Origin: Hyphomonadaceae bacterium
GTDB lineage: Bacteria; Pseudomonadota; Alphaproteobacteria; Caulobacterales; Aquidulcibacteraceae
Assembly (NCBI GenBank): GCA_023384105.1
Contig: JAHDXR010000009.1
Span: forward strand, 62,001-126,000
DNA length: 64,000 bases
Reading direction: 5' to 3'
How positions within the stretch are numbered: position 1 is the first letter of the stretch; each line of letters opens with the position of its first letter. Positions 1 through 64,000 of the stretch are shown here, one piece after another. The position numbers and the translations under genes are program-made. The notes beneath the pieces are model-generated. The model did not search any database. It worked only from the letters and a program-made list of their open reading frames with translations, and was not told the origin of the DNA.

Positions 1-765
1 TTGAGCGTCAAGGCCATGGCTTCGAAGGGTGCGCGCGCCCTCATCCTCGACTGGCGCGACAAGTACGCCGACACCCCCCGCACGGCCGACTACGCCATGC
101 AGGTGCTTTCGCGCGTGCTCTCCTGGGCCAAGGATCGCGAGCTGATCGATCGCAATCCCGCCGAGGGAATTGAGCGGTTATACGACGCGGATCGCTCTGA
201 TCAGATTTGGGAGCCCAAGCACATCAAGGCGGCGCTGGCGAAGGCCCCGGCCCATGTCGGCCACGCCATCGAATTGCTGGCCCACACCGGCCTGCGGCTT
301 GGCGACATGGTCGCGCTCACCTGGGATGCCGTCGACACCACCGCTGGCGAGATCGTTTGGGCGACGTCGAAGAGCAACGGCAAGCGCGAAGCCGTGATCC
401 CGATCACCAAAGAGCTGCGCCGGGTGCTGAAGGCGATCCCGCGCCACGGCGACATTGTGTTGACGACGGCCGGCAAGACGCCCTGGAGCAGCGGCAACGC
501 GCTCAGCCACGCCATCCAGTCCGCCGCCACCGGCGCCAGCGTAAAGCGCCGTACGCACGATTTGAGAGGCACGGCCGTCACCAATCTCGTGACGGCGGGC
601 CTCTCCTACCCCCAGGTCGCAATGATCGTCGCCTGGAGCGAAGCTGAGGTGGAGCGGATCGCCCGGCGCTATGTGTCGAAAGGAGCGGTCTCGCGGGCCA
701 TCGCGCGGAAGATCAATTCCGTTGCAGAAGCTGGGCGGGATATTGAACCTAAACCGGAAAATTAG
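1..765 (+). CDS. Tyrosine recombinase (phage/ICE-type integrase), 5' end probably cut by window edge
   Basis: Site-specific recombinase that would integrate or excise a mobile element. The visible 254 residues hold the end of a core-binding helical domain (about 1-65) and a full catalytic domain: R99 in HTGLRLGD, a lysine near K124 (SKSNGK), H186 and R189 in THDLRG, W212 in place of the usual His, and nucleophile Y224 in ARRYVS. The frame is open from base 1, and integrases usually run 330-400 residues, so the N-terminus very probably lies outside the window; the TTG at base 1 need not be the start. It reads towards a broken tRNA-Gly about 40 bp away, the classic integrase-next-to-att arrangement. 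Target and element type cannot be judged from here. Confidence 0.88.
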   Translation: MSVKAMASKGARALILDWRDKYADTPRTADYAMQVLSRVLSWAKDRELIDRNPAEGIERLYDADRSDQIWEPKHIKAALAKAPAHVGHAIELLAHTGLRLGDMVALTWDAVDTTAGEIVWATSKSNGKREAVIPITKELRRVLKAIPRHGDIVLTTAGKTPWSSGNALSHAIQSAATGASVKRRTHDLRGTAVTNLVTAGLSYPQVAMIVAWSEAEVERIARRYVSKGAVSRAIARKINSVAEAGRDIEPKPEN

Positions 766-805
766 GCGCTTCGTTGCACCCAACCGTTTGACTTTGTTAA
801 CATAA

Positions 806-849
806 CCGCAGCTTGGAAGGCTGCGGCTCTACCATTGAGCTATACCCGC
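806..849 (-). pseudogene. Partial tRNA-Gly(TCC): 5' acceptor strand, D arm and anticodon arm only; likely attachment-site junction
   Basis: Read on the minus strand from 849, the sequence starts GCGGGTATAGCTC, continues with AATGGTAGAGC (D arm) and a GCAGC-CTTCCAA-GCTGC anticodon arm with anticodon TCC. After that arm similarity to a tRNA stops: there is no T arm with TTCGA and no 3' acceptor strand. The break lies just beyond the anticodon stem, a known integrase target sub-site, and the integrase gene ends 41 bp away. The stem is also extended to 7 bp (806-826), so it could serve as the integrase terminator. The missing 3' half should lie at the other end of the element, outside the window. 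Calling it an att site is inference. Confidence 0.7.
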
Positions 850-951
850 GCGCTTCGCGCGCAGAAATCAGAGGTCAGAAACCAGAAATCAGAAGCGCCT
901 TCAACGCCCCGACCGCATTTCCGATTTCCGGGTTCTCACCGCCGAAGGCGG

Positions 952-1037
952 TGGTGGAAGGGGCTGGATTCGAACCAGCGTACGCTCTCGCGGGCAGATT
1001 TACAGTCTGCTGCCATTAACCACTCGGCCACCCTTCC
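952..1037 (-). tRNA. tRNA-Tyr(GTA)
   Basis: The minus strand reads GGAAGGGTGGCCGAGTGG, an anticodon arm with loop CTGTAAA (anticodon GTA), a long type-II variable arm, the T arm GGTTCGAATCC and acceptor CCCTTCC followed by A and an encoded CCA. The 7-bp acceptor stem pairs fully. The long variable arm is as expected for bacterial tRNA-Tyr. Confidence 0.97.
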
Positions 1038-1198
1038 GGCCATGCTTCCGCGAACGGCAAAGCGCCTGTAGAGCAGGGCCCTCGTTTCGCGGAGCGCGTC
1101 CTATAGCTAAGCCCCCTCCTCCACTCAAGCCACACAATATCCCGGCTGACAGACTGCCGCGGCGCCAGTTCGAAGAGGAAACGGGCGGGCCGTCCTGG

Positions 1199-1891
1199 GT
1201 GTGGGGCGTGCACGCCGCCCTGGCCGTGCTGGCGAATCCGGCTCGGCGGATCGAGCGCGTGGTCGCCACGCGCAACGCCGCCTCGCGCCTGCCGCCGGGC
1301 GCCGAGCCGCAGATTCTCGAGCCGGACGCGATCGACGGCATGCTGCCGCCGGGCGCGGTGCACCAAGGCCTGGCCGTGCGCGCATATCCGCTCGAGCCGG
1401 TCGACCTCGAACGCGCCTGCACGCCGCCGGACGGGCGCAGCGTTCTGGTGCTCGACGGCGTGACCGACCCGCAAAATGTGGGCGCGGCGTTCCGGTCCGC
1501 CGTCGCGTTCGGCGCGCGCGCCGTGATCCTGCAGGATCGCAAGTCGCCGCCGCTCACCGGCGTGCTGGCGAAAGCGGCCGCAGGCGCGATCGAACTGGTC
1601 CCGCATGTGCGCGTCGCCAATCTCGGCCGCGCGGTCGAGACGCTGCGCGCCTACGGCTACAACACGGTGGCGCTCGAAGGCGAAGCCGGATTGGGGCTGT
1701 CGGACGCGCTCGACGACAAGCGTTCGGCTGTGCTGGTCGTCGGCGCGGAAGGCAAAGGCCTGCGGCCCGGCGTCGCCGAAGCGTGCGAGAAGCGCGCGCG
1801 CATTCCAATCGCGCCCGCGATCGAAAGCCTCAACGTTTCGGTCGCCGCGGCGATTGCGCTGTACGAGGCGGCGCGCGCGAAGGCTCAGTGA
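1199..1891 (+). CDS. rlmB: TrmH/SpoU-family RNA 2'-O-methyltransferase (RlmB-like)
   Basis: SAM-dependent SPOUT methyltransferase; the closest functional match is RlmB, which methylates the ribose of G2251 in 23S rRNA. An N-terminal substrate-binding domain starts with WGVHAALAVLANP, then come the SpoU motifs: DGVTDPQNVGAAFRSA (motif 1), a central VVGAEGKGL (motif 2) and IPIAPAIESLNVSVAAAIALYE (motif 3, knot and SAM pocket). GTG at 1199 is the only usual start codon, but the frame stays open upstream with plausible residues (PRRQFEEETGGPSW), so the protein may begin earlier at a non-standard codon such as CTG 1154. It follows tRNA-Tyr, which is on the opposite strand. RlmB versus another TrmH paralogue is not settled by sequence alone. 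Confidence 0.88.
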   Translation: MWGVHAALAVLANPARRIERVVATRNAASRLPPGAEPQILEPDAIDGMLPPGAVHQGLAVRAYPLEPVDLERACTPPDGRSVLVLDGVTDPQNVGAAFRSAVAFGARAVILQDRKSPPLTGVLAKAAAGAIELVPHVRVANLGRAVETLRAYGYNTVALEGEAGLGLSDALDDKRSAVLVVGAEGKGLRPGVAEACEKRARIPIAPAIESLNVSVAAAIALYEAARAKAQ

Positions 1892-2217
1892 CCGCCGCCG
1901 CCCTTGAAGACGAGGCGCTTCACGAAAAAGAAAACGCCGATGATCACTAGATAGCCGAGGAAGAGAACAAGCGCGCGGGTCCAGAACGACTCGCTGGTGA
2001 GGTCCGGCAAGATGACGGCGGCGCCCTCGCCGGCCAGCACCGGCGCCAATTGCTCGATAGCGATGTGCACGATCACGGCGACCAGCGACACCGGAATCCA
2101 CTGCTTCCACGAGCCGAGAAAGATCGTCGCCGCCAGGGCGATCAGCAGGCCCTTCGGGTTGTTGATGTTGGCGAAGCCCTCGCGCAGATAGGCGACCGCC
2201 TGATCGACCAGTTCCAT
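1885..2217 (-). CDS. Small two-helix membrane protein, function unknown
   Basis: The 110-residue product is not recognised. It has a hydrophobic segment around 27-60 (LLIALAATIFLGSW, then IPVSLVAVIVHIAI) and a second at about 83-100 (ALVLFLGYLVIIGVFFF), ending in a basic tail KRLVFKGGGGH, so the C-terminus is probably cytoplasmic. It overlaps the end of the RlmB-like gene tail to tail by 7 bp. The 98-bp gap upstream (2218-2315) is proline-codon-rich but holds no gene I can support. Confidence 0.65.
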   Translation of the reverse strand: MELVDQAVAYLREGFANINNPKGLLIALAATIFLGSWKQWIPVSLVAVIVHIAIEQLAPVLAGEGAAVILPDLTSESFWTRALVLFLGYLVIIGVFFFVKRLVFKGGGGH

Positions 2218-2315
2218 GCTCCCCCTCCCGGACGCCCGGGCGCTTTCCCCCGCGCCGGCGATCCCACCTGAATTTGTACGAAGTTAACAGGCGGCGGGCA
2301 AGGCGGAGCGCGGCG

Positions 2316-3041
2316 TCAGGGCGCGCGCGAGCGCATCCACCCAGTAATTGAGTATCGCGGCGCCCTGGCGAAGGGCGCTACCATGCTCACGGCGTGCGGC
2401 TGCGGGACCTTCAGAATATTCAAGGCGTTCCAGCACGGCGTGAACGCCTCCGAAACGTGCCCGTCTCCGGCAAGGAACATCAGGAGTCCGCCCCAATCGA
2501 CGCTCCACTGCGGCGTAAGATTCAGAACGTAGGCGTAGAGGCGGTGTTTTCCGGGCTCCTCGTCGTCATGGGTGGTGAGGAAATGGGCGTCCCGGAAACG
2601 GGTGGCGCGAGCGTCGACATAAGCGATGCGCTCGTCGCCCGTCAGCTTACGCAGCGTATCGAGCACGGGCGGCGAATTGAGCGCCGCAAAGGCTTCCGCC
2701 AGCGCGCCGTTGCGGCGCTCGCCGGACTCATATTTGTCGCTGATCCGATAAACGTCGTGGAAATACTGAAAACCCGTTGACGCGCGACCATGAACCATCC
2801 TGATCACGTCAGCGCGGTTTGTTTCCGGCAGTGCGTCGAAATCCTCAGGCTTGATCTCGTAGACGTCGCTCTGGTCACGGAAGACGAGTCGCCAATCTAT
2901 CTCCAGCATATCCCGATAGAGCGCCTTCGCCGCCGCCTCGACCAGGACGCCGGGCACGTGCACCCTGCCGACATCTTTGAGAACGGCGCGCACCCGCGCC
3001 GCCAGCCTGTCGTCCTGCACATCCTGAGAAAACAACGTCAC
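2316..3041 (-). CDS. 2-oxoglutarate/Fe(II)-dependent oxygenase, prolyl-4-hydroxylase-like
   Basis: Predicted non-haem iron dioxygenase using 2-oxoglutarate. Numbered from the GTG at 3041, the iron facial triad is visible as H158-x-D160 (TTHDDEE) and distal H216 (VPQPHAVSM), with R229 (APRYSITGW) to hold 2-oxoglutarate. The jelly-roll strand LYAYVLNLTPQWSVDWGG between them is typical. Length from this start (241 aa) fits bacterial proline-hydroxylase-like proteins. The frame stays open back to an ATG at 3197, but those 52 residues are unlike the family and overlap the end of metG, so the shorter form is preferred. The start is uncertain and the substrate (protein proline, tRNA or small molecule) unknown. 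Confidence 0.75.
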   Translation of the reverse strand: MTLFSQDVQDDRLAARVRAVLKDVGRVHVPGVLVEAAAKALYRDMLEIDWRLVFRDQSDVYEIKPEDFDALPETNRADVIRMVHGRASTGFQYFHDVYRISDKYESGERRNGALAEAFAALNSPPVLDTLRKLTGDERIAYVDARATRFRDAHFLTTHDDEEPGKHRLYAYVLNLTPQWSVDWGGLLMFLAGDGHVSEAFTPCWNALNILKVPQPHAVSMVAPFARAPRYSITGWMRSRAP

Positions 3042-3166
3042 ACGAACACGCCAATCCGACAAAACGGCCCGGATATCGCGTGCGCATGATCCACGCGCCA
3101 GCCAGCTGATCGACACTGTGGTGACGCTCGTCGCACATTTGCCGATCGCGGCGCCGCAGCCGCGCT

Positions 3167-4876
3167 TCAGCCGCCGCCATTGAAGCGCGCCGCCCATGCG
3201 GCGACGTCGGCGTCTTCGATCTTCTTGAACAGCACGTCGGGCGGCGCGACCGCCTGGCCGCGCGGCAGCGCGTCCCAGACGCCGCCGTCCTCGGGCGAGG
3301 GCCAGCGGCGCTTGTGCTCCGGCACGCCGAGCGCGTCGAGCACGGTTTTCGCCGCATCGGGAATGAAGGGCTGCGTCAGAATGGCGAACAAGACGCAGGC
3401 GTTAAGGCCGGTGCGGACGCCAACGGCCGCGGCGTCGCGATCGGTCTTCAGCGCCGTCCAGGGCGCTGCAACCTGCAGGTATTCGTTGCCGGCGACCCAG
3501 ATCGCGCGCAGTTCGGCCGCGGCTTTGCGCATCTCCATCTGCTCGTGGAACTGCGTCAGCGCGGCGAGCCGTTCGCTGAACTCCTTCGCCAGCTTGGCTT
3601 CGTTCTCGCCCGGCGCGCCGCCGTCCGGCACTTGGGCGTCGAACTTCGACACACAGAAGCGTGTGATCCGGTTGACGAAATTGCCGAACACGTTGGCGAG
3701 ATCGGCATTGATGGTTTGCTGGAACTGTTCGAGCGTGAACGCTGCGTCGGAACTCTCCGGCGCGTTCGCCATCAGATACCAGCGCCAGTAGTCGCTCGGC
3801 AGGATTTCGAGCGCCTGATCCATGAAGATGCCGCGTTTCTCGCTGGTCGAGAACTTGCCGCCGTACCAGGTGACCCAATTGAAGGCCTTCAGCCGATCCA
3901 CCAGCTTCCACGGCTCGCCCGAGCCCATGATCGTCACGGGAAAGCTCACGGTGTGGAAGGCGACGTTGTCCTTGCCCATGAACTGGACGTAGGTGACGTC
4001 GTCCGCGCCCTTGTCGGTGCGCCACCAGAGTTCCCAGTCGCCGCCGGTCGCCTCCGCCCACTCCACTGTCGAGCCGATATATTCGATCGGCGCATCGAAC
4101 CAGACGTAGAACACCTTGTCTTCAAAACCGGGCCGGATCCTGCCGTTCTGCGTGACCTTGATGCCCCAGGACAGATCGCGCGTGATCGAGCGGTCGATCA
4201 GGCCCTCGTCCAGCCATTTGTAGGCGATCGAGCGCGCCAGCGACGGCCACTCCGTGCTCTTGTCCACCCAGGCGCGGATGCGATCCTGCATCAGCTGCTG
4301 CTTCAGGAAGAGATGGGCGGTGTCGCGCGGCTCGACATTGGTGGAGCCGGAGATTTTCGAGCGCGGGTTCTTGAGCTGCATCGGATCGAGCAGCGTGCCG
4401 CAATTGTCGCATTGGTCGCCGCGCGCGCGCTCGAAGCCGCACACCGGGCACGTGCCTTCGACATAGCGGTCGGGCAGGAAGCGCTTGTCGTCGATGGAGT
4501 AGATCTGCTTGGAGACCCGTTCCTCGATCAGGCCGTTCTTCTCCAGCGCCTCGCAGAAATGCTGCGTGAGCTTGTGATTGGGCGGATTGGACGAGCGGCC
4601 GAAATGGTCGAAGGAGAGTTTGAATCCGTCGCAGGCGTCCTTCTGGATCTGGTATTGCTGTGCGCAATAGGTCGCCACGTCCTGGCCGGCCTCGGCCGCC
4701 GCCAGCTCAGCCGGCGTGCCGTGTTCGTCGGTGGCGCAGATGAAGAGCACCTCGTGCCCCTGCAGCCTGCGGAAGCGTGCGTGCACGTCCGCCGGCAGCA
4801 TCGATCCGGCCAGATTGCCGAGATGCTTGATGCCGTTGATATATGGAAGCGCGGACGTGATCAGATAGCGGGCCAT
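3167..4876 (-). CDS. metG: Methionyl-tRNA synthetase
   Basis: Charges tRNA-Met with methionine in the cytoplasm. Class I synthetase signatures are present: N-terminal [16 protein letters not shown], where HLGN (18-21) is the HIGH motif; a zinc knuckle [18 protein letters not shown]; and [12 protein letters not shown] in the KMSKS-loop position. The alpha-helical anticodon-binding domain follows. At 569 residues it is the short form without the C-terminal dimerisation/EMAP domain. ATG at 4876 fits the family start ([12 protein letters not shown]). It is the last gene before the oxygenase, with which it may be co-transcribed. Confidence 0.97.
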
Positions 4877-4929
4877 GAGGCCCGCGATCTAGGACGTCAG
4901 CCCCGCTCCGCGCAAGGCGCGGAGCCATC

Positions 4930-5730
4930 TCAGGCGATAAGGCTCGGGTCGCGCTTCAGATTCGCATAGGCCTCGGCCATGCGCGTGTCGTACTGGTTCG
5001 TGGCGTAGCTCGGACCGTTGTAGCGGCTGGCGAAACCGGCCCAGTCCAGGCGCTGCAGTTCGTCGGCCAAGCCGTTGGCGCGGATGAACCCCTCGAATGC
5101 GTCGAGCTGGTCTTTCTCCGAGCGCGCCAGTTTCGATACGTATTCGTGCGCGTTGGCCATGCCGAGGTTCGGGTAGTTCTGCCCGAGCACCTGGAAGCGG
5201 CCGTAGCTTGCGCTTTCCAGCGCGGCCGCGGGGTCAAGCGCATAAGCCTCCGCGAGCTGCGCCCAGCGATCGGCCTGGCTGCGCGGATAGCCGCCCGGCG
5301 TACGGTTGGAGACATTGGGGTTGGACTGGTCGTAGCGCGAGTTGGTCTTGCGCGAGAACAGGTGGCGCTCGAACAGGATGACGGGGCGTCCGTCCTGGCC
5401 GAAGCCGCCGAGCGGGCCGGACTCGACTTGCGCGACGGCGGCGAGCGCCTCCCACTCGCAACCCAAACGCGCGGCGACGTCCCGGTAGTCGGCGCGCGTG
5501 AGCGCGGCGGCGTTCTGGACCCGCAGCGTCGAGAGGTAATCGCCGGATGGAGGAGGAGGCGCGGGCGGCGTCGCCGGGGGCGGCGCGGGCGGAGCCGCCG
5601 GCGGCGGCGCTGGGGGAGCTGTCGGGGGCGGCGTCGGAGGAGCAGCCGGCGGCTGAGCAGGCGGCGGCGACGCGGGGCGCGAACTCTTACGACCGAAGAT
5701 CACGCCGAACAGCCAATCGAAAAAGCCCAT
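4930..5730 (-). CDS. N-acetylmuramidase-family (DUF3380) protein with proline/alanine-rich linker
   Basis: Predicted peptidoglycan hydrolase. Residues 1-15 (MGFFDWLFGVIFGRK) form a short amphipathic or membrane-associating segment; 20-63 are a low-complexity Pro/Ala linker; the rest is one N-acetylmuramidase domain with the early acidic residue in VAQVESGPLGGFG and the conserved ILFERHLFSRKTNSRYD and SYGRFQVLGQNYPNLG stretches. The family is best known from phage endolysins, but no phage structural genes are nearby. The gene lies 21 bp downstream of a double-domain paralogue of the same orientation, so the two probably form an operon made by duplication. Absence of a cleavable signal peptide leaves its route across the membrane unclear. 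Confidence 0.85.
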   Translation of the reverse strand: MGFFDWLFGVIFGRKSSRPASPPPAQPPAAPPTPPPTAPPAPPPAAPPAPPPATPPAPPPPSGDYLSTLRVQNAAALTRADYRDVAARLGCEWEALAAVAQVESGPLGGFGQDGRPVILFERHLFSRKTNSRYDQSNPNVSNRTPGGYPRSQADRWAQLAEAYALDPAAALESASYGRFQVLGQNYPNLGMANAHEYVSKLARSEKDQLDAFEGFIRANGLADELQRLDWAGFASRYNGPSYATNQYDTRMAEAYANLKRDPSLIA

Positions 5731-5751
5731 TGTATTCTCCCCGCCTTGTCG

Positions 5752-7200
5752 TCAGCTCACGCTCTTCAGACGCTCGTACGCTTCGCGCATGAGCCGGCCG
5801 TAGCGCTCCACCTGCCCTTGGCCGTTATAGCCCGCAGCGAAACCCTCCCAGTCCTTGCGGACCAGTTCGTCGGCCAGATTGTTGGCCTTCACGAACTTGG
5901 CGAAGGCCTTCAGCTGCTGCGCCTGCGAACGGCACATGTCGGAGACGAACTCCTTGGCGCTCGGGAAGCCGCAGGCGTTGTGGTTGAAGCCCATGATCTG
6001 GAACAGGCCCCAGCTCGCGGACGCGACCGCTTGTTCCGGATCGAGGGCGTAGGCTTCGCGCAGCTGCGCCCAGCGGCCGTCCTGCGTGCGCGGATACTTC
6101 GAGGCGTCCCACGACCGATACGAGATGGTCGGGTGCGTCGCATCGTACTGACGGTTGGTGCGGCGCGAGAAGATGTGCGGCTCATACAGAATGACCGGCT
6201 TGCCGTTCGGCGCGAACGCGCCGAGCGAACCGCTCTCCACTTCGACCACCGCTTGAACGGCCTCCACCTCGCAGCCGAGCTCGGCGGCCACGCTCTCGAA
6301 ATCGGCGCGCGTCAGCGGCGCGGCGCTGCCGGCGACGAGCGAGTCGAGATAGCCGTCGGAGGCAGGCGGCGCGAACGTCGCATACGCGCGCTGCAGGGCT
6401 GACGCGTACTGGCCGGCGCCGTGCTCGCCTTCATAGACGCGCGCGAACGTATCCCAATCGCGGCGCTGCAATTCGTCCGCCAGACCCTTGTTGGTCAGAT
6501 AGGCTTCAAACGCCGCCAGTTGCCGCGCTTCCGATTTCGCCATGTCGCTGACGAACGCGAACACGTTCGGATAGCCCGCATCGGCGAAATAGCGCCCAGG
6601 CAATTGGAACGCGCCCCAGCTGGCGGCGGCGAGCGCGGCGGTCTGATCGAGCGCGAAGGCTTCGCTCAGCTTCGCCCAGCGCGATGCTTGATTGCCGCCG
6701 AGATAGGCGCGGTTCGACGGCTGCGAGACGCCTGGATTGCTCGCATCGAAGCCCCCGCCGGTCGACTGGCTGAAATGGAACGGCTCGAACGAGAGCAGCG
6801 GACGGCCGTCGGCGAATCCCGGCCCCGCGCTCTCAACCTTGATCACGGCGCGCAAGACGTTGCTCTCGACGCCGAGACGCCGCGCGGCGGCTTCGATGTC
6901 GGCGTCGCTGAGGCGCGTCACATCTTCGGCGCGCAGCGACTCCAGTGTGAAGCTGGCGGCCGGCGCTTCCGGCTCCGGCGGTGCGGGCTCCACTGGAGGC
7001 GGCGACGGTGGAGACGGCTCGACCAGCGGCGGTTCCGGTTCAGGCGCGGGCGGCGGCGCAACCGGAGGCGGTGGCGCAGGCGGGCTCGGCGCAGCAGGCG
7101 GCGGCGTTGCGGGCGGACGCGGAGGCGCAGCAGGCGGCGGCGGAGACGGCGAGCGACGCGAGCCAAAGACAGCGCGGAACACAGAATCCCAGAAGCTCAT
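5752..7200 (-). CDS. Tandem double N-acetylmuramidase-family protein
   Basis: The 482-residue product has an N-terminal MSFWDSVFRAVFGSRR segment like that of its downstream paralogue, a long Pro-rich linker (about 17-80), then two copies of the N-acetylmuramidase domain (roughly 88-275 and 283-480). Both copies keep the catalytic-region pattern (IKVESAGPGF, and VVEVESGSLGAF), a LxFEP/LYEPHxFS strand and an ASWGxFQ motif. Two catalytic units on one chain suggest processive or bidentate wall cleavage, which is inference. It is transcribed away from tRNA-Thr with its promoter in 7201-7370. No holin, spanin or immunity gene is visible, which argues for a cell-wall remodelling role over lysis. Confidence 0.84.
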   Translation of the reverse strand: MSFWDSVFRAVFGSRRSPSPPPPAAPPRPPATPPPAAPSPPAPPPPVAPPPAPEPEPPLVEPSPPSPPPVEPAPPEPEAPAASFTLESLRAEDVTRLSDADIEAAARRLGVESNVLRAVIKVESAGPGFADGRPLLSFEPFHFSQSTGGGFDASNPGVSQPSNRAYLGGNQASRWAKLSEAFALDQTAALAAASWGAFQLPGRYFADAGYPNVFAFVSDMAKSEARQLAAFEAYLTNKGLADELQRRDWDTFARVYEGEHGAGQYASALQRAYATFAPPASDGYLDSLVAGSAAPLTRADFESVAAELGCEVEAVQAVVEVESGSLGAFAPNGKPVILYEPHIFSRRTNRQYDATHPTISYRSWDASKYPRTQDGRWAQLREAYALDPEQAVASASWGLFQIMGFNHNACGFPSAKEFVSDMCRSQAQQLKAFAKFVKANNLADELVRKDWEGFAAGYNGQGQVERYGRLMREAYERLKSVS

Positions 7201-7370
7201 GAAACACCCCCTATTTCTGTGATCCCGACCGGATCGGCGGCGGCGCGGCCCCTTGGCGCCGGACCTTCGGCTTAACCATATCCGCTTAGGTCGGCAAAGG
7301 GGAGTTTCGCGCGCTCAACTTGCGTCAGGCCCTTTCGCGCCGCCTCGCGCGCTGGCAAAACCCGCCCCGC

Positions 7371-7446
7371 GCCGCCTTAGCTCAGCTGGTAGAGCATCTG
7401 ATTTGTAATCAGGGGGTCGGGGGTTCGAGTCCCTCAGGCGGCACCA
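7371..7446 (+). tRNA. tRNA-Thr(TGT)
   Basis: Acceptor GCCGCCT pairs with AGGCGGC, followed by A and encoded CCA. The D arm is GCTCAGCTGGTAGAGC, the anticodon loop TTTGTAA gives TGT, and the T arm is GGGTTCGAGTCCC. All four arms fold. Confidence 0.97.
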
Positions 7447-7528
7447 CCGGGTGAGGCGTCCCGCCGCTTTGCCATCGCCGCCGCGCCGGCCACACTTCCG
7501 CTCAAGATTCAGCTCCGGGGAAACCACT

Positions 7529-8029
7529 ATGCGCAGACTGCTTCTCTCCGCCGCCCTCTTCGCGCTCGCCGCGTGCGGACAGAGTGAAGCGCCTCCGCCG
7601 AGCAACGGCGCTGCGACTGCGCCAGCCCCGGCCGCCCAACCGCCAGCCGCCGCCGGCCCCTCCGCCGAAGCGATTGCCGCCGCCGTCGCCGCGCTTCCGG
7701 CCCCCTACAACGAAGCGAACTACGAAGCCGGCCGGCGCGTGTTCGCGCAGTGCCGCTCCTGCCACACGATCGAAGCGGGCGGGCCCAACCGCGTCGGCCC
7801 CAACCTGCACGGCGTGTTCGGCCGCGAAATCGGCACGATGGCGAACTTCAATTACTCTCCGGCCGTGCAGCAGGCGGATTTCGTCTGGGACGCCGAGCGG
7901 CTCGATCACTGGCTCGACAATCCGCAGACATTCCTGCCCGGCAACCGGATGGCGTTCGCCGGCGTGCGCAACGAAACCCAGCGCCGCGATCTGATCGCCT
8001 ATCTCATGGTCGCCACCGCCGCCGAGTGA
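7529..8029 (+). CDS. Lipoprotein c-type cytochrome (cytochrome c2-like, monohaem)
   Basis: Predicted periplasmic electron carrier tethered to a membrane. The ATG at 7529 is chosen because it is followed by a signal peptide ending in a lipobox, LFALAAC, with C16 lipidated; the longer frame from 7451 adds a non-homologous arginine-rich stretch running back to the tRNA. An Ala/Pro linker (20-60) leads to a single haem site CRSCH (75-79), the class I pattern GPNLHGVFGREIGT, and an axial Met in LPGNRMAFAGV. The C-terminal helix QRRDLIAYLMV completes the fold. It is an isolated gene after tRNA-Thr, convergent with the RND pump. Partner enzymes are unknown. Confidence 0.9.
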   Translation: MRRLLLSAALFALAACGQSEAPPPSNGAATAPAPAAQPPAAAGPSAEAIAAAVAALPAPYNEANYEAGRRVFAQCRSCHTIEAGGPNRVGPNLHGVFGREIGTMANFNYSPAVQQADFVWDAERLDHWLDNPQTFLPGNRMAFAGVRNETQRRDLIAYLMVATAAE

Positions 8030-8040
8030 TCACTCGGCGG
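8019..8040. terminator. Palindrome spanning two abutting convergent stop codons; possible bidirectional terminator
   Basis: An 11-bp perfect inverted repeat centred on 8029/8030 with no spacer (left arm CCGCCGAGTGA). The cytochrome gene stops at 8027-8029 and the RND gene stops at 8030-8032 on the other strand, so the coding regions abut without overlap. There is no T tract, so intrinsic termination is only possible, not shown. Confidence 0.4.
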
Positions 8041-11000
8041 GGCGCGTCAGCACCTCGGCATGCTCGAAGTCCTCGATCGCCTTGGCCGTCGCCTCGGGCG
8101 ACTTGGTGTAGCGCGCCAGCAGATCGTAGAAGACCGGCACCACGAACAGCGTCAGCATCGTCGCGACCGTCAGGCCGAAGAAGATGACGATGCCGATCGT
8201 GCCGCGGCTTTCGGCGCCGGCGCCATGGCTGACGATCAGCGGGATCGCGCCCGCCACCGTCGCGATCGACGTCATCAGCACCGGCCGGATGCGCAGATCG
8301 GCCGCGTCGAGGATCGCCTCGCGCACCGACTTGCCTTCGTCGCGGAGCTGGTTGGCGAACTCCACGATCAGAATGCCGTTCTTCGCCGATAGTGCGATGA
8401 GGATGATGAGGCCGATCTGGCTGTAGATGTTGAGCGTGCCGTCCGTGAGGAAAAGGCCGAACAACCCCCCCGCAAGCGCGAGCGGCACCGACAGCATGAT
8501 CACGATCGGGTGCACGAAACTCTCGAACTGCGCCGCCAGCACCAGGAACACGATCACCAGCGCAAAGCCGAAAGCGAAACCGATGGCGCCGGTCGCCTGG
8601 CGGAACTGGCGGGCCTGGCCGCTATAGTCGATCGCGATCGGCTGATCGCCGATCTCTTCGAGGGCGACCTGCTCGAGTTCATGCATGGCGTCGCCGATGG
8701 CGTAATCGCCCGGGATCGAGGCGCTGACGGTGACGGCGGCCTGGCGATTCATGCGCCGGCGTTCGGCGCTGTCGCCCACGGTGCGGAGCGAGACGACGGT
8801 GGACAGCGGAACGAGTTCGCCGGTGCGGTCCGAACGGACGAACTTGTTCGTGAGGTCGGCGATGTTCGAGCGCTCCCCGCGCTCGGCCTGAAGATAGACG
8901 TAATACTCCTCGCCGCGGTCGCTGATGGTGTTGATGCGGCGCGCGCCCATCGTCGCTTCCAGCGTGCGGCCGATCGCTTGCACCGAGACGCCGAGCGCGG
9001 CCGCGCGCTCGCGGTCGATATCGACCAGGACGCGCGGCGAAGACGGTTCGTAGTTCATGCGCGGACGCAGGAAGTTCGGATTCTCCCGCAGCCGGTCCAT
9101 CATGCGCTCCGCCGTCGCCGCCAGCGGCTCGTATTCCGAGCCGAGCAGAACGATCGAGGCGCCGTCGCCGCCGCGCTGGAACGCGTTCGGCATGATCACG
9201 CGCACTGTGGCGCCGGGAATCTGGCTGAAGCGCTGGTTGAGTTCGGTGACGAGTTCGGTCACCGGCCGGCGCTCGCCCCACGGCTCCAGGAAGATCATCG
9301 AGAAGCCGCTGGAAAAGCGGCCGGTGCCGGCGTCGCCGAAACCGGGCAGCACGACCATGAAGCGCGCCACTTCGCCCGCTTCGACATACTCCATCAGCGT
9401 CGATTCCACCTGCTCCATGGCGCGGCTGGTGTATTCGAAGCCCGAACCTTCGGGCGCATTGACGAAGGCCATCATCATGCCGCGGTCTTCGGGCGGGGTG
9501 AGTTCGCTCGACAATTGCGTGAACAGGAAGGCGCCGCCGAGGAACACCGCGGCGAACACCGCCAGCACGATCTTCTTGTGCTCAAGCGCGGCCTGGAGCG
9601 AGGCGCGATAGGATGCGCGCATCGCATTCAAGGCGCGGTCGACGAAGCGCGCGAGCGGCGTCGACTGGCTGGCGGGCTTCAGCAGCTTGGAACACATCAC
9701 CGGCGAGAGCGAAAGCGCGGCAAACGCCGAGATGACGACAACGCCGGCGATGGTGACCGAGAGTTCGACGAACAGCTTGCCGATATAGCCGCCGACGAAC
9801 AGCATCGGCGCGAACACCGCCACCAGCACCGCGGACGTCGCGACCACGGCGAAGAACACCTGCCGCGCGCCGCGTTGGGCGGCCACCAGGGCCGGCTCGC
9901 CCAGCGTGTCGACGCGCCGCTGCGCATTTTCGAGCACGACGATCGAGTCGTCGACGACCAGGCCGATCGAGAGCACCAGCGCCATCAGCGTCAGCAGATT
10001 GATGGTGAAGCCGAAGACGGCGAGTATCAAGAACGCGCCGATCAGGCAGACCGGGATCACCGCCGTCGGGATGAACGCCGCGCGCCATGAGCCCAGGAAC
10101 AGGTAGATGACGAGCACGACCAGAATGGTCGCTTCAAGCAAGGTCTGCGCGACGCGCGAGATCGCTTGATCGATGAAGACCGTGCCATCCGAGGTTAGCG
10201 TAAGCTCGACGCCTTGGGGCAAGGTCTCGCGGATGCGCTCGACTTCCGCTTTCACGGCCCTGGCGACGTCCAGCGCATTCGATTGGGACTGACGCACAAT
10301 GCCGATGCCGACCTGGTCGCGGCCGTTGCCGCGGAAAATGCGGCGCTCTTCCACCGGCGCGAACTCGATCCGGGCGATGTCGCCGAGCCGCACCACCGCG
10401 GCGTCGGCTTCGGACGAGCCGCGCAGCGGCAGCCGTGCAAATTCCTCCGGCGTCTGGAACGGCCGGTTGACGCGAACCTGATAGTCGCGCTCCTGGCTCT
10501 GCACATAGCCGGCGGGCAGATCGAGGTTCTGCGCGCGCAGAGCGCTCTCGACGTCCTGGACGGTGAGGCCGCGCGCGGCCATGGCGCCGGTGTCGAGCCA
10601 GATGCGCAGCGCCCGCCGGGCGTCGCCGCCAATCTGAACGTTGGCGACGCCATTGATGACGCCGAGCCGGTCGACGATGTAGCGCTGCGCGTAGTCGGAC
10701 AGCTCGACCAGATTCATCGTGTCAGAACTGAGGCTGAACCACATGATCGCGTTGGCGTCGGAATCGGCCTTGCTGATCACGGGCTCGAGCACATCGGCCG
10801 GCAGATTGCCGCGCGCGCGGCTGACCGCGTTGCGGACATCGTTGGCGGCGTCTTCGAGATCGCGGTCGAGCGTGAACTCGATATTGATCGAGGAGCGGCC
10901 GTCGCGGCTGACGGCGCTGATGACGTCGACGCCTTCGATACCCGAGAGCTGATCCTCGATGATGCGCGTGATCTGCGTCTCTACCACCTGCGCCGAGGCG

Positions 11001-11158
11001 CCGGGATAGGACGTGCTGATCGACACCACCGGCTGATCGACGTCCGGCAGCTCGCGCAGCGGCAGCGTCGTGAACGCGATCGCGCCGAAGGCGATAATGA
11101 TCAGCGAAAACACCGTCGCCAGGACCGGGCGGCGAACGGAGAGATCGGAAAGCGTCAT
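8030..11158 (-). CDS. RND multidrug efflux inner-membrane transporter (HAE-1/AcrB superfamily)
   Basis: Proton-driven exporter, the inner-membrane part of a tripartite pump. The 1042 residues show the full RND layout: a first helix (PVLATVFSLIIIAFG), a periplasmic porter domain beginning LPLRELPDVDQPVVSI, helices 2-6 with the proton-relay Asp pair in LSIGLVVDDSIVVLEN, a second porter domain and helices 7-12 including ALSAKNGILIVEFANQ (relay lysine). It begins 9 bp after its adaptor gene, so the two are one operon. No TolC-type outer-membrane channel is adjacent. Substrate class cannot be predicted; it resembles drug pumps more than heavy-metal (CusA) pumps. Confidence 0.95.
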   Translation of the reverse strand: MTLSDLSVRRPVLATVFSLIIIAFGAIAFTTLPLRELPDVDQPVVSISTSYPGASAQVVETQITRIIEDQLSGIEGVDVISAVSRDGRSSINIEFTLDRDLEDAANDVRNAVSRARGNLPADVLEPVISKADSDANAIMWFSLSSDTMNLVELSDYAQRYIVDRLGVINGVANVQIGGDARRALRIWLDTGAMAARGLTVQDVESALRAQNLDLPAGYVQSQERDYQVRVNRPFQTPEEFARLPLRGSSEADAAVVRLGDIARIEFAPVEERRIFRGNGRDQVGIGIVRQSQSNALDVARAVKAEVERIRETLPQGVELTLTSDGTVFIDQAISRVAQTLLEATILVVLVIYLFLGSWRAAFIPTAVIPVCLIGAFLILAVFGFTINLLTLMALVLSIGLVVDDSIVVLENAQRRVDTLGEPALVAAQRGARQVFFAVVATSAVLVAVFAPMLFVGGYIGKLFVELSVTIAGVVVISAFAALSLSPVMCSKLLKPASQSTPLARFVDRALNAMRASYRASLQAALEHKKIVLAVFAAVFLGGAFLFTQLSSELTPPEDRGMMMAFVNAPEGSGFEYTSRAMEQVESTLMEYVEAGEVARFMVVLPGFGDAGTGRFSSGFSMIFLEPWGERRPVTELVTELNQRFSQIPGATVRVIMPNAFQRGGDGASIVLLGSEYEPLAATAERMMDRLRENPNFLRPRMNYEPSSPRVLVDIDRERAAALGVSVQAIGRTLEATMGARRINTISDRGEEYYVYLQAERGERSNIADLTNKFVRSDRTGELVPLSTVVSLRTVGDSAERRRMNRQAAVTVSASIPGDYAIGDAMHELEQVALEEIGDQPIAIDYSGQARQFRQATGAIGFAFGFALVIVFLVLAAQFESFVHPIVIMLSVPLALAGGLFGLFLTDGTLNIYSQIGLIILIALSAKNGILIVEFANQLRDEGKSVREAILDAADLRIRPVLMTSIATVAGAIPLIVSHGAGAESRGTIGIVIFFGLTVATMLTLFVVPVFYDLLARYTKSPEATAKAIEDFEHAEVLTRPAE

Positions 11159-11167
11159 CGGCCGCGC

Positions 11168-12307
11168 CTACCCGCGCGGCCGCAGCGGCGCGTCTTCGAC
11201 GGCCGCCGCCGGCGCGGCGATCTGGACCGGCTGGCCCGGACGCACGCTCTGCACGCCCTCCGTGATCACGCGGTCGCCTCTGCCCAGACCCTCCAGCACC
11301 TCGGCCATGCCGCCGGCGCGCGCGCCGGTCTGGATACGGACAAGCTCCGCCTGCGAACCGCCCTCGGCGGCCGCCACGCGATAGACGTAGGCGCCGTCGG
11401 CGCGGTCGACGATCGCGATCTCGGGAATAGCCAGCGCTTCACGCGGGTTCGAGCGTACTTCCACCGTCATCAGCATGCCGGGCCGGAGCGCCTCGTCGCG
11501 GTTCGGCAGCATGGCCCGCACGCGCACGGTGCGCGTGTTCGGATCGATGCGGCTGTCGACGTTGGAAATGTGGCCGGCGAACGCGCGATCCGGATAGGCC
11601 GCGGTCCGCGCAACAATCTCGACGCCGTCGCGGACTCGCGCGATCTGCGTCTCGGGGACGTCGAAGTCGAGCTTGATCTCGGCGACGTCGTCGAGCGTGC
11701 CGATCTGGTCGCCCGGCCGCACGTACTGGCCGGGGCTGGCGGTGCGCAAACCGACGACGCCGGCAAACGGCGCGCGAATGGTGCGGTCGGCAATGCGCGA
11801 GCCGCCGGCGTTGAGGCGCGCTTGGGCGGCCTCCGCGGCGGCGCGGACCGTGTCCAGCCGCGCCTGAGACGCAAAACCCCGATCGAACAATTCCTGCGTG
11901 CGCCGCAATTCTTCCTGCGCCGCCTGGTCGGACGCGCGCGCCTCGGCGAGATCCGCCGCCTGTTCGACGCTCGACATCTCCACCAGCACCTGACCGCGGC
12001 GCACGCGGTCGCCGCTTTCGAACCGGATCGTCCGGATCGTATCGGCCACCTTCGGCGTCAGCACGATGCTTTCCCGCGCTTGAGCTGTGCCCAGAGCCTG
12101 CAGGCCGTCGGTGAAGACATGCATCTCCGCCGTGGCGGCGACCACGAGCAGGCCGCCGCCCGGTCCGCCTGGTCCCGGCGCGGCTTGCCCCGCCGTCGAC
12201 GCGTCCCCGCTGGACAAGATGGTCTTGCCGACAATGACCAGCGCCATCAGGCCAAGCCCGACGGCCACTACCGCTGCAAAGCTGTAGCGTCTGAAAAACC
12301 CCAACAT
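11168..12307 (-). CDS. RND efflux periplasmic adaptor (membrane fusion protein)
   Basis: Bridges the RND transporter to an outer-membrane channel. ATG 12307 gives MLGFFRRYSFAAVVAVGLGL, a single membrane anchor, after which come the lipoyl half-motifs (IRTIRFESGDRVRRGQVLVE and RTIRAPFAGVVGLRTASPG), an alpha-hairpin between them, a beta-barrel domain and the membrane-proximal domain. The product is 379 aa. The frame is open further upstream, but that stretch is antisense-like and unlike the family. Nine bp separate it from the transporter gene. Confidence 0.93.
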   Translation of the reverse strand: MLGFFRRYSFAAVVAVGLGLMALVIVGKTILSSGDASTAGQAAPGPGGPGGGLLVVAATAEMHVFTDGLQALGTAQARESIVLTPKVADTIRTIRFESGDRVRRGQVLVEMSSVEQAADLAEARASDQAAQEELRRTQELFDRGFASQARLDTVRAAAEAAQARLNAGGSRIADRTIRAPFAGVVGLRTASPGQYVRPGDQIGTLDDVAEIKLDFDVPETQIARVRDGVEIVARTAAYPDRAFAGHISNVDSRIDPNTRTVRVRAMLPNRDEALRPGMLMTVEVRSNPREALAIPEIAIVDRADGAYVYRVAAAEGGSQAELVRIQTGARAGGMAEVLEGLGRGDRVITEGVQSVRPGQPVQIAAPAAAVEDAPLRPRG

Positions 12308-12375
12308 GTAGCGGACCCTACGCGGAACTCTTTGCAAAATTGTGTCTGGAGCGGCGAACCGGCGGGGGTTTGCGA

Positions 12376-13089
12376 TCAATCCGCGATCCGACCCCACAAA
12401 CCTAACACAAACGCCGCCTCCTGGGCGCCTCCGTCTATGCGCGTGCGCAGTCCGAATTGGATCGCCCTGCCGCTCGGACGGAAATTCACCAAGGTGAACT
12501 GGGTTCGCACGGTCTCGTCGCCCGCGCGCGGCATGTCCACAAAAACCTGGCCCATGGCCAGCCAATTCTGCCCCGGGCGGTAGCCGATGGTGAGGTCCAG
12601 CCGCTCGCTCTCGCAGCCGCCTTCGAGCGCGCGCGTGGCGGCCTCTACATTGGCGAAGCCGGTGCGGCCGATATTCCTGCCGGCGAGGGCGCGGACCTCC
12701 ACGCCTCCCTCGCCGCACTTTCCCCACGGATGCGACACCCAGAGCGCGCCAGCCTGCAGCGCCACGACCCCGCCCTCGGAACGGTGAATCGCCCGTTTAG
12801 CGGCGACGGTCGCCTCGCCGCGCCAGCCCTCATAGCTGTCGCCGTTCTGCTCCATCCAAGGGGTGATGACGAACGATGTCCGCTCGCCCACGGGCGCTTC
12901 GATGTAGCCGGACGACTCGAAGAAGCTGACGCCCTCGCGCTGTCCCACCACCGAGGTCCAGATTTCCTGGCCGCCTTCGGGCGCGACCCAGGCTCCGGCG
13001 TACGCCGGCAAGGGCGCGAACGCCGCGACGGCTCCTAGGAGTCGTAGCCCGGCATGTGCCGGTCCAGTTTTCTGAGCAGCCCCGGCCAC
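12376..13089 (-). CDS. Exported protein of unknown function, possibly a small outer-membrane beta-barrel
   Basis: Not recognised as a named family. It starts at a GTG (13089) inside the aldolase-like gene (55-bp overlap) because the signal peptide needs it: LRLLGAVAAFAPLPAYA, cleavage after AYA near residue 31. The mature 205 residues alternate polar and hydrophobic positions in strand-like stretches and have many G/W/F residues (SFVITPWMEQNGDS, LDLTIGYRPGQNW, FGLRTRIDGG), as in small outer-membrane barrels. Two cysteines (WGKCGEG, EGGCESE) could form a disulphide. It precedes the RND adaptor by 68 bp in the same direction, but it is too short for a TolC channel. Confidence 0.6.
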   Translation of the reverse strand: MAGAAQKTGPAHAGLRLLGAVAAFAPLPAYAGAWVAPEGGQEIWTSVVGQREGVSFFESSGYIEAPVGERTSFVITPWMEQNGDSYEGWRGEATVAAKRAIHRSEGGVVALQAGALWVSHPWGKCGEGGVEVRALAGRNIGRTGFANVEAATRALEGGCESERLDLTIGYRPGQNWLAMGQVFVDMPRAGDETVRTQFTLVNFRPSGRAIQFGLRTRIDGGAQEAAFVLGLWGRIAD

Positions 13090-13799
13090 GCCAGCCCCGA
13101 CACCATCCCAAGCCCCTTGCTCTGCCCGACCGTCTCCTGCCGAGCGGCCTCCGGCGCGAACAGCACCTTGTCGCGCCCGCCGGAGAGGGCGTTGACCTGC
13201 TGCGCGCAGGCGCGTTCGAGGAAGAAGATGCCGATGAAGGCTTCCCCCGCGCTCCCGCCGACCGAGAGCGTGCCATGGTTGCGCAGCAGCAGCATCTTCT
13301 TGTCGCCGATATCCCTCACCAACCGCTCGCGCTCATCGAGGTTGAGCGCGACGCCCTCATAGTCGTGATAGGCGAGATTCGGGAGCACCAGCAGGGCGTT
13401 CTGCGAGATCGGCAAAAGCCCGTCTTTTTGCGCGGAAACGCCAACTCCGGCGTCGGTGTGCAGATGGATCACGCACAGCGCGTCTTCGCGCGCGGCGTGG
13501 ATCGCAGAGTGGATCGTGAAGCCCGCCGGGTTGATGTAGTATGGCGTCGGCGCGACGATGGCGCCGTCGAGGTCGACCTTCACCAGCGAAGAGGCGGTGA
13601 TCTCCTCGAAGAACATCCCGTACGGGTTGATCAGGAAGTGGTGTTCGGGGCCGGGCACGCGCATCGAGATGTGCGTGAAGATCATGTCGTCCCAGCCATG
13701 CAGCGCGACCAGGCGATAGAGCGCGGCGCAATCCACCCGCGCCTGCCATTCCTCGGCGCTCACGCGTCCCTTCAGGGAAGTACCTGCGTCGTCAGCCAT
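13035..13799 (-). CDS. Class II aldolase/adducin-family protein
   Basis: Zinc-dependent fold of fuculose-phosphate aldolase and adducin head domains. Visible family features: the early WDDMIFTHISMRVPGPEHHFLINPYG, the zinc-binding HLHTDAGVG (two histidines) with the third ligand in LLLRNHGTLSVGG, and an acidic residue in the central DDEVGV-equivalent region (YHDYEGVAL). Bacterial homologues of this length are often left as aldolase-like proteins without a known substrate. The promoter should lie in the 122 bp shared with the divergent nadK. Confidence 0.85.
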   Translation of the reverse strand: MADDAGTSLKGRVSAEEWQARVDCAALYRLVALHGWDDMIFTHISMRVPGPEHHFLINPYGMFFEEITASSLVKVDLDGAIVAPTPYYINPAGFTIHSAIHAAREDALCVIHLHTDAGVGVSAQKDGLLPISQNALLVLPNLAYHDYEGVALNLDERERLVRDIGDKKMLLLRNHGTLSVGGSAGEAFIGIFFLERACAQQVNALSGGRDKVLFAPEAARQETVGQSKGLGMVSGLAWPGLLRKLDRHMPGYDS

Positions 13800-13921
13800 C
13801 GGCGCGCTCCTCCTAATGTTGACACCCTAACCTCAAGGCGCCGGGCGCTTCAACCGAGCGTCGCCGCGTCAAGCGGGTTTAACCGAGACGCGCGCCGCCT
13901 CGGCGCGCTAATGTTGCGCCC

Positions 13922-14677
13922 ATGAAGCTCGCCTTCACCGCCAGCGCCCGCCCCGAAGCGCAAGACGCCCTGCGCCGGCTTCGCCACACCTATGGCGAAG
14001 TCGGCGAAGCCGAGGCCGACGTCATCGTCGCCCTCGGCGGCGACGGACACATGCTCGACACCCTGCGCCGGCGGCTGAAGGACAGGAAGCCGGTCTACGG
14101 CATGAACCGGGGCACGGTGGGCTTCCTGATGAACGACTACCACGAAGCCGACCTGATGGAGCGGCTGGCCCGGGCCGAACCGGTGCGCATCCGCCCCCTG
14201 GTCGCACGCTGCGAGACGGCCGTGGGCGTTGTCGAAGAGCGCGCGTTCAACGAAGTGTCGCTGCTGCGCCAGACCGCGCAGTCGGCCAAGCTGCGGATCA
14301 GCGTCGACGGGGCGGTGCGGATGAACGAACTGCTGTGCGACGGCGTGCTGATCGCCACGCCGGCCGGTTCCACGGCCTACAATTTCTCGGCCCACGGCCC
14401 GATCCTGCCGATCGACTCGCGGCTCTTGGCGCTCACGCCCATCAGCGCGTTCCGACCCCGGCGCTGGCGCGGGGCGCTGCTGCCGCATCGCGCCCACGTC
14501 CGCATCGACGTGCTGGAGCCGGATCGCCGGCCGGTGAGCGCCTCGGCCGACAACCTGGAAACCCGCAATGTGCTGGCCGTGGAGATCCACGAGGATCAGA
14601 GCGCGAGCCTGACGCTTCTGTTCGACCCTGGGCACGCCCTCGACGAGCGCGTCCTGCACGAACAGTTCATCGTCTAG
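13922..14677 (+). CDS. nadK: NAD kinase
   Basis: Phosphorylates NAD+ at the 2'-hydroxyl of the adenosine ribose to make NADP+. The GGDG motif sits at 39-42 ([15 protein letters not shown]), followed by [12 protein letters not shown], the conserved NE dyad in [10 protein letters not shown], and the signature [16 protein letters not shown]. Product is 251 aa, normal for alphaproteobacterial forms lacking the N-terminal extension. ATG 13922 is directly followed by [13 protein letters not shown], as in homologues. An Hpt gene follows after 40 bp and may be co-transcribed. Confidence 0.95.
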
Positions 14678-14717
14678 CGTCAACCCTCCGTTCACCAACG
14701 CCGCACAATCTCAAGGC

Positions 14718-15212
14718 ATGAGCGACAGCAGCGCCAAGTTCATCGATCCGCGCAGCCTGGGCCTGCGCGGACTGGAGCTTCGCAAGCCGCTGTTTGACGA
14801 AGCCGCGCTCCAGCGCGCGGACGCGGCGCTTCAGTCCATGGGCGCCTCCATGGTGGAGTGGCTCGACGCCGACATCAGCCGCCTGCAGCAGGCGCGCGCC
14901 GCGGCGGAGGCTGAGAACTGGAGCACGCCTTCGCTCGAAACGCTGCACGGCGCCGCCCACGACATCAAGGGCATGGGCGCCACCTACGGCTTCCCGATCG
15001 TCACCCAGATCGCGGCCTCGCTCTGCCGCCTCATCGAAACCGACGCCGGCAAGGCGGTGGCGCAGCACGATCCGACGCTTGTGCGCGCCCACGTCGACGC
15101 CCTGCGCGCGGCGGTGCGCGACCGTATCCAGGACACCCGCCACCCCGTCGGCGAGGCGCTGCTGCAGACGCTGGAACAGCAGGTCGAGCGGCTCGGCGTG
15201 GCGCCGCGCTGA
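14718..15212 (+). CDS. Hpt (histidine phosphotransfer) domain protein
   Basis: Single-domain phosphorelay intermediate. The helical bundle carries the phospho-acceptor histidine in AAHDIKGMGATYGFP, the canonical HxxKG context, about residue 77. A leading 50 residues (SLGLRGLELRKPLFDEAAL) and a final helix (LLQTLEQQVERLG) surround it. No histidine kinase or receiver is encoded within several kb, so partners must be elsewhere. It is followed 95 bp later by a degenerate EAL-like protein in the same direction. Confidence 0.88.
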   Translation: MSDSSAKFIDPRSLGLRGLELRKPLFDEAALQRADAALQSMGASMVEWLDADISRLQQARAAAEAENWSTPSLETLHGAAHDIKGMGATYGFPIVTQIAASLCRLIETDAGKAVAQHDPTLVRAHVDALRAAVRDRIQDTRHPVGEALLQTLEQQVERLGVAPR

Positions 15213-15307
15213 CGCGCCAAGTGCTAATGCAGTCTTCACCCTGTTCGCCCGCCCAATCTTAACCGTGCGCGTGCCATAAGGGCGGCTCACGATCTGCCGC
15301 TCTTGTG

Positions 15308-15967
15308 ATGAACGTCATTCCTTTCCGCCCTCGCGTCGCCCCCGAGCCGCTGGCTTTCGCCATCGGCGCGCGCGTCGATCTTCGTGTGGGCGCGCTGGCT
15401 TCCGGCGTGGTGCGGCCGCGCGGCGAACCGGAAGAAGCTTTCTCGTTCTCGAATCTGTCGCGCCTGCTGCGCGCGGCGCGCATGGCCTGGCTCGAACGCG
15501 GCGCGCGCGCATCGCTGACGCTCGCCGTCCCAAGCGACATTCAGAGCACCCTGGAAGCCGACCTGCTGACGGAAGCGGCGCTGGAAGCAGGCTGCACCCG
15601 CCGCAGCTTCAACGTCCAGCTCAACGAACACGAACTCGTCGCCGATGGGCCGACGCTGGCCGAGGCCCTGCGCGCGCGCGGCTGGAGCATCGTGCTGCGC
15701 GGCGACCCCGACTGCCCGCTGCCGTTCGGCGCGCGCGCGCGCGCGCTCTACAGCGAAGTCGTGATCGACACGCCGTTGACGCCGGACCCGTTCCTGGCGC
15801 TCGAATCCGGCGACCGCACGCCGCTGGGGCGCCGCCTGCTCGCCGCCAAGGCCGCCGGCCTCGTGGTCACCGCCGAGTGCGTCGCCACCGCCGCCCAGGC
15901 GCGCACGCTCGCCATCGCCGGCATCGACCGCGGCGGCGGCCCGTTCGCGGAAGCGGGCTTGCGCTAG
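15308..15967 (+). CDS. Degenerate EAL-domain-like protein, probably catalytically inactive
   Basis: Overall pattern follows EAL c-di-GMP phosphodiesterases: a helix RLLRAARMAWLERG, the strand ASLTLAVPSDIQS where EAL proteins have the NlS strand, and a C-terminal VTAECVATAAQARTLAIAGID that matches the AEGVET loop with substitutions. The metal-binding EAL (ExLLR), the DDFG pair and the KxD lysine are not recognisable, so hydrolysis is unlikely; it may bind a nucleotide or a partner. GTG 15305 directly precedes ATG 15308; the ATG is preferred. The stop overlaps that of the convergent DUF2336 gene by 4 bp. Assignment to EAL rests on pattern only. Confidence 0.55.
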   Translation: MNVIPFRPRVAPEPLAFAIGARVDLRVGALASGVVRPRGEPEEAFSFSNLSRLLRAARMAWLERGARASLTLAVPSDIQSTLEADLLTEAALEAGCTRRSFNVQLNEHELVADGPTLAEALRARGWSIVLRGDPDCPLPFGARARALYSEVVIDTPLTPDPFLALESGDRTPLGRRLLAAKAAGLVVTAECVATAAQARTLAIAGIDRGGGPFAEAGLR

Positions 15968-17106
15968 ACTGCGGCGCTGCGTCCGCCTTGCAGGCCCGAC
16001 GCATCGAGTTTCTCGAGCAGATAGTCGAGATCCTCTTTCGGCACAGACTGGAACAGCGTCAGCGTGCGCTCCAGCATGCGTTTGCGGAAAGTGATGCGAT
16101 CCTGCACGCCGCCTTCGCGCTCGACGCTGTGATACACCTCGACCGCCGCGCGGAAGGACGGATAAAGCCGCGGCGGCAGACCGGCCCGATCGAATGCGGC
16201 CTTGAGGCCCAGCGGACCGCTGTCATGCATCAACAGCCACATGCGCTGATAGGCAATGCCGCCGAGTTCCGCCATGGCGTGCTCGACGAAATCCATGTGC
16301 CCCAGGCACAGGCCGCGCATCAGCAACGAGGGCGTGAGGCGCCCGTTCAGATTAAGCTGCTGGACGAAGCGCGGCAGATCGCTCTGGCGCGCGGCCTGCT
16401 CGACGATGTCGATGGTCGCCCGCTCGCGCGAACTCATGGCGAGATCGATCGCGATCTGCGGCGGCAGCTCGTGATTGTTGACGAGATGGTCGAACAATTC
16501 GCCCGTCACCACGGAGACGAGCTTCTCGACCACCGCCACCGGCAGTTCATTGCGGTGAACCATCGCCACGGTGACGCCGGAGACCCCCTCGAAGCGCGAG
16601 AGGACGGCGTCGAGCCCCGACTCGTCGAACTCGGCATTGTCGTTCGAGAGCGCGCGCTCCACCGCTTCGGAAACGGCGTAAGCTGAAATCGCGCCGGTGA
16701 CCGTGACGGAGATGTATTCGCGGCTCGCTACCGCAATCTGCTTCGCCGGCGACGAGGCGCGGACGATCTCCACCAGATCGGCGTCGGTCAGCACCGGCGA
16801 GTTCAGGATCACCGGCAGCGCGATGCTGTCGACGTCCTGCGCCAGCTTGTTGGCGATCTCGCGCGGCAGGCGCGGCGAGTTCTTGAGCGCCACCGCAAGC
16901 GCGCGGCGCACGAGCACGGCCGCGTCTTCCGCCATGATCTTGATGATGGCTTCCGCGTGCGTGCGTTCCTCGGGGGAAAGCTCCGCCTCTTCGATGCAGC
17001 GGCAGATCTTGTGCGCGGCCATCGCACGGGTGTCATCCGTTGGCCCCTTGATCAGGGTGCGGATGTCGCTATCCGTGAGACTGGCGCGCATGGTGACAAT
17101 CGACAT
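15964..17106 (-). CDS. DUF2336-domain protein
   Basis: A 380-residue, all-helical cytoplasmic protein. The repeated short amphipathic helix pairs (SLTDSDIRTLIKG, LPREIANKLAQDVDSIALPVILNSPVLTDADL in spirit, LTPSLLMRGLCLGHMDFVEHAMAEL) suggest a HEAT-like solenoid. DUF2336 is largely an alphaproteobacterial family of unknown function. It is divergent from the CoA-transferase gene with 116 bp between them, and tail-to-tail with the degenerate EAL gene. The ATG at 17106 is followed by MSIVTMRASLTDSDI; a later ATG (sixth codon) is also possible. Confidence 0.82.
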   Translation of the reverse strand: MSIVTMRASLTDSDIRTLIKGPTDDTRAMAAHKICRCIEEAELSPEERTHAEAIIKIMAEDAAVLVRRALAVALKNSPRLPREIANKLAQDVDSIALPVILNSPVLTDADLVEIVRASSPAKQIAVASREYISVTVTGAISAYAVSEAVERALSNDNAEFDESGLDAVLSRFEGVSGVTVAMVHRNELPVAVVEKLVSVVTGELFDHLVNNHELPPQIAIDLAMSSRERATIDIVEQAARQSDLPRFVQQLNLNGRLTPSLLMRGLCLGHMDFVEHAMAELGGIAYQRMWLLMHDSGPLGLKAAFDRAGLPPRLYPSFRAAVEVYHSVEREGGVQDRITFRKRMLERTLTLFQSVPKEDLDYLLEKLDASGLQGGRSAAV

Positions 17107-17222
17107 TTTGGGCGCTCGCGCTGCACAGCGGCGGCGACTCCCGCCGCCCCGACTGCGGCAGCCTCGCGGGCGACCCTTAACGAAAGCTTGATTGCGCCGT
17201 CGTTGCAGGGAGGGAACGGCGC

Positions 17223-18416
17223 ATGCTCGAAGGGCTCAGGATCGTCGAATACGCCACCTATATAGCAGCGCCGGGCGCCGGGGGCGTCATGGCGGACTGG
17301 GGCGCCGACGTGATCAAGGTCGAGCCGCCGGGCGGCGATCCGATCCGCCTGTTCTTCTCTTCGCTGGGCGTCGAGGAAACCTCCAATCCCGTTTTCGACA
17401 TGGACAACCGGGGCAAGCGCGGCGTCATTCTCGACACCTCGAAGGAAGCCGGGCGCGACGCGCTGCTCAGACTGATCGACCGCGCCGACATCTTCCTCAC
17501 CAATGTCCGTCCGGGCGGCCTGCAGCGCGCGGGGCTCGATCACGAGACGGTGCTGAAGCGTTGTCCCAGGCTGATCTACGCGACGCTCACGGGCTACGGC
17601 CTCGAAGGCCCCGACGCGGACCGGCCGGGCATGGACTCCGCGGCGTTCTGGGCGCGTTCGGGACTGGCGGCCATGTTCCGTCCCAAGGATGGCGATCCGG
17701 TTCAGCTGCGCACCGCGTTCGGCGATCACGTCGCCTCACTCGCCATTGTCGCCGCCGTGTTGGCGGCGGTGCACGAGCGGCGCAACACCGGCAGGGGACG
17801 CCTGGTCGACGCATCCCTGCTGCGCGCGGCGCACTATGTCGGCGCCAGCGATCTCGCCATCCAGCACACGCGCGGGCGCGTCGCATCGAACCGCGCGCGC
17901 AAGGACGTGCCGAATCCGCTGATCAATTACTTCAAGACCGCCGACAATCACTGGATCAGCCTGCTGCAACGGCAAGGCGAGAAGGACTGGCCGAAGCTTG
18001 CGCGCGCACTGAAGCTGGAGCCGCTCGTGGACGATCCGCGCTTCGCCAGCAGCCGCGCGCGGCGCGAGAACGGCGCACAGCTGGTCGACCTGCTCGATGC
18101 GGCGTTCGGGCGCCGCCCGCTCAGCGACATCGCCGCTGCGCTGGACGCCGAGGAAATGGTCTGGGCGCCGGTGCTGACGCCGAGCGAAGCCGTCTCCGAT
18201 CCGCAGGCGATCGCCGCCGGATGCGTGGTGCGCACGCCGACGCACGACGGCGCCAGCATGCCCGCGCCAGCCGCGCCCGTGCGTTTCCCCGGCGCCGACG
18301 ACGGCCCGAAGGGCCCTTCGCCGCAACCAGGCGAACACACGCGCGAAGTGCTCGCCGAACTCGGCTATAGCGAAGCGGAAATCGATGCGTTCTATGCGAG
18401 CGGCGCGGCCGCCTAA
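17223..18416 (+). CDS. CaiB/BaiF-family (family III) CoA-transferase
   Basis: Moves CoA between acyl groups by way of a covalent aspartyl intermediate. The N-terminus LEGLRIVEYATYIAAPGAGGVMADWGADVIKVE is diagnostic, as are NRGKRGVILD, the LIYATLTGYGLEGPDADRPGMDSAAFWARSG region (where the catalytic Asp lies) and the C-terminal swapped segment with TPSEAVSDPQA. A strong ribosome site (GGAGGG) lies 11 bp before ATG 17223. The substrate is unknown. The acyl-CoA dehydrogenase two genes on is on the other strand, so a shared pathway is only a suggestion. Confidence 0.92.
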   Translation: MLEGLRIVEYATYIAAPGAGGVMADWGADVIKVEPPGGDPIRLFFSSLGVEETSNPVFDMDNRGKRGVILDTSKEAGRDALLRLIDRADIFLTNVRPGGLQRAGLDHETVLKRCPRLIYATLTGYGLEGPDADRPGMDSAAFWARSGLAAMFRPKDGDPVQLRTAFGDHVASLAIVAAVLAAVHERRNTGRGRLVDASLLRAAHYVGASDLAIQHTRGRVASNRARKDVPNPLINYFKTADNHWISLLQRQGEKDWPKLARALKLEPLVDDPRFASSRARRENGAQLVDLLDAAFGRRPLSDIAAALDAEEMVWAPVLTPSEAVSDPQAIAAGCVVRTPTHDGASMPAPAAPVRFPGADDGPKGPSPQPGEHTREVLAELGYSEAEIDAFYASGAAA

Positions 18417-19174
18417 AGCGCGTTCGCGCGCGCGTAAGCGCTGATCGCCTGCAACGGGCTCGTCCGCTCGTCCTCGCCGCCGCGCAGCAACGGCAACAGC
18501 GCCATCGCGAACAGGGCCCGCGCCAGCGCCGGCGACATGGTTTCGCTCTCGCCGCCTTGTTCGAGCGGGCCGCGCGCGGCGCTCATGCCGGCGTCGGCGT
18601 CGAGTTGCAGCCGGTCCAAGAGGCCTTGCGCCGAGCGTGGCTGGCCATTGACGTAGAACAGGCCGCGATTGGCGGCGGCTTCCCGCGGAAACAGCACCGA
18701 AGCGTCGGGCGCGCCCGCAGCGGCTGCTTCGATCAATCGCAGCGCGCCGCCCGATCCCATCACGTGGGCGGCGTACACTTCGCCCGCGCTGGGCGCGCGG
18801 CCGAGCCGGGCCTGCAACGCCTGCGCATTCTCGCGCGCGAGTTCGCCCGCCATCCGCGCGGAGAGCTCCGGATCGCTGCGCAGCGCCAGAATCTCGCGCC
18901 GCGTCTGCGCGTTGGCGCCGTTGCGCAACGCCGCCGCTTGCGGCGCGAGGCCGTGGTCGGCGCCGTAGCGGCGGACCATGTCGAGCCAAGTGCTCTCGAT
19001 GAACTGGAACAGCCCTGTCGCGCTCGACGTCCCGGCGCGCGCATTGGGATTGAGCGCGCTTTCGCGCCGCGCCGTTTCGACCAGCAAGGAAAAGTCGACG
19101 CCGGTCGCGTTCGACGCGCGGCGGATCGCGGCGTGCACGACGTCCTGGCCGACAGGCGCGATCGGGTCGCTCAT
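18413..19174 (-). CDS. Lytic transglycosylase-like (SLT) protein
   Basis: Predicted peptidoglycan lytic enzyme. Domain pattern: AAIRRASNATGVDFSLLVETARRESALNP with the catalytic Glu in RRES, then ATGLFQFIESTWLDMVRRYG, the usual SLT second motif, and a third motif AGEVYAAHVMGSGGALRLIE. The second half (about 150-253) is low in recognisable features. ATG 19174 is chosen because the family begins there; the longer frame above it runs through the acyl-CoA dehydrogenase gene. No signal peptide is evident, as in some flagellum- or pilus-linked enzymes. It overlaps the CoA-transferase stop by 4 bp on the other strand. Confidence 0.82.
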   Translation of the reverse strand: MSDPIAPVGQDVVHAAIRRASNATGVDFSLLVETARRESALNPNARAGTSSATGLFQFIESTWLDMVRRYGADHGLAPQAAALRNGANAQTRREILALRSDPELSARMAGELARENAQALQARLGRAPSAGEVYAAHVMGSGGALRLIEAAAAGAPDASVLFPREAAANRGLFYVNGQPRSAQGLLDRLQLDADAGMSAARGPLEQGGESETMSPALARALFAMALLPLLRGGEDERTSPLQAISAYARANAL

Positions 19175-19251
19175 GCCTCTCGCGTCGGCCGATTTGGTAA
19201 ACGAGAGATTAACGCAACTCGCGCTCGGTCCGTATCCGCAACGATGCGCGT

Positions 19252-20424
19252 TCAGTAGCTCTTCGGCAGCCCGAGCACGCGTTCGGCGATGAAGTTCAGG
19301 ATCATCTCCCGGCTCACCGGGGCGATGCGGGCGATCATGGCTTCGCGGAAGTAACGCTCGACGAAGTATTCCTTCGCGTAGCCCATGCCGCCGTGCGCAA
19401 GCACCGCGGACTCGCAGGCGCGGAAACCGGCTTCGCCGCCGAGATACTTCGCGGCGTTGGCTTCGGCGCCGCATTCCCTGCCGGCGTCGTAGAGCGCGGC
19501 CGCTTTGAACGCCATCAGATTGGCCGCCTCCAACTCGGCCCAGGCTTTCGCCAGCGGATGCTGGACGCCCTGGTTCTGACCGATCGGCCGGCCGAACACG
19601 ATGCGCTCCTTGGCGTACTGGGCCGCGCGCCTCAGCGCCGCCCGGCCCAGGCCAATCGCCTCCGCCGCGAACAACACGCGCTCCGGATTGAGACCTGACA
19701 GCAATATTTTGAAGCCCGCGCCTTCTTCGCCGATCAGCTCCGCGTTGCTGACCTCCAAATCCTCGATGAAGAGCGTGTTGCACTCCACCGCCTTGCGGCC
19801 CATTTTCGGGATCGGGTTCGCTTCGATCTTGCTGCGGTCGAAGTCGGCGTAGAACAGCGACAAGCCATCGGTCGGGCGCTTGGCCTCGTCCTTCGGCGTG
19901 GTGCGCGCGATCAGCATGATCTTGTTCGCGCGCTGGGCGTTGGTCGTCCAGATCTTGCGGCCGCGGATGCGATAGCCGCCGCCGGTCTTTTCGGCGCGCG
20001 TCTCGAGGCTCGCCGTGTCCAGGCCGGAATTCGGCTCCGTCACCGCAAAGCAGGCCTTGTCGCGGCCGTCGATCGCCGGCGGCAGGAACCGCGCCTGCTG
20101 CTCCTCCGTGCCGAACTTCACGATCGGCATCAGGCCGAAGATGTTGAGGTGGATCGCGCTCGCGCCTGAGAAGCCGGCGCCCGATTGCGCCACCGTCTGC
20201 ATCATCAGCGCCGCTTCGGTGAGGCCGAGCCCCGCGCCGCCGACCCGCTCCGGCATCGCCACGCCCAGCCATCCGCCCGCGGCGATGTCGGCGACGAACG
20301 CCTCCGGGAACGTCCCCGTTTCATCGGTCTTCAGCCAGTACTGGTCGTCGTACTTGGCGCAAATCTCCTCGATCGCGTGTTTGATCGCGGACTGCTCTTC
20401 GGTGAGTTCGATGGCGAAAGTCAT
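19252..20424 (-). CDS. Acyl-CoA dehydrogenase
   Basis: FAD-dependent oxidation of an acyl-CoA to the enoyl-CoA. The helical N-domain (ELTEEQSAIKHAIEEICAKYDD), the flavin-binding CFAVTEPNSGLDTASLETRA, the beta-domain KIWTTNAQRANKIMLIARTT, and the C-domain RESAVLAHGGMGYAKEYFVERYFRE are all clear. The ATG at 20424 overlaps the TGA of the upstream FAD oxidoreductase (ATGA), fixing the start at MTFAIELTEEQ and indicating translational coupling. The product is 390 aa. Chain-length preference is unknown. Confidence 0.93.
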   Translation of the reverse strand: MTFAIELTEEQSAIKHAIEEICAKYDDQYWLKTDETGTFPEAFVADIAAGGWLGVAMPERVGGAGLGLTEAALMMQTVAQSGAGFSGASAIHLNIFGLMPIVKFGTEEQQARFLPPAIDGRDKACFAVTEPNSGLDTASLETRAEKTGGGYRIRGRKIWTTNAQRANKIMLIARTTPKDEAKRPTDGLSLFYADFDRSKIEANPIPKMGRKAVECNTLFIEDLEVSNAELIGEEGAGFKILLSGLNPERVLFAAEAIGLGRAALRRAAQYAKERIVFGRPIGQNQGVQHPLAKAWAELEAANLMAFKAAALYDAGRECGAEANAAKYLGGEAGFRACESAVLAHGGMGYAKEYFVERYFREAMIARIAPVSREMILNFIAERVLGLPKSY

Positions 20425-21491
20425 GAAGCTCCAAATCTCGTCGGCGACAGCGCCGCCCAAGCGGGCGGCATTTCGGCGCCGAATACGTGCGCGGTTATGA
20501 TCTCAGCCGTGATCGGCGCCAAGAGCCAGCCGTTGCGCGAATGGCCCGCCGCAACCAGCACGCCATCCCCGCTCGGCCCGATCATGGGCCAGCCGTCCGG
20601 CGACATGGGGCGGATGCCGGCCCATGCGCCGCCTTCGGCTTTCACTTCGCCCGGAAGCAAAGCCTCGGCGGCGGCGAGCAAGCCTTCGCTCCGCGCCGGA
20701 TCGACGGCGCGGTCATAGCGGCCGAACTCCATCGTCGAGCCGAGCACGACATCCCGGCGCCGTTGCGCCATGTAGAACTCGCCGGTGCGCAATGTCACGC
20801 CAAGCGGGCGCTCCAGCGTCACGGATACGAGTTGCCCTTTTGCAGGCTGCACATGCTTGAGCGCCGGTGCGGCCGTCATGAGCTTTTCGGTGGCCCACAC
20901 GCCCGGCGCGAGCACGACAATATCGGCCTCGTACGTGCGCCGGTCATGGGTCAGCACCCAGTTCGCGGTGACGCTGGCGACATCGGTTTCGAACTCGATC
21001 AGCACGCCCATCGCGCGCGCCTGCATCGCAAGCCCGGTCAGCACACGCAGCGGATCGGCGACGCCTTCCTTGTCGACGAACACGGCATGCTCGACCTTGG
21101 CTTCCAGCCCGGTGCGCTTGCGGAACTGCCCGCTCGTCAGCGGCGTCGCCGACGCGCCGAGACGCTCCGCATGGCGCTGAAGCGCGGCGGCCTCCTCGGC
21201 GCTTGCGCTGACCACGGCGACGCCGTCGAAACGCACGCCGTCCGCCCATTCCGCGCCGACATGGCGCTCGCGCCAAAGAGTGTACGATTCCAACGCCAGC
21301 TTCTCGTGCGGCGACGCTTCGCGATCGATCGGCGCCAGCATGCCCGCGGCGGCGGCGGATGCGATCGGACCATGCACGCTCGGGTGCTCGCGCTCGGCCT
21401 CGAGCAGCGTGACCTGAGCGCCGCCCTGGCGCAGCCGCACCGCGCAGAACAGGCCGATGACGCCGCCGCCGACGATGACAACTTTCTTCAT
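20421..21491 (-). CDS. FAD-dependent oxidoreductase, DAO family (D-amino-acid/glycine oxidase-like)
   Basis: Flavin amine oxidase fold: GxGxxG dinucleotide motif KVVIVGGGVIGLFCAVRLRQGG at the N-terminus, central substrate domain, and the C-terminal FAD motif AGIRPMSPDGWPMIGPSGDGVLVAAGHSRNG split by the usual G/W pattern. ATG 21491 is chosen as the codon immediately before the FAD motif, with an AAGGAGG ribosome site upstream that overlaps a hairpin (21508-21529). It is coupled by ATGA to the acyl-CoA dehydrogenase. It could be a ThiO-like glycine oxidase, but no thiamin genes are nearby, so the substrate is left open. Confidence 0.88.
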   Translation of the reverse strand: MKKVVIVGGGVIGLFCAVRLRQGGAQVTLLEAEREHPSVHGPIASAAAAGMLAPIDREASPHEKLALESYTLWRERHVGAEWADGVRFDGVAVVSASAEEAAALQRHAERLGASATPLTSGQFRKRTGLEAKVEHAVFVDKEGVADPLRVLTGLAMQARAMGVLIEFETDVASVTANWVLTHDRRTYEADIVVLAPGVWATEKLMTAAPALKHVQPAKGQLVSVTLERPLGVTLRTGEFYMAQRRRDVVLGSTMEFGRYDRAVDPARSEGLLAAAEALLPGEVKAEGGAWAGIRPMSPDGWPMIGPSGDGVLVAAGHSRNGWLLAPITAEIITAHVFGAEMPPAWAALSPTRFGAS

Positions 21492-21507
21492 GGGGTTCCA
21501 TGTCCCT

Positions 21508-21529
21508 CCTTGCGCCAACGGGCGCAAGG
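21508..21529 (-). terminator. Hairpin between the RyR-protein operon and the FAD oxidoreductase gene
   Basis: A 9-bp perfect stem (CCTTGCGCC/GGCGCAAGG) with a 4-nt loop lies 36 bp after the RyR-domain gene. There is no T run after it. On the minus strand its second arm runs into the AAGGAGG ribosome site of the next gene, so it may hide that site as well as, or in place of, ending transcription. Confidence 0.4.
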
Positions 21530-21564
21530 CCGGTGCGGCAGCCGGTCGCGAAAAATCGAAGCGG

Positions 21565-22215
21565 TCAGCGCTTCTTGGGCTTCGCTTCGGAGACGATCGC
21601 GCCGCTTACGGCGACAATGGCGTCGATGCCGGCCGCCAGCAGCGCTTCCGGCGACACGGCGGCGCCGGTCTGCCTGGACAATCTGCGCGCGGCGGTCTCC
21701 AGGCGCGCCCAGCTCTTGGCGTCGACGCGCACCACTTTGAACGTCGGCGCTTTCGCCTTCCTCGGCGTGACTACCTTGGCGCTCTTGCGCACGCTCGCGA
21801 CCGCCTTCCGCATGAGGTCGACATGCGCGCGGTCTTTGTCTTTCTCGACCTCCGAGAGCTGACCGTATGGCTTGAACAGCTCCTTGGCCAGGCTCTTGTC
21901 GCGCCTGTTGCGCTTGATCCAGCACTTGTGGACGTAGTCCGCCGCGGCCTCCCGGTCGTTCGGGAATTTGGCCACCGCCGCGTAGGCGTCCTCGGCCGCT
22001 TGCCTGTTGTCGGCCTTTGCGTTGGGATGCAGCCTCGACCATGGTTGATTGATGTCAACCATGGTCCCGCCCCGCATGCGCATGCGCGGTTGACCCCGTT
22101 GCTCGGGGTTGGCCTTGAGCAATTGCTTGCGCCAAGCCTCATGCAAGCGCGCCGCGAACAGTTCAGTGATGACATCCGCCGCACCGTCAGGCGCGCGCCG
22201 CGCAGATTTCGCCAT
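21565..22215 (-). CDS. RyR-domain-like protein (third gene of patatin-TIR-RyR operon)
   Basis: A lysine-rich 216-residue protein. Residues 53-140 resemble bacterial RyR (ryanodine-receptor repeat) domains: DINQPWSRLHPNAKADNRQ, a YVHKCWIKRNRR helix and FKPYGQLSEVEKDKDR with the usual LxxY..L...EK.KDR pattern; a related HEAW segment is at 25-28. RyR domains in prokaryotes have been proposed to bind nucleotide-derived ligands in conflict systems. The C-terminal 57 residues after a basic stretch (about 142-158) look like a separate small helical unit. It lies 62 bp after the TIR gene in the same direction. The domain call is by pattern and moderate. Confidence 0.55.
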   Translation of the reverse strand: MAKSARRAPDGAADVITELFAARLHEAWRKQLLKANPEQRGQPRMRMRGGTMVDINQPWSRLHPNAKADNRQAAEDAYAAVAKFPNDREAAADYVHKCWIKRNRRDKSLAKELFKPYGQLSEVEKDKDRAHVDLMRKAVASVRKSAKVVTPRKAKAPTFKVVRVDAKSWARLETAARRLSRQTGAAVSPEALLAAGIDAIVAVSGAIVSEAKPKKR

Positions 22216-22277
22216 GTGAACGGCCTAACAGCACTGTGTGAGAATTCGCCAAACCAACTTGGTTTCCGGGTGTTCAC

Positions 22278-23549
22278 TCATCTGATGACCTGGCGCCGAT
22301 GGGCATGAGTGATCCGCTTGACGATCCCAACCAGGTCCAACTCAGATTCGTAGTATTGGACCTCGATGTCCCTGAACATATAGGGCGGCGTCCGGGGCTT
22401 GCCCTGACAGGTGATGTAGAGCGGCCGATTGGCGCCCAGGGCGGCGCCCGCTTCGATGGACGAGTTGAGACCGTAGTTGAACTTTTCCGGGCTGATGTTC
22501 GCCCCGTTGTTCGTGATGTCTATGAGATTGAATTCGGCCGTCTGAATGAGTTTCACGATCTTCTCTTGCGCGCCTCTGCCGGTCAGGCCGGCGCCCGCCT
22601 TCACCGGCAGGCCAACGAGCCGCGAGATCAATCTTTGCACCGGCAGAAACATCTCCTTCGACAAATCGGCGAAGGAGTGGCCCATGAAGACGTGCTCTCC
22701 GCGGTCCGGAGCCCTCAGAGCGCCCGAGAACCGATCCAGCTGGTCGGCCATGGCGTCTTCGAGACCTTCCTTGCCGGCAGCTATGAGATCATCCGTGAAC
22801 ACAAACGCGTCAAAGGGCCAGTCGGCGCTCTTCACCCCCTCGCGGCAGAGCACGAGAATTGGCTTACCTAGCGCTTGCGCCAATTTGATTTCGGAAACCA
22901 CGTATGGCGAGGTGGCGCCGTCGTTTCTCAAGGGCAGCAAAGCCACTAAACCGCTGCATCCGGAGATGATCTTCTCAAGGCGCGGGTTGCTCATATGAGG
23001 CTGGTCGGGAGCGTCGCACACAAGGCGGCACCCCATTCCTCTGACGACCTCCAGCAACACGTCGTTCGCCGCTTTGTCGGGACGTCGCGTCCCGCGGCTG
23101 AAATACACCGGCCGTCCTCCGGCGGGATCCGCGGTGCCGAACAATGCCTCCAGCACAAGGGCCGCGCTCCTCGGTTCGAGCACGCCGTTCAGCGCATTGA
23201 TGTGAGTGTAGGTGCGCAGGAAGCTGTGAGGCGTCGTCTCGTCAATCCGGATGCTGGCGATGCGGAAGTTCGGATCGGCCTGCTTTTCGGCCAGAGCGCA
23301 TTCGAACTCCTGGTTTACCCACTCCGAAGCGACAGAGCTCTTCGAGACCACGAACAGCGCCGACTGGCTGTCGCCCAGGGCGTGCGAAAGCTCGCCTGCG
23401 GCCGCTCCGTACAAGTTCCTATCGTACCAGACCGACACCTTGGCCGTGGTCGAAAGCCAAGCATACAATTCATCCACGAAAGCGGCCTTGTCCGCGGACG
23501 CATGGCTCAAGAAGACATTATGCCCTCGCGCGCCAAATGCGGTGGCCAT
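22278..23549 (-). CDS. TIR-domain protein with two further Rossmann-like domains
   Basis: ATG 23549 overlaps the TAA of the patatin gene by one base (TAATG), fixing the start and implying coupling. Residues 10-135 are a TIR domain: NVFLSHASADKAAFVDEL, a WYDRNLYGA box and SEWVNQEFECAL, where E81 sits at the catalytic NADase glutamate position (W-xxx-E). Residues 146-240 (RPVYFSRGT ... YVVSEIKLAQALGKPILVL) and 285-410 (EHVFMGHSFADL ... NLIDITNN ... SSIEAGAALGANRPLYI) look like two more TIR/deoxyribosyltransferase-type Rossmannoid modules. Likely soluble; no membrane segment. Probable NAD+-consuming or signal-making/sensing enzyme of a defence operon. Second and third domain assignments are inference. 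Confidence 0.8.
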   Translation of the reverse strand: MATAFGARGHNVFLSHASADKAAFVDELYAWLSTTAKVSVWYDRNLYGAAAGELSHALGDSQSALFVVSKSSVASEWVNQEFECALAEKQADPNFRIASIRIDETTPHSFLRTYTHINALNGVLEPRSAALVLEALFGTADPAGGRPVYFSRGTRRPDKAANDVLLEVVRGMGCRLVCDAPDQPHMSNPRLEKIISGCSGLVALLPLRNDGATSPYVVSEIKLAQALGKPILVLCREGVKSADWPFDAFVFTDDLIAAGKEGLEDAMADQLDRFSGALRAPDRGEHVFMGHSFADLSKEMFLPVQRLISRLVGLPVKAGAGLTGRGAQEKIVKLIQTAEFNLIDITNNGANISPEKFNYGLNSSIEAGAALGANRPLYITCQGKPRTPPYMFRDIEVQYYESELDLVGIVKRITHAHRRQVIR

Positions 23550-24778
23550 TACGTCCGCCCCCATTCGGGCAGATCGAACTTCGGGTCAGGGTAGGCGGCG
23601 TCCACGAAGGTCTTGCCGGCGGCCAGGCCGACCTCGAGCAGCAGCTCCATATTGGCCTTCTTGCCATTGTCCATGAGGTCGAGCGCGTCGAGCACGGCGG
23701 CGTCGAGTTCGCGGCCGATCATACGCTCGAGCTGCGTCATCGGCGGCGCAGGATCGCCGCGGCGGCGCGCCCTGGGCTTGGTGTCGAGCGTGACGTCGAT
23801 GCGCTGATAGTCCAGCAGCGGCGCGCCGGCGATGCAGGCGCCGGCCATGTCGCCGATCTCGGAATTGATCCGCCACGGCTTCCGCGGCGCCGACAGGGCC
23901 TGCATCATCATCACGCCCTGCAGCTGCGTGTCATAGACCATGGCGCGCAGCGCGTGCACGCCGCGCAGCCCCGGCGGCAGCCCCTGGAACGCTTTGCCGT
24001 CGATGCTCGGGCGGCGCATGCCGGTGCCGATCGACATCATCATCAGATTGTCGGCGCCCGCCTTCCAGCCGAACTTGTAGGACGGCTCCAGCGCCAGCAT
24101 CAGCAGCTGCATGCTGGGATTGTTGTTGGCGCTCACCGCGCCGTCGACGAAATAGCCCTTCTGGATGGGACGCCGCTTCTCGTCGAACGCGATGTCGATC
24201 ACGATCTCGTCGAAAAAGGTCGGCGCGGCCGCGCTTGCGAGCACCAGATCCGTCAAGCGATAGCGCTTGTTCGGATAGATGCCCTCTTCCTGAATGTCGT
24301 AGAACATGCCGAGCGGATGGTTGGTCACCACCCAGGCGGAGCCCGTGTCGATCCGCTTGGCGTGGATCGCCAGTCCCGTCTTGATGTCCTGCGAACCGAG
24401 CGTCTTGGTGGACAGCACCGAATGCAGCGCCCGCCGCAGCTTCTTCGACTCGAACTTCGATTGCAGGAAGACGCCGTCGCCGGCGTTGCGGCCGAACACC
24501 TCGGGCCCCAGGCGCATGTAAAGCTCGATCATCTCGTCGATGCCGAGCCCGAGCGAAAGCCCGGAGGCGATGATGGCGCCGGTCGAGGTGCCGCCGATGA
24601 GATCGTAGTAGTCGCTGAGGCGGAAATCGGGATTGCCGCCGGCGCGGCGACGCAACTCGTCCTCGACCGCTTTCAGCATGCCGAGCGACAGAATCCCTTT
24701 CACCCCGCCGCCATCGAGCGAAAGGATGCGCTTTGCGCCCGTGTCCGGCGACAGGTGTTCGAACAGCGTCTTCGGCAT
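23549..24778 (-). CDS. Patatin-like phospholipase (CapV-like)
   Basis: Predicted Ser-Asp dyad lipase acting on membrane phospholipids. The oxyanion loop is DGGGVKG (22-28), the nucleophile S65 sits in GGTSTGA, and the catalytic Asp is D212 in VDGAVSANNN. Length (409 aa) and the cytosolic, signal-free N-terminus resemble patatin effectors of CBASS-type immunity rather than secreted ExoU-type toxins. It is first in a three-gene operon: patatin, TIR, RyR-like. A ribosome site GAGGGG lies 4-5 bp before ATG 24778. Only 37 bp separate it from the upstream FolC-like gene, so readthrough from that pair is possible. No cGAS/DncV-like nucleotidyltransferase is within the window. Confidence 0.9.
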   Translation of the reverse strand: MPKTLFEHLSPDTGAKRILSLDGGGVKGILSLGMLKAVEDELRRRAGGNPDFRLSDYYDLIGGTSTGAIIASGLSLGLGIDEMIELYMRLGPEVFGRNAGDGVFLQSKFESKKLRRALHSVLSTKTLGSQDIKTGLAIHAKRIDTGSAWVVTNHPLGMFYDIQEEGIYPNKRYRLTDLVLASAAAPTFFDEIVIDIAFDEKRRPIQKGYFVDGAVSANNNPSMQLLMLALEPSYKFGWKAGADNLMMMSIGTGMRRPSIDGKAFQGLPPGLRGVHALRAMVYDTQLQGVMMMQALSAPRKPWRINSEIGDMAGACIAGAPLLDYQRIDVTLDTKPRARRRGDPAPPMTQLERMIGRELDAAVLDALDLMDNGKKANMELLLEVGLAAGKTFVDAAYPDPKFDLPEWGRT

Positions 24779-24815
24779 TATCCCCTCGCCCAGCTTTTGT
24801 AGCGCCCGCGAGGGC

Positions 24816-26030
24816 TTAAAAGAAGGCCAGTGTGGCCGGATCGCGACCTACATGTAACGCCTTGAATTCAGCGGCCAAAAAGAAGCTTCCCGCAACATAG
24901 GCGGCGTTGGCCCCGGCCCGCCCCAACGCGATATGACGCGCCTCCTCGACACTTTCGGCCAAGACGACCTCGGCGCCCGGGTTCACGCGGCGCACCTCGG
25001 CGGCGACCGCCGCAGGCGGCGCGCCCTTGTGGCGGGCGGCGACGCAGACGACGACGCCAAAGCCCGGCGCCAGCGCCTCGACGATGGCGCCAATCGGCTT
25101 GTCCAGTGAAACGCCGCAAACCAGCAGCGCCGAACGGCCGCCCCGCAAGACCTCGAACCCCGCGCGCGCCGCACGCACCGCCGCCGGCGTGTGGCCGACA
25201 TCGATGACGATCAGCGGCTCCGGCTCAATGACCTCGAGCCGGCCGGGCCAATTCGTCTGCGCCAGTCCCGCCGCCTTCTGTTCAGCGCTCAACGGCGCGA
25301 GATCGTCCGCAAGCTTGAGCGCGAAGGCTGTGTTCTGACGCTGAAACTGACCGGGCAAAGGCGGAGCCAGCTCCTCGGCCGGCGGAAAAACACAGCGCAC
25401 GCCGCGGCGTGCGCAATGCGCTTCGATGGCCTCGCGCTGCGCGGCGCAGCTTTCGCCGACGAACACCGTTGCGCCAGCCGGCGCCGCATCCAGCTTTTCG
25501 CGCGCGATCTCTTCGAGCGTATCGCCCAGCAGGGCGGTATGTTCGAGGTCGAGCGACGTCAACGCCAGACGCTTCGCCTCGATCAGCCGCACCGGATCAA
25601 GCCGACCCCCAATGCCGGCCTCCCACACCGTATAGGCGCAACCGCGCGCGGCAAAACAATCAGCCGCGATCAGGAACAGAAACTCGAAGCCGCCGAGGTT
25701 TTCAGCTTCGCCGGCGCGCTCGGCCGCCGCTGCGACGCGCCGCCAATGCGTATCCAACGCATCGTCGGAGATGTCCTCGCCGTCGATGCGGAAGCGCTCA
25801 TTCAGATCGAACAGGTGCGGCGAGGTGAACAGGCCGACGCCGGCGCCGGTCTGCGCCAGCAGCGACGCCGTCATCGCCGCCGTCGACCCCTTGCCGTTGG
25901 AGCCGACGACGACACAGCCGCGCGCGCCAAACGCCTGAAGCGAAACGCCCAGCTCCGCGGCGATGGCGGAAACGCGCGCCAGCCCCGGCCCCGCGCCGAA
26001 CTTCGGATAGGGCGCGCGCCAGGGATTCAT
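24816..26030 (-). CDS. FolC-like Mur-ligase-family amide ligase (divergent folylpolyglutamate/dihydrofolate synthase)
   Basis: ATP-dependent amide ligase fold. P-loop GSNGKGST (43-50), TSPHLFDLNERFRIDG, WEAGIGGRLDP and TSLDLEHTALLGDTLEEIAREK follow FolC order. The usual C-domain DGAHNP motif is replaced by IDVGHTPAA, and at 404 aa it is somewhat short, so a true FolC role is not assured. ATG 26030 overlaps the TGA of the upstream ATP-grasp gene (ATGA). A Mur ligase coupled to a CphA-type ATP-grasp enzyme recalls cyanophycin synthetase, where both domains are fused. It could be the cell's folC, or a ligase in a dedicated peptide-like pathway. Confidence 0.82.
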   Translation of the reverse strand: MNPWRAPYPKFGAGPGLARVSAIAAELGVSLQAFGARGCVVVGSNGKGSTAAMTASLLAQTGAGVGLFTSPHLFDLNERFRIDGEDISDDALDTHWRRVAAAAERAGEAENLGGFEFLFLIAADCFAARGCAYTVWEAGIGGRLDPVRLIEAKRLALTSLDLEHTALLGDTLEEIAREKLDAAPAGATVFVGESCAAQREAIEAHCARRGVRCVFPPAEELAPPLPGQFQRQNTAFALKLADDLAPLSAEQKAAGLAQTNWPGRLEVIEPEPLIVIDVGHTPAAVRAARAGFEVLRGGRSALLVCGVSLDKPIGAIVEALAPGFGVVVCVAARHKGAPPAAVAAEVRRVNPGAEVVLAESVEEARHIALGRAGANAAYVAGSFFLAAEFKALHVGRDPATLAFF

Positions 26031-26986
26031 TTCAGCGCCGCCGCGAAATTGGCGCGCCAGATCGCTTCGATCAGGTCCCAGCGGCCCGCGCCTTCAAGCG
26101 TCGCGATCATCGGGTTCGAGTTCACCTCGATCACCGCGGTTTCGCGCCCGTCGCCCGAAAGGTCGAACAGATCGACCCCGGCCAAGCGCAACCCAATCGC
26201 CGCTGCCGCGGCTATGGCTATCTGCGCCAAGCGCGCCTCGGCGCCGTCCCTCAACTGTGAAGCCCCGCCCCCGGCGGCGCGGTTGGCTGGGCCTTCCAGC
26301 ACGATCTGCGCCCCGCTTTGGACGACAGCGTCGGGATCGAGCAATCGCCCATCCGCATCGCGCCCGCGCGGCTTCAACGGCGGCGCGCCGGGTTCGCGCG
26401 GCAACGCCGCAACCAGTTCGCGCAGACTGCGTGCGCCGTCGCCGACGACCGACGCCGGCGCTTTACAGTATGAAAAAAGAGCCTGGCCTTCGAGCACGAA
26501 CACGCGGTGTTCCGGCGCGCGCACGTAAGGCTGCGCCAGAATTGCGAAATGCTCGCGCGAAACGCGCTGCACGTAATCGGCGAACGCCTCGGCGCTCTCG
26601 ATCACCTCCGCATAGAGCCCGTTCGACGCGGCGATCGGTTTGCAGAACAGCGGATAGGCGGCGCTCTCGGCGAAACGCAGGGCGTCTTCCGGCTCGCGCC
26701 CCGGCGAACGCATTTCGGCCCAGCGCCTGGTGACGAAGAACATTCGCCCCGGCACGGTCGGCACGCCGGCTTCGCGCAGGACGGCCGTACAAAACGCCTT
26801 GTCGCGCGCGATCGAAGCGGCGCGCGCATCGTTCAGCGCATAGGGCGTGGCCGCGCCCGCGGCGAAAACCGCCCTCCGTCCGCCGCCGCTGATCTCGAAC
26901 AGATAGCCGTCCGCGCCATCCAGCGAGCGGAAGCGATATCCGCAGGCCTGGGCGGTGTGAGCGGCGTAGCGCGCGTGGGCGCTCAG
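26027..26986 (-). CDS. ATP-grasp ligase, cyanophycin-synthetase/RimK-like; start codon non-standard or within tRNA-His
   Basis: ATP-grasp fold with N-terminal DKAFCTAVLREAGVPTVPG, lysine in LFCKPIAASNG, the CphA-type PASVVGDGARSLRELV, and the magnesium-binding end GVDLFDLSGDG ... VIEVNSNPMI. It would activate a carboxylate as acyl-phosphate and form an amide. No ATG, GTG or TTG lies between the tRNA-His 3' end and the conserved domain; candidates are CTG 26986 (used here), ATT 26989 overlapping the tRNA CCA end, or a GTG at 27031 that is the tRNA anticodon. GGAGG in the tRNA acceptor arm sits 7 nt before the ATT. Coupled by ATGA to the FolC-like gene. Confidence 0.78.
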   Translation of the reverse strand: MSAHARYAAHTAQACGYRFRSLDGADGYLFEISGGGRRAVFAAGAATPYALNDARAASIARDKAFCTAVLREAGVPTVPGRMFFVTRRWAEMRSPGREPEDALRFAESAAYPLFCKPIAASNGLYAEVIESAEAFADYVQRVSREHFAILAQPYVRAPEHRVFVLEGQALFSYCKAPASVVGDGARSLRELVAALPREPGAPPLKPRGRDADGRLLDPDAVVQSGAQIVLEGPANRAAGGGASQLRDGAEARLAQIAIAAAAAIGLRLAGVDLFDLSGDGRETAVIEVNSNPMIATLEGAGRWDLIEAIWRANFAAALK

Positions 26987-26988
26987 AA

Positions 26989-27065
26989 TGGTACCGCCTC
27001 CAGGGCTCGAACCAGGGACCTCCGGATCCACAATCCGGCGCTCTAACCAACTGAGCTAAGGCGGC
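26989..27065 (-). tRNA. tRNA-His(GTG), alphaproteobacterial type with A73 and no encoded G-1
   Basis: The minus strand reads GCCGCCTTAGCTCAGTTGG, anticodon arm CCGGA-TTGTGGA-TCCGG (anticodon GTG), T arm GGTTCGAGCC, and acceptor AGGCGGT followed by A73 and encoded CCA. The base before position 1 is T, so G-1 is not encoded and the discriminator is A where most bacteria have C73. This matches the atypical tRNA-His described in alphaproteobacteria such as Caulobacter, whose HisRS does not need G-1. Confidence 0.95.
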
Positions 27066-27136
27066 ACATTCGGGGCGCGGAACCTAGCGCCGGCGCCTGG
27101 CCGAAGCAAGGCGGGCCGGACGCCGCGGTCAAGCGA

Positions 27137-27943
27137 TCAAACCGGCCCCCAACCCTGCTGATTGATATAGTTGCGCAGCCGCTCGATGCGATTGTCCGGG
27201 TCGGGGTGGGTCGACAGGAATTCAGGCGGGCGCGAACCGCCGCCCGATTCCATGGCCCGCCAGAACGGGATCGCCTCCTTCGGGTCATAGCCCGCCGCAT
27301 GCATGTAGCGGATGCCGAGGATGTCGGCCTCCGCCTCCTGCTCGCGCGAGAACGGCAGGCTGACGCCAACCTGCGCGCCCAGGCCCAACGCAGCCATGAC
27401 GGTGCGGTTGCTGATCTGCGTGCCAGCCACCTGCAGCGCCGTCTGCGTCGCCACTTCGCGGCTGTACCGCTCGGCGGTGTGGCGCCCGGTCACGTGGCCG
27501 ACTTCGTGTCCCAGCACCGTCGCCATCCAGTCGTCGCGCTCACAGAGCTGATAGAGCCCGCGATAGAAGCCGACCTGCCCGCCCGGCAGCACGAACGCGT
27601 TGCGCTCGTTGCTGTCGAACAGCACGAACTCCCAGCTCTGGTTGCCGCGTCCCGCCGCCTGCACGACCCGGCGTCCCACCGCCTCCAGGCGCCTTTGCGC
27701 CGCGGCGTTGTTCCAGGCCGGCGTCTGCTGGCGCACCTGCTGCCATGCGGAAAGCGACGCCTGCGCCAATTGCGCCTCGTCGACGATGATGAACTGGCCC
27801 CGCCCGGTTTCAGGGTTCTGATAGGTCTCGCACCCCGCCACCAGAACGATCGTCCCAGAAGCCAGCCCGCGCAACAGGTCGCGGCGGTCCAGCTTGGAGA
27901 CGTCGATCAGCTTCGCGCCGCTCTCGCCGTGATGTTCGCACAT
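27137..27943 (-). CDS. M48-family metalloprotease, Tat-type lipoprotein
   Basis: Predicted periplasmic zinc protease of the BepA/LoiP type, acting in envelope quality control. Zinc site HEVGH at 146-150 (VLGHEVGHVTGRH) with the third ligand Glu in EQEAEADILG. The N-terminus carries a twin-arginine-like DRRDLLRGLASG and a lipobox VLVAGC (C38). ATG 27943 is chosen over an upstream in-frame codon at 27976 because GGAGGA lies 7 bp before it. No TPR domain follows, unlike BepA, so it is closer to LoiP-size enzymes. Confidence 0.92.
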   Translation of the reverse strand: MCEHHGESGAKLIDVSKLDRRDLLRGLASGTIVLVAGCETYQNPETGRGQFIIVDEAQLAQASLSAWQQVRQQTPAWNNAAAQRRLEAVGRRVVQAAGRGNQSWEFVLFDSNERNAFVLPGGQVGFYRGLYQLCERDDWMATVLGHEVGHVTGRHTAERYSREVATQTALQVAGTQISNRTVMAALGLGAQVGVSLPFSREQEAEADILGIRYMHAAGYDPKEAIPFWRAMESGGGSRPPEFLSTHPDPDNRIERLRNYINQQGWGPV

Positions 27944-28126
27944 TGTCGTCCTCCTCGTCCGCGCCTCGCTCGACACCCTCTTTAGCCGCCATTTTCAGTT
28001 CGGGCACGCCCGAGGCAAGTGCTCAGACGCCGGTCCGGACTTCTTCACCCGCGCCGTGGACAGACCGAACCCGCCCCGCTATAGACCCTCGCTCCGCGCC
28101 GGGACCCTGTTTCGGCGGCTTGGGAC

Positions 28127-28202
28127 GCCTGGGTAGCTCAGTTGGTAGAGCAGCGGATTGAAAATCCGCGTGTCGCTGGTTCGATTCCGGCCCCAGGCAC
28201 CA
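28127..28202 (+). tRNA. tRNA-Phe(GAA)
   Basis: Acceptor GCCTGGG pairs with CCCAGGC, then A73 and encoded CCA. D arm GCTCAGTTGGTAGAGC, anticodon arm GCGGA-TTGAAAA-TCCGC (anticodon GAA), T arm CTGGTTCGATTCCGG. Complete cloverleaf. Confidence 0.97.
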
Positions 28203-28260
28203 GCGGCCTCCATGCAACGCGACGCGGGCCTTGGCGAGCGACATGCCGCAGGCGCACCTA

Positions 28261-28277
28261 TTGCAACTCATTCGCAA
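28261..28277 (+). promoter_or_regulatory. Fur-type iron box upstream of feoAB
   Basis: TTGCAACTCATTCGCAA, an imperfect inverted repeat (TTGC/GCAA arms), 35 bp before the feoA start. Its reverse complement matches the box at 48137-48153, upstream of the siderophore receptor, at 15 of 17 positions. Shared regulation by Fur (or Irr) is inference from this match and from gene function. Confidence 0.65.
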
Positions 28278-28312
28278 ATGTCTAGGTTTGCGCCCTCGTC
28301 GGGCGCGGACTC

Positions 28313-28546
28313 ATGAATATCAGCGACTTGGTAGAAGGCGGGCTGGCGCGAATTACCGCCATTGCGGCGCCCACCGCCGAACTTGAGGCGAAGCTGCGCG
28401 AGGTCGGCTTCTGCGAGGGCGACCAGGTGCAGCTGCTGACGCGCGGTCCGTTCGGCGGCCAGCCGTTGGCCGTCCGGCTGAGCCGGCGCATCATCGCCAT
28501 GCGCGGCGACGAAGCGCACGCCATCATCGTGGAGCCCGCGCAGTGA
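28313..28546 (+). CDS. feoA: FeoA, ferrous iron transport accessory protein
   Basis: A 77-residue SH3-like cytoplasmic protein that assists FeoB. Family pattern: an initial LVEGGLARITAI, AKLREVGFCEGDQVQLL, GGQPLAVRLSRRIIAMRGDEAHAI. The stop TGA overlaps the GTG start of feoB (GTGA), so the two are coupled. A Fur-type box lies 35 bp upstream. Confidence 0.94.
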   Translation: MNISDLVEGGLARITAIAAPTAELEAKLREVGFCEGDQVQLLTRGPFGGQPLAVRLSRRIIAMRGDEAHAIIVEPAQ

Positions 28547-30372
28547 GCGACGTGCGTCTGGCTCTCGTTGGCGCACCGAACTGCGGTAAGTCGACATTGT
28601 TCAACGGACTGACGGGCGGGCGCGCCAAGACCGCCAACTATGCCGGCGTCACCGTCGAGCGCCGCGTCGGCTGGTTCACGACGCCGGCGGCGTTTCGCGT
28701 CGAATTGCTCGATCTCCCCGGCATATACGGTCTCACCGCGCGCACGCTCGACGAACGCGTCGCCGCTGACACCATTCTCGGGCGCACTCCCGGAGAAGCC
28801 GCGCCGGATGGGCTGATCGTGCTCATCGATGCGAGCGACATCCGCACCCAACTGCACTTCATTCTGCAGGTGAAAGCGCTGGGCCGGCCCATGCTGCTTG
28901 CGCTCAACATGATCGATCTCGCCGAACGCGACGGCGTCAAGATCGACGTCGTCGCGCTCGAGCAAAGGCTGGGCATTCCTGTCGTGACGACACGCGCGAC
29001 CCGCGCGAGCGGGCGCGCCGCCCTGCTCGAACGCCTCGACGACATGATCGGCGTGCTGAAGACCATCACGCCCGCCCGGAGCGCCGGCGAAGCGCCCTCG
29101 CTGAAGCAGCTGCAGCGCGACGCGCGCGCCATCGCCCGCGAGGTCATCCTGGCCGAACCGCCCGCGAACCGCGTCACGCGGGCGATCGACCGCGTGGTGC
29201 TGCACAAGATCGCCGGCCCCTTCATTCTTGCGACCATCCTGTTCCTGATGTTCCAGGCGGTGTTCACCTGGGCGGCGGCGCCCATGGACCTGATCGATCA
29301 GGGCTTCGGCGCGCTGGGAGAATGGGTGCAGACATCGTTGCCGGACAATTGGGTGCGCAGCCTGATCGCCGACGGCGTCATCGCGGGCGTGGGCAGCGTC
29401 ATCGTCTTCCTGCCGCAGATCGTCGTTCTGTTCTCGCTCATCCTGCTGCTTGAAGCGTCGGGCTACATGGCGCGCGCAGCGTTCCTGATGGACGAGATCA
29501 TGCTGCGCGTGGGCCTCAACGGACGCGCCTTCATCCCGCTCCTGTCGAGCTTCGCCTGCGCCATTCCGGGCATGATGGCCGCGCGCACGATCGAAAACGA
29601 ACGCGACCGGCTCACCACGATCATGATCGCGCCGCTGATGACGTGCTCGGCGCGGCTGCCGGTCTATACACTGATCATCGCCGCCTTCATTCCCGCCACC
29701 AAGGTCGGTCCGTTCGGTCTGCAGGGACTGGTGATGTTCGCGCTCTACGCAGTGGGCGTGCTGAGCGCGCTCGTCGTCGCCTTCATTCTGAAGCGCACGG
29801 TGACGAAAGGCCCCCCGCAAGCGCTGCTCATGGAGCTGCCGACGTACAAACTTCCGGACCTGCAGGACTTCCTCATCAATCTGGCGTCGCGCGCCTGGGC
29901 TTTCCTGCGCCGCGCCGGCGGCATGATCTTCGCGGTCACCGTGGTGCTGTGGTTCCTGTCGAGCTTTCCCGCCTCCGCCGAGAGCATTCGCGACTCCTTC
30001 GCCGGCATGATCGGCTCCTGGATCGAACCGATCCTGAAGCCAATCGGCTTCAATCTCGAGATCGCCATAGCGCTGGTGCCGGGCATGGCTGCGCGGGAGG
30101 TGGCTGTCGCCGCGCTCGGCACCGTCTACGCCCTTCAGGGCGCCGACGAAGGCAGCCTCGTCGGCGTGCTGCAGAACGCCTGGTCCTTGCCCACCGCGCT
30201 CGCCTTCCTCGCCTGGTACGTCTACGCGCCCCAATGTCTGGCGAGCCTCGCCGTGGCGCGGCGCGAGACGAACTCATGGCGCTGGACGGCGCTGATGATC
30301 GCCTATCTCTTCGCTCTGGCCTACGTCGCCGCCGGCGCGACCTATTGGATCGCATCGGCCGCGGGACTTTAG
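28543..30372 (+). CDS. feoB: FeoB, ferrous iron transporter (G-protein membrane permease)
   Basis: Imports Fe2+ across the inner membrane. The N-terminal G domain has G1 GAPNCGKST (10-18), the G2 threonine region YAGVTVERRVG, G3 DLPG and G4 NMID. The membrane part contains the two Gate domains (EASGYMARAAFLMDEIMLRVGLNGRAFIPL with LLSSFACAIPG, and LVPGMAAREVAVAALGTVY). At 609 residues it is shorter than E. coli FeoB (about 770) and no FeoC is present. It starts at GTG 28543 within the feoA stop. FeoB fits a low-oxygen lifestyle, as do the nar genes at the other end of the window. Confidence 0.96.
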   Translation: MSDVRLALVGAPNCGKSTLFNGLTGGRAKTANYAGVTVERRVGWFTTPAAFRVELLDLPGIYGLTARTLDERVAADTILGRTPGEAAPDGLIVLIDASDIRTQLHFILQVKALGRPMLLALNMIDLAERDGVKIDVVALEQRLGIPVVTTRATRASGRAALLERLDDMIGVLKTITPARSAGEAPSLKQLQRDARAIAREVILAEPPANRVTRAIDRVVLHKIAGPFILATILFLMFQAVFTWAAAPMDLIDQGFGALGEWVQTSLPDNWVRSLIADGVIAGVGSVIVFLPQIVVLFSLILLLEASGYMARAAFLMDEIMLRVGLNGRAFIPLLSSFACAIPGMMAARTIENERDRLTTIMIAPLMTCSARLPVYTLIIAAFIPATKVGPFGLQGLVMFALYAVGVLSALVVAFILKRTVTKGPPQALLMELPTYKLPDLQDFLINLASRAWAFLRRAGGMIFAVTVVLWFLSSFPASAESIRDSFAGMIGSWIEPILKPIGFNLEIAIALVPGMAAREVAVAALGTVYALQGADEGSLVGVLQNAWSLPTALAFLAWYVYAPQCLASLAVARRETNSWRWTALMIAYLFALAYVAAGATYWIASAAGL

Positions 30373-30449
30373 AGCGAGCGCGGCGTAGAGTGCCGAACTC
30401 ATTTGTCCGGCCGCCAGATGCCGGCGCCTGTCAAAGCGAGGTCGCTCAC

Positions 30450-30656
30450 ATGAGAATTAGCGCGCGGAACCAGATTCCCGGAAAGATCGTGCAGGTCGCC
30501 AAGGGCCAGACGACGGCGCATGTGCGGGTCGATATCGGCAACGGCGTCATCGTCACCTCCTCGATCACCAACGAGGCCGTCGACGACCTCGGGCTGAAGC
30601 CGGGCGACGATGTCGTGGCCATCGTCAAGGCGTCCGACGTCATGATCGGGAAGTAG
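30450..30656 (+). CDS. Molbindin (Mop/TOBE-domain molybdate-binding protein)
   Basis: A 68-residue protein that is a single TOBE/Mop fold: ISARNQIPGKIVQVAKGQTTAHVRVDIGNG and ITNEAVDDLGLKPGDDVVAIVKASDVMIG. Molbindins store or buffer molybdate as hexamers. ATG 30450 gives the exact family start MRISARNQ. It converges on the predicted molybdenum-uptake cluster, whose last gene overlaps its 3' end by 17 bp. Confidence 0.93.
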   Translation: MRISARNQIPGKIVQVAKGQTTAHVRVDIGNGVIVTSSITNEAVDDLGLKPGDDVVAIVKASDVMIGK

Positions 30657-31122
30657 CGGCCTCCGGCGCCGGCGGCGTAAAGCAGCGGCGGCCGGGTTTG
30701 ATGTCGAGAAGCGGCGTGCCGTCGACGCAGTCGAGCCCGCGCACGAAAAGGCGGCCGCCCTCGATACGCTCCAGCGAGACGATCGACGTCGCAATCGGAT
30801 TGGGCCTGATCGGCGAGCGCAGCGAAAAAGTTCCACGAACGCGGCCGTCATTGGCCGGGTTCTGGCGCACGAGATCGCGCCGGGACTGGTTCATCCAATA
30901 GAGGATTTCCAGCCTTGGATATTGGGCGACGCCGTCAAGCGCCTCGATCCAGGGCGCGAACACTTCGATCACGCATAGCGGACCGTCAAGCGCGCCCTGG
31001 CGCGGACAATCGGCGCGCTGCGTCCACGGCGTATGAATGCGGCCTATGAAGGTCAGGCCGGCGTCCGTGGTTGCAGGCGGCGCGACGGCCGCTTCTCCGG
31101 CGCGTAAGTCAATGTCCGACAT
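30640..31122 (-). CDS. TrmO-like (UPF0066/TsaA) SAM-dependent methyltransferase
   Basis: A beta-barrel SAM-binding fold of the TsaA/TrmO family, in E. coli a tRNA t6A37 methylase. Signature residues: GRIHTPWTQRADCPRQG, EILYWMNQSRRD and GTFSLRSPIRPNPIATSIVSLERIEGGRLFVRGLDCVDGTPLLDIKP. ATG 31122 follows a GAGG ribosome site; the product is 160 aa. It lies 13 bp after the ABC ATPase gene of the molybdenum-type cluster. Co-location with molybdenum or metal ABC systems suggests a role other than tRNA modification, which is inference. Confidence 0.82.
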   Translation of the reverse strand: MSDIDLRAGEAAVAPPATTDAGLTFIGRIHTPWTQRADCPRQGALDGPLCVIEVFAPWIEALDGVAQYPRLEILYWMNQSRRDLVRQNPANDGRVRGTFSLRSPIRPNPIATSIVSLERIEGGRLFVRGLDCVDGTPLLDIKPGRRCFTPPAPEAATSRS

Positions 31123-31135
31123 AACCTCTTCGTCC

Positions 31136-31918
31136 TCACATGCCGAATGTCCGCAAAGCCGACGCGCAGACCTTGCGGCCGACGCCGTCGACCGACACGA
31201 TCTCGACCTCGACGCCATAGAGCGCCCCGAGCGTCGCCGATGTCATCACCGCGTCGGGCGCTCCCGCCGCCAGCAGCCGCCCGCCCTTCATCAGCGCAAC
31301 GCGATCGGCGCAACGGAAGGCGTGGTCGGGATCGTGCGTGGAGAACAGCACGGACAAGCCCTCCGCCGCCAGACCGGCGATTTCCGCAAGCACGCGCGCC
31401 TGGTTGCCGAGGTCGAGATTGGCGGTCGGCTCGTCCATCACGAGGCAGCGCGGCTCTTGCGCAAGCGCCCGCGCGATCAGGACCAATTGGCGTTCGCCGC
31501 CGCTGATCTGAGTGTAGGGCGCCGAAGCCAGTTGCTCGATTCGAAGCTTGGCGAGCGCGGCCTGCGCGACGGCGCGGTCCTTGTCGTTCGGCGCCTCGAA
31601 CAGCCCCACGCGCGCGGCGCGGCCCATGAGCACGACGTCCGCCACCGTGAACGGAAAGAAGGCGGCGTGCGCCTGCGGCACATAGGCGAGCGCGCGGGCG
31701 ATCTCCTGCCGTGCGAGACCGAATAGAGGACGCCCGTCCAGCAGCACCTCGCCTGCCAATGGCGCCAGCAGGCCGAGCAGCGTCTTGAACAGCGATGTCT
31801 TGCCGGCGCCGTTCGGCCCCAGCACGCAGAGCGCCTCGCCCCCGCCGACAACGAGGTTCAAGCCTCGCCCCAGCGGCGTCCCGCGATAGCCGAAGTCGAG
31901 CGCGCGCGCTTCCAGCAT
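31136..31918 (-). CDS. ABC transporter ATP-binding protein (FecE/BtuD/MolC type)
   Basis: Energises the partner FecCD permease. Walker A GPNGAGKTS, Q-loop YVPQAHAAFFPF, signature ISGGERQ, Walker B CLVMDEPTANLDL and the H-loop in FSTHDPDHAF are intact. ATG 31918 overlaps the permease stop by one base (TGATG). 260 aa. In MolBC of Haemophilus, a related vitamin-B12-type pair imports molybdate or tungstate; the same role is proposed here from the neighbours. Confidence 0.93.
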   Translation of the reverse strand: MLEARALDFGYRGTPLGRGLNLVVGGGEALCVLGPNGAGKTSLFKTLLGLLAPLAGEVLLDGRPLFGLARQEIARALAYVPQAHAAFFPFTVADVVLMGRAARVGLFEAPNDKDRAVAQAALAKLRIEQLASAPYTQISGGERQLVLIARALAQEPRCLVMDEPTANLDLGNQARVLAEIAGLAAEGLSVLFSTHDPDHAFRCADRVALMKGGRLLAAGAPDAVMTSATLGALYGVEVEIVSVDGVGRKVCASALRTFGM

Positions 31919-32946
31919 CAGCGCCAGCCTCGCGCCGCAATCGCCAGCAAGTAGAGAAAGAACGGCGCGCCAAGCCCCGCGGTCAGGACGCCCAGGGGAA
32001 TCTCGACAGCGGCGGCGCTGCGGGCGACCAGATCGACTCCGACGAGGCACCCCCCGCCCAGCATGATCGAAGCCGGCAAGAGGCGGCCGAAGTCCGGCCC
32101 GACCAATGCGCGCGCCATGTGCGGCGTGAGCAGTCCGATCCAGCCGATCACGCCGGAGATGGAGACGGCCGCCGCCGTCATCAGTGTTGCGGCGGCGATC
32201 AGCACGGCGCGCAGCGCCCTGGTGTTCACGCCGAGCGCCCGCGCCTCCTCGTCGTCCAGCGACAGCAGATTCATGCGCCACCGCAGCAGAAACATCGGCG
32301 CAAGGCCCAGCAGCATCGCCGGCAATACCGACAGCACGTCGCCGCGCGTGACCGCCGACAGGCTGCCGAGCAGCCAGTAGGTAATGGCCGGCAACTGATT
32401 GTAGGGATCGGCGAGCGTCTTGATCAGCGAAACGCAGGCGCCCAGCAATGCGCCGATGGCGACGCCCGCCAGCACAAGCACCAGCACCGGATCGTGCGCG
32501 CGCACCGCCGAACCGATGGCGTAAACAAGCGCGACCGCCGCAAGCCCGCCCACAAACGCCAAAGCCTGGATCGCCAGCAGGGGCAGTGCGAGATATATGC
32601 CCAGCACCGCGCCGAGGCTCGCGCCGGCGGTGACGCCAAGGATGTCCGGCGACACCAGCGGATTGCGGAAAAGCCCCTGATAGGCCGCGCCCGCCGCCGA
32701 CAGCGCCGCGCCGATGAGCAACGCCGCGACAACGCGCGGCAGGCGCACTTGCCAAATCACGGTCTCGACCGTCGGCGGCAGGCCCGACGGCGCCCCGGTC
32801 AGCCCCGCCCAGATCGCGCGGACGATGTCGAGCGGCGCGACAGCATATTTTCCAAGCGCCAGCGATGCGATCACCAATACGACAAGGCTGAGCGGCGCAA
32901 GCCACCGGCGCACGCCGACGGATGTGACGGCGTCAGCGACAGACAT
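31918..32946 (-). CDS. FecCD/BtuC-family ABC transporter permease
   Basis: Integral membrane protein of 342 residues with about ten helices, typical of type II importers for siderophores, B12 or molybdate: AAGAAYQGLFRNPLVSPDILGVTAGASLGAV is the family hallmark, and ISGVIGWIGLLTPHMARALVGPDFGRLLPASIMLGG gives the coupling helix facing the ATPase. ATG 32946 starts MSVADAVTSVGVRRW and overlaps the DUF2478 gene by 14 bp. The longer open frame above it is out of frame with the DUF2478 gene and not coding. Confidence 0.94.
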   Translation of the reverse strand: MSVADAVTSVGVRRWLAPLSLVVLVIASLALGKYAVAPLDIVRAIWAGLTGAPSGLPPTVETVIWQVRLPRVVAALLIGAALSAAGAAYQGLFRNPLVSPDILGVTAGASLGAVLGIYLALPLLAIQALAFVGGLAAVALVYAIGSAVRAHDPVLVLVLAGVAIGALLGACVSLIKTLADPYNQLPAITYWLLGSLSAVTRGDVLSVLPAMLLGLAPMFLLRWRMNLLSLDDEEARALGVNTRALRAVLIAAATLMTAAAVSISGVIGWIGLLTPHMARALVGPDFGRLLPASIMLGGGCLVGVDLVARSAAAVEIPLGVLTAGLGAPFFLYLLAIAARGWR

Positions 32947-33490
32947 GCGCCACGCGTCGCACATGGCGCAGCAGCCAATCGTCCAGGTCCGCGCGGCGCG
33001 GCGCCAGGAGCTGCCCCGCCTCTCCGGTGAACCGGCGCCAGTCTTCAAGCCAAGGCTCGGCGACGAGGGTGAGAAACGGAATGCCGGCCGCCATGACGGC
33101 GAGCATGTCGTCGGCCAAGCCGCCGCCGCCGGCTTCAAGCTTCCCGAACCGGTTGGCGACAACGAGATCGGCGCCCGTCTCCACCGCGCGCCGCAATGCA
33201 ACGCTGGCCCTCGCGACGCCGGCCGGATCGATCCGGCAGCCGGTCGCGCCAGGGCCGAGGTCCTGAAAGATGACCTGCTGTTCGCCGGTTTCCAGGTCGC
33301 GCAGCGCCGCGCCGCAGGCGCTGTCCTTGCCGCTGGCGAGGACATCCACCAGGCCGCGCACGACAACGCCGCGCACCAGCCAGTGATCGGCGAAGTTCGC
33401 AAGCAAGACGCTATCGTCCATGACGCCAGGCGCATGCACGACCGCGGCGATGGCGGGCGCCGGTGACGTCAATTCATGTTCAGCAGACAT
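32933..33490 (-). CDS. DUF2478 protein associated with molybdenum transport loci
   Basis: 185 residues, soluble, alpha/beta. Pattern: IAAVVHAPGVMDDSVLLANFADHW, a Cys in SACGAALRDLETGEQQVIFQDLGPGATGCRIDP, ETGADLVVANRFGKLEAGGGGLADDM, and a terminal WLEDWRRFTG. I recognise the family as DUF2478, which often sits by molybdate transport genes and has a NTPase-like look, but no Walker A is present. Its stop overlaps the permease start by 14 bp and its start lies 6 bp after the binding-protein gene, so all are one operon. Confidence 0.75.
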   Translation of the reverse strand: MSAEHELTSPAPAIAAVVHAPGVMDDSVLLANFADHWLVRGVVVRGLVDVLASGKDSACGAALRDLETGEQQVIFQDLGPGATGCRIDPAGVARASVALRRAVETGADLVVANRFGKLEAGGGGLADDMLAVMAAGIPFLTLVAEPWLEDWRRFTGEAGQLLAPRRADLDDWLLRHVRRVAHVCR

Positions 33491-33496
33491 TTGGGC

Positions 33497-34537
33497 TCAA
33501 CCCGACAACAGCTCCGTCAGCTGAGCATCGCTCAGCCGCACCTGATAAAACAACTCGTAGAACGCGCGCACCTCGCCGGGAAGGTCTTCAATGCCGCCGT
33601 ACAGGATGGCGCGAAGCCAGCGCACGCCGATCAGCCGGTTTATCCCCGGCGGAGAATCGATCCAGCCGAATGGGAGAGAGGGCTGCACGAAAACGCGCCG
33701 CTCCCGAACAGCCTTGAGGCCAACCCAACGGCTGTCTCTAAGGAGCGCGTCGCGGAAGCGCCTATCCTGCGCGATGATCACGTCCGGATCCCAGGCGAGA
33801 ATCTGCTCCGGCGATATGATCGTGAGTCCGCCCTCGCCCGTGGCGGCCGCGACATTCTGCGCAATCGCTTCAATCAGCTCGGTGGTGATCGCGCCCGCGC
33901 GCGCCGTCTCCATTCCCGCCGGGCCGCGTCCGTAATAGACGCGAGGGCGCTCCCCCGCCGGCGCAGCCGCCAAGGCGGCGATCGCCTGGGTGACGCCATC
34001 CGCATAGTGCGCCAGGCGTTCTGCGCGCGCTTCGGCGCCGACGAGCCGCCCCAGCGTCCGAATTGTCTCCGCGCTCTTCTCGAACGCCCCGTCGAGCAGC
34101 ACGTACGGAATCCCGGTTTGCTGCTGCACCCGATCGGCGAGCGAAGCGTAAGTGCGGTCGATCACCCCGCTGTCGAGAATGATATCCGGCGCCATCGCCG
34201 TCACCTGTTCGAGGTTCGCCGTGTTGGCGCGCCCCGTCAGCCGCCCGTGTACCGGCAGATTGTTGTAGGGCGGTGCGATGAAGGCTCTTTGCTCCGCCGA
34301 CAAGGCGTACGCCCAGCCGGCCATTTTTTCCGGCGCCACTGCATAAAGGAGAATCGACGCGGGCGGTCCGGCGGCGAACACGCGCGAGACGCGCCGCGGC
34401 GGCGCCACCGCGCGTCCCGCCGCGTCGATAAACACATCGGGGGACGAATTCGAGCGCGCGCCGAGAAACACGGTGCCAGCCCCCGCCGCCACAGCGGCGG
34501 CGGCGCCCAGCGCGAGCATTTCCCGGCGCGTAGCCAT
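33497..34537 (-). CDS. ABC transporter substrate-binding protein (FecB/BtuF/MolA type), Tat-exported
   Basis: Periplasmic type III binding protein for a metal chelate or oxyanion. The N-terminus ATRREMLALGAAAAVAAG is a twin-arginine signal. The PBP fold motifs follow: PRRVSRVFAAGPPASILLYAVAPEKMAGWA, GLTIISPEQILAWDPDVIIAQ and RVFVQPSLPFGWIDSPPGINRLIGVRWL. The GWIDSPP(G/S)xNR segment is common in homologues near molybdenum and tungsten loci. Four bp from the TonB receptor stop. Ligand identity is inferred, not seen. Confidence 0.88.
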   Translation of the reverse strand: MATRREMLALGAAAAVAAGAGTVFLGARSNSSPDVFIDAAGRAVAPPRRVSRVFAAGPPASILLYAVAPEKMAGWAYALSAEQRAFIAPPYNNLPVHGRLTGRANTANLEQVTAMAPDIILDSGVIDRTYASLADRVQQQTGIPYVLLDGAFEKSAETIRTLGRLVGAEARAERLAHYADGVTQAIAALAAAPAGERPRVYYGRGPAGMETARAGAITTELIEAIAQNVAAATGEGGLTIISPEQILAWDPDVIIAQDRRFRDALLRDSRWVGLKAVRERRVFVQPSLPFGWIDSPPGINRLIGVRWLRAILYGGIEDLPGEVRAFYELFYQVRLSDAQLTELLSG

Positions 34538-34540
34538 CGC

Positions 34541-36640
34541 TCAGTTCCGCAGACGCACGGAGACGTAGAAGTTGCGCCCCTCTTCCGGCAGCCCGTCGGA
34601 CAATTGATAGTTTTCGTCCGTCAGGTTTCGCGCGCCGAACAGAAGGTCCGCCTGCGGCGTGACCTGCCAGGCCAACGCCGCGTTGAACAGCGCATAGTCG
34701 CCGGTCTGATAGTAGGTGAGCGGCGACGACGTGGTCGAAGTCCACCGCTCCGAGGCGATCTCGACGCTCGGCGTGAACGTGAAGGCGTCGTTGATGCGCC
34801 AGTCCGCGTAAGCGAAGAGCTTATGCGTCGGCACGCCTTCCGGCTGGATCGGCGGCGTGGTCGGCGCTTCGTAGTCGCGCTCGATATAGCTGTAATTGCC
34901 GCCAAGCGTGAGATTATCCGCAACGTCCCAGGTGAGCGCGAACTCACCGCCGTAATACTCCGCCGCCGCCAGATTGCGCGTCTGCTGCTGCACGCCGATC
35001 GGCGCGCCGAAGTCGATGCTGACCGACACCAGCGCGTCCTCGACATCGCTATAGAACAGCGCCCCCTCAAAGCGGACCCGGTCTCCAAAATTCCTTTCAA
35101 GACCGATTTCGTAGTTTGTCGCCCGCTCCGGTCCGATATTCGGATTCGGAATGACCGTGCCGAAACGCGAGCTGAAACGTTCGAACAAGGTCGGGAAGCG
35201 CGTGCGCGAAGAAATGCTGCCGTAAACGCGGGCATCGGCGCCTAGGCTATAAGCCAACGCCGTCTGCCAGTTCACGGCGTCCATGTCGACCAGCGGATAG
35301 TCGAACTCGGTGAGCACGACATTGCCGCCGACGATAGCGTTGCTGACTTCCTCGGCTCGATTCAGATCGGTCCAATCATAGGAGACGCCGACGATCCAAT
35401 CGAGGCGCTCGCCCAGCTTGTGGCTGTTTTCGAGCGCGAACGAATACGTATCCTCCTCCGTGGTCTGCCATGGTTCGTCATAGCTCAGGCCGGCGGCCGC
35501 AAAGCCGGGCGCGTTGCGCTCGTTATGCTCGTCACGGCGGAAATGAAACGCAGCGCGCAGCGTGTTGCGGTCGCCCAATTCGGTGGAGAGCTGCACGTTG
35601 CCGCCATAGGCGGTGTCCTCATAATAGGAGTCGAACGCCCGCGGCAGCGATTGCGCGGTCTGCGCCGCATCGTCGAAGCTGCTCAGCAGGTTCTCGAACG
35701 AGTTCATATAGAGCCGCGTGCGCAGCGTCGTGTTGGGCGCGAGCTGCGTGGTCGACAGGAAGTAGAGACTGTCGAGATCCCAATAGGGCCAGGTCCAATA
35801 GCGTTGCTGGTTGATCGGCTGCGTCGTGTGGTAGGGCGCGTTCTTCTCGCCGGACTGGCTGATATAGCTGATGACGTATTCGTCGGTCGCGTTCGGCGTG
35901 TAGCCGAAGCGCAGATTGTAGCGAGAATCCTCGCTGGCCGAATTGATGCGCTCGCCGCCGTCTTCGATGGCCGTCGGCGAGAAATCGTCCGACAACGACC
36001 AGTGATCGCGCTCGCTCCAGGCGCCGCTGACTTGCGCATAGAAGCGATCCTGGCGCGTGCCGACGCGGCCGGACACGGTGCGGCCGCTATAGCCTCCATC
36101 GCCGTCGAAACTGGCCGAGCCCACCACATCCCACTCGAACGGCGCGTCCGGCCGGCGCGTCACGAGATTGACGGCGCCGCCAAGGCCGCCGGGCCCGTCG
36201 AGCACGGACACATAGCCCTTCGAAATCTGGATCGCCGCCAGATCGGCGGTGAGGAAGCGGCCAAAGTCGATGCGGTTGTCCGCCGGCAGAAACACGCGCA
36301 CGCCGTCGATCGACAGCGTCGTCTGATAGCGATCAAAGCCGCGGATATAAATCACGCGTTCGTTCCGCCGCGCCCCACCAGCGCCGAGCGACGCCGAGTT
36401 GGCGCCTGGCACCATGTCGATCGCATCGTCAACGGTCTGCCGATTCTGCGTCCGCAACTCCTCCTGCGTGACCACCGCCCCGCCGAGCATGGCGCCGTCG
36501 CGCGCGCGCGCCGTCACCACAACCTCGCCGAGCGAGAACGTCTCATCGCCCTGTGCGGCCTGCGCGAACGCCTGCCCCGCGAGCGGCAGTCCCATCGCGC
36601 CCGCCATCAGCGCCACACGTCCCCAATGTCCCCTGCTCAT
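34541..36640 (-). CDS. TonB-dependent outer-membrane receptor, predicted molybdenum/tungsten (or metallophore) importer
   Basis: Outer-membrane active transporter of 699 aa. Signal peptide (GRVALMAGAMGLPLAGQAFA), TonB-box-like GEVVVTA, plug domain (RQTVDDAIDMVPGANSASLG, IYIRGFDRYQTTLSIDGVRV, ISKGYVSVLDGPGGLGGAVNLVTRRP) and a beta-barrel ending NFYVSVRLRN with the aromatic C-terminus pattern. ATG 36640 follows GGAG at 8 bp; GTG 36643 is also possible. It heads an operon with a FecCD-type importer and lies directly after a ModE-like regulator, with a ModE-like operator 33 bp upstream. A siderophore role cannot be excluded. Confidence 0.92.
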   Translation of the reverse strand: MSRGHWGRVALMAGAMGLPLAGQAFAQAAQGDETFSLGEVVVTARARDGAMLGGAVVTQEELRTQNRQTVDDAIDMVPGANSASLGAGGARRNERVIYIRGFDRYQTTLSIDGVRVFLPADNRIDFGRFLTADLAAIQISKGYVSVLDGPGGLGGAVNLVTRRPDAPFEWDVVGSASFDGDGGYSGRTVSGRVGTRQDRFYAQVSGAWSERDHWSLSDDFSPTAIEDGGERINSASEDSRYNLRFGYTPNATDEYVISYISQSGEKNAPYHTTQPINQQRYWTWPYWDLDSLYFLSTTQLAPNTTLRTRLYMNSFENLLSSFDDAAQTAQSLPRAFDSYYEDTAYGGNVQLSTELGDRNTLRAAFHFRRDEHNERNAPGFAAAGLSYDEPWQTTEEDTYSFALENSHKLGERLDWIVGVSYDWTDLNRAEEVSNAIVGGNVVLTEFDYPLVDMDAVNWQTALAYSLGADARVYGSISSRTRFPTLFERFSSRFGTVIPNPNIGPERATNYEIGLERNFGDRVRFEGALFYSDVEDALVSVSIDFGAPIGVQQQTRNLAAAEYYGGEFALTWDVADNLTLGGNYSYIERDYEAPTTPPIQPEGVPTHKLFAYADWRINDAFTFTPSVEIASERWTSTTSSPLTYYQTGDYALFNAALAWQVTPQADLLFGARNLTDENYQLSDGLPEEGRNFYVSVRLRN

Positions 36641-36672
36641 CACTCAAGCTCCGCTACACCAAACGAACATCT

Positions 36673-36696
36673 CGTTATGTTCGAGCGTATATAGCG
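36673..36696 (-). promoter_or_regulatory. ModE-box-like inverted repeat ahead of the TonB receptor
   Basis: Left half CGTTATGTTC and right half GTATATAGCG, 4 nt apart. The right half reversed is CGCTATATAC, matching the left half at 7 of 10 positions. The CGxTAT ... ATAxCG layout agrees with the known E. coli ModE site (CGTTATAT-type halves). It lies between the ModE-like gene and the receptor start, where a repressor would act on the receptor operon. Function is inferred. Confidence 0.55.
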
Positions 36697-36740
36697 GTCG
36701 TGTGGCGTCTCATTTGAATTACGTCAAGCATAAACGGCTT

Positions 36741-37103
36741 TCAGCCGCGCTTTTGGAACGCTGGAAGATATTCCGCGGCCTTCGCCTCGAGGTCGCGCTG
36801 CATTCGCCTGTAAAGCGCAAGGATTTCCTTGCCGTTCTCGGTCACCTGCGCGCCGCCGCCGCCGGCGCCGCCGACGATCGCCTCGACGAGCGGGCGCTTG
36901 AAGGCGCCGTTCATCGCCTCCACCAGCATCCACGCGCGCCGGTAGCTCATCGACATGCGCTTCGCCGCGGCTGAGATCGACCCGGTCTCGTCGATCAGTT
37001 CGAGCAAGTCCGCCTTGCCCGGCCCGATCGCCCTGACATCACCGAGCATGATGCGCGGTTTCAGTTCAAGCTTGAATTTCTCCGGCACGGCGAGCCACTC
37101 CAT
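36741..37103 (-). CDS. ModE-like molybdenum-responsive transcriptional regulator (winged-helix domain only)
   Basis: 120 residues equal to the N-terminal LysR-like DNA-binding domain of ModE: ADLLELIDETGSISAAAKRMSMSYRRAWMLVEAMN (HTH) and a wing VGGAGGGGAQVTENGKEILALYRRM. The C-terminal TOBE (molybdate-sensing) domains of full ModE are absent; a separate 68-aa molbindin is encoded at 30450-30656 and could in principle supply sensing. The 237 bp upstream (37104-37340) is the shared promoter region with the divergent RimK-like gene; an ACAAT-N7-ATTGT repeat lies at 37139-37155. Confidence 0.88.
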   Translation of the reverse strand: MEWLAVPEKFKLELKPRIMLGDVRAIGPGKADLLELIDETGSISAAAKRMSMSYRRAWMLVEAMNGAFKRPLVEAIVGGAGGGGAQVTENGKEILALYRRMQRDLEAKAAEYLPAFQKRG

Positions 37104-37340
37104 CAGCGATCAGGCAGCTTACAATATTTCACACCAGAACAATATCTTAGATTGTCGATCCGACACTGTGTGACAGGCGTGTGACGAGAACGCCTCCGCG
37201 CGAAACACGTCAGCGATCCTGCACAATTGCACTTCGGACGTGACGAAGTTCTAATCCCGCCCAATGCGCTTGAGTATTGCGCGCGGCGCGAATTTATCCA
37301 CACTCGCCCTGCCCGTCCGCCCCTAACCCAGAGGTGACGC

Positions 37341-38393
37341 TTGCGCTGCTGGCTCTTCTTCAACCGAGACCTCGCGCAAGGCGTGCCCGAGGCGCCTGAG
37401 GTTCTCCGCTTCATCGAGACTGCGAAGGCCCTCGACATCGAACTTCACGTGCTCAAGCCGAGCGAGTTCGATCTTGTCGTCGATTCCAGCGGCGGCTGGT
37501 CGGCGAGCTACCAGGGACGCGAGCTGCGCAAGCCGGATTTGATCGTTCCTCGCTGCGGCAGTGAGACGACATATTTCACGCTTGCGGTGCTGCGTCACTT
37601 CGAGCGGCAGGGCGTGGCGATCGCCAACAGCCCGTCCGCAGTCGAATCCGTCGCCGACAAGCTGCACACGCTGCAGGTGGTCGCGGGCGCCGGCCTGCCC
37701 GTGCCTAAGACCATCCTCGGCAAGTTTCCCGTCGACGTCGGGCTGGTGGAGCGCGAGCTGGGCTTTCCGGTCGTGGTCAAGAAACTCAAGGGCACGCGCG
37801 GCAACGGCGTCGTGCTTTGCCAGGACCGCGCGCAGTTTGACGATCTCGCCAACCTGCTCGACGGCGCAGCATCGGGCGCCGACTTCATCTTCCAGCAGTA
37901 CATCCGCGCCAGCCACGGCCGCGACGTGCGCGTGCTGGTGATCGACAGCAAAGTCGTCGCCGCCATGGAGCGCCAGTCCGCCGACGGCGGATTCAAATCC
38001 AACATCTCGCTCGGCGGCCATGGGCGGCCCTTCGCGCCGCCGCCAGAGATGGCCGAACTCGCGCTCAAAGTCGCGCGTGCGCTCGATCTCGATATCGCCG
38101 GCATCGACATTCTGTTCGACACGCACGGCTACCGGGTCTGCGAAGCCAACTCGGCGCCGGGCTTCCAGGGGCTCGAACGCGCCTGCGGCCTCGACGTGCC
38201 GGAAGTGATCTTCCGCGCCATGGCCAAGAAATTCGCCATCCCGCTGCGGCACTCCGACCGCTGGGAACGCACCATCGAGAAGGCCGCGCGCTCGACCCTG
38301 GGCGCCATCGCCGCGCCGGCCCTGCCGCGTCTCCAGTCTCAGGCCCTGCTTCGCCCGGCCCCGATCCGACGCCGGCCGCAGACGGATTGGTAG
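37341..38393 (+). CDS. RimK-family ATP-grasp ligase (alpha-L-glutamate ligase-like)
   Basis: ATP-dependent carboxylate-amine ligase of 350 aa. It shows a preATP-grasp domain (MRCWLFFNRDLAQGVPEAPEV), the ATP-binding VVKKLKGTRGNGVVLCQD loop, FIFQQYIRASHGRDVRVLVID and the metal site GIDILFDTHGYRVCEANSAPGFQGLE. RimK relatives add glutamate to ribosomal protein S6, lysine carriers or small molecules. The start is TTG 37341, supported by GAGGTG 4-9 bp upstream and by the family start immediately after. The C-terminal 55 residues are an unconserved basic tail. It is divergent from the modE-like gene. A second ATP-grasp ligase is at 26 kb. Confidence 0.88.
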   Translation: MRCWLFFNRDLAQGVPEAPEVLRFIETAKALDIELHVLKPSEFDLVVDSSGGWSASYQGRELRKPDLIVPRCGSETTYFTLAVLRHFERQGVAIANSPSAVESVADKLHTLQVVAGAGLPVPKTILGKFPVDVGLVERELGFPVVVKKLKGTRGNGVVLCQDRAQFDDLANLLDGAASGADFIFQQYIRASHGRDVRVLVIDSKVVAAMERQSADGGFKSNISLGGHGRPFAPPPEMAELALKVARALDLDIAGIDILFDTHGYRVCEANSAPGFQGLERACGLDVPEVIFRAMAKKFAIPLRHSDRWERTIEKAARSTLGAIAAPALPRLQSQALLRPAPIRRRPQTDW

Positions 38394-38511
38394 CGGTTCC
38401 CAGCGCTCTCCGCTGGCGGCCGTCCACAATCCGCCGGGCGAAACGCAGCCGCGCCGCCATGGCCTTGATCTCGTGCAATGTTGTGCGAAATCATTCGCCT
38501 AGATTGCGCAC

Positions 38512-41226
38512 GTGCGAGACTTAATCTCTGATCCCCACACGCAACAGCATTGGCATGCGTTGAACGCAGACAGCGCGCTGCGGGCGCTCGGCGCTCAGGC
38601 GGACGGCGTCACGTCCGCCGAAGCGCAAATGCGGCTCCAAAGATTTGGGCGCAACGAATTGCCGCGGGCGGCGAAAACGCACCCCATCATGCGTTTCCTG
38701 GCCCAGTTCAACAACGCTCTGATCTATTTCCTGCTCGCGGCGTCCCTGGCCGCAGGGCTTCTGGGCCATGTCGTGGACGCCGCGATTATTCTCGCAGCCG
38801 TGCTCGCCAATGCGCTGGTCGGGTTCGTTCAGGAGGGGAAGGCCGAACAGGCCCTGAGCGCAATCAGCGACATGATCGCGCCGCGCGCCGCCGTTCTCCG
38901 CGACGGGCACCGGGTTTCGCTGCCGGCTTCGGACATCGTCCCTGGCGACGTCGTGCTGCTGGAGTCCGGCGATCTTGTTCCCGCGGACATGCGCCTCATC
39001 CGCGCCCGGTCCTTGCGGATCGAAGAGGCCGCCTTGACCGGCGAATCCGTCGCCGCCGAAAAGCAGACGGCGCCCGTCGCGCGCGACGCTCCGCTCGGGG
39101 ATCGCGGGTCCATGGCGTTCTCCGGCACGATGGTGGCCGCCGGGTCCGGGCTCGGCGTCGTCGTCGCCACCGGCCGCGCAACCGAGATCGGGCGCATCAG
39201 CACCCTGATCGGCCAAGCGCAGCAGCTGACCACGCCGCTCTTGCGCCAGATCGATCGCTTCGGGCGCTGGTTCACGGCGCTTGCGCTGGGCGCGGCGGGG
39301 CTCATCTTCCTGTTCGCGGTGGTCTTCCGCGACTACGGCTGGGCGGACGCGCTTCTTGTCGTCGTCGCGCTCGCCGTGGGCGTGGTGCCCGAAGGCCTTC
39401 CCGCCGTCATCACCATCACGCTCGCGGTCGGCGTGCAGCGCATGGCCGCCCGCCGCGCCATCATCCGCCGCCTGCCGGCGGTCGAGACCTTGGGCGCCAC
39501 CTCGGTCATCTGCTCCGACAAGACGGGCACCTTGACGCGCAACGAGATGACGGTGCGCCGCATCATAACCGCCGATCACGAAATCGCCGTGTACGGCGTG
39601 GGCTACGTTCCCGAGGGCGCGCTCGACATCACCGAGAGCCGCAAGGACGCGCCGACATCCGTCGCCGAGCAGCTGATGCGCAGCGCGCTCCTCTGCAACG
39701 ACGCCGATCTGCTGGAGGACAACGGCGAGTGGCGCGTCGAAGGCGACCCGATGGAAGGCGCGCTGATCTCGCTCGCCATCAAGGCCAGCCTCGATCCCAT
39801 CGAGCAACGCAACGCCTGGGTGCGCATCGACGAGATTCCGTTCGATCCGCAAAACCGGTTCATGGCTTCGCTGCACCGCGCGCCCACCAACGACAACATC
39901 GTCATCGTCAAGGGCGCGCCCGAGCAGGTGCTCAGCATGTGCGCGACGCAAGCCGAGCACGAGGGCGAAGCGCCGATCGATCACGGCTACTGGACCGCGC
40001 GCATCGCGGCGGCCGCCAGCCAAGGTGAACGCGTTCTCGGCTTCGCGTTCAAGCCGTCCAACGGTTCGGCGCTTTCCTTCGCCGACGTGGACTCCGGGCT
40101 CGTGTTCCTGGGCGTCGCGGGCCTCATCGATCCCCCGCGCGAGGAAGCCATCTCCGCGGTCGCCGCCTGCCGCGCCGCCGGCATCGATGTCAAGATGATC
40201 ACCGGCGATCACGCCGCGACGGCTGAAGCCATCGCCCGCCAGCTCGATCTCGCGGACGATCCCAAGGTCGTCACCGGCGCCGCGCTCGATTCCGTGTCCG
40301 ACGAGGAAATGCCCGCGCTGGCGCGCCAGACTACGGTGTTCGCGCGCACCAGTCCCGAACACAAACTGCGCATCGTGCGCGCGCTGCAATCGGAAGGCGC
40401 CATCGTCGCCATGACAGGCGACGGCGTGAACGACGCGCCCGCCCTCAAGCAGGCCGACGTCGGCGTCGCCATGGGCCGCAAGGGCACGGAAGCGGCCAAG
40501 CAAGCTTCCGACATGGTGCTGACGGACGACAATTTCGCCACCATCGTCGCCGCCGTGCACGAAGGGCGCACCGTGTTCGACAACATCCAGAAGGTGATCG
40601 CCTGGACCCTGCCCACCAATGGCGGCGAGGCGTTCATCATCATCGCCGCGCTCGCCTTCGGGCTGGCCATGCCGATGACGCCGGCGCAGATTTTGTGGAT
40701 CAATCTCGTGCTCGAAGTCACGCTCGGACTGGTGCTCGCTTTCGAACCCTCCGAGCGCAGCGTGATGGGGCGCCCGCCGCGCCGCGCCGGAGCGCCGCTG
40801 CTTTCGCCCTTCCTGCTGTGGCGCGTCGTTTTCGTCTCGGTTCTGTTCGTGCTGGCCGGTTTCGGCGTGTTCGCCTGGGCGACGGATCGCGGCTACACCG
40901 TCGAGACGGCGCGCACGATGGTGGTGAACACGCTGGTGGTGATGCAGATCTTCTATCTCTTCAACGTCCGCTACCTGCGGATGCGCTCGATCACCTGGCA
41001 AGGCGCGCTCGGCACCCCCGCGGTGCTGCTGGCCGTCGCGGCGGTCATCGTCGCGCAGCTATTGTTCACCTATGCGCCATTCATGAACGACATCTTCGCC
41101 AGCCAGCCGATTTCGCTTCTCGACGGCCTGTTGATCGTCGGGATTGGCGTGCTTCTCATGATCATTTGCGAGCTGGAGAAGGCGCTTATGCTGCGCACCG
41201 GGCTCATGCGCCGGCTTGAAGCGTGA
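38512..41226 (+). CDS. P-type cation ATPase, P2A (SERCA/PMCA) Ca2+-like
   Basis: Ion pump of 904 residues with the complete P2 layout: N-terminal cation-ATPase domain, actuator TGES, M4 VGVVPEGLPAVITI (the PEGLP of Ca2+ pumps), phosphorylation site SDKTGTLTRNEM, nucleotide-binding KGAPE, hinge MTGDGVNDAPALKQADVGVAMG and six C-terminal helices. In M6 the motif reads NLVLEVTLG, with Glu where Ca2+ pumps have Asp (NxxTD), so the ion (Ca2+, or another) is uncertain. Start GTG 38512. It is followed by a universal stress protein and a divergent-facing Ca/Na antiporter; this trio suggests ion homeostasis under stress. Confidence 0.92.
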   Translation: MRDLISDPHTQQHWHALNADSALRALGAQADGVTSAEAQMRLQRFGRNELPRAAKTHPIMRFLAQFNNALIYFLLAASLAAGLLGHVVDAAIILAAVLANALVGFVQEGKAEQALSAISDMIAPRAAVLRDGHRVSLPASDIVPGDVVLLESGDLVPADMRLIRARSLRIEEAALTGESVAAEKQTAPVARDAPLGDRGSMAFSGTMVAAGSGLGVVVATGRATEIGRISTLIGQAQQLTTPLLRQIDRFGRWFTALALGAAGLIFLFAVVFRDYGWADALLVVVALAVGVVPEGLPAVITITLAVGVQRMAARRAIIRRLPAVETLGATSVICSDKTGTLTRNEMTVRRIITADHEIAVYGVGYVPEGALDITESRKDAPTSVAEQLMRSALLCNDADLLEDNGEWRVEGDPMEGALISLAIKASLDPIEQRNAWVRIDEIPFDPQNRFMASLHRAPTNDNIVIVKGAPEQVLSMCATQAEHEGEAPIDHGYWTARIAAAASQGERVLGFAFKPSNGSALSFADVDSGLVFLGVAGLIDPPREEAISAVAACRAAGIDVKMITGDHAATAEAIARQLDLADDPKVVTGAALDSVSDEEMPALARQTTVFARTSPEHKLRIVRALQSEGAIVAMTGDGVNDAPALKQADVGVAMGRKGTEAAKQASDMVLTDDNFATIVAAVHEGRTVFDNIQKVIAWTLPTNGGEAFIIIAALAFGLAMPMTPAQILWINLVLEVTLGLVLAFEPSERSVMGRPPRRAGAPLLSPFLLWRVVFVSVLFVLAGFGVFAWATDRGYTVETARTMVVNTLVVMQIFYLFNVRYLRMRSITWQGALGTPAVLLAVAAVIVAQLLFTYAPFMNDIFASQPISLLDGLLIVGIGVLLMIICELEKALMLRTGLMRRLEA

Positions 41227-41239
41227 TAGTTCCACGGAT

Positions 41240-41253
41240 TTGATTGAAATCAT
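41240..41253 (+). promoter_or_regulatory. FNR/FixK-type box upstream of the universal stress protein gene
   Basis: TTGATTGAAATCAT fits TTGAT-N4-ATCAA with one mismatch in the last base. It lies 91 bp before the usp start, a suitable place for activation at about -41 of a promoter in 41254-41344. Oxygen- or NO-responsive control is inferred from the pattern and the nar genes in this genome. Confidence 0.5.
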
Positions 41254-41344
41254 CAGCGGGATCACTCAGGATTCGTAGCATTATTTTTCAAAGGCGCCTC
41301 GCCGCCGCCAACGGCCTCACCGCCGCCCGACGACAGGAGAGATC

Positions 41345-42244
41345 ATGCCCACTGCCCCCAACGGACCGCCCGCGCGCCTTCTGCTCGCCACCGATCTCAG
41401 CGGCCGCTGCGACCGCGCGCTCGATCGCGCCGCCTTGCTCGCCCAGGCATGGAACGCCACGCTCGTGGTCGTTCATGTCCTGGAATCGCGGCTCGACGAT
41501 TTCGATTATCTTCACCGCCACGAACTGCCCAGCTGGCGGCGCGCGCCGGATCGCGCCGCGCTTGCCGAAAGCCAGATCCGCCGCGACCTGGGGACCGGAC
41601 CGAACGCGATCGTCGTGCGCATCGCCGAAGGCGATCCGGTCCAGCGGATCGAGGAGATCGCGCGCGAGGAAGGCTGCGGCCTGATCGTCACCGGCGTCGC
41701 GCGCGACCAGACGCTTGGGCGCATTTTTCTCGGCGCCACCGTCGACCGCCTGATTCGGCGTTCGCGGGTTCCCGTGCTCGTCGTCAAGTCCCGGGCGAAG
41801 CGCGCTTATGAGAAGATCGTCGTCGCCACCGACTTCTCGGACTCCTCCCTGTACGCGCTCCAAGCCGCGCTGGCGCATTTCCCGAACGCCGCGATCACAT
41901 TGCTGCACGCTTACGAACCGCCCTTCGAGGGACTGACGACGAGAACCGATCTCTCGGATCAACTGGCGGCGGTAGAGCGCGAAGCGAGCGCCGAATTCCT
42001 GGCGAAAAGCGGGCTTTCCGAGGCGGATAAGGGCCGCATCAAGGTACTGATCGAGCGCGGATCACCGGACTCGATCTTGCGCGCCTATGTCGACGATGTC
42101 GGCGCGGACTTGATCGTGGCGGGCTCGCATGGCCGCAGCGCCGTATTCGACGTGCTGATCGGCTCGACCGCCAAGCGCATCGTCGAGAACGCCGCCATCG
42201 ATGTGCTCCTGGTGCGCGAACCTCGCGCGGCGGGCGCGTCCTAA
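41345..42244 (+). CDS. Tandem universal stress protein (two UspA domains)
   Basis: 299 residues made of two UspA folds (about 8-145 and 152-292). Both have the ATP-binding strand and C-terminal G-2x-G-9x-G pattern: VTGVARDQTLGRIFLGATVDRLIRRSRVPVLVV in the first and VAGSHGRSAVFDVLIGSTAKRIVENAAIDVLLV in the second, where GSTAKRI is closest to the ATP-binding consensus. Cytosolic. Preceded by an FNR-type box and a GGAGAG ribosome site. Its stop overlaps the convergent antiporter stop by 4 bp. Confidence 0.93.
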   Translation: MPTAPNGPPARLLLATDLSGRCDRALDRAALLAQAWNATLVVVHVLESRLDDFDYLHRHELPSWRRAPDRAALAESQIRRDLGTGPNAIVVRIAEGDPVQRIEEIAREEGCGLIVTGVARDQTLGRIFLGATVDRLIRRSRVPVLVVKSRAKRAYEKIVVATDFSDSSLYALQAALAHFPNAAITLLHAYEPPFEGLTTRTDLSDQLAAVEREASAEFLAKSGLSEADKGRIKVLIERGSPDSILRAYVDDVGADLIVAGSHGRSAVFDVLIGSTAKRIVENAAIDVLLVREPRAAGAS

Positions 42245-43218
42245 CCGCTGGCCGCAATGAGGTAGATCACATACGCCAGGTACGCGGCCACGAAGCATCC
42301 GCCCTCAAACCGCGTCAGTTGGCGTCCCGTCACGAAGGCGGGCGCGCAAGCGACCGCAGCGGCCGCCATGACCGGAATGTTGATGTGCACCAGCTCCTGC
42401 GAGACGGTCACGCCCCCGTCCGCAGCAACGCCGATAATGCCAAGAATGAACACGATATTGTAAACGCCGCTGCCCAGCAGGTTGCCGATCGCGATATCGC
42501 GTTCGTTCTTGAGCGTGGAGACGATGGTCGTCGTCAGCTCAGGCGCCGACGTGCCGATGGCGACGATCGTAAGGCCGATGAAGGCGTCTGAAACGCCCCA
42601 CATCCTGGCGAGCTCCGAAGCGCCCCGCACAAGCCAGTCCGCGCCAAGCACGATGATAACCAGACCGGCCGCGAGCGCGCCCAAGGTCGTAAGGGTGGTC
42701 AGCGCGCTGGGACGCGGCGCAGCCGCTGCGCCGAATTCCTGCGCGAACTCGGCGAGGATCGCCCGCCGTTCCCGCCGCGCGAGCTGGACGATCGCCGCCG
42801 TGTACGCAAGCCCAGCGGCGATCAGGAGCACGGCCTCCCAACGCTCGATCACGCCATCCCATGCCGCGGCCAGCATGGCGAACGCCGCGGCGATCATGCT
42901 GGGCAGCTCGAAGCGCAGCGTCTGCATGCGCAAGGGCAAAGGCAGGATCAGCGCGCTTACGCCCAGGGCGAGCAGGAGATTGAGCGTATTGGCGCCGGTG
43001 ATGTTGCCGATCGTCAGCGTATCGGCGCCCTGATGGATCGCCTCCAGGCCTATCGCCAGCTCCGGCGCGCTGGTGCCGACGGCCACGATCGTCAATCCGA
43101 TCACGACCGGGGGAACGCCCAGCCGCGCCGCCAGCTTGGCGCCGTGACGCGTGATCAGCTCCGCGCCCAGAATGAGCGCGGCCAACCCGACAGCACACAG
43201 GAGCAGCGTCGACGCCAT
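42241..43218 (-). CDS. Sodium/calcium exchanger-family antiporter (YrbG-like)
   Basis: Inverted-repeat CaCA membrane protein, 325 aa with about ten helices. Both alpha repeats are plain: VIGLTIVAVGTSAPELAIGLEA and FIGLTIVAIGTSAPELTTTIVS, each followed by a GN(I/L)xGxNxxN-type turn (GNITGANTLNLLL and GNLLGSGVYNIVF; the second has YN where NxxN is usual). ATG 43218 is chosen because the hydrophobic first helix begins there. It lies 5 bp after phaC in the same direction, so it is probably the second gene of that operon. Confidence 0.92.
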   Translation of the reverse strand: MASTLLLCAVGLAALILGAELITRHGAKLAARLGVPPVVIGLTIVAVGTSAPELAIGLEAIHQGADTLTIGNITGANTLNLLLALGVSALILPLPLRMQTLRFELPSMIAAAFAMLAAAWDGVIERWEAVLLIAAGLAYTAAIVQLARRERRAILAEFAQEFGAAAAPRPSALTTLTTLGALAAGLVIIVLGADWLVRGASELARMWGVSDAFIGLTIVAIGTSAPELTTTIVSTLKNERDIAIGNLLGSGVYNIVFILGIIGVAADGGVTVSQELVHINIPVMAAAAVACAPAFVTGRQLTRFEGGCFVAAYLAYVIYLIAASG

Positions 43219-43223
43219 CTCAG

Positions 43224-45065
43224 CTAGGGCGTGTGCACGTAGGAGCCGGGCGCATCGGGCAGCGCCTCCACCGGATCGCCCGCTCCCATGCGCGGCGGCG
43301 CCGTCCACTCGCCGGAGCGCGCATCGAGCCACGCGCTCCACGCCGGCCACCAGGAGCCCTCCGTCACAGACGCGCGCGCAGCCCATTGATTGGGATCGAG
43401 GCGGCGCGCGCCGCGCTTGCGCGTCAGCATGCGATAGCGCCGCCACGGATCGCGCGCATCGGAGACGATGCCCGCATTGTGCCCCCCATTCGTGAGCAGG
43501 AACGTCAGCTCCCCTTCCACCAGCTGATGCAGCTTATAGACCGAGCGCCAAGGCGCAACATGGTCCGTTTCGGTGGACACCACAAACATCGGCGCGGCGA
43601 TATCGCCAAGCGAAACCGGCCCGCCGGAGACCTGATAGCGGCCCTCGCTCAGGTCGTTGCGCAGGAACAGCTGATTCAGATATTCCGAGTGCATCCGATA
43701 GGGCAGCCGCGTGCCGTCCGCGTTCCAGGCCATGAGATCGCTCATGGGCGCCCGCTCGCCCAGCAGGTACTCGCGCACGACGCGCGACCAGATCAGATCG
43801 TTCGACCGCAGAATCTGGAACGCGCCCGCCATCTGCTTCTGGTCGAGAAAGCCCTGCTCCCACATCAGGTCTTCCAGGAAGGCGACCTGTTTTTCGTTGA
43901 TGAACAACATCAGCTCGCCGGCTTCCTCGAAGTCGACCTGAGCGGCGAAGAACGTCAGCGACTTCAGGCGGTCATCCTCGTCGCGGGCCATGGCTGCGGC
44001 GGCGATCGCCAGGAGCGTTCCGCCAAGACAATAGCCGGCCGCGTGAATCTTCTGGCTGGGAACGATGGCGCCGATCGCGTCCAACGCCGCCATCGGCCCG
44101 AGCCGGAGATAGTCGTCCATTCCCAGGTCACGGTCCTGATGGCCGGGATTCTTCCACGAGATGACGAAAACGGTATAACCCTGCCGCACCAAGTGCTCGA
44201 CCAGCGAGCGCTGCGGCGCGAGATCGAGAATGTAGTATTTCATGATCCACGCCGGCACGATCAGCACCGGCTCGGGCCGCACTGTCTCCGTTTGCGGCGC
44301 ATACTGGATCAGCTCGATCAGCGCGTTCGAATAGACGACCTTGCCGGGCGTCGCGGCCATCGTCTCGCCGACGCGGAAGCTCTCGTTCGTTTCCTGCGCG
44401 CGCAGCGCCAGCGCGGACTGCATGTCCTCCACGAAGTGGCTCCAGCCGCGAGCCAGATTGGCGCCGCGCTCTTCCAGCGTCCTGTCGATGACGACCGGGT
44501 TGGTCCAGAAGAAGTTCGACGGCGAAATTATATCCAGCCATTGGCGCGCCGCGAACTCGATCGCCCGCTCATTCTGCGGCGTCAGCCCACGCAGACCGGT
44601 GGTTGCGTTGTGCCACCATTGCTGAGACAGCAGGAAGCCCTGGTAATAGAAGCAATAGGGCGCACGCGCCCAGGCGGGATCGCGGAACCGCCGGTCCTGC
44701 GGCAGCGGCTCGATACAGTCGGGCGTATCCTCGCCGGCCACCGAGCGCAGATAGGCGTAGCGCGCGAAGCGGAGCCATTTGCGCTGCGCCTTACTGATCA
44801 GCTGCGCCTGCTTGCCCGGCGCAAAGGCGAGGCCGCCCAGCCAGTCCAGATAGGCGCTCGCCAGAGCGCGCGGCGACATCCCGAGCGTAAAGCGCGCCAT
44901 CGCCGCGTGCACGGAGCGGTCCAGGACATCGAAGGTCGCGGAATATCCGGCCGGATCGCCGACATCCTGCGGCGTGACCGGCGCGAACGGCGCCGCGCGC
45001 TTGCCGGACGGGCCCGGCAAAGCACTGGCCTTCCGCACGCGCGCCGCCGAACCGTCATCCGCCAT
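43224..45065 (-). CDS. phaC: Class I poly(3-hydroxyalkanoate) synthase
   Basis: Polymerises 3-hydroxyacyl-CoA into PHA granules. The N-terminal PhaC_N domain precedes an alpha/beta-hydrolase core with the lipase-like box GYCLGGT and nucleophile C346, an Asp in ETDHVAPW and the catalytic His in NGGHNAG. The conserved SWKNPGHQDRDLGMDDYL and WTNP motifs are present. ATG 45065 follows GGAGA; an upstream start at 45089 would add 8 residues. Length 613 aa is usual for class I. No phaA, phaB, phasin or depolymerase is adjacent, so monomer supply is encoded elsewhere. Confidence 0.95.
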   Translation of the reverse strand: MADDGSAARVRKASALPGPSGKRAAPFAPVTPQDVGDPAGYSATFDVLDRSVHAAMARFTLGMSPRALASAYLDWLGGLAFAPGKQAQLISKAQRKWLRFARYAYLRSVAGEDTPDCIEPLPQDRRFRDPAWARAPYCFYYQGFLLSQQWWHNATTGLRGLTPQNERAIEFAARQWLDIISPSNFFWTNPVVIDRTLEERGANLARGWSHFVEDMQSALALRAQETNESFRVGETMAATPGKVVYSNALIELIQYAPQTETVRPEPVLIVPAWIMKYYILDLAPQRSLVEHLVRQGYTVFVISWKNPGHQDRDLGMDDYLRLGPMAALDAIGAIVPSQKIHAAGYCLGGTLLAIAAAAMARDEDDRLKSLTFFAAQVDFEEAGELMLFINEKQVAFLEDLMWEQGFLDQKQMAGAFQILRSNDLIWSRVVREYLLGERAPMSDLMAWNADGTRLPYRMHSEYLNQLFLRNDLSEGRYQVSGGPVSLGDIAAPMFVVSTETDHVAPWRSVYKLHQLVEGELTFLLTNGGHNAGIVSDARDPWRRYRMLTRKRGARRLDPNQWAARASVTEGSWWPAWSAWLDARSGEWTAPPRMGAGDPVEALPDAPGSYVHTP

Positions 45066-45353
45066 TGTCCAATCTCCTGCGCCGCACACGTTCTAGATGC
45101 GATAATAGGAGCCAAGCGGGCAAAGCTCACGCCACTGCAACCGATGTTGATGGCGGCGCCCGCCGCGCGCCAGCTCAGACGCCGTAAGCATCGCCGACAA
45201 GTCCTTAACAGGAAAGTCGCCGCTCTGTGGTCGCGGACAAATGCCCAACCGCCGGGCGCCGGCATTGATCCAGCGCAAGGCGAACACGGGCCCCATGCGC
45301 CCCCTGCTTAACGCTGGCGCTTATCCGCCGCACGAGGCACATTCGACGACGCC

Positions 45354-48005
45354 ATGACCACCCGCAATTTTGACGCCTTGTTCGCACCGCGCGCCATTGC
45401 GCTGATCGGCGCCAGCAACCGGCCGGGATCGGTCGGCGCCGTCCTGGCGCACAATCTTTATGCAGGCGGCTTCGCCGGGCCCGTACTGAGCGTGAACCCG
45501 CGCGAAACCCAGATCGCGGGCAGGCCGAGTTTCCAAAGCGTCGACGATCTGCCCCACACGCCTGATCTGGCCGTGATCGCAACCCCGGCTGCGACTATTC
45601 CGGACCTGATCGGCACGTTGGGCGCGCGCGGCTGCCGCGCAGCGGTCGTGATCAGCGCCGGCTTCAGCCAGGGCGACTTGCGCCAGCGCATGCTGGACGC
45701 CTCGCGGCCGCACCTGCTGCGCATTCTCGGCCCCAACTGCCTCGGCTTCATCTCGCCGGTGCGCGCCATCAACGCCAGCTTCGCCCATCTGGCCCCGCAG
45801 AGAGGCGACATCGCCTTCATCTCGCAGTCCGGCGCGATCCTCACCTCGATGCTGGACTGGGCGGTCGAGCGCGGCATCGGCTTCTCTCACATCCTCTCGC
45901 TCGGCGACATGAGCGACATCGATTTCGGCGACGCGCTGGATTATCTGGCGCTCGATCCGCGGACGAAGTCGATCCTGCTCTACGTCGAAAGCATCACCCA
46001 CGCCCGCAAGTTCATGTCGGCGGCGCGGATCGCCGCGCGGGTGAAGCCGGTTATCGTCATCAAGGCGGGCCGCAGCGCCGCGGGCGCGCACGCCGCCGCC
46101 TCGCACACCGGCGCTCTGGCCGGATCGGACGCTGTCTACGACGCCGCCATCCGCCGCGCGGGGATGCTGCGCGTGAAGGAGGTGCGCGAGCTGTTCGACG
46201 CCGCCGCGGCGCTGGCGGCGGGGCTGCGCGTGCACGGCGACCGCCTCGCCGTCCTGACCAATGGCGGCGGCCTCGGCGTGCTGGCCGCCGACGCGCTCGA
46301 GGAAGCCGGCGGCCAACTGGCCGGCCTGAGCGAGGCCACTATGGCCGCGCTCGATGCGGCGCTGCCGCCGACCTGGTCGCGCGGCAACCCGGTCGACATC
46401 ATCGGCGACGCCGATGGCGCGCGGTACGAACGCGCGCTGCAGGCGCTGCTGCGGAGCCGCGACCATGACGCGGTTCTGGTGATGAACTGCCCCACCGGCG
46501 TCGCAGACAGCATGGACGCAGCCGAAGCCACCATCGCCGCGCACGCCGCCCACAATGTGCGTCCGGTGCTGACCTGCTGGATGGGCGAAGCGACCGCCGA
46601 ACCGGCGCGCCGGCGGCTGTCCGCGGCGGGCCTCTCCTCCTACGAGACCCCCGATGAAGCGGTCGGCGCCTTCATGCGGCTCGTGAACTACGCCAGGAAC
46701 CAGGCCGCGCTGATGGAGACGCCACAGGCGGTCGCGCAGCGGCCGCCGGAAGCGCCAGCCGTCGCCAAACGCATCATCGACGGCGCGTTGAGCGAAGGCC
46801 GCACGCTCCTGACCGAGCCGGAAGCCAAAGCCCTGCTCGCCGCCTATGGCGTCCCCACGGTCGAGACGTTCATCGCGCCGACGCCCGAAGCCGCCGCCAC
46901 GCGCGCGGATGCGATTGCGCGCCCGGTAGCGCTGAAGATCCTGTCGCCCGACATCACGCACAAGTCCGATGTCGGCGGCGTGCGGCTCAATCTGCGCGAC
47001 GGCGCGGCGGTGCGCAAAGCGGCGGAGGAAATGCTCGCGCGCGTCGCGCAAACCGCGCCCGACGCGCGCATCACCGGCTTCACGGTGCAGGAAATGATCT
47101 CGCGCCCGAAGGCCAAGGAATTGCTGCTTGGCGTCAGCGAAGATCAGACTTTCGGACCGGTGCTAATGTTCGGACAGGGCGGGACCGCCGTCGAAATCAT
47201 CGCCGACCGCGCCATAGCGCTGCCGCCGCTCAATTCCGCCCTGGCCCGCACCCTGATCGCGCGCACGCGCATTTCGAAGCTGCTTCAGGGCTATCGCGAC
47301 GTCGCGCCGGCGGACCTCGACGCCGTCGTGCACGCGATGCTGGCGCTCTCCGACATGGCCTGCGATCTGGCCGAGATCACCGAACTCGACATCAATCCGT
47401 TGCTCGCCGACCAGGACGGCGTGCTGGCGCTCGATGCACGCGTGGTGGTGCGCAAAGCCGAGACTACAGCCGAGGCGCGCCTGGCGATCAGGCCCTATCC
47501 GCGGACGCTGGAAAGCATCATGCAATTGGAGGACGGTGCGACGCTATGCGTGCGGCCGCTGAGGCCCGAAGACGAGCCCGCCATCGTCGCCTTCAGCAAG
47601 AGCACCTCGCCCGAGGATTTGCGCCTGCGCTTCCACGGCGCGCCGCGCGAGATCACTCACGACATCGCCGCGCGCCTCACCCAGATCGATTATGACCGCG
47701 AGATGGCCTTGGCGGCGTTCGAGGACAACGGCGCGGTCGTCGGCGTGGCGCGGCTGGTGTTTGACCCCAACATTCACAACGGCGAGTACGCCATCCTGGT
47801 GCGCACCGATGCGCAGGGCCGCGGCGTCGGCCGGCGCCTGATGCAGGCGCTGATCGAGTACGCCCGCAGCCGCGAGGCGCAGACGCTTCAGGGCGAGGTT
47901 CTCGCCGAGAACGTCAACATGCTGAACTTCGTCCGCGGGCTCGGCGGCGAATGCGTCCGCCATCGCGCCGAGCCCGGCATCGTCAGCACGCACTTCAAGC
48001 TCTGA
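45354..48005 (+). CDS. ADP-forming acyl-CoA synthetase fused to a GNAT acetyltransferase (Pat-like)
   Basis: 883 residues: CoA-binding domain (IALIGASNRPGSVGAVLAHNLY), succinyl-CoA-ligase-like domain with active-site His region (SHTGALAGSDAVYDAA), ATP-grasp half (AYGVPTVETFI, VALKILSPDITHKSDVGGVRL, QEMI ... ELLLGVSEDQTFGPVLMFGQGG) and a C-terminal GNAT domain (about 740-883) with RTDAQGRGVGRRLMQALIEYAR. Such fusions act as protein lysine acetyltransferases (Pat/PatZ type) controlling acetyl-CoA synthetase; the synthetase part is often inactive but here its catalytic regions look complete. Divergent from phaC, with 288 bp between them in which I see no gene. Confidence 0.93.
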   Translation: MTTRNFDALFAPRAIALIGASNRPGSVGAVLAHNLYAGGFAGPVLSVNPRETQIAGRPSFQSVDDLPHTPDLAVIATPAATIPDLIGTLGARGCRAAVVISAGFSQGDLRQRMLDASRPHLLRILGPNCLGFISPVRAINASFAHLAPQRGDIAFISQSGAILTSMLDWAVERGIGFSHILSLGDMSDIDFGDALDYLALDPRTKSILLYVESITHARKFMSAARIAARVKPVIVIKAGRSAAGAHAAASHTGALAGSDAVYDAAIRRAGMLRVKEVRELFDAAAALAAGLRVHGDRLAVLTNGGGLGVLAADALEEAGGQLAGLSEATMAALDAALPPTWSRGNPVDIIGDADGARYERALQALLRSRDHDAVLVMNCPTGVADSMDAAEATIAAHAAHNVRPVLTCWMGEATAEPARRRLSAAGLSSYETPDEAVGAFMRLVNYARNQAALMETPQAVAQRPPEAPAVAKRIIDGALSEGRTLLTEPEAKALLAAYGVPTVETFIAPTPEAAATRADAIARPVALKILSPDITHKSDVGGVRLNLRDGAAVRKAAEEMLARVAQTAPDARITGFTVQEMISRPKAKELLLGVSEDQTFGPVLMFGQGGTAVEIIADRAIALPPLNSALARTLIARTRISKLLQGYRDVAPADLDAVVHAMLALSDMACDLAEITELDINPLLADQDGVLALDARVVVRKAETTAEARLAIRPYPRTLESIMQLEDGATLCVRPLRPEDEPAIVAFSKSTSPEDLRLRFHGAPREITHDIAARLTQIDYDREMALAAFEDNGAVVGVARLVFDPNIHNGEYAILVRTDAQGRGVGRRLMQALIEYARSREAQTLQGEVLAENVNMLNFVRGLGGECVRHRAEPGIVSTHFKL

Positions 48006-48136
48006 TCAATCAATCAGACCCCAGCGGCCCAGGAATGGCGCTGCGGCCCGTCAATTCCGACTAAAATAGTCAACATTTTGAGAGCCTTGGCGCGCCTCTC
48101 TTGCCTTACGGGCAGCGCGACAACTCGGCGCACATA

Positions 48137-48153
48137 TTGCGATTGACTTGCAA
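48137..48153 (+). promoter_or_regulatory. Fur-type iron box upstream of the siderophore receptor
   Basis: TTGCGATTGACTTGCAA, extended by A and T to an ATTGC-N9-GCAAT repeat at 48136-48154. It lies 53 bp before the receptor start. It matches the reverse complement of the feoA box at 28261-28277 at 15 of 17 positions, which makes chance unlikely. Confidence 0.65.
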
Positions 48154-48206
48154 TAGCATAGAGTAGAGGCGTTTCGCCACCTTTCAGCGGGCTTGGGAAC
48201 GGGGAC

Positions 48207-50417
48207 ATGAAAACGCTTTGGAACACGTCGTGCGGCGCCGCTCTGGCGCTTTGCTTGGGCGCAGGCGCCGCCCAGGCGCAGGAAGCGGCGACACAGTCGG
48301 AGACGATCGTCGTCACCGCGACCGGCCGCACCGAAGCGCTGTCGAGCACCAAGACCGACACCCCGCTGATCGAGACGCCGCAATCGATCTCTGTCATCAC
48401 CCGCGAGGAAATGGACGTGCGCGCCGTGCACACGGTGTCGGACGCGCTCGCCTATTCCGCCGGCGTTCAAGCCGAATCGGCCGGCATCGACAGCCGCGTC
48501 GACGAAGTGACCGTGCGCGGCTTCGGCGCCGGCGGCTTCTCCTCGAACAACAACTTCCTCGACGGCCTGCGTCTGCCCTCCGGCGGACAGTGGACGCGCC
48601 TCGCCTTCGACCCGTTCGGCCTGCAGCAGATCGATGTGCTCAAGGGGCCGTCGAGCGTGCTCTACGGACAGTCGGCGCCCGGCGGCATCGTCAACACGGT
48701 GACCAAGCGCCCGTCGCTCCGCACGGCCAACGAGATCATGTGGCAAAGCGCCGGCTATACGGAGCTGGAGCGCTGGCAACACCAGGTCGCCGCCGACGTC
48801 GGCGGCTCGCTGTCGGCCGATGACGGCGTGCTCTATCGACTGGTCGGCCTCTACCGCGACGGCGACACCCAGATCGACGAGACGTCGAACAGCCGGCTGT
48901 TCTTCTCGCCCAGCCTGAGCTGGGACATCGGTCCCGACACCAGCGTCACGTTCCTGGCGCAGTACCAGCAGGACCGCGGCGGTTCGACCTACCAGTTCCT
49001 GCCCATGACCGGCACGCTGCTGCCCAGCAACGGGCGGCGCATCGCCGTCGATTCCTATCTCGGCGAGCCGGACTGGAACGTGTTTGACCGCGATCAGCAT
49101 CTCGGCGCCGTGTTCTTCACCCACAATTTCAGCGACGCGCTGACCCTGCGCAGCAATCTGCGCTACACGCATGCGGATTCGCTCTATCGCGTCACCGTGC
49201 TCGCCGGCGACACCGTCACCAGCTGCGGCGCCATTGCGGGCTGCATTCCGGGACAGACGATCAATCGCCGGGCCGTGCAGGGGGTCGGCGAAACCGACGG
49301 CTGGGCCATCGACAATCAGCTCGAATACGAGTTCACGACCGGTGCGATCGAGCACACGCTGCTGGGCGGCGTCGATTATTTCTACACCGAATGGTCGCAC
49401 AATCGCGACCTGGTGACGCCATCGCAAGTGCTGCCGCTGCTCGATATCTTCAATCCGGCTCCGCGCGGCTCTTCGAGCTATGCGGCCAATCTCAATCCGC
49501 AGGCGGCGAATCTCTACATCGACACCGAGAGCAGCCAGACCGGCGTCTACATCCAGGATCAGCTTGCGATCGGCAACTGGCGCATCGCGATCGGCGCGCG
49601 CCACGACTGGGCCGAAGATGACACCTACTATCCGCTGATCGGCGGCCCCGCCACGCATGTCGAGGCCGACGACACCACTTGGCGGGCCGGGGCGGTCTAT
49701 CTCTTCGACAACGGCTTTGCGCCCTATTTCAGCTATTCGGAATCGTTCCTGCCGGCGTCGGGCACGTATTTCGACGGCCGCCCCTTCGAGCCTACCACCG
49801 GTCAGCAATACGAAGCCGGCATCCGCTATCAACCGCCGGGCTCGAACGCGTTCATCACGCTCGGCGTCTACGAAATCACGCAGCAGAACCTCACGACGCC
49901 CGACCCCGTGAACATGTGCGGCGCCAATCCGTGCTCGGTGCAAACGGGAGAAGCGCAGATTCGCGGCGTCGAACTGGAAGGCCGCGCAACGCTTCCGTTC
50001 GGCCTGGCCGTAATCGCCACGGCGACGGAGATGGACACCGAGATCACGCGCACCAATACCGCCGCCGAACTGGGCAACCAGCTCGCGCAAGCGCCCGAGC
50101 ACATGGCCTCGCTGTTTCTCGACTATCGCTTCGACGCCGGCCCGCTCAACGGCTTGGGCGTCGGCGGCGGCGTCCGCTACACGGGCGAAAGCTACGGCAA
50201 TGTCACCAACACGATCGCCATTCCCGACTACACCGTGTTTGACCTCTTCGCGCGTTACGATCTCGGCGCGCTCAACGCGGCCTGGAGCGGCGCCATCGTA
50301 TCGGTCAACGCGCGCAACGCCGCCGACGAAACCTACGTCGCGACCTGCTACAGCGTCGCCGCCTGCTATTACGGCTCCGGCCGCACGCTGAACGTCCGCC
50401 TGCAATACCGTTGGTAG
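48207..50417 (+). CDS. TonB-dependent siderophore receptor (FhuA/FpvA-like)
   Basis: Outer-membrane ferric-siderophore transporter of 736 aa. Signal peptide ALALCLGAGAAQA, TonB-box-like ETIVVTATGR, plug with TPQSISVITREEMDVRAVHTVSDALAYSAGV and DVLKGPSSVLYGQSAPGGIVNTVTKRP, barrel with terminal RTLNVRLQYRW. ETPQSISVITRE is typical of TonB-siderophore receptors. No FecI/FecR pair or long N-terminal signalling domain is present, so it is not of the transducer type. It is first in an operon with two small membrane proteins and a PepSY reductase-like protein. Confidence 0.95.
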   Translation: MKTLWNTSCGAALALCLGAGAAQAQEAATQSETIVVTATGRTEALSSTKTDTPLIETPQSISVITREEMDVRAVHTVSDALAYSAGVQAESAGIDSRVDEVTVRGFGAGGFSSNNNFLDGLRLPSGGQWTRLAFDPFGLQQIDVLKGPSSVLYGQSAPGGIVNTVTKRPSLRTANEIMWQSAGYTELERWQHQVAADVGGSLSADDGVLYRLVGLYRDGDTQIDETSNSRLFFSPSLSWDIGPDTSVTFLAQYQQDRGGSTYQFLPMTGTLLPSNGRRIAVDSYLGEPDWNVFDRDQHLGAVFFTHNFSDALTLRSNLRYTHADSLYRVTVLAGDTVTSCGAIAGCIPGQTINRRAVQGVGETDGWAIDNQLEYEFTTGAIEHTLLGGVDYFYTEWSHNRDLVTPSQVLPLLDIFNPAPRGSSSYAANLNPQAANLYIDTESSQTGVYIQDQLAIGNWRIAIGARHDWAEDDTYYPLIGGPATHVEADDTTWRAGAVYLFDNGFAPYFSYSESFLPASGTYFDGRPFEPTTGQQYEAGIRYQPPGSNAFITLGVYEITQQNLTTPDPVNMCGANPCSVQTGEAQIRGVELEGRATLPFGLAVIATATEMDTEITRTNTAAELGNQLAQAPEHMASLFLDYRFDAGPLNGLGVGGGVRYTGESYGNVTNTIAIPDYTVFDLFARYDLGALNAAWSGAIVSVNARNAADETYVATCYSVAACYYGSGRTLNVRLQYRW

Positions 50418-50466
50418 GAGCCGTGGCCCTTCGAGTTCGCCCGACCGCAAACTGGCCGGCGTCGTC

Positions 50467-50748
50467 ATGACGCCGGCCGCCGCGTCTGCGTTGGCGATCG
50501 CGCTTGGCGTGTTCGGCGCGACGGCGCTCTATCTCGGGGCGCCGTGGCAGCGCCTGCTGCGCCAACGCTGGCCAGCCGTCGCAAGCCTCGGCCTCGGCTG
50601 CGTGGGCTTGGCGGCCTCGCTTGCGCTGTTCGCGGCGCAGCTCAACGTCGCCGTCGCCATCTATTCGTGGCTCACGCTGCTGATGATCTGCTTCAGCGTG
50701 CTGCCCTTCCTCGCCGCCTATCTGCGCCGCAGCGAGACCAAGGCATGA
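50467..50748 (+). CDS. Small membrane protein of siderophore operon (DUF3325-like)
   Basis: 93 residues with three hydrophobic helices (ASALAIALGVFGATALYLGAP, AVASLGLGCVGLAASLALFA, VAIYSWLTLLMICFSVLPFLAAY) and a polar tail. Small proteins of this size and topology (DUF3325) accompany PepSY proteins in siderophore operons; the call rests on size, topology and neighbours. Its stop overlaps the next start (ATGA at 50745-50748). Confidence 0.65.
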   Translation: MTPAAASALAIALGVFGATALYLGAPWQRLLRQRWPAVASLGLGCVGLAASLALFAAQLNVAVAIYSWLTLLMICFSVLPFLAAYLRRSETKA

Positions 50749-51047
50749 CCGGCGCCGCAAAGCTCACCAGCCGTAACTGGTTCGGCAAGGCCACGGCCGG
50801 CCTGATCCTCGGCTTCGCCGTCGCCATCGGCGTGAGTGCGCTGTTTGCGCATCTCACGCCGGGCGGGCTTACGCCGTCTTCCGGCAAGGCGCAGCTCAAC
50901 ATGTGGATCGTGGCGCCGATCTGGGCGGGCGTTCTCAGCTTCTGCTTCCTCTTTCGCGACGGCAAGTCGGCTTGGCTCAAGCTCGGCGCGGCGACCTTCG
51001 CCATCTATGCGCTGCTCTATGGCGGCCGCTGGCTGATCGGACTCTAA
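50745..51047 (+). CDS. Small membrane protein of siderophore operon (DUF3649-like)
   Basis: 100 residues with three helices (TAGLILGFAVAIGVSALFAHL, MWIVAPIWAGVLSFCFLFRDG, LGAATFAIYALLYGGRWLIG). The MWIVAPIWAGVLSFCFLFR motif is the pattern I associate with DUF3649 iron-uptake proteins. ATG 50745 is set by the ATGA overlap with the preceding gene; the PepSY gene begins 3 bp after its stop. Confidence 0.72.
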   Translation: MTGAAKLTSRNWFGKATAGLILGFAVAIGVSALFAHLTPGGLTPSSGKAQLNMWIVAPIWAGVLSFCFLFRDGKSAWLKLGAATFAIYALLYGGRWLIGL

Positions 51048-51050
51048 CCC

Positions 51051-52682
51051 ATGCGCGCCGACATCGTTCGCACTTACAAGGACATTCACTCCTGGGTCGG
51101 CATCATCAGCGGGCTTGCGCTGTTCATCGCCTTCTATGCCGGCGCGATCACCATGTTCGAGACGCCGCTGCAACGCTGGGCGAGCGCGCCCTCCACGCTG
51201 CCTGCGGCGGTGGCGCTGGACGATGCGCCGCGCCTCGCCGAAGCAATGATCGCCGCTCACCCTGAAGCGGCGCGGCGCTATATCGTCCATGTCGAGACCA
51301 ATCCCGAAACGCCGGCGCGCGTCTCGTGGTCGACCGGCGGCAGAGGCGAGGAAGGACCGCAAGTTCTTTACGGCGCCAGCTTCGCCGAGGACGGAACCCT
51401 CGTCAGCGAGCGGCTCGACGTGTCTCCAGTCGCGCAGCTGGTGGACATCCTGCACCAGCAGATCGGCCTCACCATCGACCACGAGATCGCGATGCCGATC
51501 ATGGGCGCGATCTGTCTGCTCTATGCGATCGCCATCGTGTCCGGCATTATCGCGCTGCTGCCGAGCATGGTGAAAGACCTGTTCGCGTTGCGATTCGGCA
51601 AGAACCTGAAGCGCATGTGGCTGGACGTGCACAATGCGCTCGGTCTGTTCAGCGTCCCGTTCCACCTGGTCATGGCGCTGACCGCGCTCATCTTCGCCTT
51701 CCATGATCAGATCTACGACATCCAGGACGCTATCGTGTACGAGCACCGCCTGGACGATCAGTGGGCCGCCGCGCGTCCGCCGCTGCCGCAGCCGGGCGAA
51801 GGCGCGCAGATGCTGGCGCCGTCGCAGCTGCTGGCGCGGCTGTCGGAGCAGGCTCCGGGCTTCACGCCGACCGCAATCGAATATCGCGCCGCCCCCAATG
51901 GGGCGATGCTCACCCAGATCGCGGGCTACGATCCGCGCTACGGCATGCGCGCGCCGACCTACGGCTTCGCCACGGTCGATCCGTACAGCGGCCGAGTGCT
52001 GCAGGACGATTACCTCCCCGGCCATCAGACCGGCTGGGTCGCCGTCGTGACGCAGTTCTTCACGCTGCATTTCGGCTCCTATGGCGGCGATCCGATCCGT
52101 TGGGCCTACTTCTTTCTCGGCCTCGGCGGCGCCTTCATCTTCTACACCGGCAACCTGTTGTGGATCGAAGCGCGCCGCCGCCGCATCACGCGCGACAATC
52201 CCGAGACGCCGCAAAAGCTTTCGACGCGCATTCTGGGCAGCCTGACCATCGGCGTGGCGCTGGGCTGCGTCGCCGGCATTTCCACCACGATCGCCGCGGC
52301 CAAGTGGCTGCCCGGCCATGTCGACGATCTCAACGCCGCCCACACCTGGATCTATTACGCCGTCTTCCTGGCGGCGATTGGCTGGGCGTTTCTGCGCGGG
52401 CCGGCGCGCGGTTCTGTTGAACTGCTCTGGGCGTGCGCGGCGACGACCGCGCTCATCCCGCTCTCCACCCTGCTTGGCGCGGCCGGCGCCACGGACGCCT
52501 GGGTGTGGCGCGACGCGAGCATCCTGGTCGATGTCGTCGCGATAGCGGGCGTGGCATGCTTCGCCTTGTTCGCCCGCGTCACCGCGCACCGCATCGCACA
52601 CGGACCGCGCGACAGCATCTGGTCGGCGCACGCCATGCGTGAGACCCCGCCCCAACCGGACGCCCAGAACGTCTCGGCCTAG
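51051..52682 (+). CDS. PepSY-domain membrane protein, predicted periplasmic ferric-siderophore reductase
   Basis: 543 residues with PepSY-TM architecture: HSWVGIISGLALFIAFYAGAITMFE (helix 1 with His), a periplasmic PepSY region, HQQIGLTIDHEIAMPIMGAICLLYAIAIVSGIIALLP, DVHNALGLFSVPFHLVMALTALIFAFHD, and later LHFGSYGGDPIRWAYFFLGLGGAFIFYTGNLLW. The conserved membrane histidines would bind haem for electron transfer, as in FoxB/FpvG-type reductases that free iron from siderophores in the periplasm. The C-terminal 150 residues add more helices. Last gene of the operon; an inverted-repeat element follows. Confidence 0.9.
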   Translation: MRADIVRTYKDIHSWVGIISGLALFIAFYAGAITMFETPLQRWASAPSTLPAAVALDDAPRLAEAMIAAHPEAARRYIVHVETNPETPARVSWSTGGRGEEGPQVLYGASFAEDGTLVSERLDVSPVAQLVDILHQQIGLTIDHEIAMPIMGAICLLYAIAIVSGIIALLPSMVKDLFALRFGKNLKRMWLDVHNALGLFSVPFHLVMALTALIFAFHDQIYDIQDAIVYEHRLDDQWAAARPPLPQPGEGAQMLAPSQLLARLSEQAPGFTPTAIEYRAAPNGAMLTQIAGYDPRYGMRAPTYGFATVDPYSGRVLQDDYLPGHQTGWVAVVTQFFTLHFGSYGGDPIRWAYFFLGLGGAFIFYTGNLLWIEARRRRITRDNPETPQKLSTRILGSLTIGVALGCVAGISTTIAAAKWLPGHVDDLNAAHTWIYYAVFLAAIGWAFLRGPARGSVELLWACAATTALIPLSTLLGAAGATDAWVWRDASILVDVVAIAGVACFALFARVTAHRIAHGPRDSIWSAHAMRETPPQPDAQNVSA

Positions 52683-52705
52683 CGCGCCATGCGCTAAACT
52701 CGACG

Positions 52706-52824
52706 CCTATGGACCGCCGGCGTCCCGCCGGCCTGCGCGACTTTTTTTGAAGGAGCGCGGCAGGAGCCGCACGTTCCCCCTTTAAACGTTCGTGCAGGCC
52801 GGCGGGACGCCGGCGGTCCATAGG
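52706..52824. repeat. REP-like inverted-repeat element, copy 1
   Basis: Two perfect 31-bp inverted arms (52706-52736 and 52794-52824; the left arm begins CCTATGGACCGCCGGCG) around a 57-bp centre holding a T7 run and a small GCGGC-AGGA-GCCGC hairpin. It fills the gap between the convergent PepSY and tnaA genes. A related element is at 55291-55390. Convergent placement suits a REP or bidirectional-terminator role. Confidence 0.75.
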
Positions 52825-52832
52825 GCGCGTAG

Positions 52833-54200
52833 TCAACCCAAAGGCGCGAACTTGGCGGTGAAGTGCCGCAAACGCAGCGGCTGCTCGATGATCCGCATAC
52901 CGCGCAGGGTGTCCCGCTTCTCATGCACCGTCAGAATGGTCTCGATCATATAGTCCGCATGGCTCTGGGTATAGACCCGCCGCGGCATGGCCAGACGCAC
53001 CAGCTCCATCGCCGCCGGCGCCTCGCTTCCGTCAGGCCGCTTGCCGAACATCACGCTGCCGATCTCGCAGCCGCGCACGCCGCCTTCTTCATAAAGCGCG
53101 GCGGCCAGCGCCTGCCCGGGATACTGGAGCGGCGCAATGTGCGCCAGCATGCGCTTGGCGTCGAGGAACACCGCATGGCCGCCCGCGGGACGGACCACGG
53201 CGACGCCGGCTTCGACCAGCCGCTCCACCACGTATTCGTTGGCGCGCACGCGATAGCGCAGATAGTCCTCGTCGACGATCTCCTTCAGCCCCTGCGCAAT
53301 CGCATCCAGATCGCGCCCCGCCAATCCGCCATAGGTGGGAAACCCCTCCGTGAGGATGAGGCGGTTGCGCGCTTCGGCCGCGAGCGCATCGTCGTTCAGC
53401 GCCAGCCAACCGCCGATATTGGCGAACGCGTCCTTCTTGGCGGACATGGTCATGCCGTCCGCCTGGCTGAAGATGTCGCGGACGATGTCGGCGACGGAGT
53501 GCGCCTGCTGGCCGCTCTCCCGTTGCTTGATGAACCAGGCGTTCTCGGCGAAGCGGCAGCCGTCGATGAAGAACGGTTTGCCGAAGCGGTGCGCTGCGGC
53601 GGCGACCGCCTTGATGTTGGCGAGGCTCGCCGGCTGGCCGCCGCCTGCATTGTTGGTGATGGTGAGCATCACGCACGGCACGCGCGCCGCGTCGCGCTCG
53701 AGCAGCTCCTCCAGGCGCCTGACATCCATGTCGCCCTTGAACGGCGCAAGCGACTGCGGATCGGCGCTCTCGGCGCACGGCAAGTCGACCGCCTCGGCGC
53801 CCGTCGCTTCGATGTTTCCCCGCGTGGTGTCGAAATGGGTGTTGGATGGAATGATGCGCCCCGGACCGCCCAGTAATCCGAACAGGATCGCTTCGGCGGC
53901 GCGGCCCTGGTGTGTGGGGATCACGTGCTTGAACGGCATCAGCGCCTGCACGGCGGCCTCGAACCGCGCGAACGACGGCGATCCCGCGTAGGACTCGTCT
54001 CCGCGCATGAGCGCCGCCCATTGTTCGCCGCTCATGGCGGCGACGCCTGAATCCGTCAGCAGATCGATCAGCACGGCGGAAGCGGGGACGGCGAACAGAT
54101 TGTAGTGGGCGCGCGCAAGAATCTCCTGGCGCTCGCCGCGGGACGTCATGCGGATAGGCTCGACGGCCTTGATCCTGAAGGGTTCGATGATCGTTTTCAT
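52833..54200 (-). CDS. tnaA: Tryptophanase
   Basis: PLP beta-eliminating lyase: tryptophan to indole, pyruvate and ammonia. PLP contacts include the lysine pair in MTMSAKKDAF (255-256), plus THQGRAAE, TITNNAGGGQP and FIDGCRFAENAWFIKQRE. Two positions favour tryptophanase over tyrosine phenol-lyase: Ile in CEIGS where TPL has Arg, and His in LRHFTAKF where TPL has Phe. Length 455 aa fits. No TnaC-like leader peptide is obvious, and no TnaB permease is adjacent. An FNR-type box lies 59 bp upstream. Aerobic or anaerobic catabolism and indole signalling are possible roles. Confidence 0.88.
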   Translation of the reverse strand: MKTIIEPFRIKAVEPIRMTSRGERQEILARAHYNLFAVPASAVLIDLLTDSGVAAMSGEQWAALMRGDESYAGSPSFARFEAAVQALMPFKHVIPTHQGRAAEAILFGLLGGPGRIIPSNTHFDTTRGNIEATGAEAVDLPCAESADPQSLAPFKGDMDVRRLEELLERDAARVPCVMLTITNNAGGGQPASLANIKAVAAAAHRFGKPFFIDGCRFAENAWFIKQRESGQQAHSVADIVRDIFSQADGMTMSAKKDAFANIGGWLALNDDALAAEARNRLILTEGFPTYGGLAGRDLDAIAQGLKEIVDEDYLRYRVRANEYVVERLVEAGVAVVRPAGGHAVFLDAKRMLAHIAPLQYPGQALAAALYEEGGVRGCEIGSVMFGKRPDGSEAPAAMELVRLAMPRRVYTQSHADYMIETILTVHEKRDTLRGMRIIEQPLRLRHFTAKFAPLG

Positions 54201-54258
54201 TTGGATGGGGTAAGGCGAAAATGTCCCGGCACACTAACCGCGCCGCGCAAGCCGAGGT

Positions 54259-54272
54259 TTGATGCTTGTCAA
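54259..54272. promoter_or_regulatory. FNR/FixK-type box between tnaA and the MaoC-like gene
   Basis: TTGATGCTTGTCAA fits TTGAT-N4-ATCAA with one mismatch. It lies 58 bp from the tnaA start and 133 bp from the MaoC-like start, so tnaA is the more likely target. Inference from pattern only. Confidence 0.5.
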
Positions 54273-54405
54273 ACTCCGTCGCGTCTCCTGCCAGCGCCTC
54301 CGGCGCCGCGACGGCAGCGACGGATCGCCCGATGCCGCAGCGTTGCACAGCGACGGCGAACGCATCGCGCACTAACGTACGAAGCGCGCACGCGGAGTGC
54401 AGCCC

Positions 54406-55257
54406 ATGCACACACATGTCGAATACAGCCACGCGCCGTCAGCTGTACGTTTCATGACAGGCGCCATTCTGCGCGGCCAACGCAAGGGAAGCTTGTGCGC
54501 TTTGCTGTCGGCGCGCTGGAATTCCTGCCGCGCATCGCAGCGCCAGCTGGTCGACTTCAGCGCGCTCACCGGCTTGAACACAGGTTCGCACCTTCCGCTG
54601 CTCTTGCCCCAAGTTCTTGGTTTCCGCCTCAATATGGCGGTGCTTACGCACCCGCGATTTCCGCTGCCGATCTGGAATGCGCTGCAGATTCGCAACGACA
54701 TCACGCAACACGAACCGATGCCGGCGGACGCCGACTATGTGGTTGAGACCTCCAGCCAGCCGCCGCGCATCCTGCCGAAGGGGCTGGAGATCGATCTCCG
54801 CACCACTTTCGAGAGCGACGGCAAGCTGCTCTGGGAAGGCGTCAATACGTTCTATTATCGCGGACAGTTCGGGCCGGCCGAGCAGCGCGCCGCCGGCGCC
54901 GCTTCGCCAACCGCGCCGACCTCCGAGATCGCGCGGTGGAACAGTCCCACCGGCGGACGCATGGCGATGGCTCGGCTCACCGGCGACTATAATGGCATCC
55001 ACCTGTCTGACGCCTATGCACGAGCCTTCGGTTTCACCCGCGCGTTTCCTCATCCGCAATTGGCGGCCGCCCATTGCATGACGCGCCTGGCACCTGCCGA
55101 CGCCTGGCCGCAGCGCCTGCGATTGTGGCTGAAGGGACAAGCGCCATACGGCGCTGAGCTGCGCCTGCGCGCCAACCTGACCTCGCAGCAGGCGACGTTC
55201 GCGCTCTTCTACGAGAATGATGCGCGCCCGATCATGCTGGGCGTCCGTCACAGCTGA
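54406..55257 (+). CDS. MaoC-like acyl dehydratase (double hot-dog)
   Basis: Predicted enoyl-CoA hydratase/acyl dehydratase. The C-terminal hot-dog has the hydratase motif GDYNGIHLSDAYARAFGF (catalytic Asp and His) followed by AFPHPQLAAAHCM; a degenerate N-terminal hot-dog spans about 60-160. ATG 54406 has GGAG 9 bp upstream; a GTG three codons earlier is possible. 283 aa. It is divergent from tnaA and has no partner genes of fatty-acid metabolism beside it. Confidence 0.8.
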   Translation: MHTHVEYSHAPSAVRFMTGAILRGQRKGSLCALLSARWNSCRASQRQLVDFSALTGLNTGSHLPLLLPQVLGFRLNMAVLTHPRFPLPIWNALQIRNDITQHEPMPADADYVVETSSQPPRILPKGLEIDLRTTFESDGKLLWEGVNTFYYRGQFGPAEQRAAGAASPTAPTSEIARWNSPTGGRMAMARLTGDYNGIHLSDAYARAFGFTRAFPHPQLAAAHCMTRLAPADAWPQRLRLWLKGQAPYGAELRLRANLTSQQATFALFYENDARPIMLGVRHS

Positions 55258-55290
55258 CGGCTGCGCCTCGCGGCGCAACCTAAGCGTAAT

Positions 55291-55390
55291 ATGGACTGCC
55301 GGCGCCCTCGCCGGCCCTGCGCCTTATCGAATGAGCGCCTACGCCAATTTTTTCGTCGCGCCATGCCGGCGAGGGCGCCGGCGCTCCTAT
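55291..55390. repeat. REP-like inverted-repeat element, copy 2
   Basis: Core arms of 18 bp, perfect (GCCGGCGCCCTCGCCGGC at 55298-55315 and its complement at 55365-55382), extended imperfectly to about 30 bp, around a 49-bp centre with a T6 run. The left arm starts ATGGACTGCCGGCG, close to ATGGACCGCCGGCG of copy 1. It too lies between convergent genes (MaoC-like and hemerythrin). Confidence 0.7.
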
Positions 55391-55420
55391 TGGCGGCGCG
55401 TCCGATATTTAGCAGGCGCT

Positions 55421-55978
55421 TCAGTGTTCGCCGGGCGACGACGCCGACACACGCGCGCGGCGCGCCAGCAGCTTCTCGCTCAGCAGCGTCAAGTCCTCCT
55501 GGCTGAGCCTGCGCCGCGCCAGCGGAACGATAACGGCGTTCTCCAGCGTCAGGTGCCGCAGCTCGTGCTGCGCGAACGCGAGCAGCGCATCAACGCCGCC
55601 GATGATCGACCGCGGCGGCTTGCGCAGGATCAGACACGCATTCAGCACGTCCCGCGCACGAACGGACAGCTCCTTGTCCGTCGTATGTTCGACCGTCAAC
55701 CGATTGAGAACTTCGTCGACCTCGTCCTCGGGTTCGCAGCGGCTGCGCAGCAGCGGAAAGATGTCTTCCTCTTCGTCGATCACGTGGAGCGTCAGATCGA
55801 AACGGATGAAGTCGAGCAGCGCGGTGATGCTGGCGGCGTCGAACTCGTCCGTCTCGGCGAGCCTCTGCAGCGTCCGGCACATGCGGCGGTGATTGAGATG
55901 CTCCGCCAGGATGAAGTCCAGCAGATCGTGCGGCGTCGGCCGGCGCGCGCCTTCGTACTGTCGAGCATGCGTATTCAT
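55421..55978 (-). CDS. Hemerythrin-domain (HHE) protein, last gene of nar operon
   Basis: A four-helix bundle binding a di-iron site for O2 or NO, of the DNRA/YtfE type. Ligand-bearing helices: FILAEHLNHRRM, LHVIDEEEDIFPLL, LTVEHTTDKELSV and LLAFAQHELRHLTLENAVIVPLA, giving the H...HxxxE...H...HxxxxD/E set. 185 aa. ATG 55978 overlaps the TGA of the preceding small gene (ATGA). As part of a nitrate reductase operon it may guard against or sense NO; that is inference. Confidence 0.9.
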   Translation of the reverse strand: MNTHARQYEGARRPTPHDLLDFILAEHLNHRRMCRTLQRLAETDEFDAASITALLDFIRFDLTLHVIDEEEDIFPLLRSRCEPEDEVDEVLNRLTVEHTTDKELSVRARDVLNACLILRKPPRSIIGGVDALLAFAQHELRHLTLENAVIVPLARRRLSQEDLTLLSEKLLARRARVSASSPGEH

Positions 55979-56274
55979 TGCGCACCCTCCCTCTGCAGCC
56001 GGAATGCCGCCATCCGGGCGACACAGGCGCCGCCTGGATCGGGCGCATCGCGGATGGCGGACATCAGGCTGGCCCAGGCTTCCTCATCCGCCTCGGCGAG
56101 AAAATCGGAAACGGCGATACGGACGAACTGCGCCAGCGTCTCGCTGCGAAGCGCGGCTTCGCGTTCGACCCGCTCGGACAAGCTCACGTTCGACGCCCGC
56201 AGCCACGCGCTGAGCTGGGCGCTGGACTTCTGTCCCAGCGCCAGCAGGTCGCCAAGCTGCAGGCACGCGCTCAT
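55975..56274 (-). CDS. Small protein of unknown function in nar operon
   Basis: 99 residues, not recognised. Predicted helical and soluble: LGDLLALGQKSSAQLSAWLRAS, SLSERVEREAALRSETLAQFVRIAVSDFLAEADEEAWASLMSAIRDA in two pieces. Two cysteines (C4, and in GGACVAR). It is coupled on both sides by ATGA overlaps, to ppiC (56271-56274) and to the hemerythrin gene (55975-55978), which argues that it is real and works with them. Confidence 0.7.
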   Translation of the reverse strand: MSACLQLGDLLALGQKSSAQLSAWLRASNVSLSERVEREAALRSETLAQFVRIAVSDFLAEADEEAWASLMSAIRDAPDPGGACVARMAAFRLQREGAQ

Positions 56275-57155
56275 GCCACGGCGCCCAGCGTGAGATCCAA
56301 TCCTTCGATCTCCGCTTCCGCCGCCAAGCGGGAGATATAGCGCGTCGACGCCGCGACCTGAGCGCGGCTGCGCAGCGACGCCCGGATCAGGTGTTCAACC
56401 GCTTCGAAGGGCAATGTCCGGGCTGGCGTCCGGCGGTCCAGCCTGATCACGTGCCAGCCATAGCGCGTGCGCACCGGAACGCCGCCAATCCCGCCCGGCT
56501 GCAATTGCAGCAGCGCCTCCTCGAACTCCGGGGCGAGATCGCCGCCTCGCAGTTGGCCCAGCGCGCCGCCCTCCTGACCCGTCGGGCAGGCGGAGAACTC
56601 CGCCGCAAACTCCGCAAAATCGGCGCCGTCCCTCAGCGCCATGATGGCTTCCACCGCGCGCCCGTGCGCCGCCACCCACGCCGCCGCGCCGGGCTGCTCC
56701 GGCGCGAACAGGATATGCGAGGCTTCGAACACTTCCGGCGAGGTGAAGCGCACCAGCGACGCATCGTACACCCGGCGGCATTCCTCCGTTGTCGGCTCGG
56801 CCGCCGGCGCTTCGCGTTCGAGCACTTGCCGGATCAGCGCTTCGTCCGGCGTTTCTTCGCGCCCCTTCTCGTCGCGCTCCGGCGCAGGCTCAAGGCCAAG
56901 TTCGCCGGCGCGCTGCAGCAGCAGTTCTCGAATGACCAGCGCCCGAGCCGCCGCCGCGCGCGCCTCGGCGCCCGAGGGCGCGCGGTGGTTCTGCGCTTCC
57001 GAAGCGATCGCCGTCTCGGGGATGGATACGCCATTGACAAACACCGGCGTCGCATTCGGACCGCGCCTCGCCGCCGGAATGGGGCCGTGCCCACAGCCGG
57101 AAAACGCTTCGCCTTCAGTCGCCGCCGGCGCCGCGTTGATCAGCGTGTGCTTCAT
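56271..57155 (-). CDS. PpiC-type peptidyl-prolyl cis-trans isomerase (parvulin, NifM-like) of nar operon
   Basis: Folding helper of 294 aa. An N-terminal chaperone-like helical part (ALVIRELLLQRAGELGLEP) precedes a parvulin domain: VFEASHILFAPEQPGAAAW, FAEFAAEFSACPTGQEGGALGQLRGGDLAPEFEEALLQLQPGG and VRTRYGWHVIRLDRR. ATG 57155 overlaps the narI TGA (ATGA), fixing the start. There is a Cys-rich short tract (SGCGHGP) near residue 20 and no signal peptide, so it is probably cytoplasmic. PpiC genes also follow narI in pseudomonads, where maturation of the reductase is suspected. Confidence 0.9.
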   Translation of the reverse strand: MKHTLINAAPAATEGEAFSGCGHGPIPAARRGPNATPVFVNGVSIPETAIASEAQNHRAPSGAEARAAAARALVIRELLLQRAGELGLEPAPERDEKGREETPDEALIRQVLEREAPAAEPTTEECRRVYDASLVRFTSPEVFEASHILFAPEQPGAAAWVAAHGRAVEAIMALRDGADFAEFAAEFSACPTGQEGGALGQLRGGDLAPEFEEALLQLQPGGIGGVPVRTRYGWHVIRLDRRTPARTLPFEAVEHLIRASLRSRAQVAASTRYISRLAAEAEIEGLDLTLGAVA

Positions 57156-57856
57156 TGAGCGCTCCGCGCCGCAAGCTTCTTGGAGCGCACGATCTGCCAG
57201 CCGCGACGGTTGAGATACCAAATCGGCGCCGAGAGCATGTGCACCAGACGTGTGAATGGGAACACCAGCAGGATGGTCAGGCCCAAAGTGAGATGGGCTT
57301 TGAATATCCAATGCGCATCCGCCACATAATCGGCCACGCCGGCGCGGAAGGTGAAGATGCCCTGCGCCCAGTTCATGAACTTCACCATCTCCCCGCCGTC
57401 GAGATGCTGGAGCGAGATCGGAATGGTGGCGAGGCCCAGGCACAGCTGCGCCATGAGCAGGATCAGGATGGCGGTGTCGCCGAAGCTCGACGTAGCGCGG
57501 ATGCGCGGATCGAGCAGGCGCCGGTGCAGCAGCAGCAGGCCGCCCACCAGGCACATCACGCCGGCCACGCCGCCGGCGACAATGGCGAGCATCTGCTTGG
57601 CCCCGTGGCTTACGCCGAGCGCATCCCAAACGGCGAGCGGCGTGAGCAGGCCGACGAAGTGCCCTGCAAAGATCGCCAGAACGCCGACATGAAACAGCAC
57701 CGAGCCAAGCACGAGCTGCTTGCGGCGCAGAAGCTGGGACGAGCCGGTGCGCCACGTGTACTGCTCCCGGTCGAACCGCAGCACCGACCCGACCGCGAGC
57801 ACCACCAGCGCCACATACGGGTAAAAGCCGAACAGAGCTTGATTAAGCCAATCCAT
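57152..57856 (-). CDS. narI: Respiratory nitrate reductase gamma subunit (dihaem cytochrome b)
   Basis: Membrane anchor that takes electrons from quinol to NarH. Five helices with histidines placed for two b haems: LVLGSVLFHVGVLAIFAGHFVG in helix 2 and HWIFKAHLTLGLTILLVFPFTRLVHMLSAP in helix 5. ATG 57856 is preferred over ATG 57862 because GAGGA lies 7 bp before the former and abuts the latter. 234 aa is the usual size. It is separated from narJ by a porin gene, a rare arrangement. Confidence 0.95.
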   Translation of the reverse strand: MDWLNQALFGFYPYVALVVLAVGSVLRFDREQYTWRTGSSQLLRRKQLVLGSVLFHVGVLAIFAGHFVGLLTPLAVWDALGVSHGAKQMLAIVAGGVAGVMCLVGGLLLLHRRLLDPRIRATSSFGDTAILILLMAQLCLGLATIPISLQHLDGGEMVKFMNWAQGIFTFRAGVADYVADAHWIFKAHLTLGLTILLVFPFTRLVHMLSAPIWYLNRRGWQIVRSKKLAARSAQ

Positions 57857-57865
57857 CGTCATTCC

Positions 57866-59080
57866 TCAGTAGCGGTACTCGATCGCGAACCAGAGCTTGG
57901 TGCGGTCGGCGAAACGGGGATCGTCCCCGTCGAACGCCGCGCCCTTCGCCTCGAACGACACATGGTCGGTCAGCGCTATGCGGACGGACGCGTCGATCTC
58001 CGTACCGAAATCCGCGCCGCCGCCATCGTCGCTGAAATCGCGCGCGGTGAGCGCGAATGTGAGCGGCCGTCCGCCGATCCATGGCTGCGTCGTGTAGCCG
58101 ACGCCGGCGTAGAGGTCGCGGATCCCGTCCGGCGGCGTGGCCAGGAACACGTCCGCCCATCCCTGGAATGCGTGAAGCGTCGCTAGCGGCGTTGCGAAGC
58201 CGCGCGCCCCGTCGCCTTCCAGGCGCTCGCCGCCGGCGGTCACGGTCCAGCGGTCGCGCCGCAGCGCAAGCTCGGCGTGCTGATAGCCGAGATCGAAGTC
58301 GCTCACGGCGCTGCCGTAATCGCTCTGTACGGCCGCCTCCAGCGTGAGCCGCGGACGCCAGCCGCCGGCCTCCCACTCGTTCGACCAGCGAACGCCATAG
58401 GTCTGGTTGGACTGCGCCGGCGCATCGCGGCCGAAGTCGAGCCACAAGCCATAGACGTTCGCCTTGCCGAACGGAAGGTTGATGTCGGCCTGGAGCACGT
58501 GCGAGTCGCTATCCCACTCGCCTTGCGGGCTGTCGTCGCCGAACACGCGGCGCACGCGATCAATATAAATGTAGGTGAACGCCGCCTGCTCGAACGGACG
58601 CGCCTCGAGGCGCAGAGCGTCGAACGTCTGCTCGTTCTGGCGAAAGCCGACATTGCCGATGAAACGCGCGTTGTTGAGCACGATCCGCTGGCGCCCGAGC
58701 ACCGCGCGGCGTCCCTCGGAACCCGACCAAGCCAGCTGCAGCCGGTTGAGTTCGAACGCCTCCGGGTCGGGGACGACAGCATAGGCGGTATGGCCGTTCA
58801 CGGTGTCGTTGAAGTCATCCGTGAGCTGAGCCACCCCTTCCAGCTCAGCCAACGCCTTGAACCCGCGCCAAGCCGGCGTCTCGTATCCCAGCCGCGTGCG
58901 CAGCGTCAGCGCATCGGCGTCGCGCAAGCCGTCCTGCTCGACGCTCTCGTAACGGAGGCGCGCATCGACGATCCAGTCGCCGGTGTTGGCCGATGTTTCC
59001 GCGTGCGCCGCCGACGCAGCGGCCAACGCCCCGATCGCCCCCAACGCCATTGCCGCAAGCCGCAGCGATACCAGGCTCAT
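57866..59080 (-). CDS. Outer-membrane porin (alginate-export/OprE-like barrel) inside the nar operon
   Basis: 404 aa with signal peptide (LRLAAMALGAIGALAAASAAHA) and an 16-18-strand beta-barrel pattern: DWIVDARLRYESVEQDG, ADALTLRTRLGYETPAWRGFKALAELEGV, NRLQLAWSGSEGRRAVLGRQRI and a C-terminal TKLWFAIEYRY. The GRQRIVLNNARFIGNVGFRQNEQTFDALR stretch is typical of the alginate-export porin family. ATG 59080 overlaps the narJ TGA (ATGA) and narI follows within 10 bp, so it is co-translated with nar genes. A channel for nitrate/nitrite is the natural guess, not shown. Confidence 0.88.
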   Translation of the reverse strand: MSLVSLRLAAMALGAIGALAAASAAHAETSANTGDWIVDARLRYESVEQDGLRDADALTLRTRLGYETPAWRGFKALAELEGVAQLTDDFNDTVNGHTAYAVVPDPEAFELNRLQLAWSGSEGRRAVLGRQRIVLNNARFIGNVGFRQNEQTFDALRLEARPFEQAAFTYIYIDRVRRVFGDDSPQGEWDSDSHVLQADINLPFGKANVYGLWLDFGRDAPAQSNQTYGVRWSNEWEAGGWRPRLTLEAAVQSDYGSAVSDFDLGYQHAELALRRDRWTVTAGGERLEGDGARGFATPLATLHAFQGWADVFLATPPDGIRDLYAGVGYTTQPWIGGRPLTFALTARDFSDDGGGADFGTEIDASVRIALTDHVSFEAKGAAFDGDDPRFADRTKLWFAIEYRY

Positions 59081-59754
59081 GCCGCGTTCTCCTTGGTTCG
59101 CGACAACAGCGCCGCCTTCGGACAATCGACCTTGTCCGGTCCAAACGTGACCTGCTCTTCCGCCCAGGCGCGGTCGAGCGCTTCGAGGTCGTCCGGATCG
59201 TCGTCCGGCTCCTGCAACAGCGCTTTCAGCGCCTCCGGGTTGCGATCCGCCTCGACCAGCGCGACCAGCACGTCGAACACGCGCGCGTAGATCGAGTCCC
59301 GCTTCTTCAGCCGCTCGCGCAGCGCTTCCAGCACATGCGCCGCCTGCCCCAGCAACGCCGCCGCCTCTTCCCGCGGCCGCTGCGACAGGAATTCCAGGAA
59401 CACCGGCAGGTGATCCGGCAGCTCCTTCGCCGTCAGCTCCAGGCCGTGCGAAGAGTAAAGCTTCAGCAGCTCCACCATCGCCTGGCCGCGATCGCGGCTC
59501 TCGCCGTGCACGTGCTCGTAAAGCTGGAGCGAGAGCGAGCGCGTGCGGTCGAACAGATCGACATAGCGCGCTTGCACCTCGTAAAGGTCGTCCTGCGAGA
59601 GTTCCTGCGCCAAGGGTTGCAGCCGCTTCACGAGCTTCGCCGGCGCGATGCCCTCGCCGCCCAGAGCCTCCAGCACCGCCGGCATCAAGGCCGCGGTCTC
59701 TTCGGTCGGGTAGCTCAGCAGGACCGCGAGCGCGCGATAAGTCTGCGCCATCAT
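59077..59754 (-). CDS. narJ: Nitrate reductase assembly chaperone (delta subunit)
   Basis: TorD/DmsD-family chaperone that holds NarGH until the molybdenum cofactor is inserted. Family signs: YRALAVLLSYPTEETAALMPAV, LQPLAQELSQDDLYEVQARYVDLFDRTRSLSLQLYEHVHGESRDRGQAMVEL and PDHLPVFLEFLSQRP. ATG 59754 overlaps the narH TGA by one base (TGATG). 225 aa. Confidence 0.96.
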   Translation of the reverse strand: MMAQTYRALAVLLSYPTEETAALMPAVLEALGGEGIAPAKLVKRLQPLAQELSQDDLYEVQARYVDLFDRTRSLSLQLYEHVHGESRDRGQAMVELLKLYSSHGLELTAKELPDHLPVFLEFLSQRPREEAAALLGQAAHVLEALRERLKKRDSIYARVFDVLVALVEADRNPEALKALLQEPDDDPDDLEALDRAWAEEQVTFGPDKVDCPKAALLSRTKENAA

Positions 59755-61274
59755 CAGACCTCCATCGGAGTCTTGGCGACGCGCTTCTTGACCGGGCCGA
59801 ACAGCCCAAGCTCGGTGCGCCCGCCCGACGCCTCGTTGCCGAAGCTGAACCCGCAGGCGCCGCGCAGACCATAGGCGTCCTCGGCCCCTTCGCGATGCGA
59901 TGTCGGGATCACGAAGCGATCCTCGTAATTGGCGATCGCCATGATCTGGTACATGTCCTCGATCGCCGCGGCGCTGAGGCCGACGCGCTCGGCCACGCCG
60001 TGGTCGATGACGCCTTCGATGGTCTTGGCGCGCATGTAGGCGCGCATCGCCAGCATCCGCTCCAGCGCCGATACGATCGGCGCCTCTTCCCCGGCCGTCA
60101 GCATGTTGGCGAGATACTGGACCGGGATGCGCAGGCTCTTCACATCCGGCATCACGCCATCGTGCTCGATCGCGCCCATCGAAGCGGCCGATTGGATCGG
60201 CGACAGCGGCGGCACGTACCAGACCATCGGCAAGGTCCGGTATTCGGGGTGCAGCGGGAACGCGACGCGCCAATCGATCGCCATCTTGTAGATCGGGCTG
60301 CGCTGTGCGCCTTCGATCCACGCCTCCGGCACGCCGTCGGCGCGGGCCTGGGCGATCACCGCCGGATCGTTCGGATCGAGGAAAATCTCGAGCTGCTTCT
60401 CGTAGAGATCGCGCTCGTCCGCCGCCGCCGCTTCGTCGATGCGGTCCGCGTCGTACAGGATCACGCCGAGATAGCGGATGCGGCCGACGCAGGTCTCGGA
60501 GCAGACCGTCGGCTGGCCGGACTCGATGCGCGGATAGCAGAAGGTGCACTTCTCGGACTTTCCGCTCGACCAGTTGTAGTAGATTTTCTTGTACGGGCAC
60601 GCCGACACGCACATGCGCCAGCCGCGGCACTTGTCCTGATCGATCAGAACGATGCCGTCTTCTTCCCGCTTGTAGATGGCGCCCGACGGGCACGCCGCGA
60701 CGCAGGCCGGATTGAGGCAGTGCTCGCACAGGCGCGGCAGGTACATCAGGAAGGTGTTCTCGAACTGGCCGTAGATTTCCTTCTGGACGTTCTCGAAATT
60801 GGCGTCCTTCGAGCGCTTGTCGAATTCGCCGCCGAGAATCTCTTCCCAGTTCGGACCCCACTCGATCTTCTGCATCCGCTCGCCGGTGATCTTCGAGCGC
60901 GGACGTGCGGTCGGAAACGCCTGCATCTCCGGCGCGGTCTGCAGGTGGGCGTATTCGAAATCGAACGGCTCGTAATAGTCGTCGATCTCCGGCAGGTCCG
61001 GGTTGGCGAAGATCTTGGCCAGGATACGCCACTTCGGCCCCATGCGCGGCTCGAGCTTCCCGCCCTTGGTACGCACCCAGCCGCCGTTCCAACGCTTCTG
61101 GTTTTCCCATTCGCGCGGATAGCCCACGCCGGGCTTGGACTCGACGTTGTTGAACCAAGCGTATTCGACGCCCTCGCGATTGGTCCAAACGTTCTTGCAG
61201 GTCACTGAGCAGGTGTGACACCCGATGCACTTGTCGAGGTTCAGCACCATGCCGATCTGAGCGCGGACTTTCAT
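59754..61274 (-). CDS. narH: Respiratory nitrate reductase beta subunit (Fe-S)
   Basis: Electron-wire subunit of 506 aa with four Fe-S clusters. Cysteine groups: CIGCHTCSVTCKNVW near the N-terminus, CEHCLNPACVAACPSGAIY, KCRGWRMCVSACPYKK (Trp in place of one Cys, giving the 3Fe-4S cluster) and CTFCYPRIESGQPTVCSETC. Start MKVRAQIGMVLNLDKC is standard. It begins 1 bp after the narG stop. Confidence 0.98.
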   Translation of the reverse strand: MKVRAQIGMVLNLDKCIGCHTCSVTCKNVWTNREGVEYAWFNNVESKPGVGYPREWENQKRWNGGWVRTKGGKLEPRMGPKWRILAKIFANPDLPEIDDYYEPFDFEYAHLQTAPEMQAFPTARPRSKITGERMQKIEWGPNWEEILGGEFDKRSKDANFENVQKEIYGQFENTFLMYLPRLCEHCLNPACVAACPSGAIYKREEDGIVLIDQDKCRGWRMCVSACPYKKIYYNWSSGKSEKCTFCYPRIESGQPTVCSETCVGRIRYLGVILYDADRIDEAAAADERDLYEKQLEIFLDPNDPAVIAQARADGVPEAWIEGAQRSPIYKMAIDWRVAFPLHPEYRTLPMVWYVPPLSPIQSAASMGAIEHDGVMPDVKSLRIPVQYLANMLTAGEEAPIVSALERMLAMRAYMRAKTIEGVIDHGVAERVGLSAAAIEDMYQIMAIANYEDRFVIPTSHREGAEDAYGLRGACGFSFGNEASGGRTELGLFGPVKKRVAKTPMEV

Positions 61275-61275
61275 C

Positions 61276-63999
61276 TCAGCGGCCCTCCGTCTCGGCGAGC
61301 GGCCTGTCCAGCCAGTCGACCTTGGTCATCTTTCGCACGATCACGAACTCGTCGCGGTTCGAGCCCACCGTGCCGTAATAATTGAAGCCGTACGCCTGCT
61401 GAGCGTAACCGCCGATCATATGCGTCGGCTTCAGCACCGTGCGGGTGACGGAGTTATGGATGCCGCCGCGCTTTCCGGTCAGTTCGGAGCCGGGCGTGTT
61501 CACGATCTTCTCCTGCGCGTGATACATCAGCGTCATGCCTTCGCGCACGCGCTGGGAGACGACCGCGCGCGCCGTCAGCGCGCCGTTGGCGTTGAACACT
61601 TCGATCCAGTCATTGTCCTGGATGCCGGCGCGCTTGGCGTCGACTTCCGAAATCCACACCACCGGACCGCCGCGGTTCAGCGTCAGCATCAGCAGGTTGT
61701 CGGAATAGGTGGAGTGGATGCCCCACTTCTGGTGCGGGGTGATGAAGTTGAGCACGATCTCCTTCTCGCCGTTCGGCCGCTTGTCGTGCAGCGGCGAAAC
61801 CGTCTTCAGGTCGACCGGCGGCTTGTAGACGCACAGGCCCTCCCCGAATGCGCGCATCCAGAGGTGATCCTGGTAGAGCTGCTGGCGCCCGGTGAGCGTG
61901 CGCCACGGAATCAGCTCGTGCACGTTGGTGTAGCCGGCGTTGTAGCAGACCTTCTCGCTTTCGAGGCCGGACCAGATCGGCGAAGAGATGATCTTGCGCG
62001 GCTGGGCGACGATGTCGCGGAACCGGATCTTCTCGTCCTCCTTGGGCAGCGCCAGGTGCGCATGCTCGCGGCCGGTCTGCTTCGACAGCGACTCCCACGA
62101 CTTCACGGCGACCTCGCCGTTGGTCTCCGGCGCCAGCATCAGCACCGTTTCGCACGCATCGATCGCGGTTTCGATCTTGGCCAAGCCCTTGGTCGGACCT
62201 TCCGCGACCTCCCCATTGAGCGCCTTGAGCAGATCGACCTCATGCTCGGTGTTCCAGGCGAGGCCTTTGCCGCCATTGCCGACTTTGGTCATCAGCGGCC
62301 CGAGCGAGGTGAAGCGGCGGTAGAGGTTCGGATAGTCGCGCTCGATGACGCTGATCTGCGGCGCCGTCTTGCCGGGGACTAGGTCGCATTCCCCTTTCCA
62401 CCAGTCCTGCACCTCGAACGGCTGGGCCATTTCCGCCGGGCTGTCGTGCTGGATCGGCGTCAGCACGACGTCCTTCTCCACGCCCAGCACTTCCGGGCAG
62501 ACGTCGGAGAACGCCTTGGCGATCGCCTTGAAGATTTCCCAGTCCGACTTGCACTCCCACACCGGGTCCACAGCGGCCGTCAGCGGGTGGATGAACGGGT
62601 GCATGTCTGAGGTGTTGAGATCATTCTTCTCGTACCAGGTCGCCGTCGGCAGGACGATGTCGGAATAAACCGCCGTCGTCGACATGCGGAAGTCGATGGT
62701 CACGAGCAGGTCGAGCTTGCCCTCCGGCCCGTCGTCGCGCCAAGCGACGTCCACCGGCTTGCGCCGGCCGGTTTGGCCGAGGTCCTTGCCGAGCACGCCG
62801 TTCTGCGTGCCGAGCAGATGCTTGAGGAAGTATTCGTGCCCCTTGCCTGACGAACCGAGCAGGTTGGAGCGCCACACGAACATGTTGCGCGGCCAGTTGT
62901 CGGGGTGGTCGGGGTCCATGCAGCTCATTTCGAGCCGCTTCGACTTGAGTTCGCGCACCGCGTACTCGCGCGGATCGACCCCTTCGCGCTCGGCCGCCTT
63001 GGCGACGTCGAGCGGATTGGTCTTGAGCGCCGGCGCGGACGGCAGCCAGCCCAGGCGCTCGGCCTTGGCATTGTAGTCGATGAAGGTCTTGCCCCAATCG
63101 CCGTCCGGCGCCGTGGGCGAGAGAATCTCCTTCACGTCGAGGGTTTCGTAGCGCCACTGATCGGTGTGCGCGTAGAAGAAGCTGGTCGAGTTCTGCTGGC
63201 GCGGCGGGCGCGCCCAGTCGAGCGCGAACGCGAGCGGCGCCCATCCCGTCTGCGGACGCAGCTTCTCCTGCCCCACATAGTGCGACCAGCCGCCGCCGGA
63301 CTGGCCGACGCAGCCGCACATCGCGAGGAGATTGATCACCCCGCGATAATTCATGTCCATATGGTACCAGTGGTTCATCGCCGCGCCGATGATCACCATC
63401 GACTTGCCGTTGGTCTTTTCGGCGTTCGAGGCGAACCCGCGCGCCACCGCGATGATCTGCTCGCGCGGCACGGTGGTGACCTGCTCGGCCCAGGCCGGAG
63501 TGTACGGCTCGATATCGTCGTAGCTCTTCGCGATGTGCTCGCCGCCGAAGCCCTGATCGACGCCGTAATTGGCCAGGAACAGATCGTAGACCGAGGCGAC
63601 GAGGGTTTCGCCGTCCTTGAGCTTCAGCCGCTTGATCGGGATGCGCCGCATCAGCGTATCGGGATGGTCGGTGGAGGCGAAGCCGTTGGATGCATTGTTG
63701 GCGAAGTACGGGAACAGCACTTCCGCCAGCTCGTCATGCGCGCCCTTCAGGCCCACGCGCAGCTTCACGTCCGCGCCGTCGGCGGTCTTCTCCTCCAGAT
63801 TCCACTTGCCCTGCTCGCCCCAGCGGAAGCCGATCGAGCCGGTCGGCACCACCGGATTGCCGGTGGCTTCGTCGATGCCGATCGTCTTCCAGTCGGGATT
63901 GTTGTCCTGAGCCAGCGCGCCGTCGAAATCGGACGCGCGCAGCAGCCGGTCCGGCACGTAGCGTCCGTCCTTCTTCACCAGCCGCACCAGCAGTGGCAT
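61276..63999 (-). CDS. narG: Respiratory nitrate reductase alpha subunit, N-terminus beyond window
   Basis: Catalytic Mo-bis-MGD subunit reducing nitrate to nitrite. The visible 907 residues are the C-terminal three quarters of a protein usually about 1240 aa; the methionine at 63999 is internal. Recognisable parts: GAAMNHWYHMDMNYRGVINLL, CVGQSGGGWSHYVGQEKLRPQTGW, FRMSTTAVYSDIVLPTATWYEKNDLNTSDMHPF in pieces, and the C-terminal KKTYDGN-equivalent YNYYGTVGSNRDEF region. The Fe-S FS0 and Mo-ligating Asp region lie outside. Promoter and any narK are outside too. Confidence 0.97.
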   Translation of the reverse strand: MPLLVRLVKKDGRYVPDRLLRASDFDGALAQDNNPDWKTIGIDEATGNPVVPTGSIGFRWGEQGKWNLEEKTADGADVKLRVGLKGAHDELAEVLFPYFANNASNGFASTDHPDTLMRRIPIKRLKLKDGETLVASVYDLFLANYGVDQGFGGEHIAKSYDDIEPYTPAWAEQVTTVPREQIIAVARGFASNAEKTNGKSMVIIGAAMNHWYHMDMNYRGVINLLAMCGCVGQSGGGWSHYVGQEKLRPQTGWAPLAFALDWARPPRQQNSTSFFYAHTDQWRYETLDVKEILSPTAPDGDWGKTFIDYNAKAERLGWLPSAPALKTNPLDVAKAAEREGVDPREYAVRELKSKRLEMSCMDPDHPDNWPRNMFVWRSNLLGSSGKGHEYFLKHLLGTQNGVLGKDLGQTGRRKPVDVAWRDDGPEGKLDLLVTIDFRMSTTAVYSDIVLPTATWYEKNDLNTSDMHPFIHPLTAAVDPVWECKSDWEIFKAIAKAFSDVCPEVLGVEKDVVLTPIQHDSPAEMAQPFEVQDWWKGECDLVPGKTAPQISVIERDYPNLYRRFTSLGPLMTKVGNGGKGLAWNTEHEVDLLKALNGEVAEGPTKGLAKIETAIDACETVLMLAPETNGEVAVKSWESLSKQTGREHAHLALPKEDEKIRFRDIVAQPRKIISSPIWSGLESEKVCYNAGYTNVHELIPWRTLTGRQQLYQDHLWMRAFGEGLCVYKPPVDLKTVSPLHDKRPNGEKEIVLNFITPHQKWGIHSTYSDNLLMLTLNRGGPVVWISEVDAKRAGIQDNDWIEVFNANGALTARAVVSQRVREGMTLMYHAQEKIVNTPGSELTGKRGGIHNSVTRTVLKPTHMIGGYAQQAYGFNYYGTVGSNRDEFVIVRKMTKVDWLDRPLAETEGR

Positions 64000-64000
64000 G

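Follow-up and report, generated by a model that had tools for sequence, protein, structure and literature searches.

The closest described counterparts of the locus analysed here are Thoeris, CBASS with CapV-type effectors, phage RyR-domain proteins and the predicted nucleotide-centric conflict networks, an idea that is said to originate from a 2015 paper. The available portion of the text on these networks (PMC7159879) has the domain vocabulary (SLOG, TIR) and the predicted logic in common with our locus, but mentions neither patatin nor RyR. SLOG is a sensor part of the Thoeris protein ThsA, as stated in the abstract of PMC11204291, and a May 2026 preprint reports that phage RyR-domain proteins cleave or bind TIR-made 2'/3'cADPR (PMC13232231). 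The R12 repeat of human RyR3 binds AMP-PCP and ADP, according to the available excerpt of PMC12627627. Our literature searches found no paper in which a RyR protein of bacterial cells is paired with an effector.

The locus lies in a window of 64,000 nucleotides from a Hyphomonadaceae bacterium (genome G000), with its three genes and the two bordering ones on the minus strand. Its fixed gene codes for a patatin-like phospholipase of 409 amino acids (positions 23549–24778; PF01734, E 2.4e-24), which contains a GTSTG motif with Ser65, a DGAV motif with Asp212 and a GGGVKG loop starting at residue 23, bearing out the S65/D212 dyad given in the preliminary description. The accessory gene behind it codes for a TIR protein of 428 amino acids from the outer ATG (22278–23564; TIR_2, E 5.2e-16, residues 17–125), and the two frames overlap at 23549–23564. 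The glutamate of its W..E motif is E86 from the outer ATG and E81 from the ATG in GACGTAATGGCC; if the latter is the start, the patatin stop and the TIR start have one base in common within GACGTAATGGCC. Counted from this inner ATG, both the catalytic-position E81 and the TAATG coupling noted previously were confirmed. The third gene, starting 62 bp past the TIR stop, codes for a RyR-like protein of 216 amino acids (21565–22215; PF02026, E 4.6e-5) consisting of two half-sites, a basic linker and a C-terminal tail. The conserved neighbours are a Mur-ligase-type gene (working label folC; 24816–26030; PF02875, E 6.9e-13) as the upstream border of the fixed locus and an FAD-dependent oxidoreductase gene (working label thiO; 20421–21527; PF01266, E 3.2e-58) as the downstream border of a variable slot. 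The order Mur-ligase gene, patatin, slot and FAD oxidase is fixed throughout the genus. According to Pfam, the ten flanking proteins belong to a metabolic neighbourhood, and the search for known defence genes close by, as suggested earlier, yielded none among the ten proteins scanned; the single match to defence models was weak and concerned the FAD oxidase, which hit a model for a desaturase. A promoter scan (2 weak sites vs. 0.7 expected) and the predicted terminators (3 vs. 3.2 expected) were set aside.

The locus resembles Thoeris in combining a TIR enzyme with an effector that may be lethal and with a module of the nucleotide-binding kind. It differs in having a patatin as effector and a RyR-like or a separate SLOG-like protein as candidate receptor; the TIR gene is mostly absent at the locus, and SIR2 or macro domains occur in none of the three genes. 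Pfam likewise revealed no ThsA-type effector (SIR2-SLOG, macro or similar) in the three genes and the ten neighbours, and PADLOC gave only weak ThsB-type matches for the TIR protein. With CapV-type CBASS, the locus shares a patatin of the same broad type, whose PDB matches are patatin-17 and CapV and which is matched by the PADLOC models "Effector, Phospholipase" (best E 1.6e-46), presumably CBASS models. The specific models scored it at 119 bits vs. a cut-off of 200 (NF041079, CapV-type) and 84 bits vs. a cut-off of 400 (NF053870, anti-phage phospholipase). CBASS was rejected because no CD-NTase was present in the three genes or the ten neighbours scanned and no SMODS match in the genome, so the proposed lack of a CD-NTase held for the operon. 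The SMODS search, which covered the single CD-NTase model PF18144, was negative for G000 and G024, and its control was positive in 3 of 14 cases. Genome G019 contains a SMODS gene with a second, distant patatin nearby, separate from the fixed patatin locus.

The RyR-like protein of the window (P0003) scored 24.0 bits with PF02026, below the curated cut-off of 27.4, and is therefore only labelled RyR-like. A PF02026 search of the whole genome picks another locus instead of this gene, and a RyR domain is also present in a TrkA_N protein of the same genome. The preliminary description was correct on the position of the gene; the name RyR, weakly founded for this protein alone, is backed by the family profile. 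A profile of 17 sequences (from 22 genomes, five cut or flagged ones being omitted) gave six PDB matches at E ≤1, all of them ryanodine-receptor chains (best E 0.011), and the best five structural matches of a poor model of P0003 (pLDDT 56) would also favour the label. The half-sites read H25xxW28...N70 and H96xxW99...K111...D128, and all seven residues are invariant in 17/17 aligned proteins. Three of the four ligand-site residues reported in the preprint have invariant counterparts in all 17. Like the phage RyDEP/PF02026 proteins (PMC13232231), P0003 shows a likeness to RyR domains of the R12 type, with counterparts of the ligand-site H, W and D in half-site 2. It differs from them as a host gene product paired with a patatin, by an Asn instead of the Asp in half-site 1, by its C-terminal extension, and by Lys or Val (K111 and V53) in place of the phosphate-binding His. 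P0003 does not have all four residues H, W, H and D at the RyDEP spacing, which occurs exactly (H-x2-W-x21-H-x16-D) in 20 of 21 small RyR proteins from outside the genus. Relatives of the RyR-like gene adjoin the same flanking genes in 21 of 30 genus genomes, including that of the window, so its presence there is not due to chance. The corresponding profile (A2) matched only G000 among 385 genomes of the class, and this RyR type is therefore narrowly distributed.

The slot beside the patatin is occupied by a RyR-like gene in 17 of the 30 genus genomes and by a SLOG-like gene in six, and is empty in one; in two genomes, a TIR gene is added. The conserved arrangement is therefore a patatin with a partner, which in other relatives is SLOG-like. 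The exchange between RyR and SLOG requires four changes on the patatin tree and five on each of two flanking-gene trees. In 8 of 13 loci, the SLOG-like gene has its start codon within the patatin gene, four bases from the end of the latter; RyR-like genes start downstream of the patatin stop without overlap in all eight TIR-less loci listed. RyR and SLOG-like matches fall within one ORF in five genomes, one of which (G126) was confirmed by Pfam. The name SLOG-like is used as no match to SLOG-clan models exceeded the cut-off: YAcAr matches 9 of 10 members at E values up to 0.1 (best 0.0014), and two members scanned singly reached 14.0 and 16.1 bits vs. a cut-off of 28.2. The profile matched only OmpH chains in the PDB (E 0.024–0.033), which we regard as chance.

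The patatin is present in 25 of the 30 genomes, fragments and a decayed copy in G008 included, and evolves slowly, with dN values to the window copy of 0.115–0.162 in five others. G008 contains the empty slot, and its partnerless patatin has lost GGGxKG, the final Gly of GTSTG and DGA; its dN to the window copy is 0.337, even though its flanking genes rank closest or nearly so. This decay argument is based on a single genome. The dependence on a partner is not strict, as G002 contains an intact RyR-like gene and G039 a SLOG-like gene at loci without patatin. The notion that RyR decays wherever the patatin is lost was discarded: the internal stop flagged in G002 lies at the C-terminal end of the protein, and the RyR fragments of G013 and G017 are cut by contig ends. 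In a low-power comparison, no patatin column separated RyR-paired (17) from SLOG-paired (5) members, shuffled labels giving 0.007 on average.

Among 21 small RyR genes from beyond the genus, five, belonging to four families, have a patatin no more than 5 kb away (5 observed vs. 0.22 expected, P 2e-6, uniform placement assumed). Three of these are directly adjacent to the patatin, in three orientations, and in G240 and G179, TIR genes also stand next to the RyR and patatin genes. All five patatin-linked proteins show the exact RyDEP spacing; those adjoining patatins consist of 118–140 amino acids and lack a C-terminal tail like that of P0003. Since neighbours of this kind are found again in other families, in two cases together with TIR genes, the link between patatin and RyR goes beyond chance. 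The expected co-occurrence was therefore found for the patatin–RyR pair, twice with TIR, but not as a conserved trio. A conserved three-gene operon had to be rejected: TIR accompanies patatin and RyR-like genes in only 2 of 18 patatin–RyR loci of the family (G000 and G024), and full-length TIR relatives number three among 299 genomes of the order, including that of the window.

The TIR domain is N-terminal (about residues 14–147, including E86) and is followed by two segments of alternating strands and helices (about 150–285 and 290–428), neither of which matched a Pfam family. The structural model is of low confidence (pLDDT 65), and its VIA list covers residues 13–147 only. The gene has a lower GC content and is probably an acquired accessory. 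A pattern scan of genome contigs returned only the G024 and G258 records as relatives, and none were found in viral contigs or plasmids. The patatin/TIR junction of G024 is TAGTG at the same place, giving a one-base overlap in both TIR genomes. The possibility that the TIR gene arrived in one piece with the 5' part of the RyR gene was dismissed, the G000/G024 comparison giving 9 identities over 26 aligned columns, the highest value for G024, yet too few for such a transfer.

With slot occupants of protein kinds that are associated with making or binding NAD-derived signals, these observations suggest a signal-controlled protective or suicide system. As the best explanation, quite possible if somewhat short of probable, we propose a resident patatin effector under the control of an exchangeable downstream partner, which would act via NAD-derived (ADP-ribose-type) nucleotides. 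In G000, the partners would be the TIR enzyme and the RyR-like protein. Upon infection or stress, the TIR protein may convert NAD+ to a signal of the cyclic ADP-ribose type, which the RyR-like protein would bind at its H-x-x-W half-sites, releasing or activating the patatin; the active enzyme would then cut membrane phospholipid and stop the cell. In relatives, the SLOG-like protein would fill the place of the RyR-like protein. In this scheme, we infer the TIR product, the RyR ligand, the direction of control, the target lipid and the protection against phages. The wider idea that the RyR proteins of bacteria serve the cell as receptors of cyclic ADP-ribose signals made by TIR enzymes and gate a patatin, in a nucleotide-immune system exchanging its receptor (SLOG or RyR) under a constant effector, appears rather doubtful to us. 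At this locus, a RyR-like protein of the host is linked with an enzyme of potentially lethal activity and, in some cases, with a TIR enzyme as well. With natural pairings of RyR, SLOG-like, TIR plus RyR, or none around one effector, the question of cADPR receptors among RyR domains becomes testable in a simple bacterium.

The broad spread and slow evolution of the patatin, which is set among metabolic genes unlike most phage-defence genes, speak against the proposed partner-controlled effector and also fit a stress or lipid function. The patatin might remodel membrane or storage lipids without any role against phages, its partner reading the NAD/ADP-ribose or adenine-nucleotide state. The RyR domain in the TrkA_N protein and the nearly complete lack of defence-model matches nearby agree with such a housekeeping system, but the repeated exchange of partners and the TIR genes added here and in G240 and G179 look more like conflict genes, and PADLOC effector models match the patatin; we consider it unlikely. 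The 16 of 18 patatin–RyR loci lacking TIR weigh against the proposed signalling scheme and also against a reversed role, in which the RyR-like protein sequesters or hydrolyses the TIR-made nucleotide, in the way phage RyDEP acts against Thoeris, and prevents patatin activity as long as the cell is healthy: without TIR, the locus itself supplies no signal that would need removing. This role would fit phage RyR-domain proteins acting as hydrolase or sponge (PMC13232231), the invariant catalytic-pair counterparts H96 and D128 and the non-overlapping RyR-like starts. In other relatives, the slot is taken by a SLOG-like protein, and in ThsA, SLOG serves for sensing (abstract of PMC11204291), which leaves an off-switch with a low probability.

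The tail of the RyR-like protein, with its strand-helix-helix look, raises the question of a transcription regulator that responds to nucleotides, with sensing by the RyR part and DNA binding by a ribbon-helix-helix-like tail. Two of six tails scanned matched ribbon-helix-helix models weakly (PutA, MatP, TraY; E 0.026–0.079), but every tail match was below cut-off, the tail of the window protein had none, and other tails matched unrelated models just as weakly. Together with the basic, low-complexity tail of the G045 protein and the tailless small RyR proteins beside patatins elsewhere, this makes a regulator very improbable. Finally, the TIR gene may be a passenger, having arrived next to the patatin as an NADase gene in its own right, with no relation to the patatin–RyR pair. 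Its rarity, its lower GC content and the third relative in G258, with no patatin match on the examined stretch, would agree with this. We nevertheless consider a passenger rather improbable, as G000 and G024 both show the stop/start overlap with the patatin without being sister branches of the patatin tree, and TIR genes stand beside patatin and RyR elsewhere, too.

The patatin gene of the window belongs to a locus whose partner genes are exchangeable. Within the genus (G000–G029), the RyR-like gene adjoins the FAD oxidase gene in 21 of 30 genomes and is attached to the patatin gene in 17 of these; in G002, it is intact in a locus without a patatin, and in G013, G014 and G017, the contig ends within the RyR-like gene. 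Six further genomes (G010, G012, G015, G022, G025 and G026) contain the patatin followed by a SLOG-like gene, which is split in G015 by a frame change, likely an assembly error because two neighbouring genes are affected likewise. The slot is empty in G008, and states were thus assigned in 28 of the 30 genomes (leaving out G018 and G028). The rest of the family contributes patatin-SLOG pairs in eight genomes, a patatin-RyR pair in G045, and in G039 a SLOG-like gene between the same flanking genes without a patatin. A TIR gene is present at only two of the 18 patatin-RyR loci of the family (G000, which contains the window, and G024), so the three-gene operon of patatin, TIR and RyR seen in the preliminary description is not conserved as a unit.

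The trees of the patatin (33 rows), the FAD oxidase (35 rows) and the acyl-CoA dehydrogenase (31 rows, many partial) require four, five and five changes between RyR-like and SLOG-like partners, respectively; because many forks are weak, the number of exchanges would best be taken as "several". G045 carries the RyR-like gene, and the three other sampled members of its genus with the locus carry the SLOG-like gene. The TIR loci of G000 and G024 are non-sisters in the patatin and FAD oxidase trees, and their relationship lacks resolution in the acyl-CoA dehydrogenase tree. At eight of 13 SLOG-like loci, the start codon lies 4 bases within the patatin end, and four further loci show another overlap or a start at most 2 bases away (G038 was missed by the junction motif). 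The overlap of TIR and patatin genes is one base in both TIR genomes, and the GC content of the TIR gene is 0.607 vs. 0.654–0.687 in its four neighbours.

The partnerless patatin of G008 (L093:6271–7482) is still an open frame, with catalytic motifs reading GGGAKA, GGSSA and DPEG. Its dN to the window patatin is 0.337 vs. 0.115–0.162 in five other genomes, and the five tested flanking genes are the closest or nearly the closest of the set to the window. Such decay would be expected if selection were relaxed on an effector lacking its controller, although it is seen in a single genome. G002 and G039, where the patatin is missing at the locus and a more distant one is present elsewhere in the genome, argue against a strict dependence of patatin and partner, as the RyR-like gene of G002 is intact without it.

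Searching for PF02026 yielded matches in 59 of 249 genomes of the order and 7 of 376 of the class. We inspected about 5 kb on each side of all 21 listed loci outside the genus with an RyR ORF of at most 256 codons (18 from the order, three from the class) and found a patatin near five of them: adjacent on the same strand in G179, adjacent and divergent in G114, adjacent and convergent in G388, and about 1.4 and 3.2 kb apart in G238 and G240. Listing all patatins across these 21 genomes added no RyR neighbours. These five loci within about 5 kb compare with 0.22 expected from the genome patatin counts (P = 2e-6), and three within 1 kb with 0.054 expected (P = 2e-5), P values which assume uniform placement and independent loci, so that the contribution of G179 and G238, members of one genus, is overstated. 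Counting these two as one genus, the neighbours still span four families. The pair in G179 (L156:6340–11350) adjoins genes for TIR-pYEATS and TIR-Sel1 proteins, and in G240 (L153:6243–11184), a TIR-WD40 gene lies between both partners on the RyR strand, with the patatin convergent.

By coordinates and ORF lengths, a single ORF carries RyR and SLOG-like matches in G103, G126, G138, G174 and G198; in G126 (L207:4071–8627), Pfam confirmed both domains, and a TIR-WD40 gene adjoins. Contig C4 of G000 also codes for a 645-aa protein (L206:4705–6642) with TrkA_N and C-terminal RyR domains and, by eye, a membrane-like N-terminus; RyR ORFs of about this length occur in many genomes of the family. A relative of the window TIR (42% identity) in G258 (L057:1201–3811) stands head to head with a 342-aa gene that looks TIR-like by eye, in a stretch without any patatin match.

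The four ligand-site residues of RyDEP, phage RyR-domain proteins acting on TIR-made cADPR isomers, occur at RyDEP spacing in 20 of the 21 small RyR proteins, including all five linked to patatins. Six of eight further homologues are reported to bind, the tested ones without cleavage (PMC13232231, bioRxiv, May 2026), and human RyR3 R12 is described with AMP-PCP and ADP (PMC12627627). The RyR-like family of the window retains H25, W28, N70, H96, W99, K111 and D128 in all 17 aligned proteins (omitting the cut or flagged pieces of G002, G004, G013, G016 and G017). Because it lacks the phosphate histidine of RyDEP, we do not assign it to RyDEP, and its ligand may differ.

A link of the patatin to nucleotide-signal modules is better supported than phage defence, and the wide presence and slow change of the patatin lend real weight to a resident role in stress or lipid processes. 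CBASS was rejected for the window locus: among eight genomes searched for SMODS, only G019 gave a match, and none was found in G000 and G024, in agreement with the operon having been described as free of a CD-NTase. The SMODS CD-NTase of G019 (G019:C1:80156–82084) lies about 1.3 kb from a second, distantly related patatin, likely a CBASS separate from the conserved patatin. Literature searches retrieved no text uniting patatin with TIR and RyR domains or with SLOG and TIR, and PMC9503650 contains neither RyR nor patatin; novelty of the pairing is not proved, because the 2015 paper likeliest to discuss it fell outside the search.

Pfam matches mark the ten neighbour proteins at 13.0–30.4 kb of the window as metabolic (aldolase, NAD kinase, CoA transferase, acyl-CoA dehydrogenase, FAD oxidase, Mur ligase, ATP-grasp, M48, FeoB and one DUF2336 protein). 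The only PADLOC match among them is weak and pairs the FAD oxidase with a desaturase model, and these ten place the locus outside any defence island. The Mur-ligase gene overlaps a RimK-like ATP-grasp gene (24816–27031), and together they resemble a pair of the cyanophycin-synthetase type, with one half in each gene. At the window start, an ORF resembling by eye part of a tyrosine recombinase (1–765) lies near a tRNA-Tyr gene (952–1037), a possible integration site.
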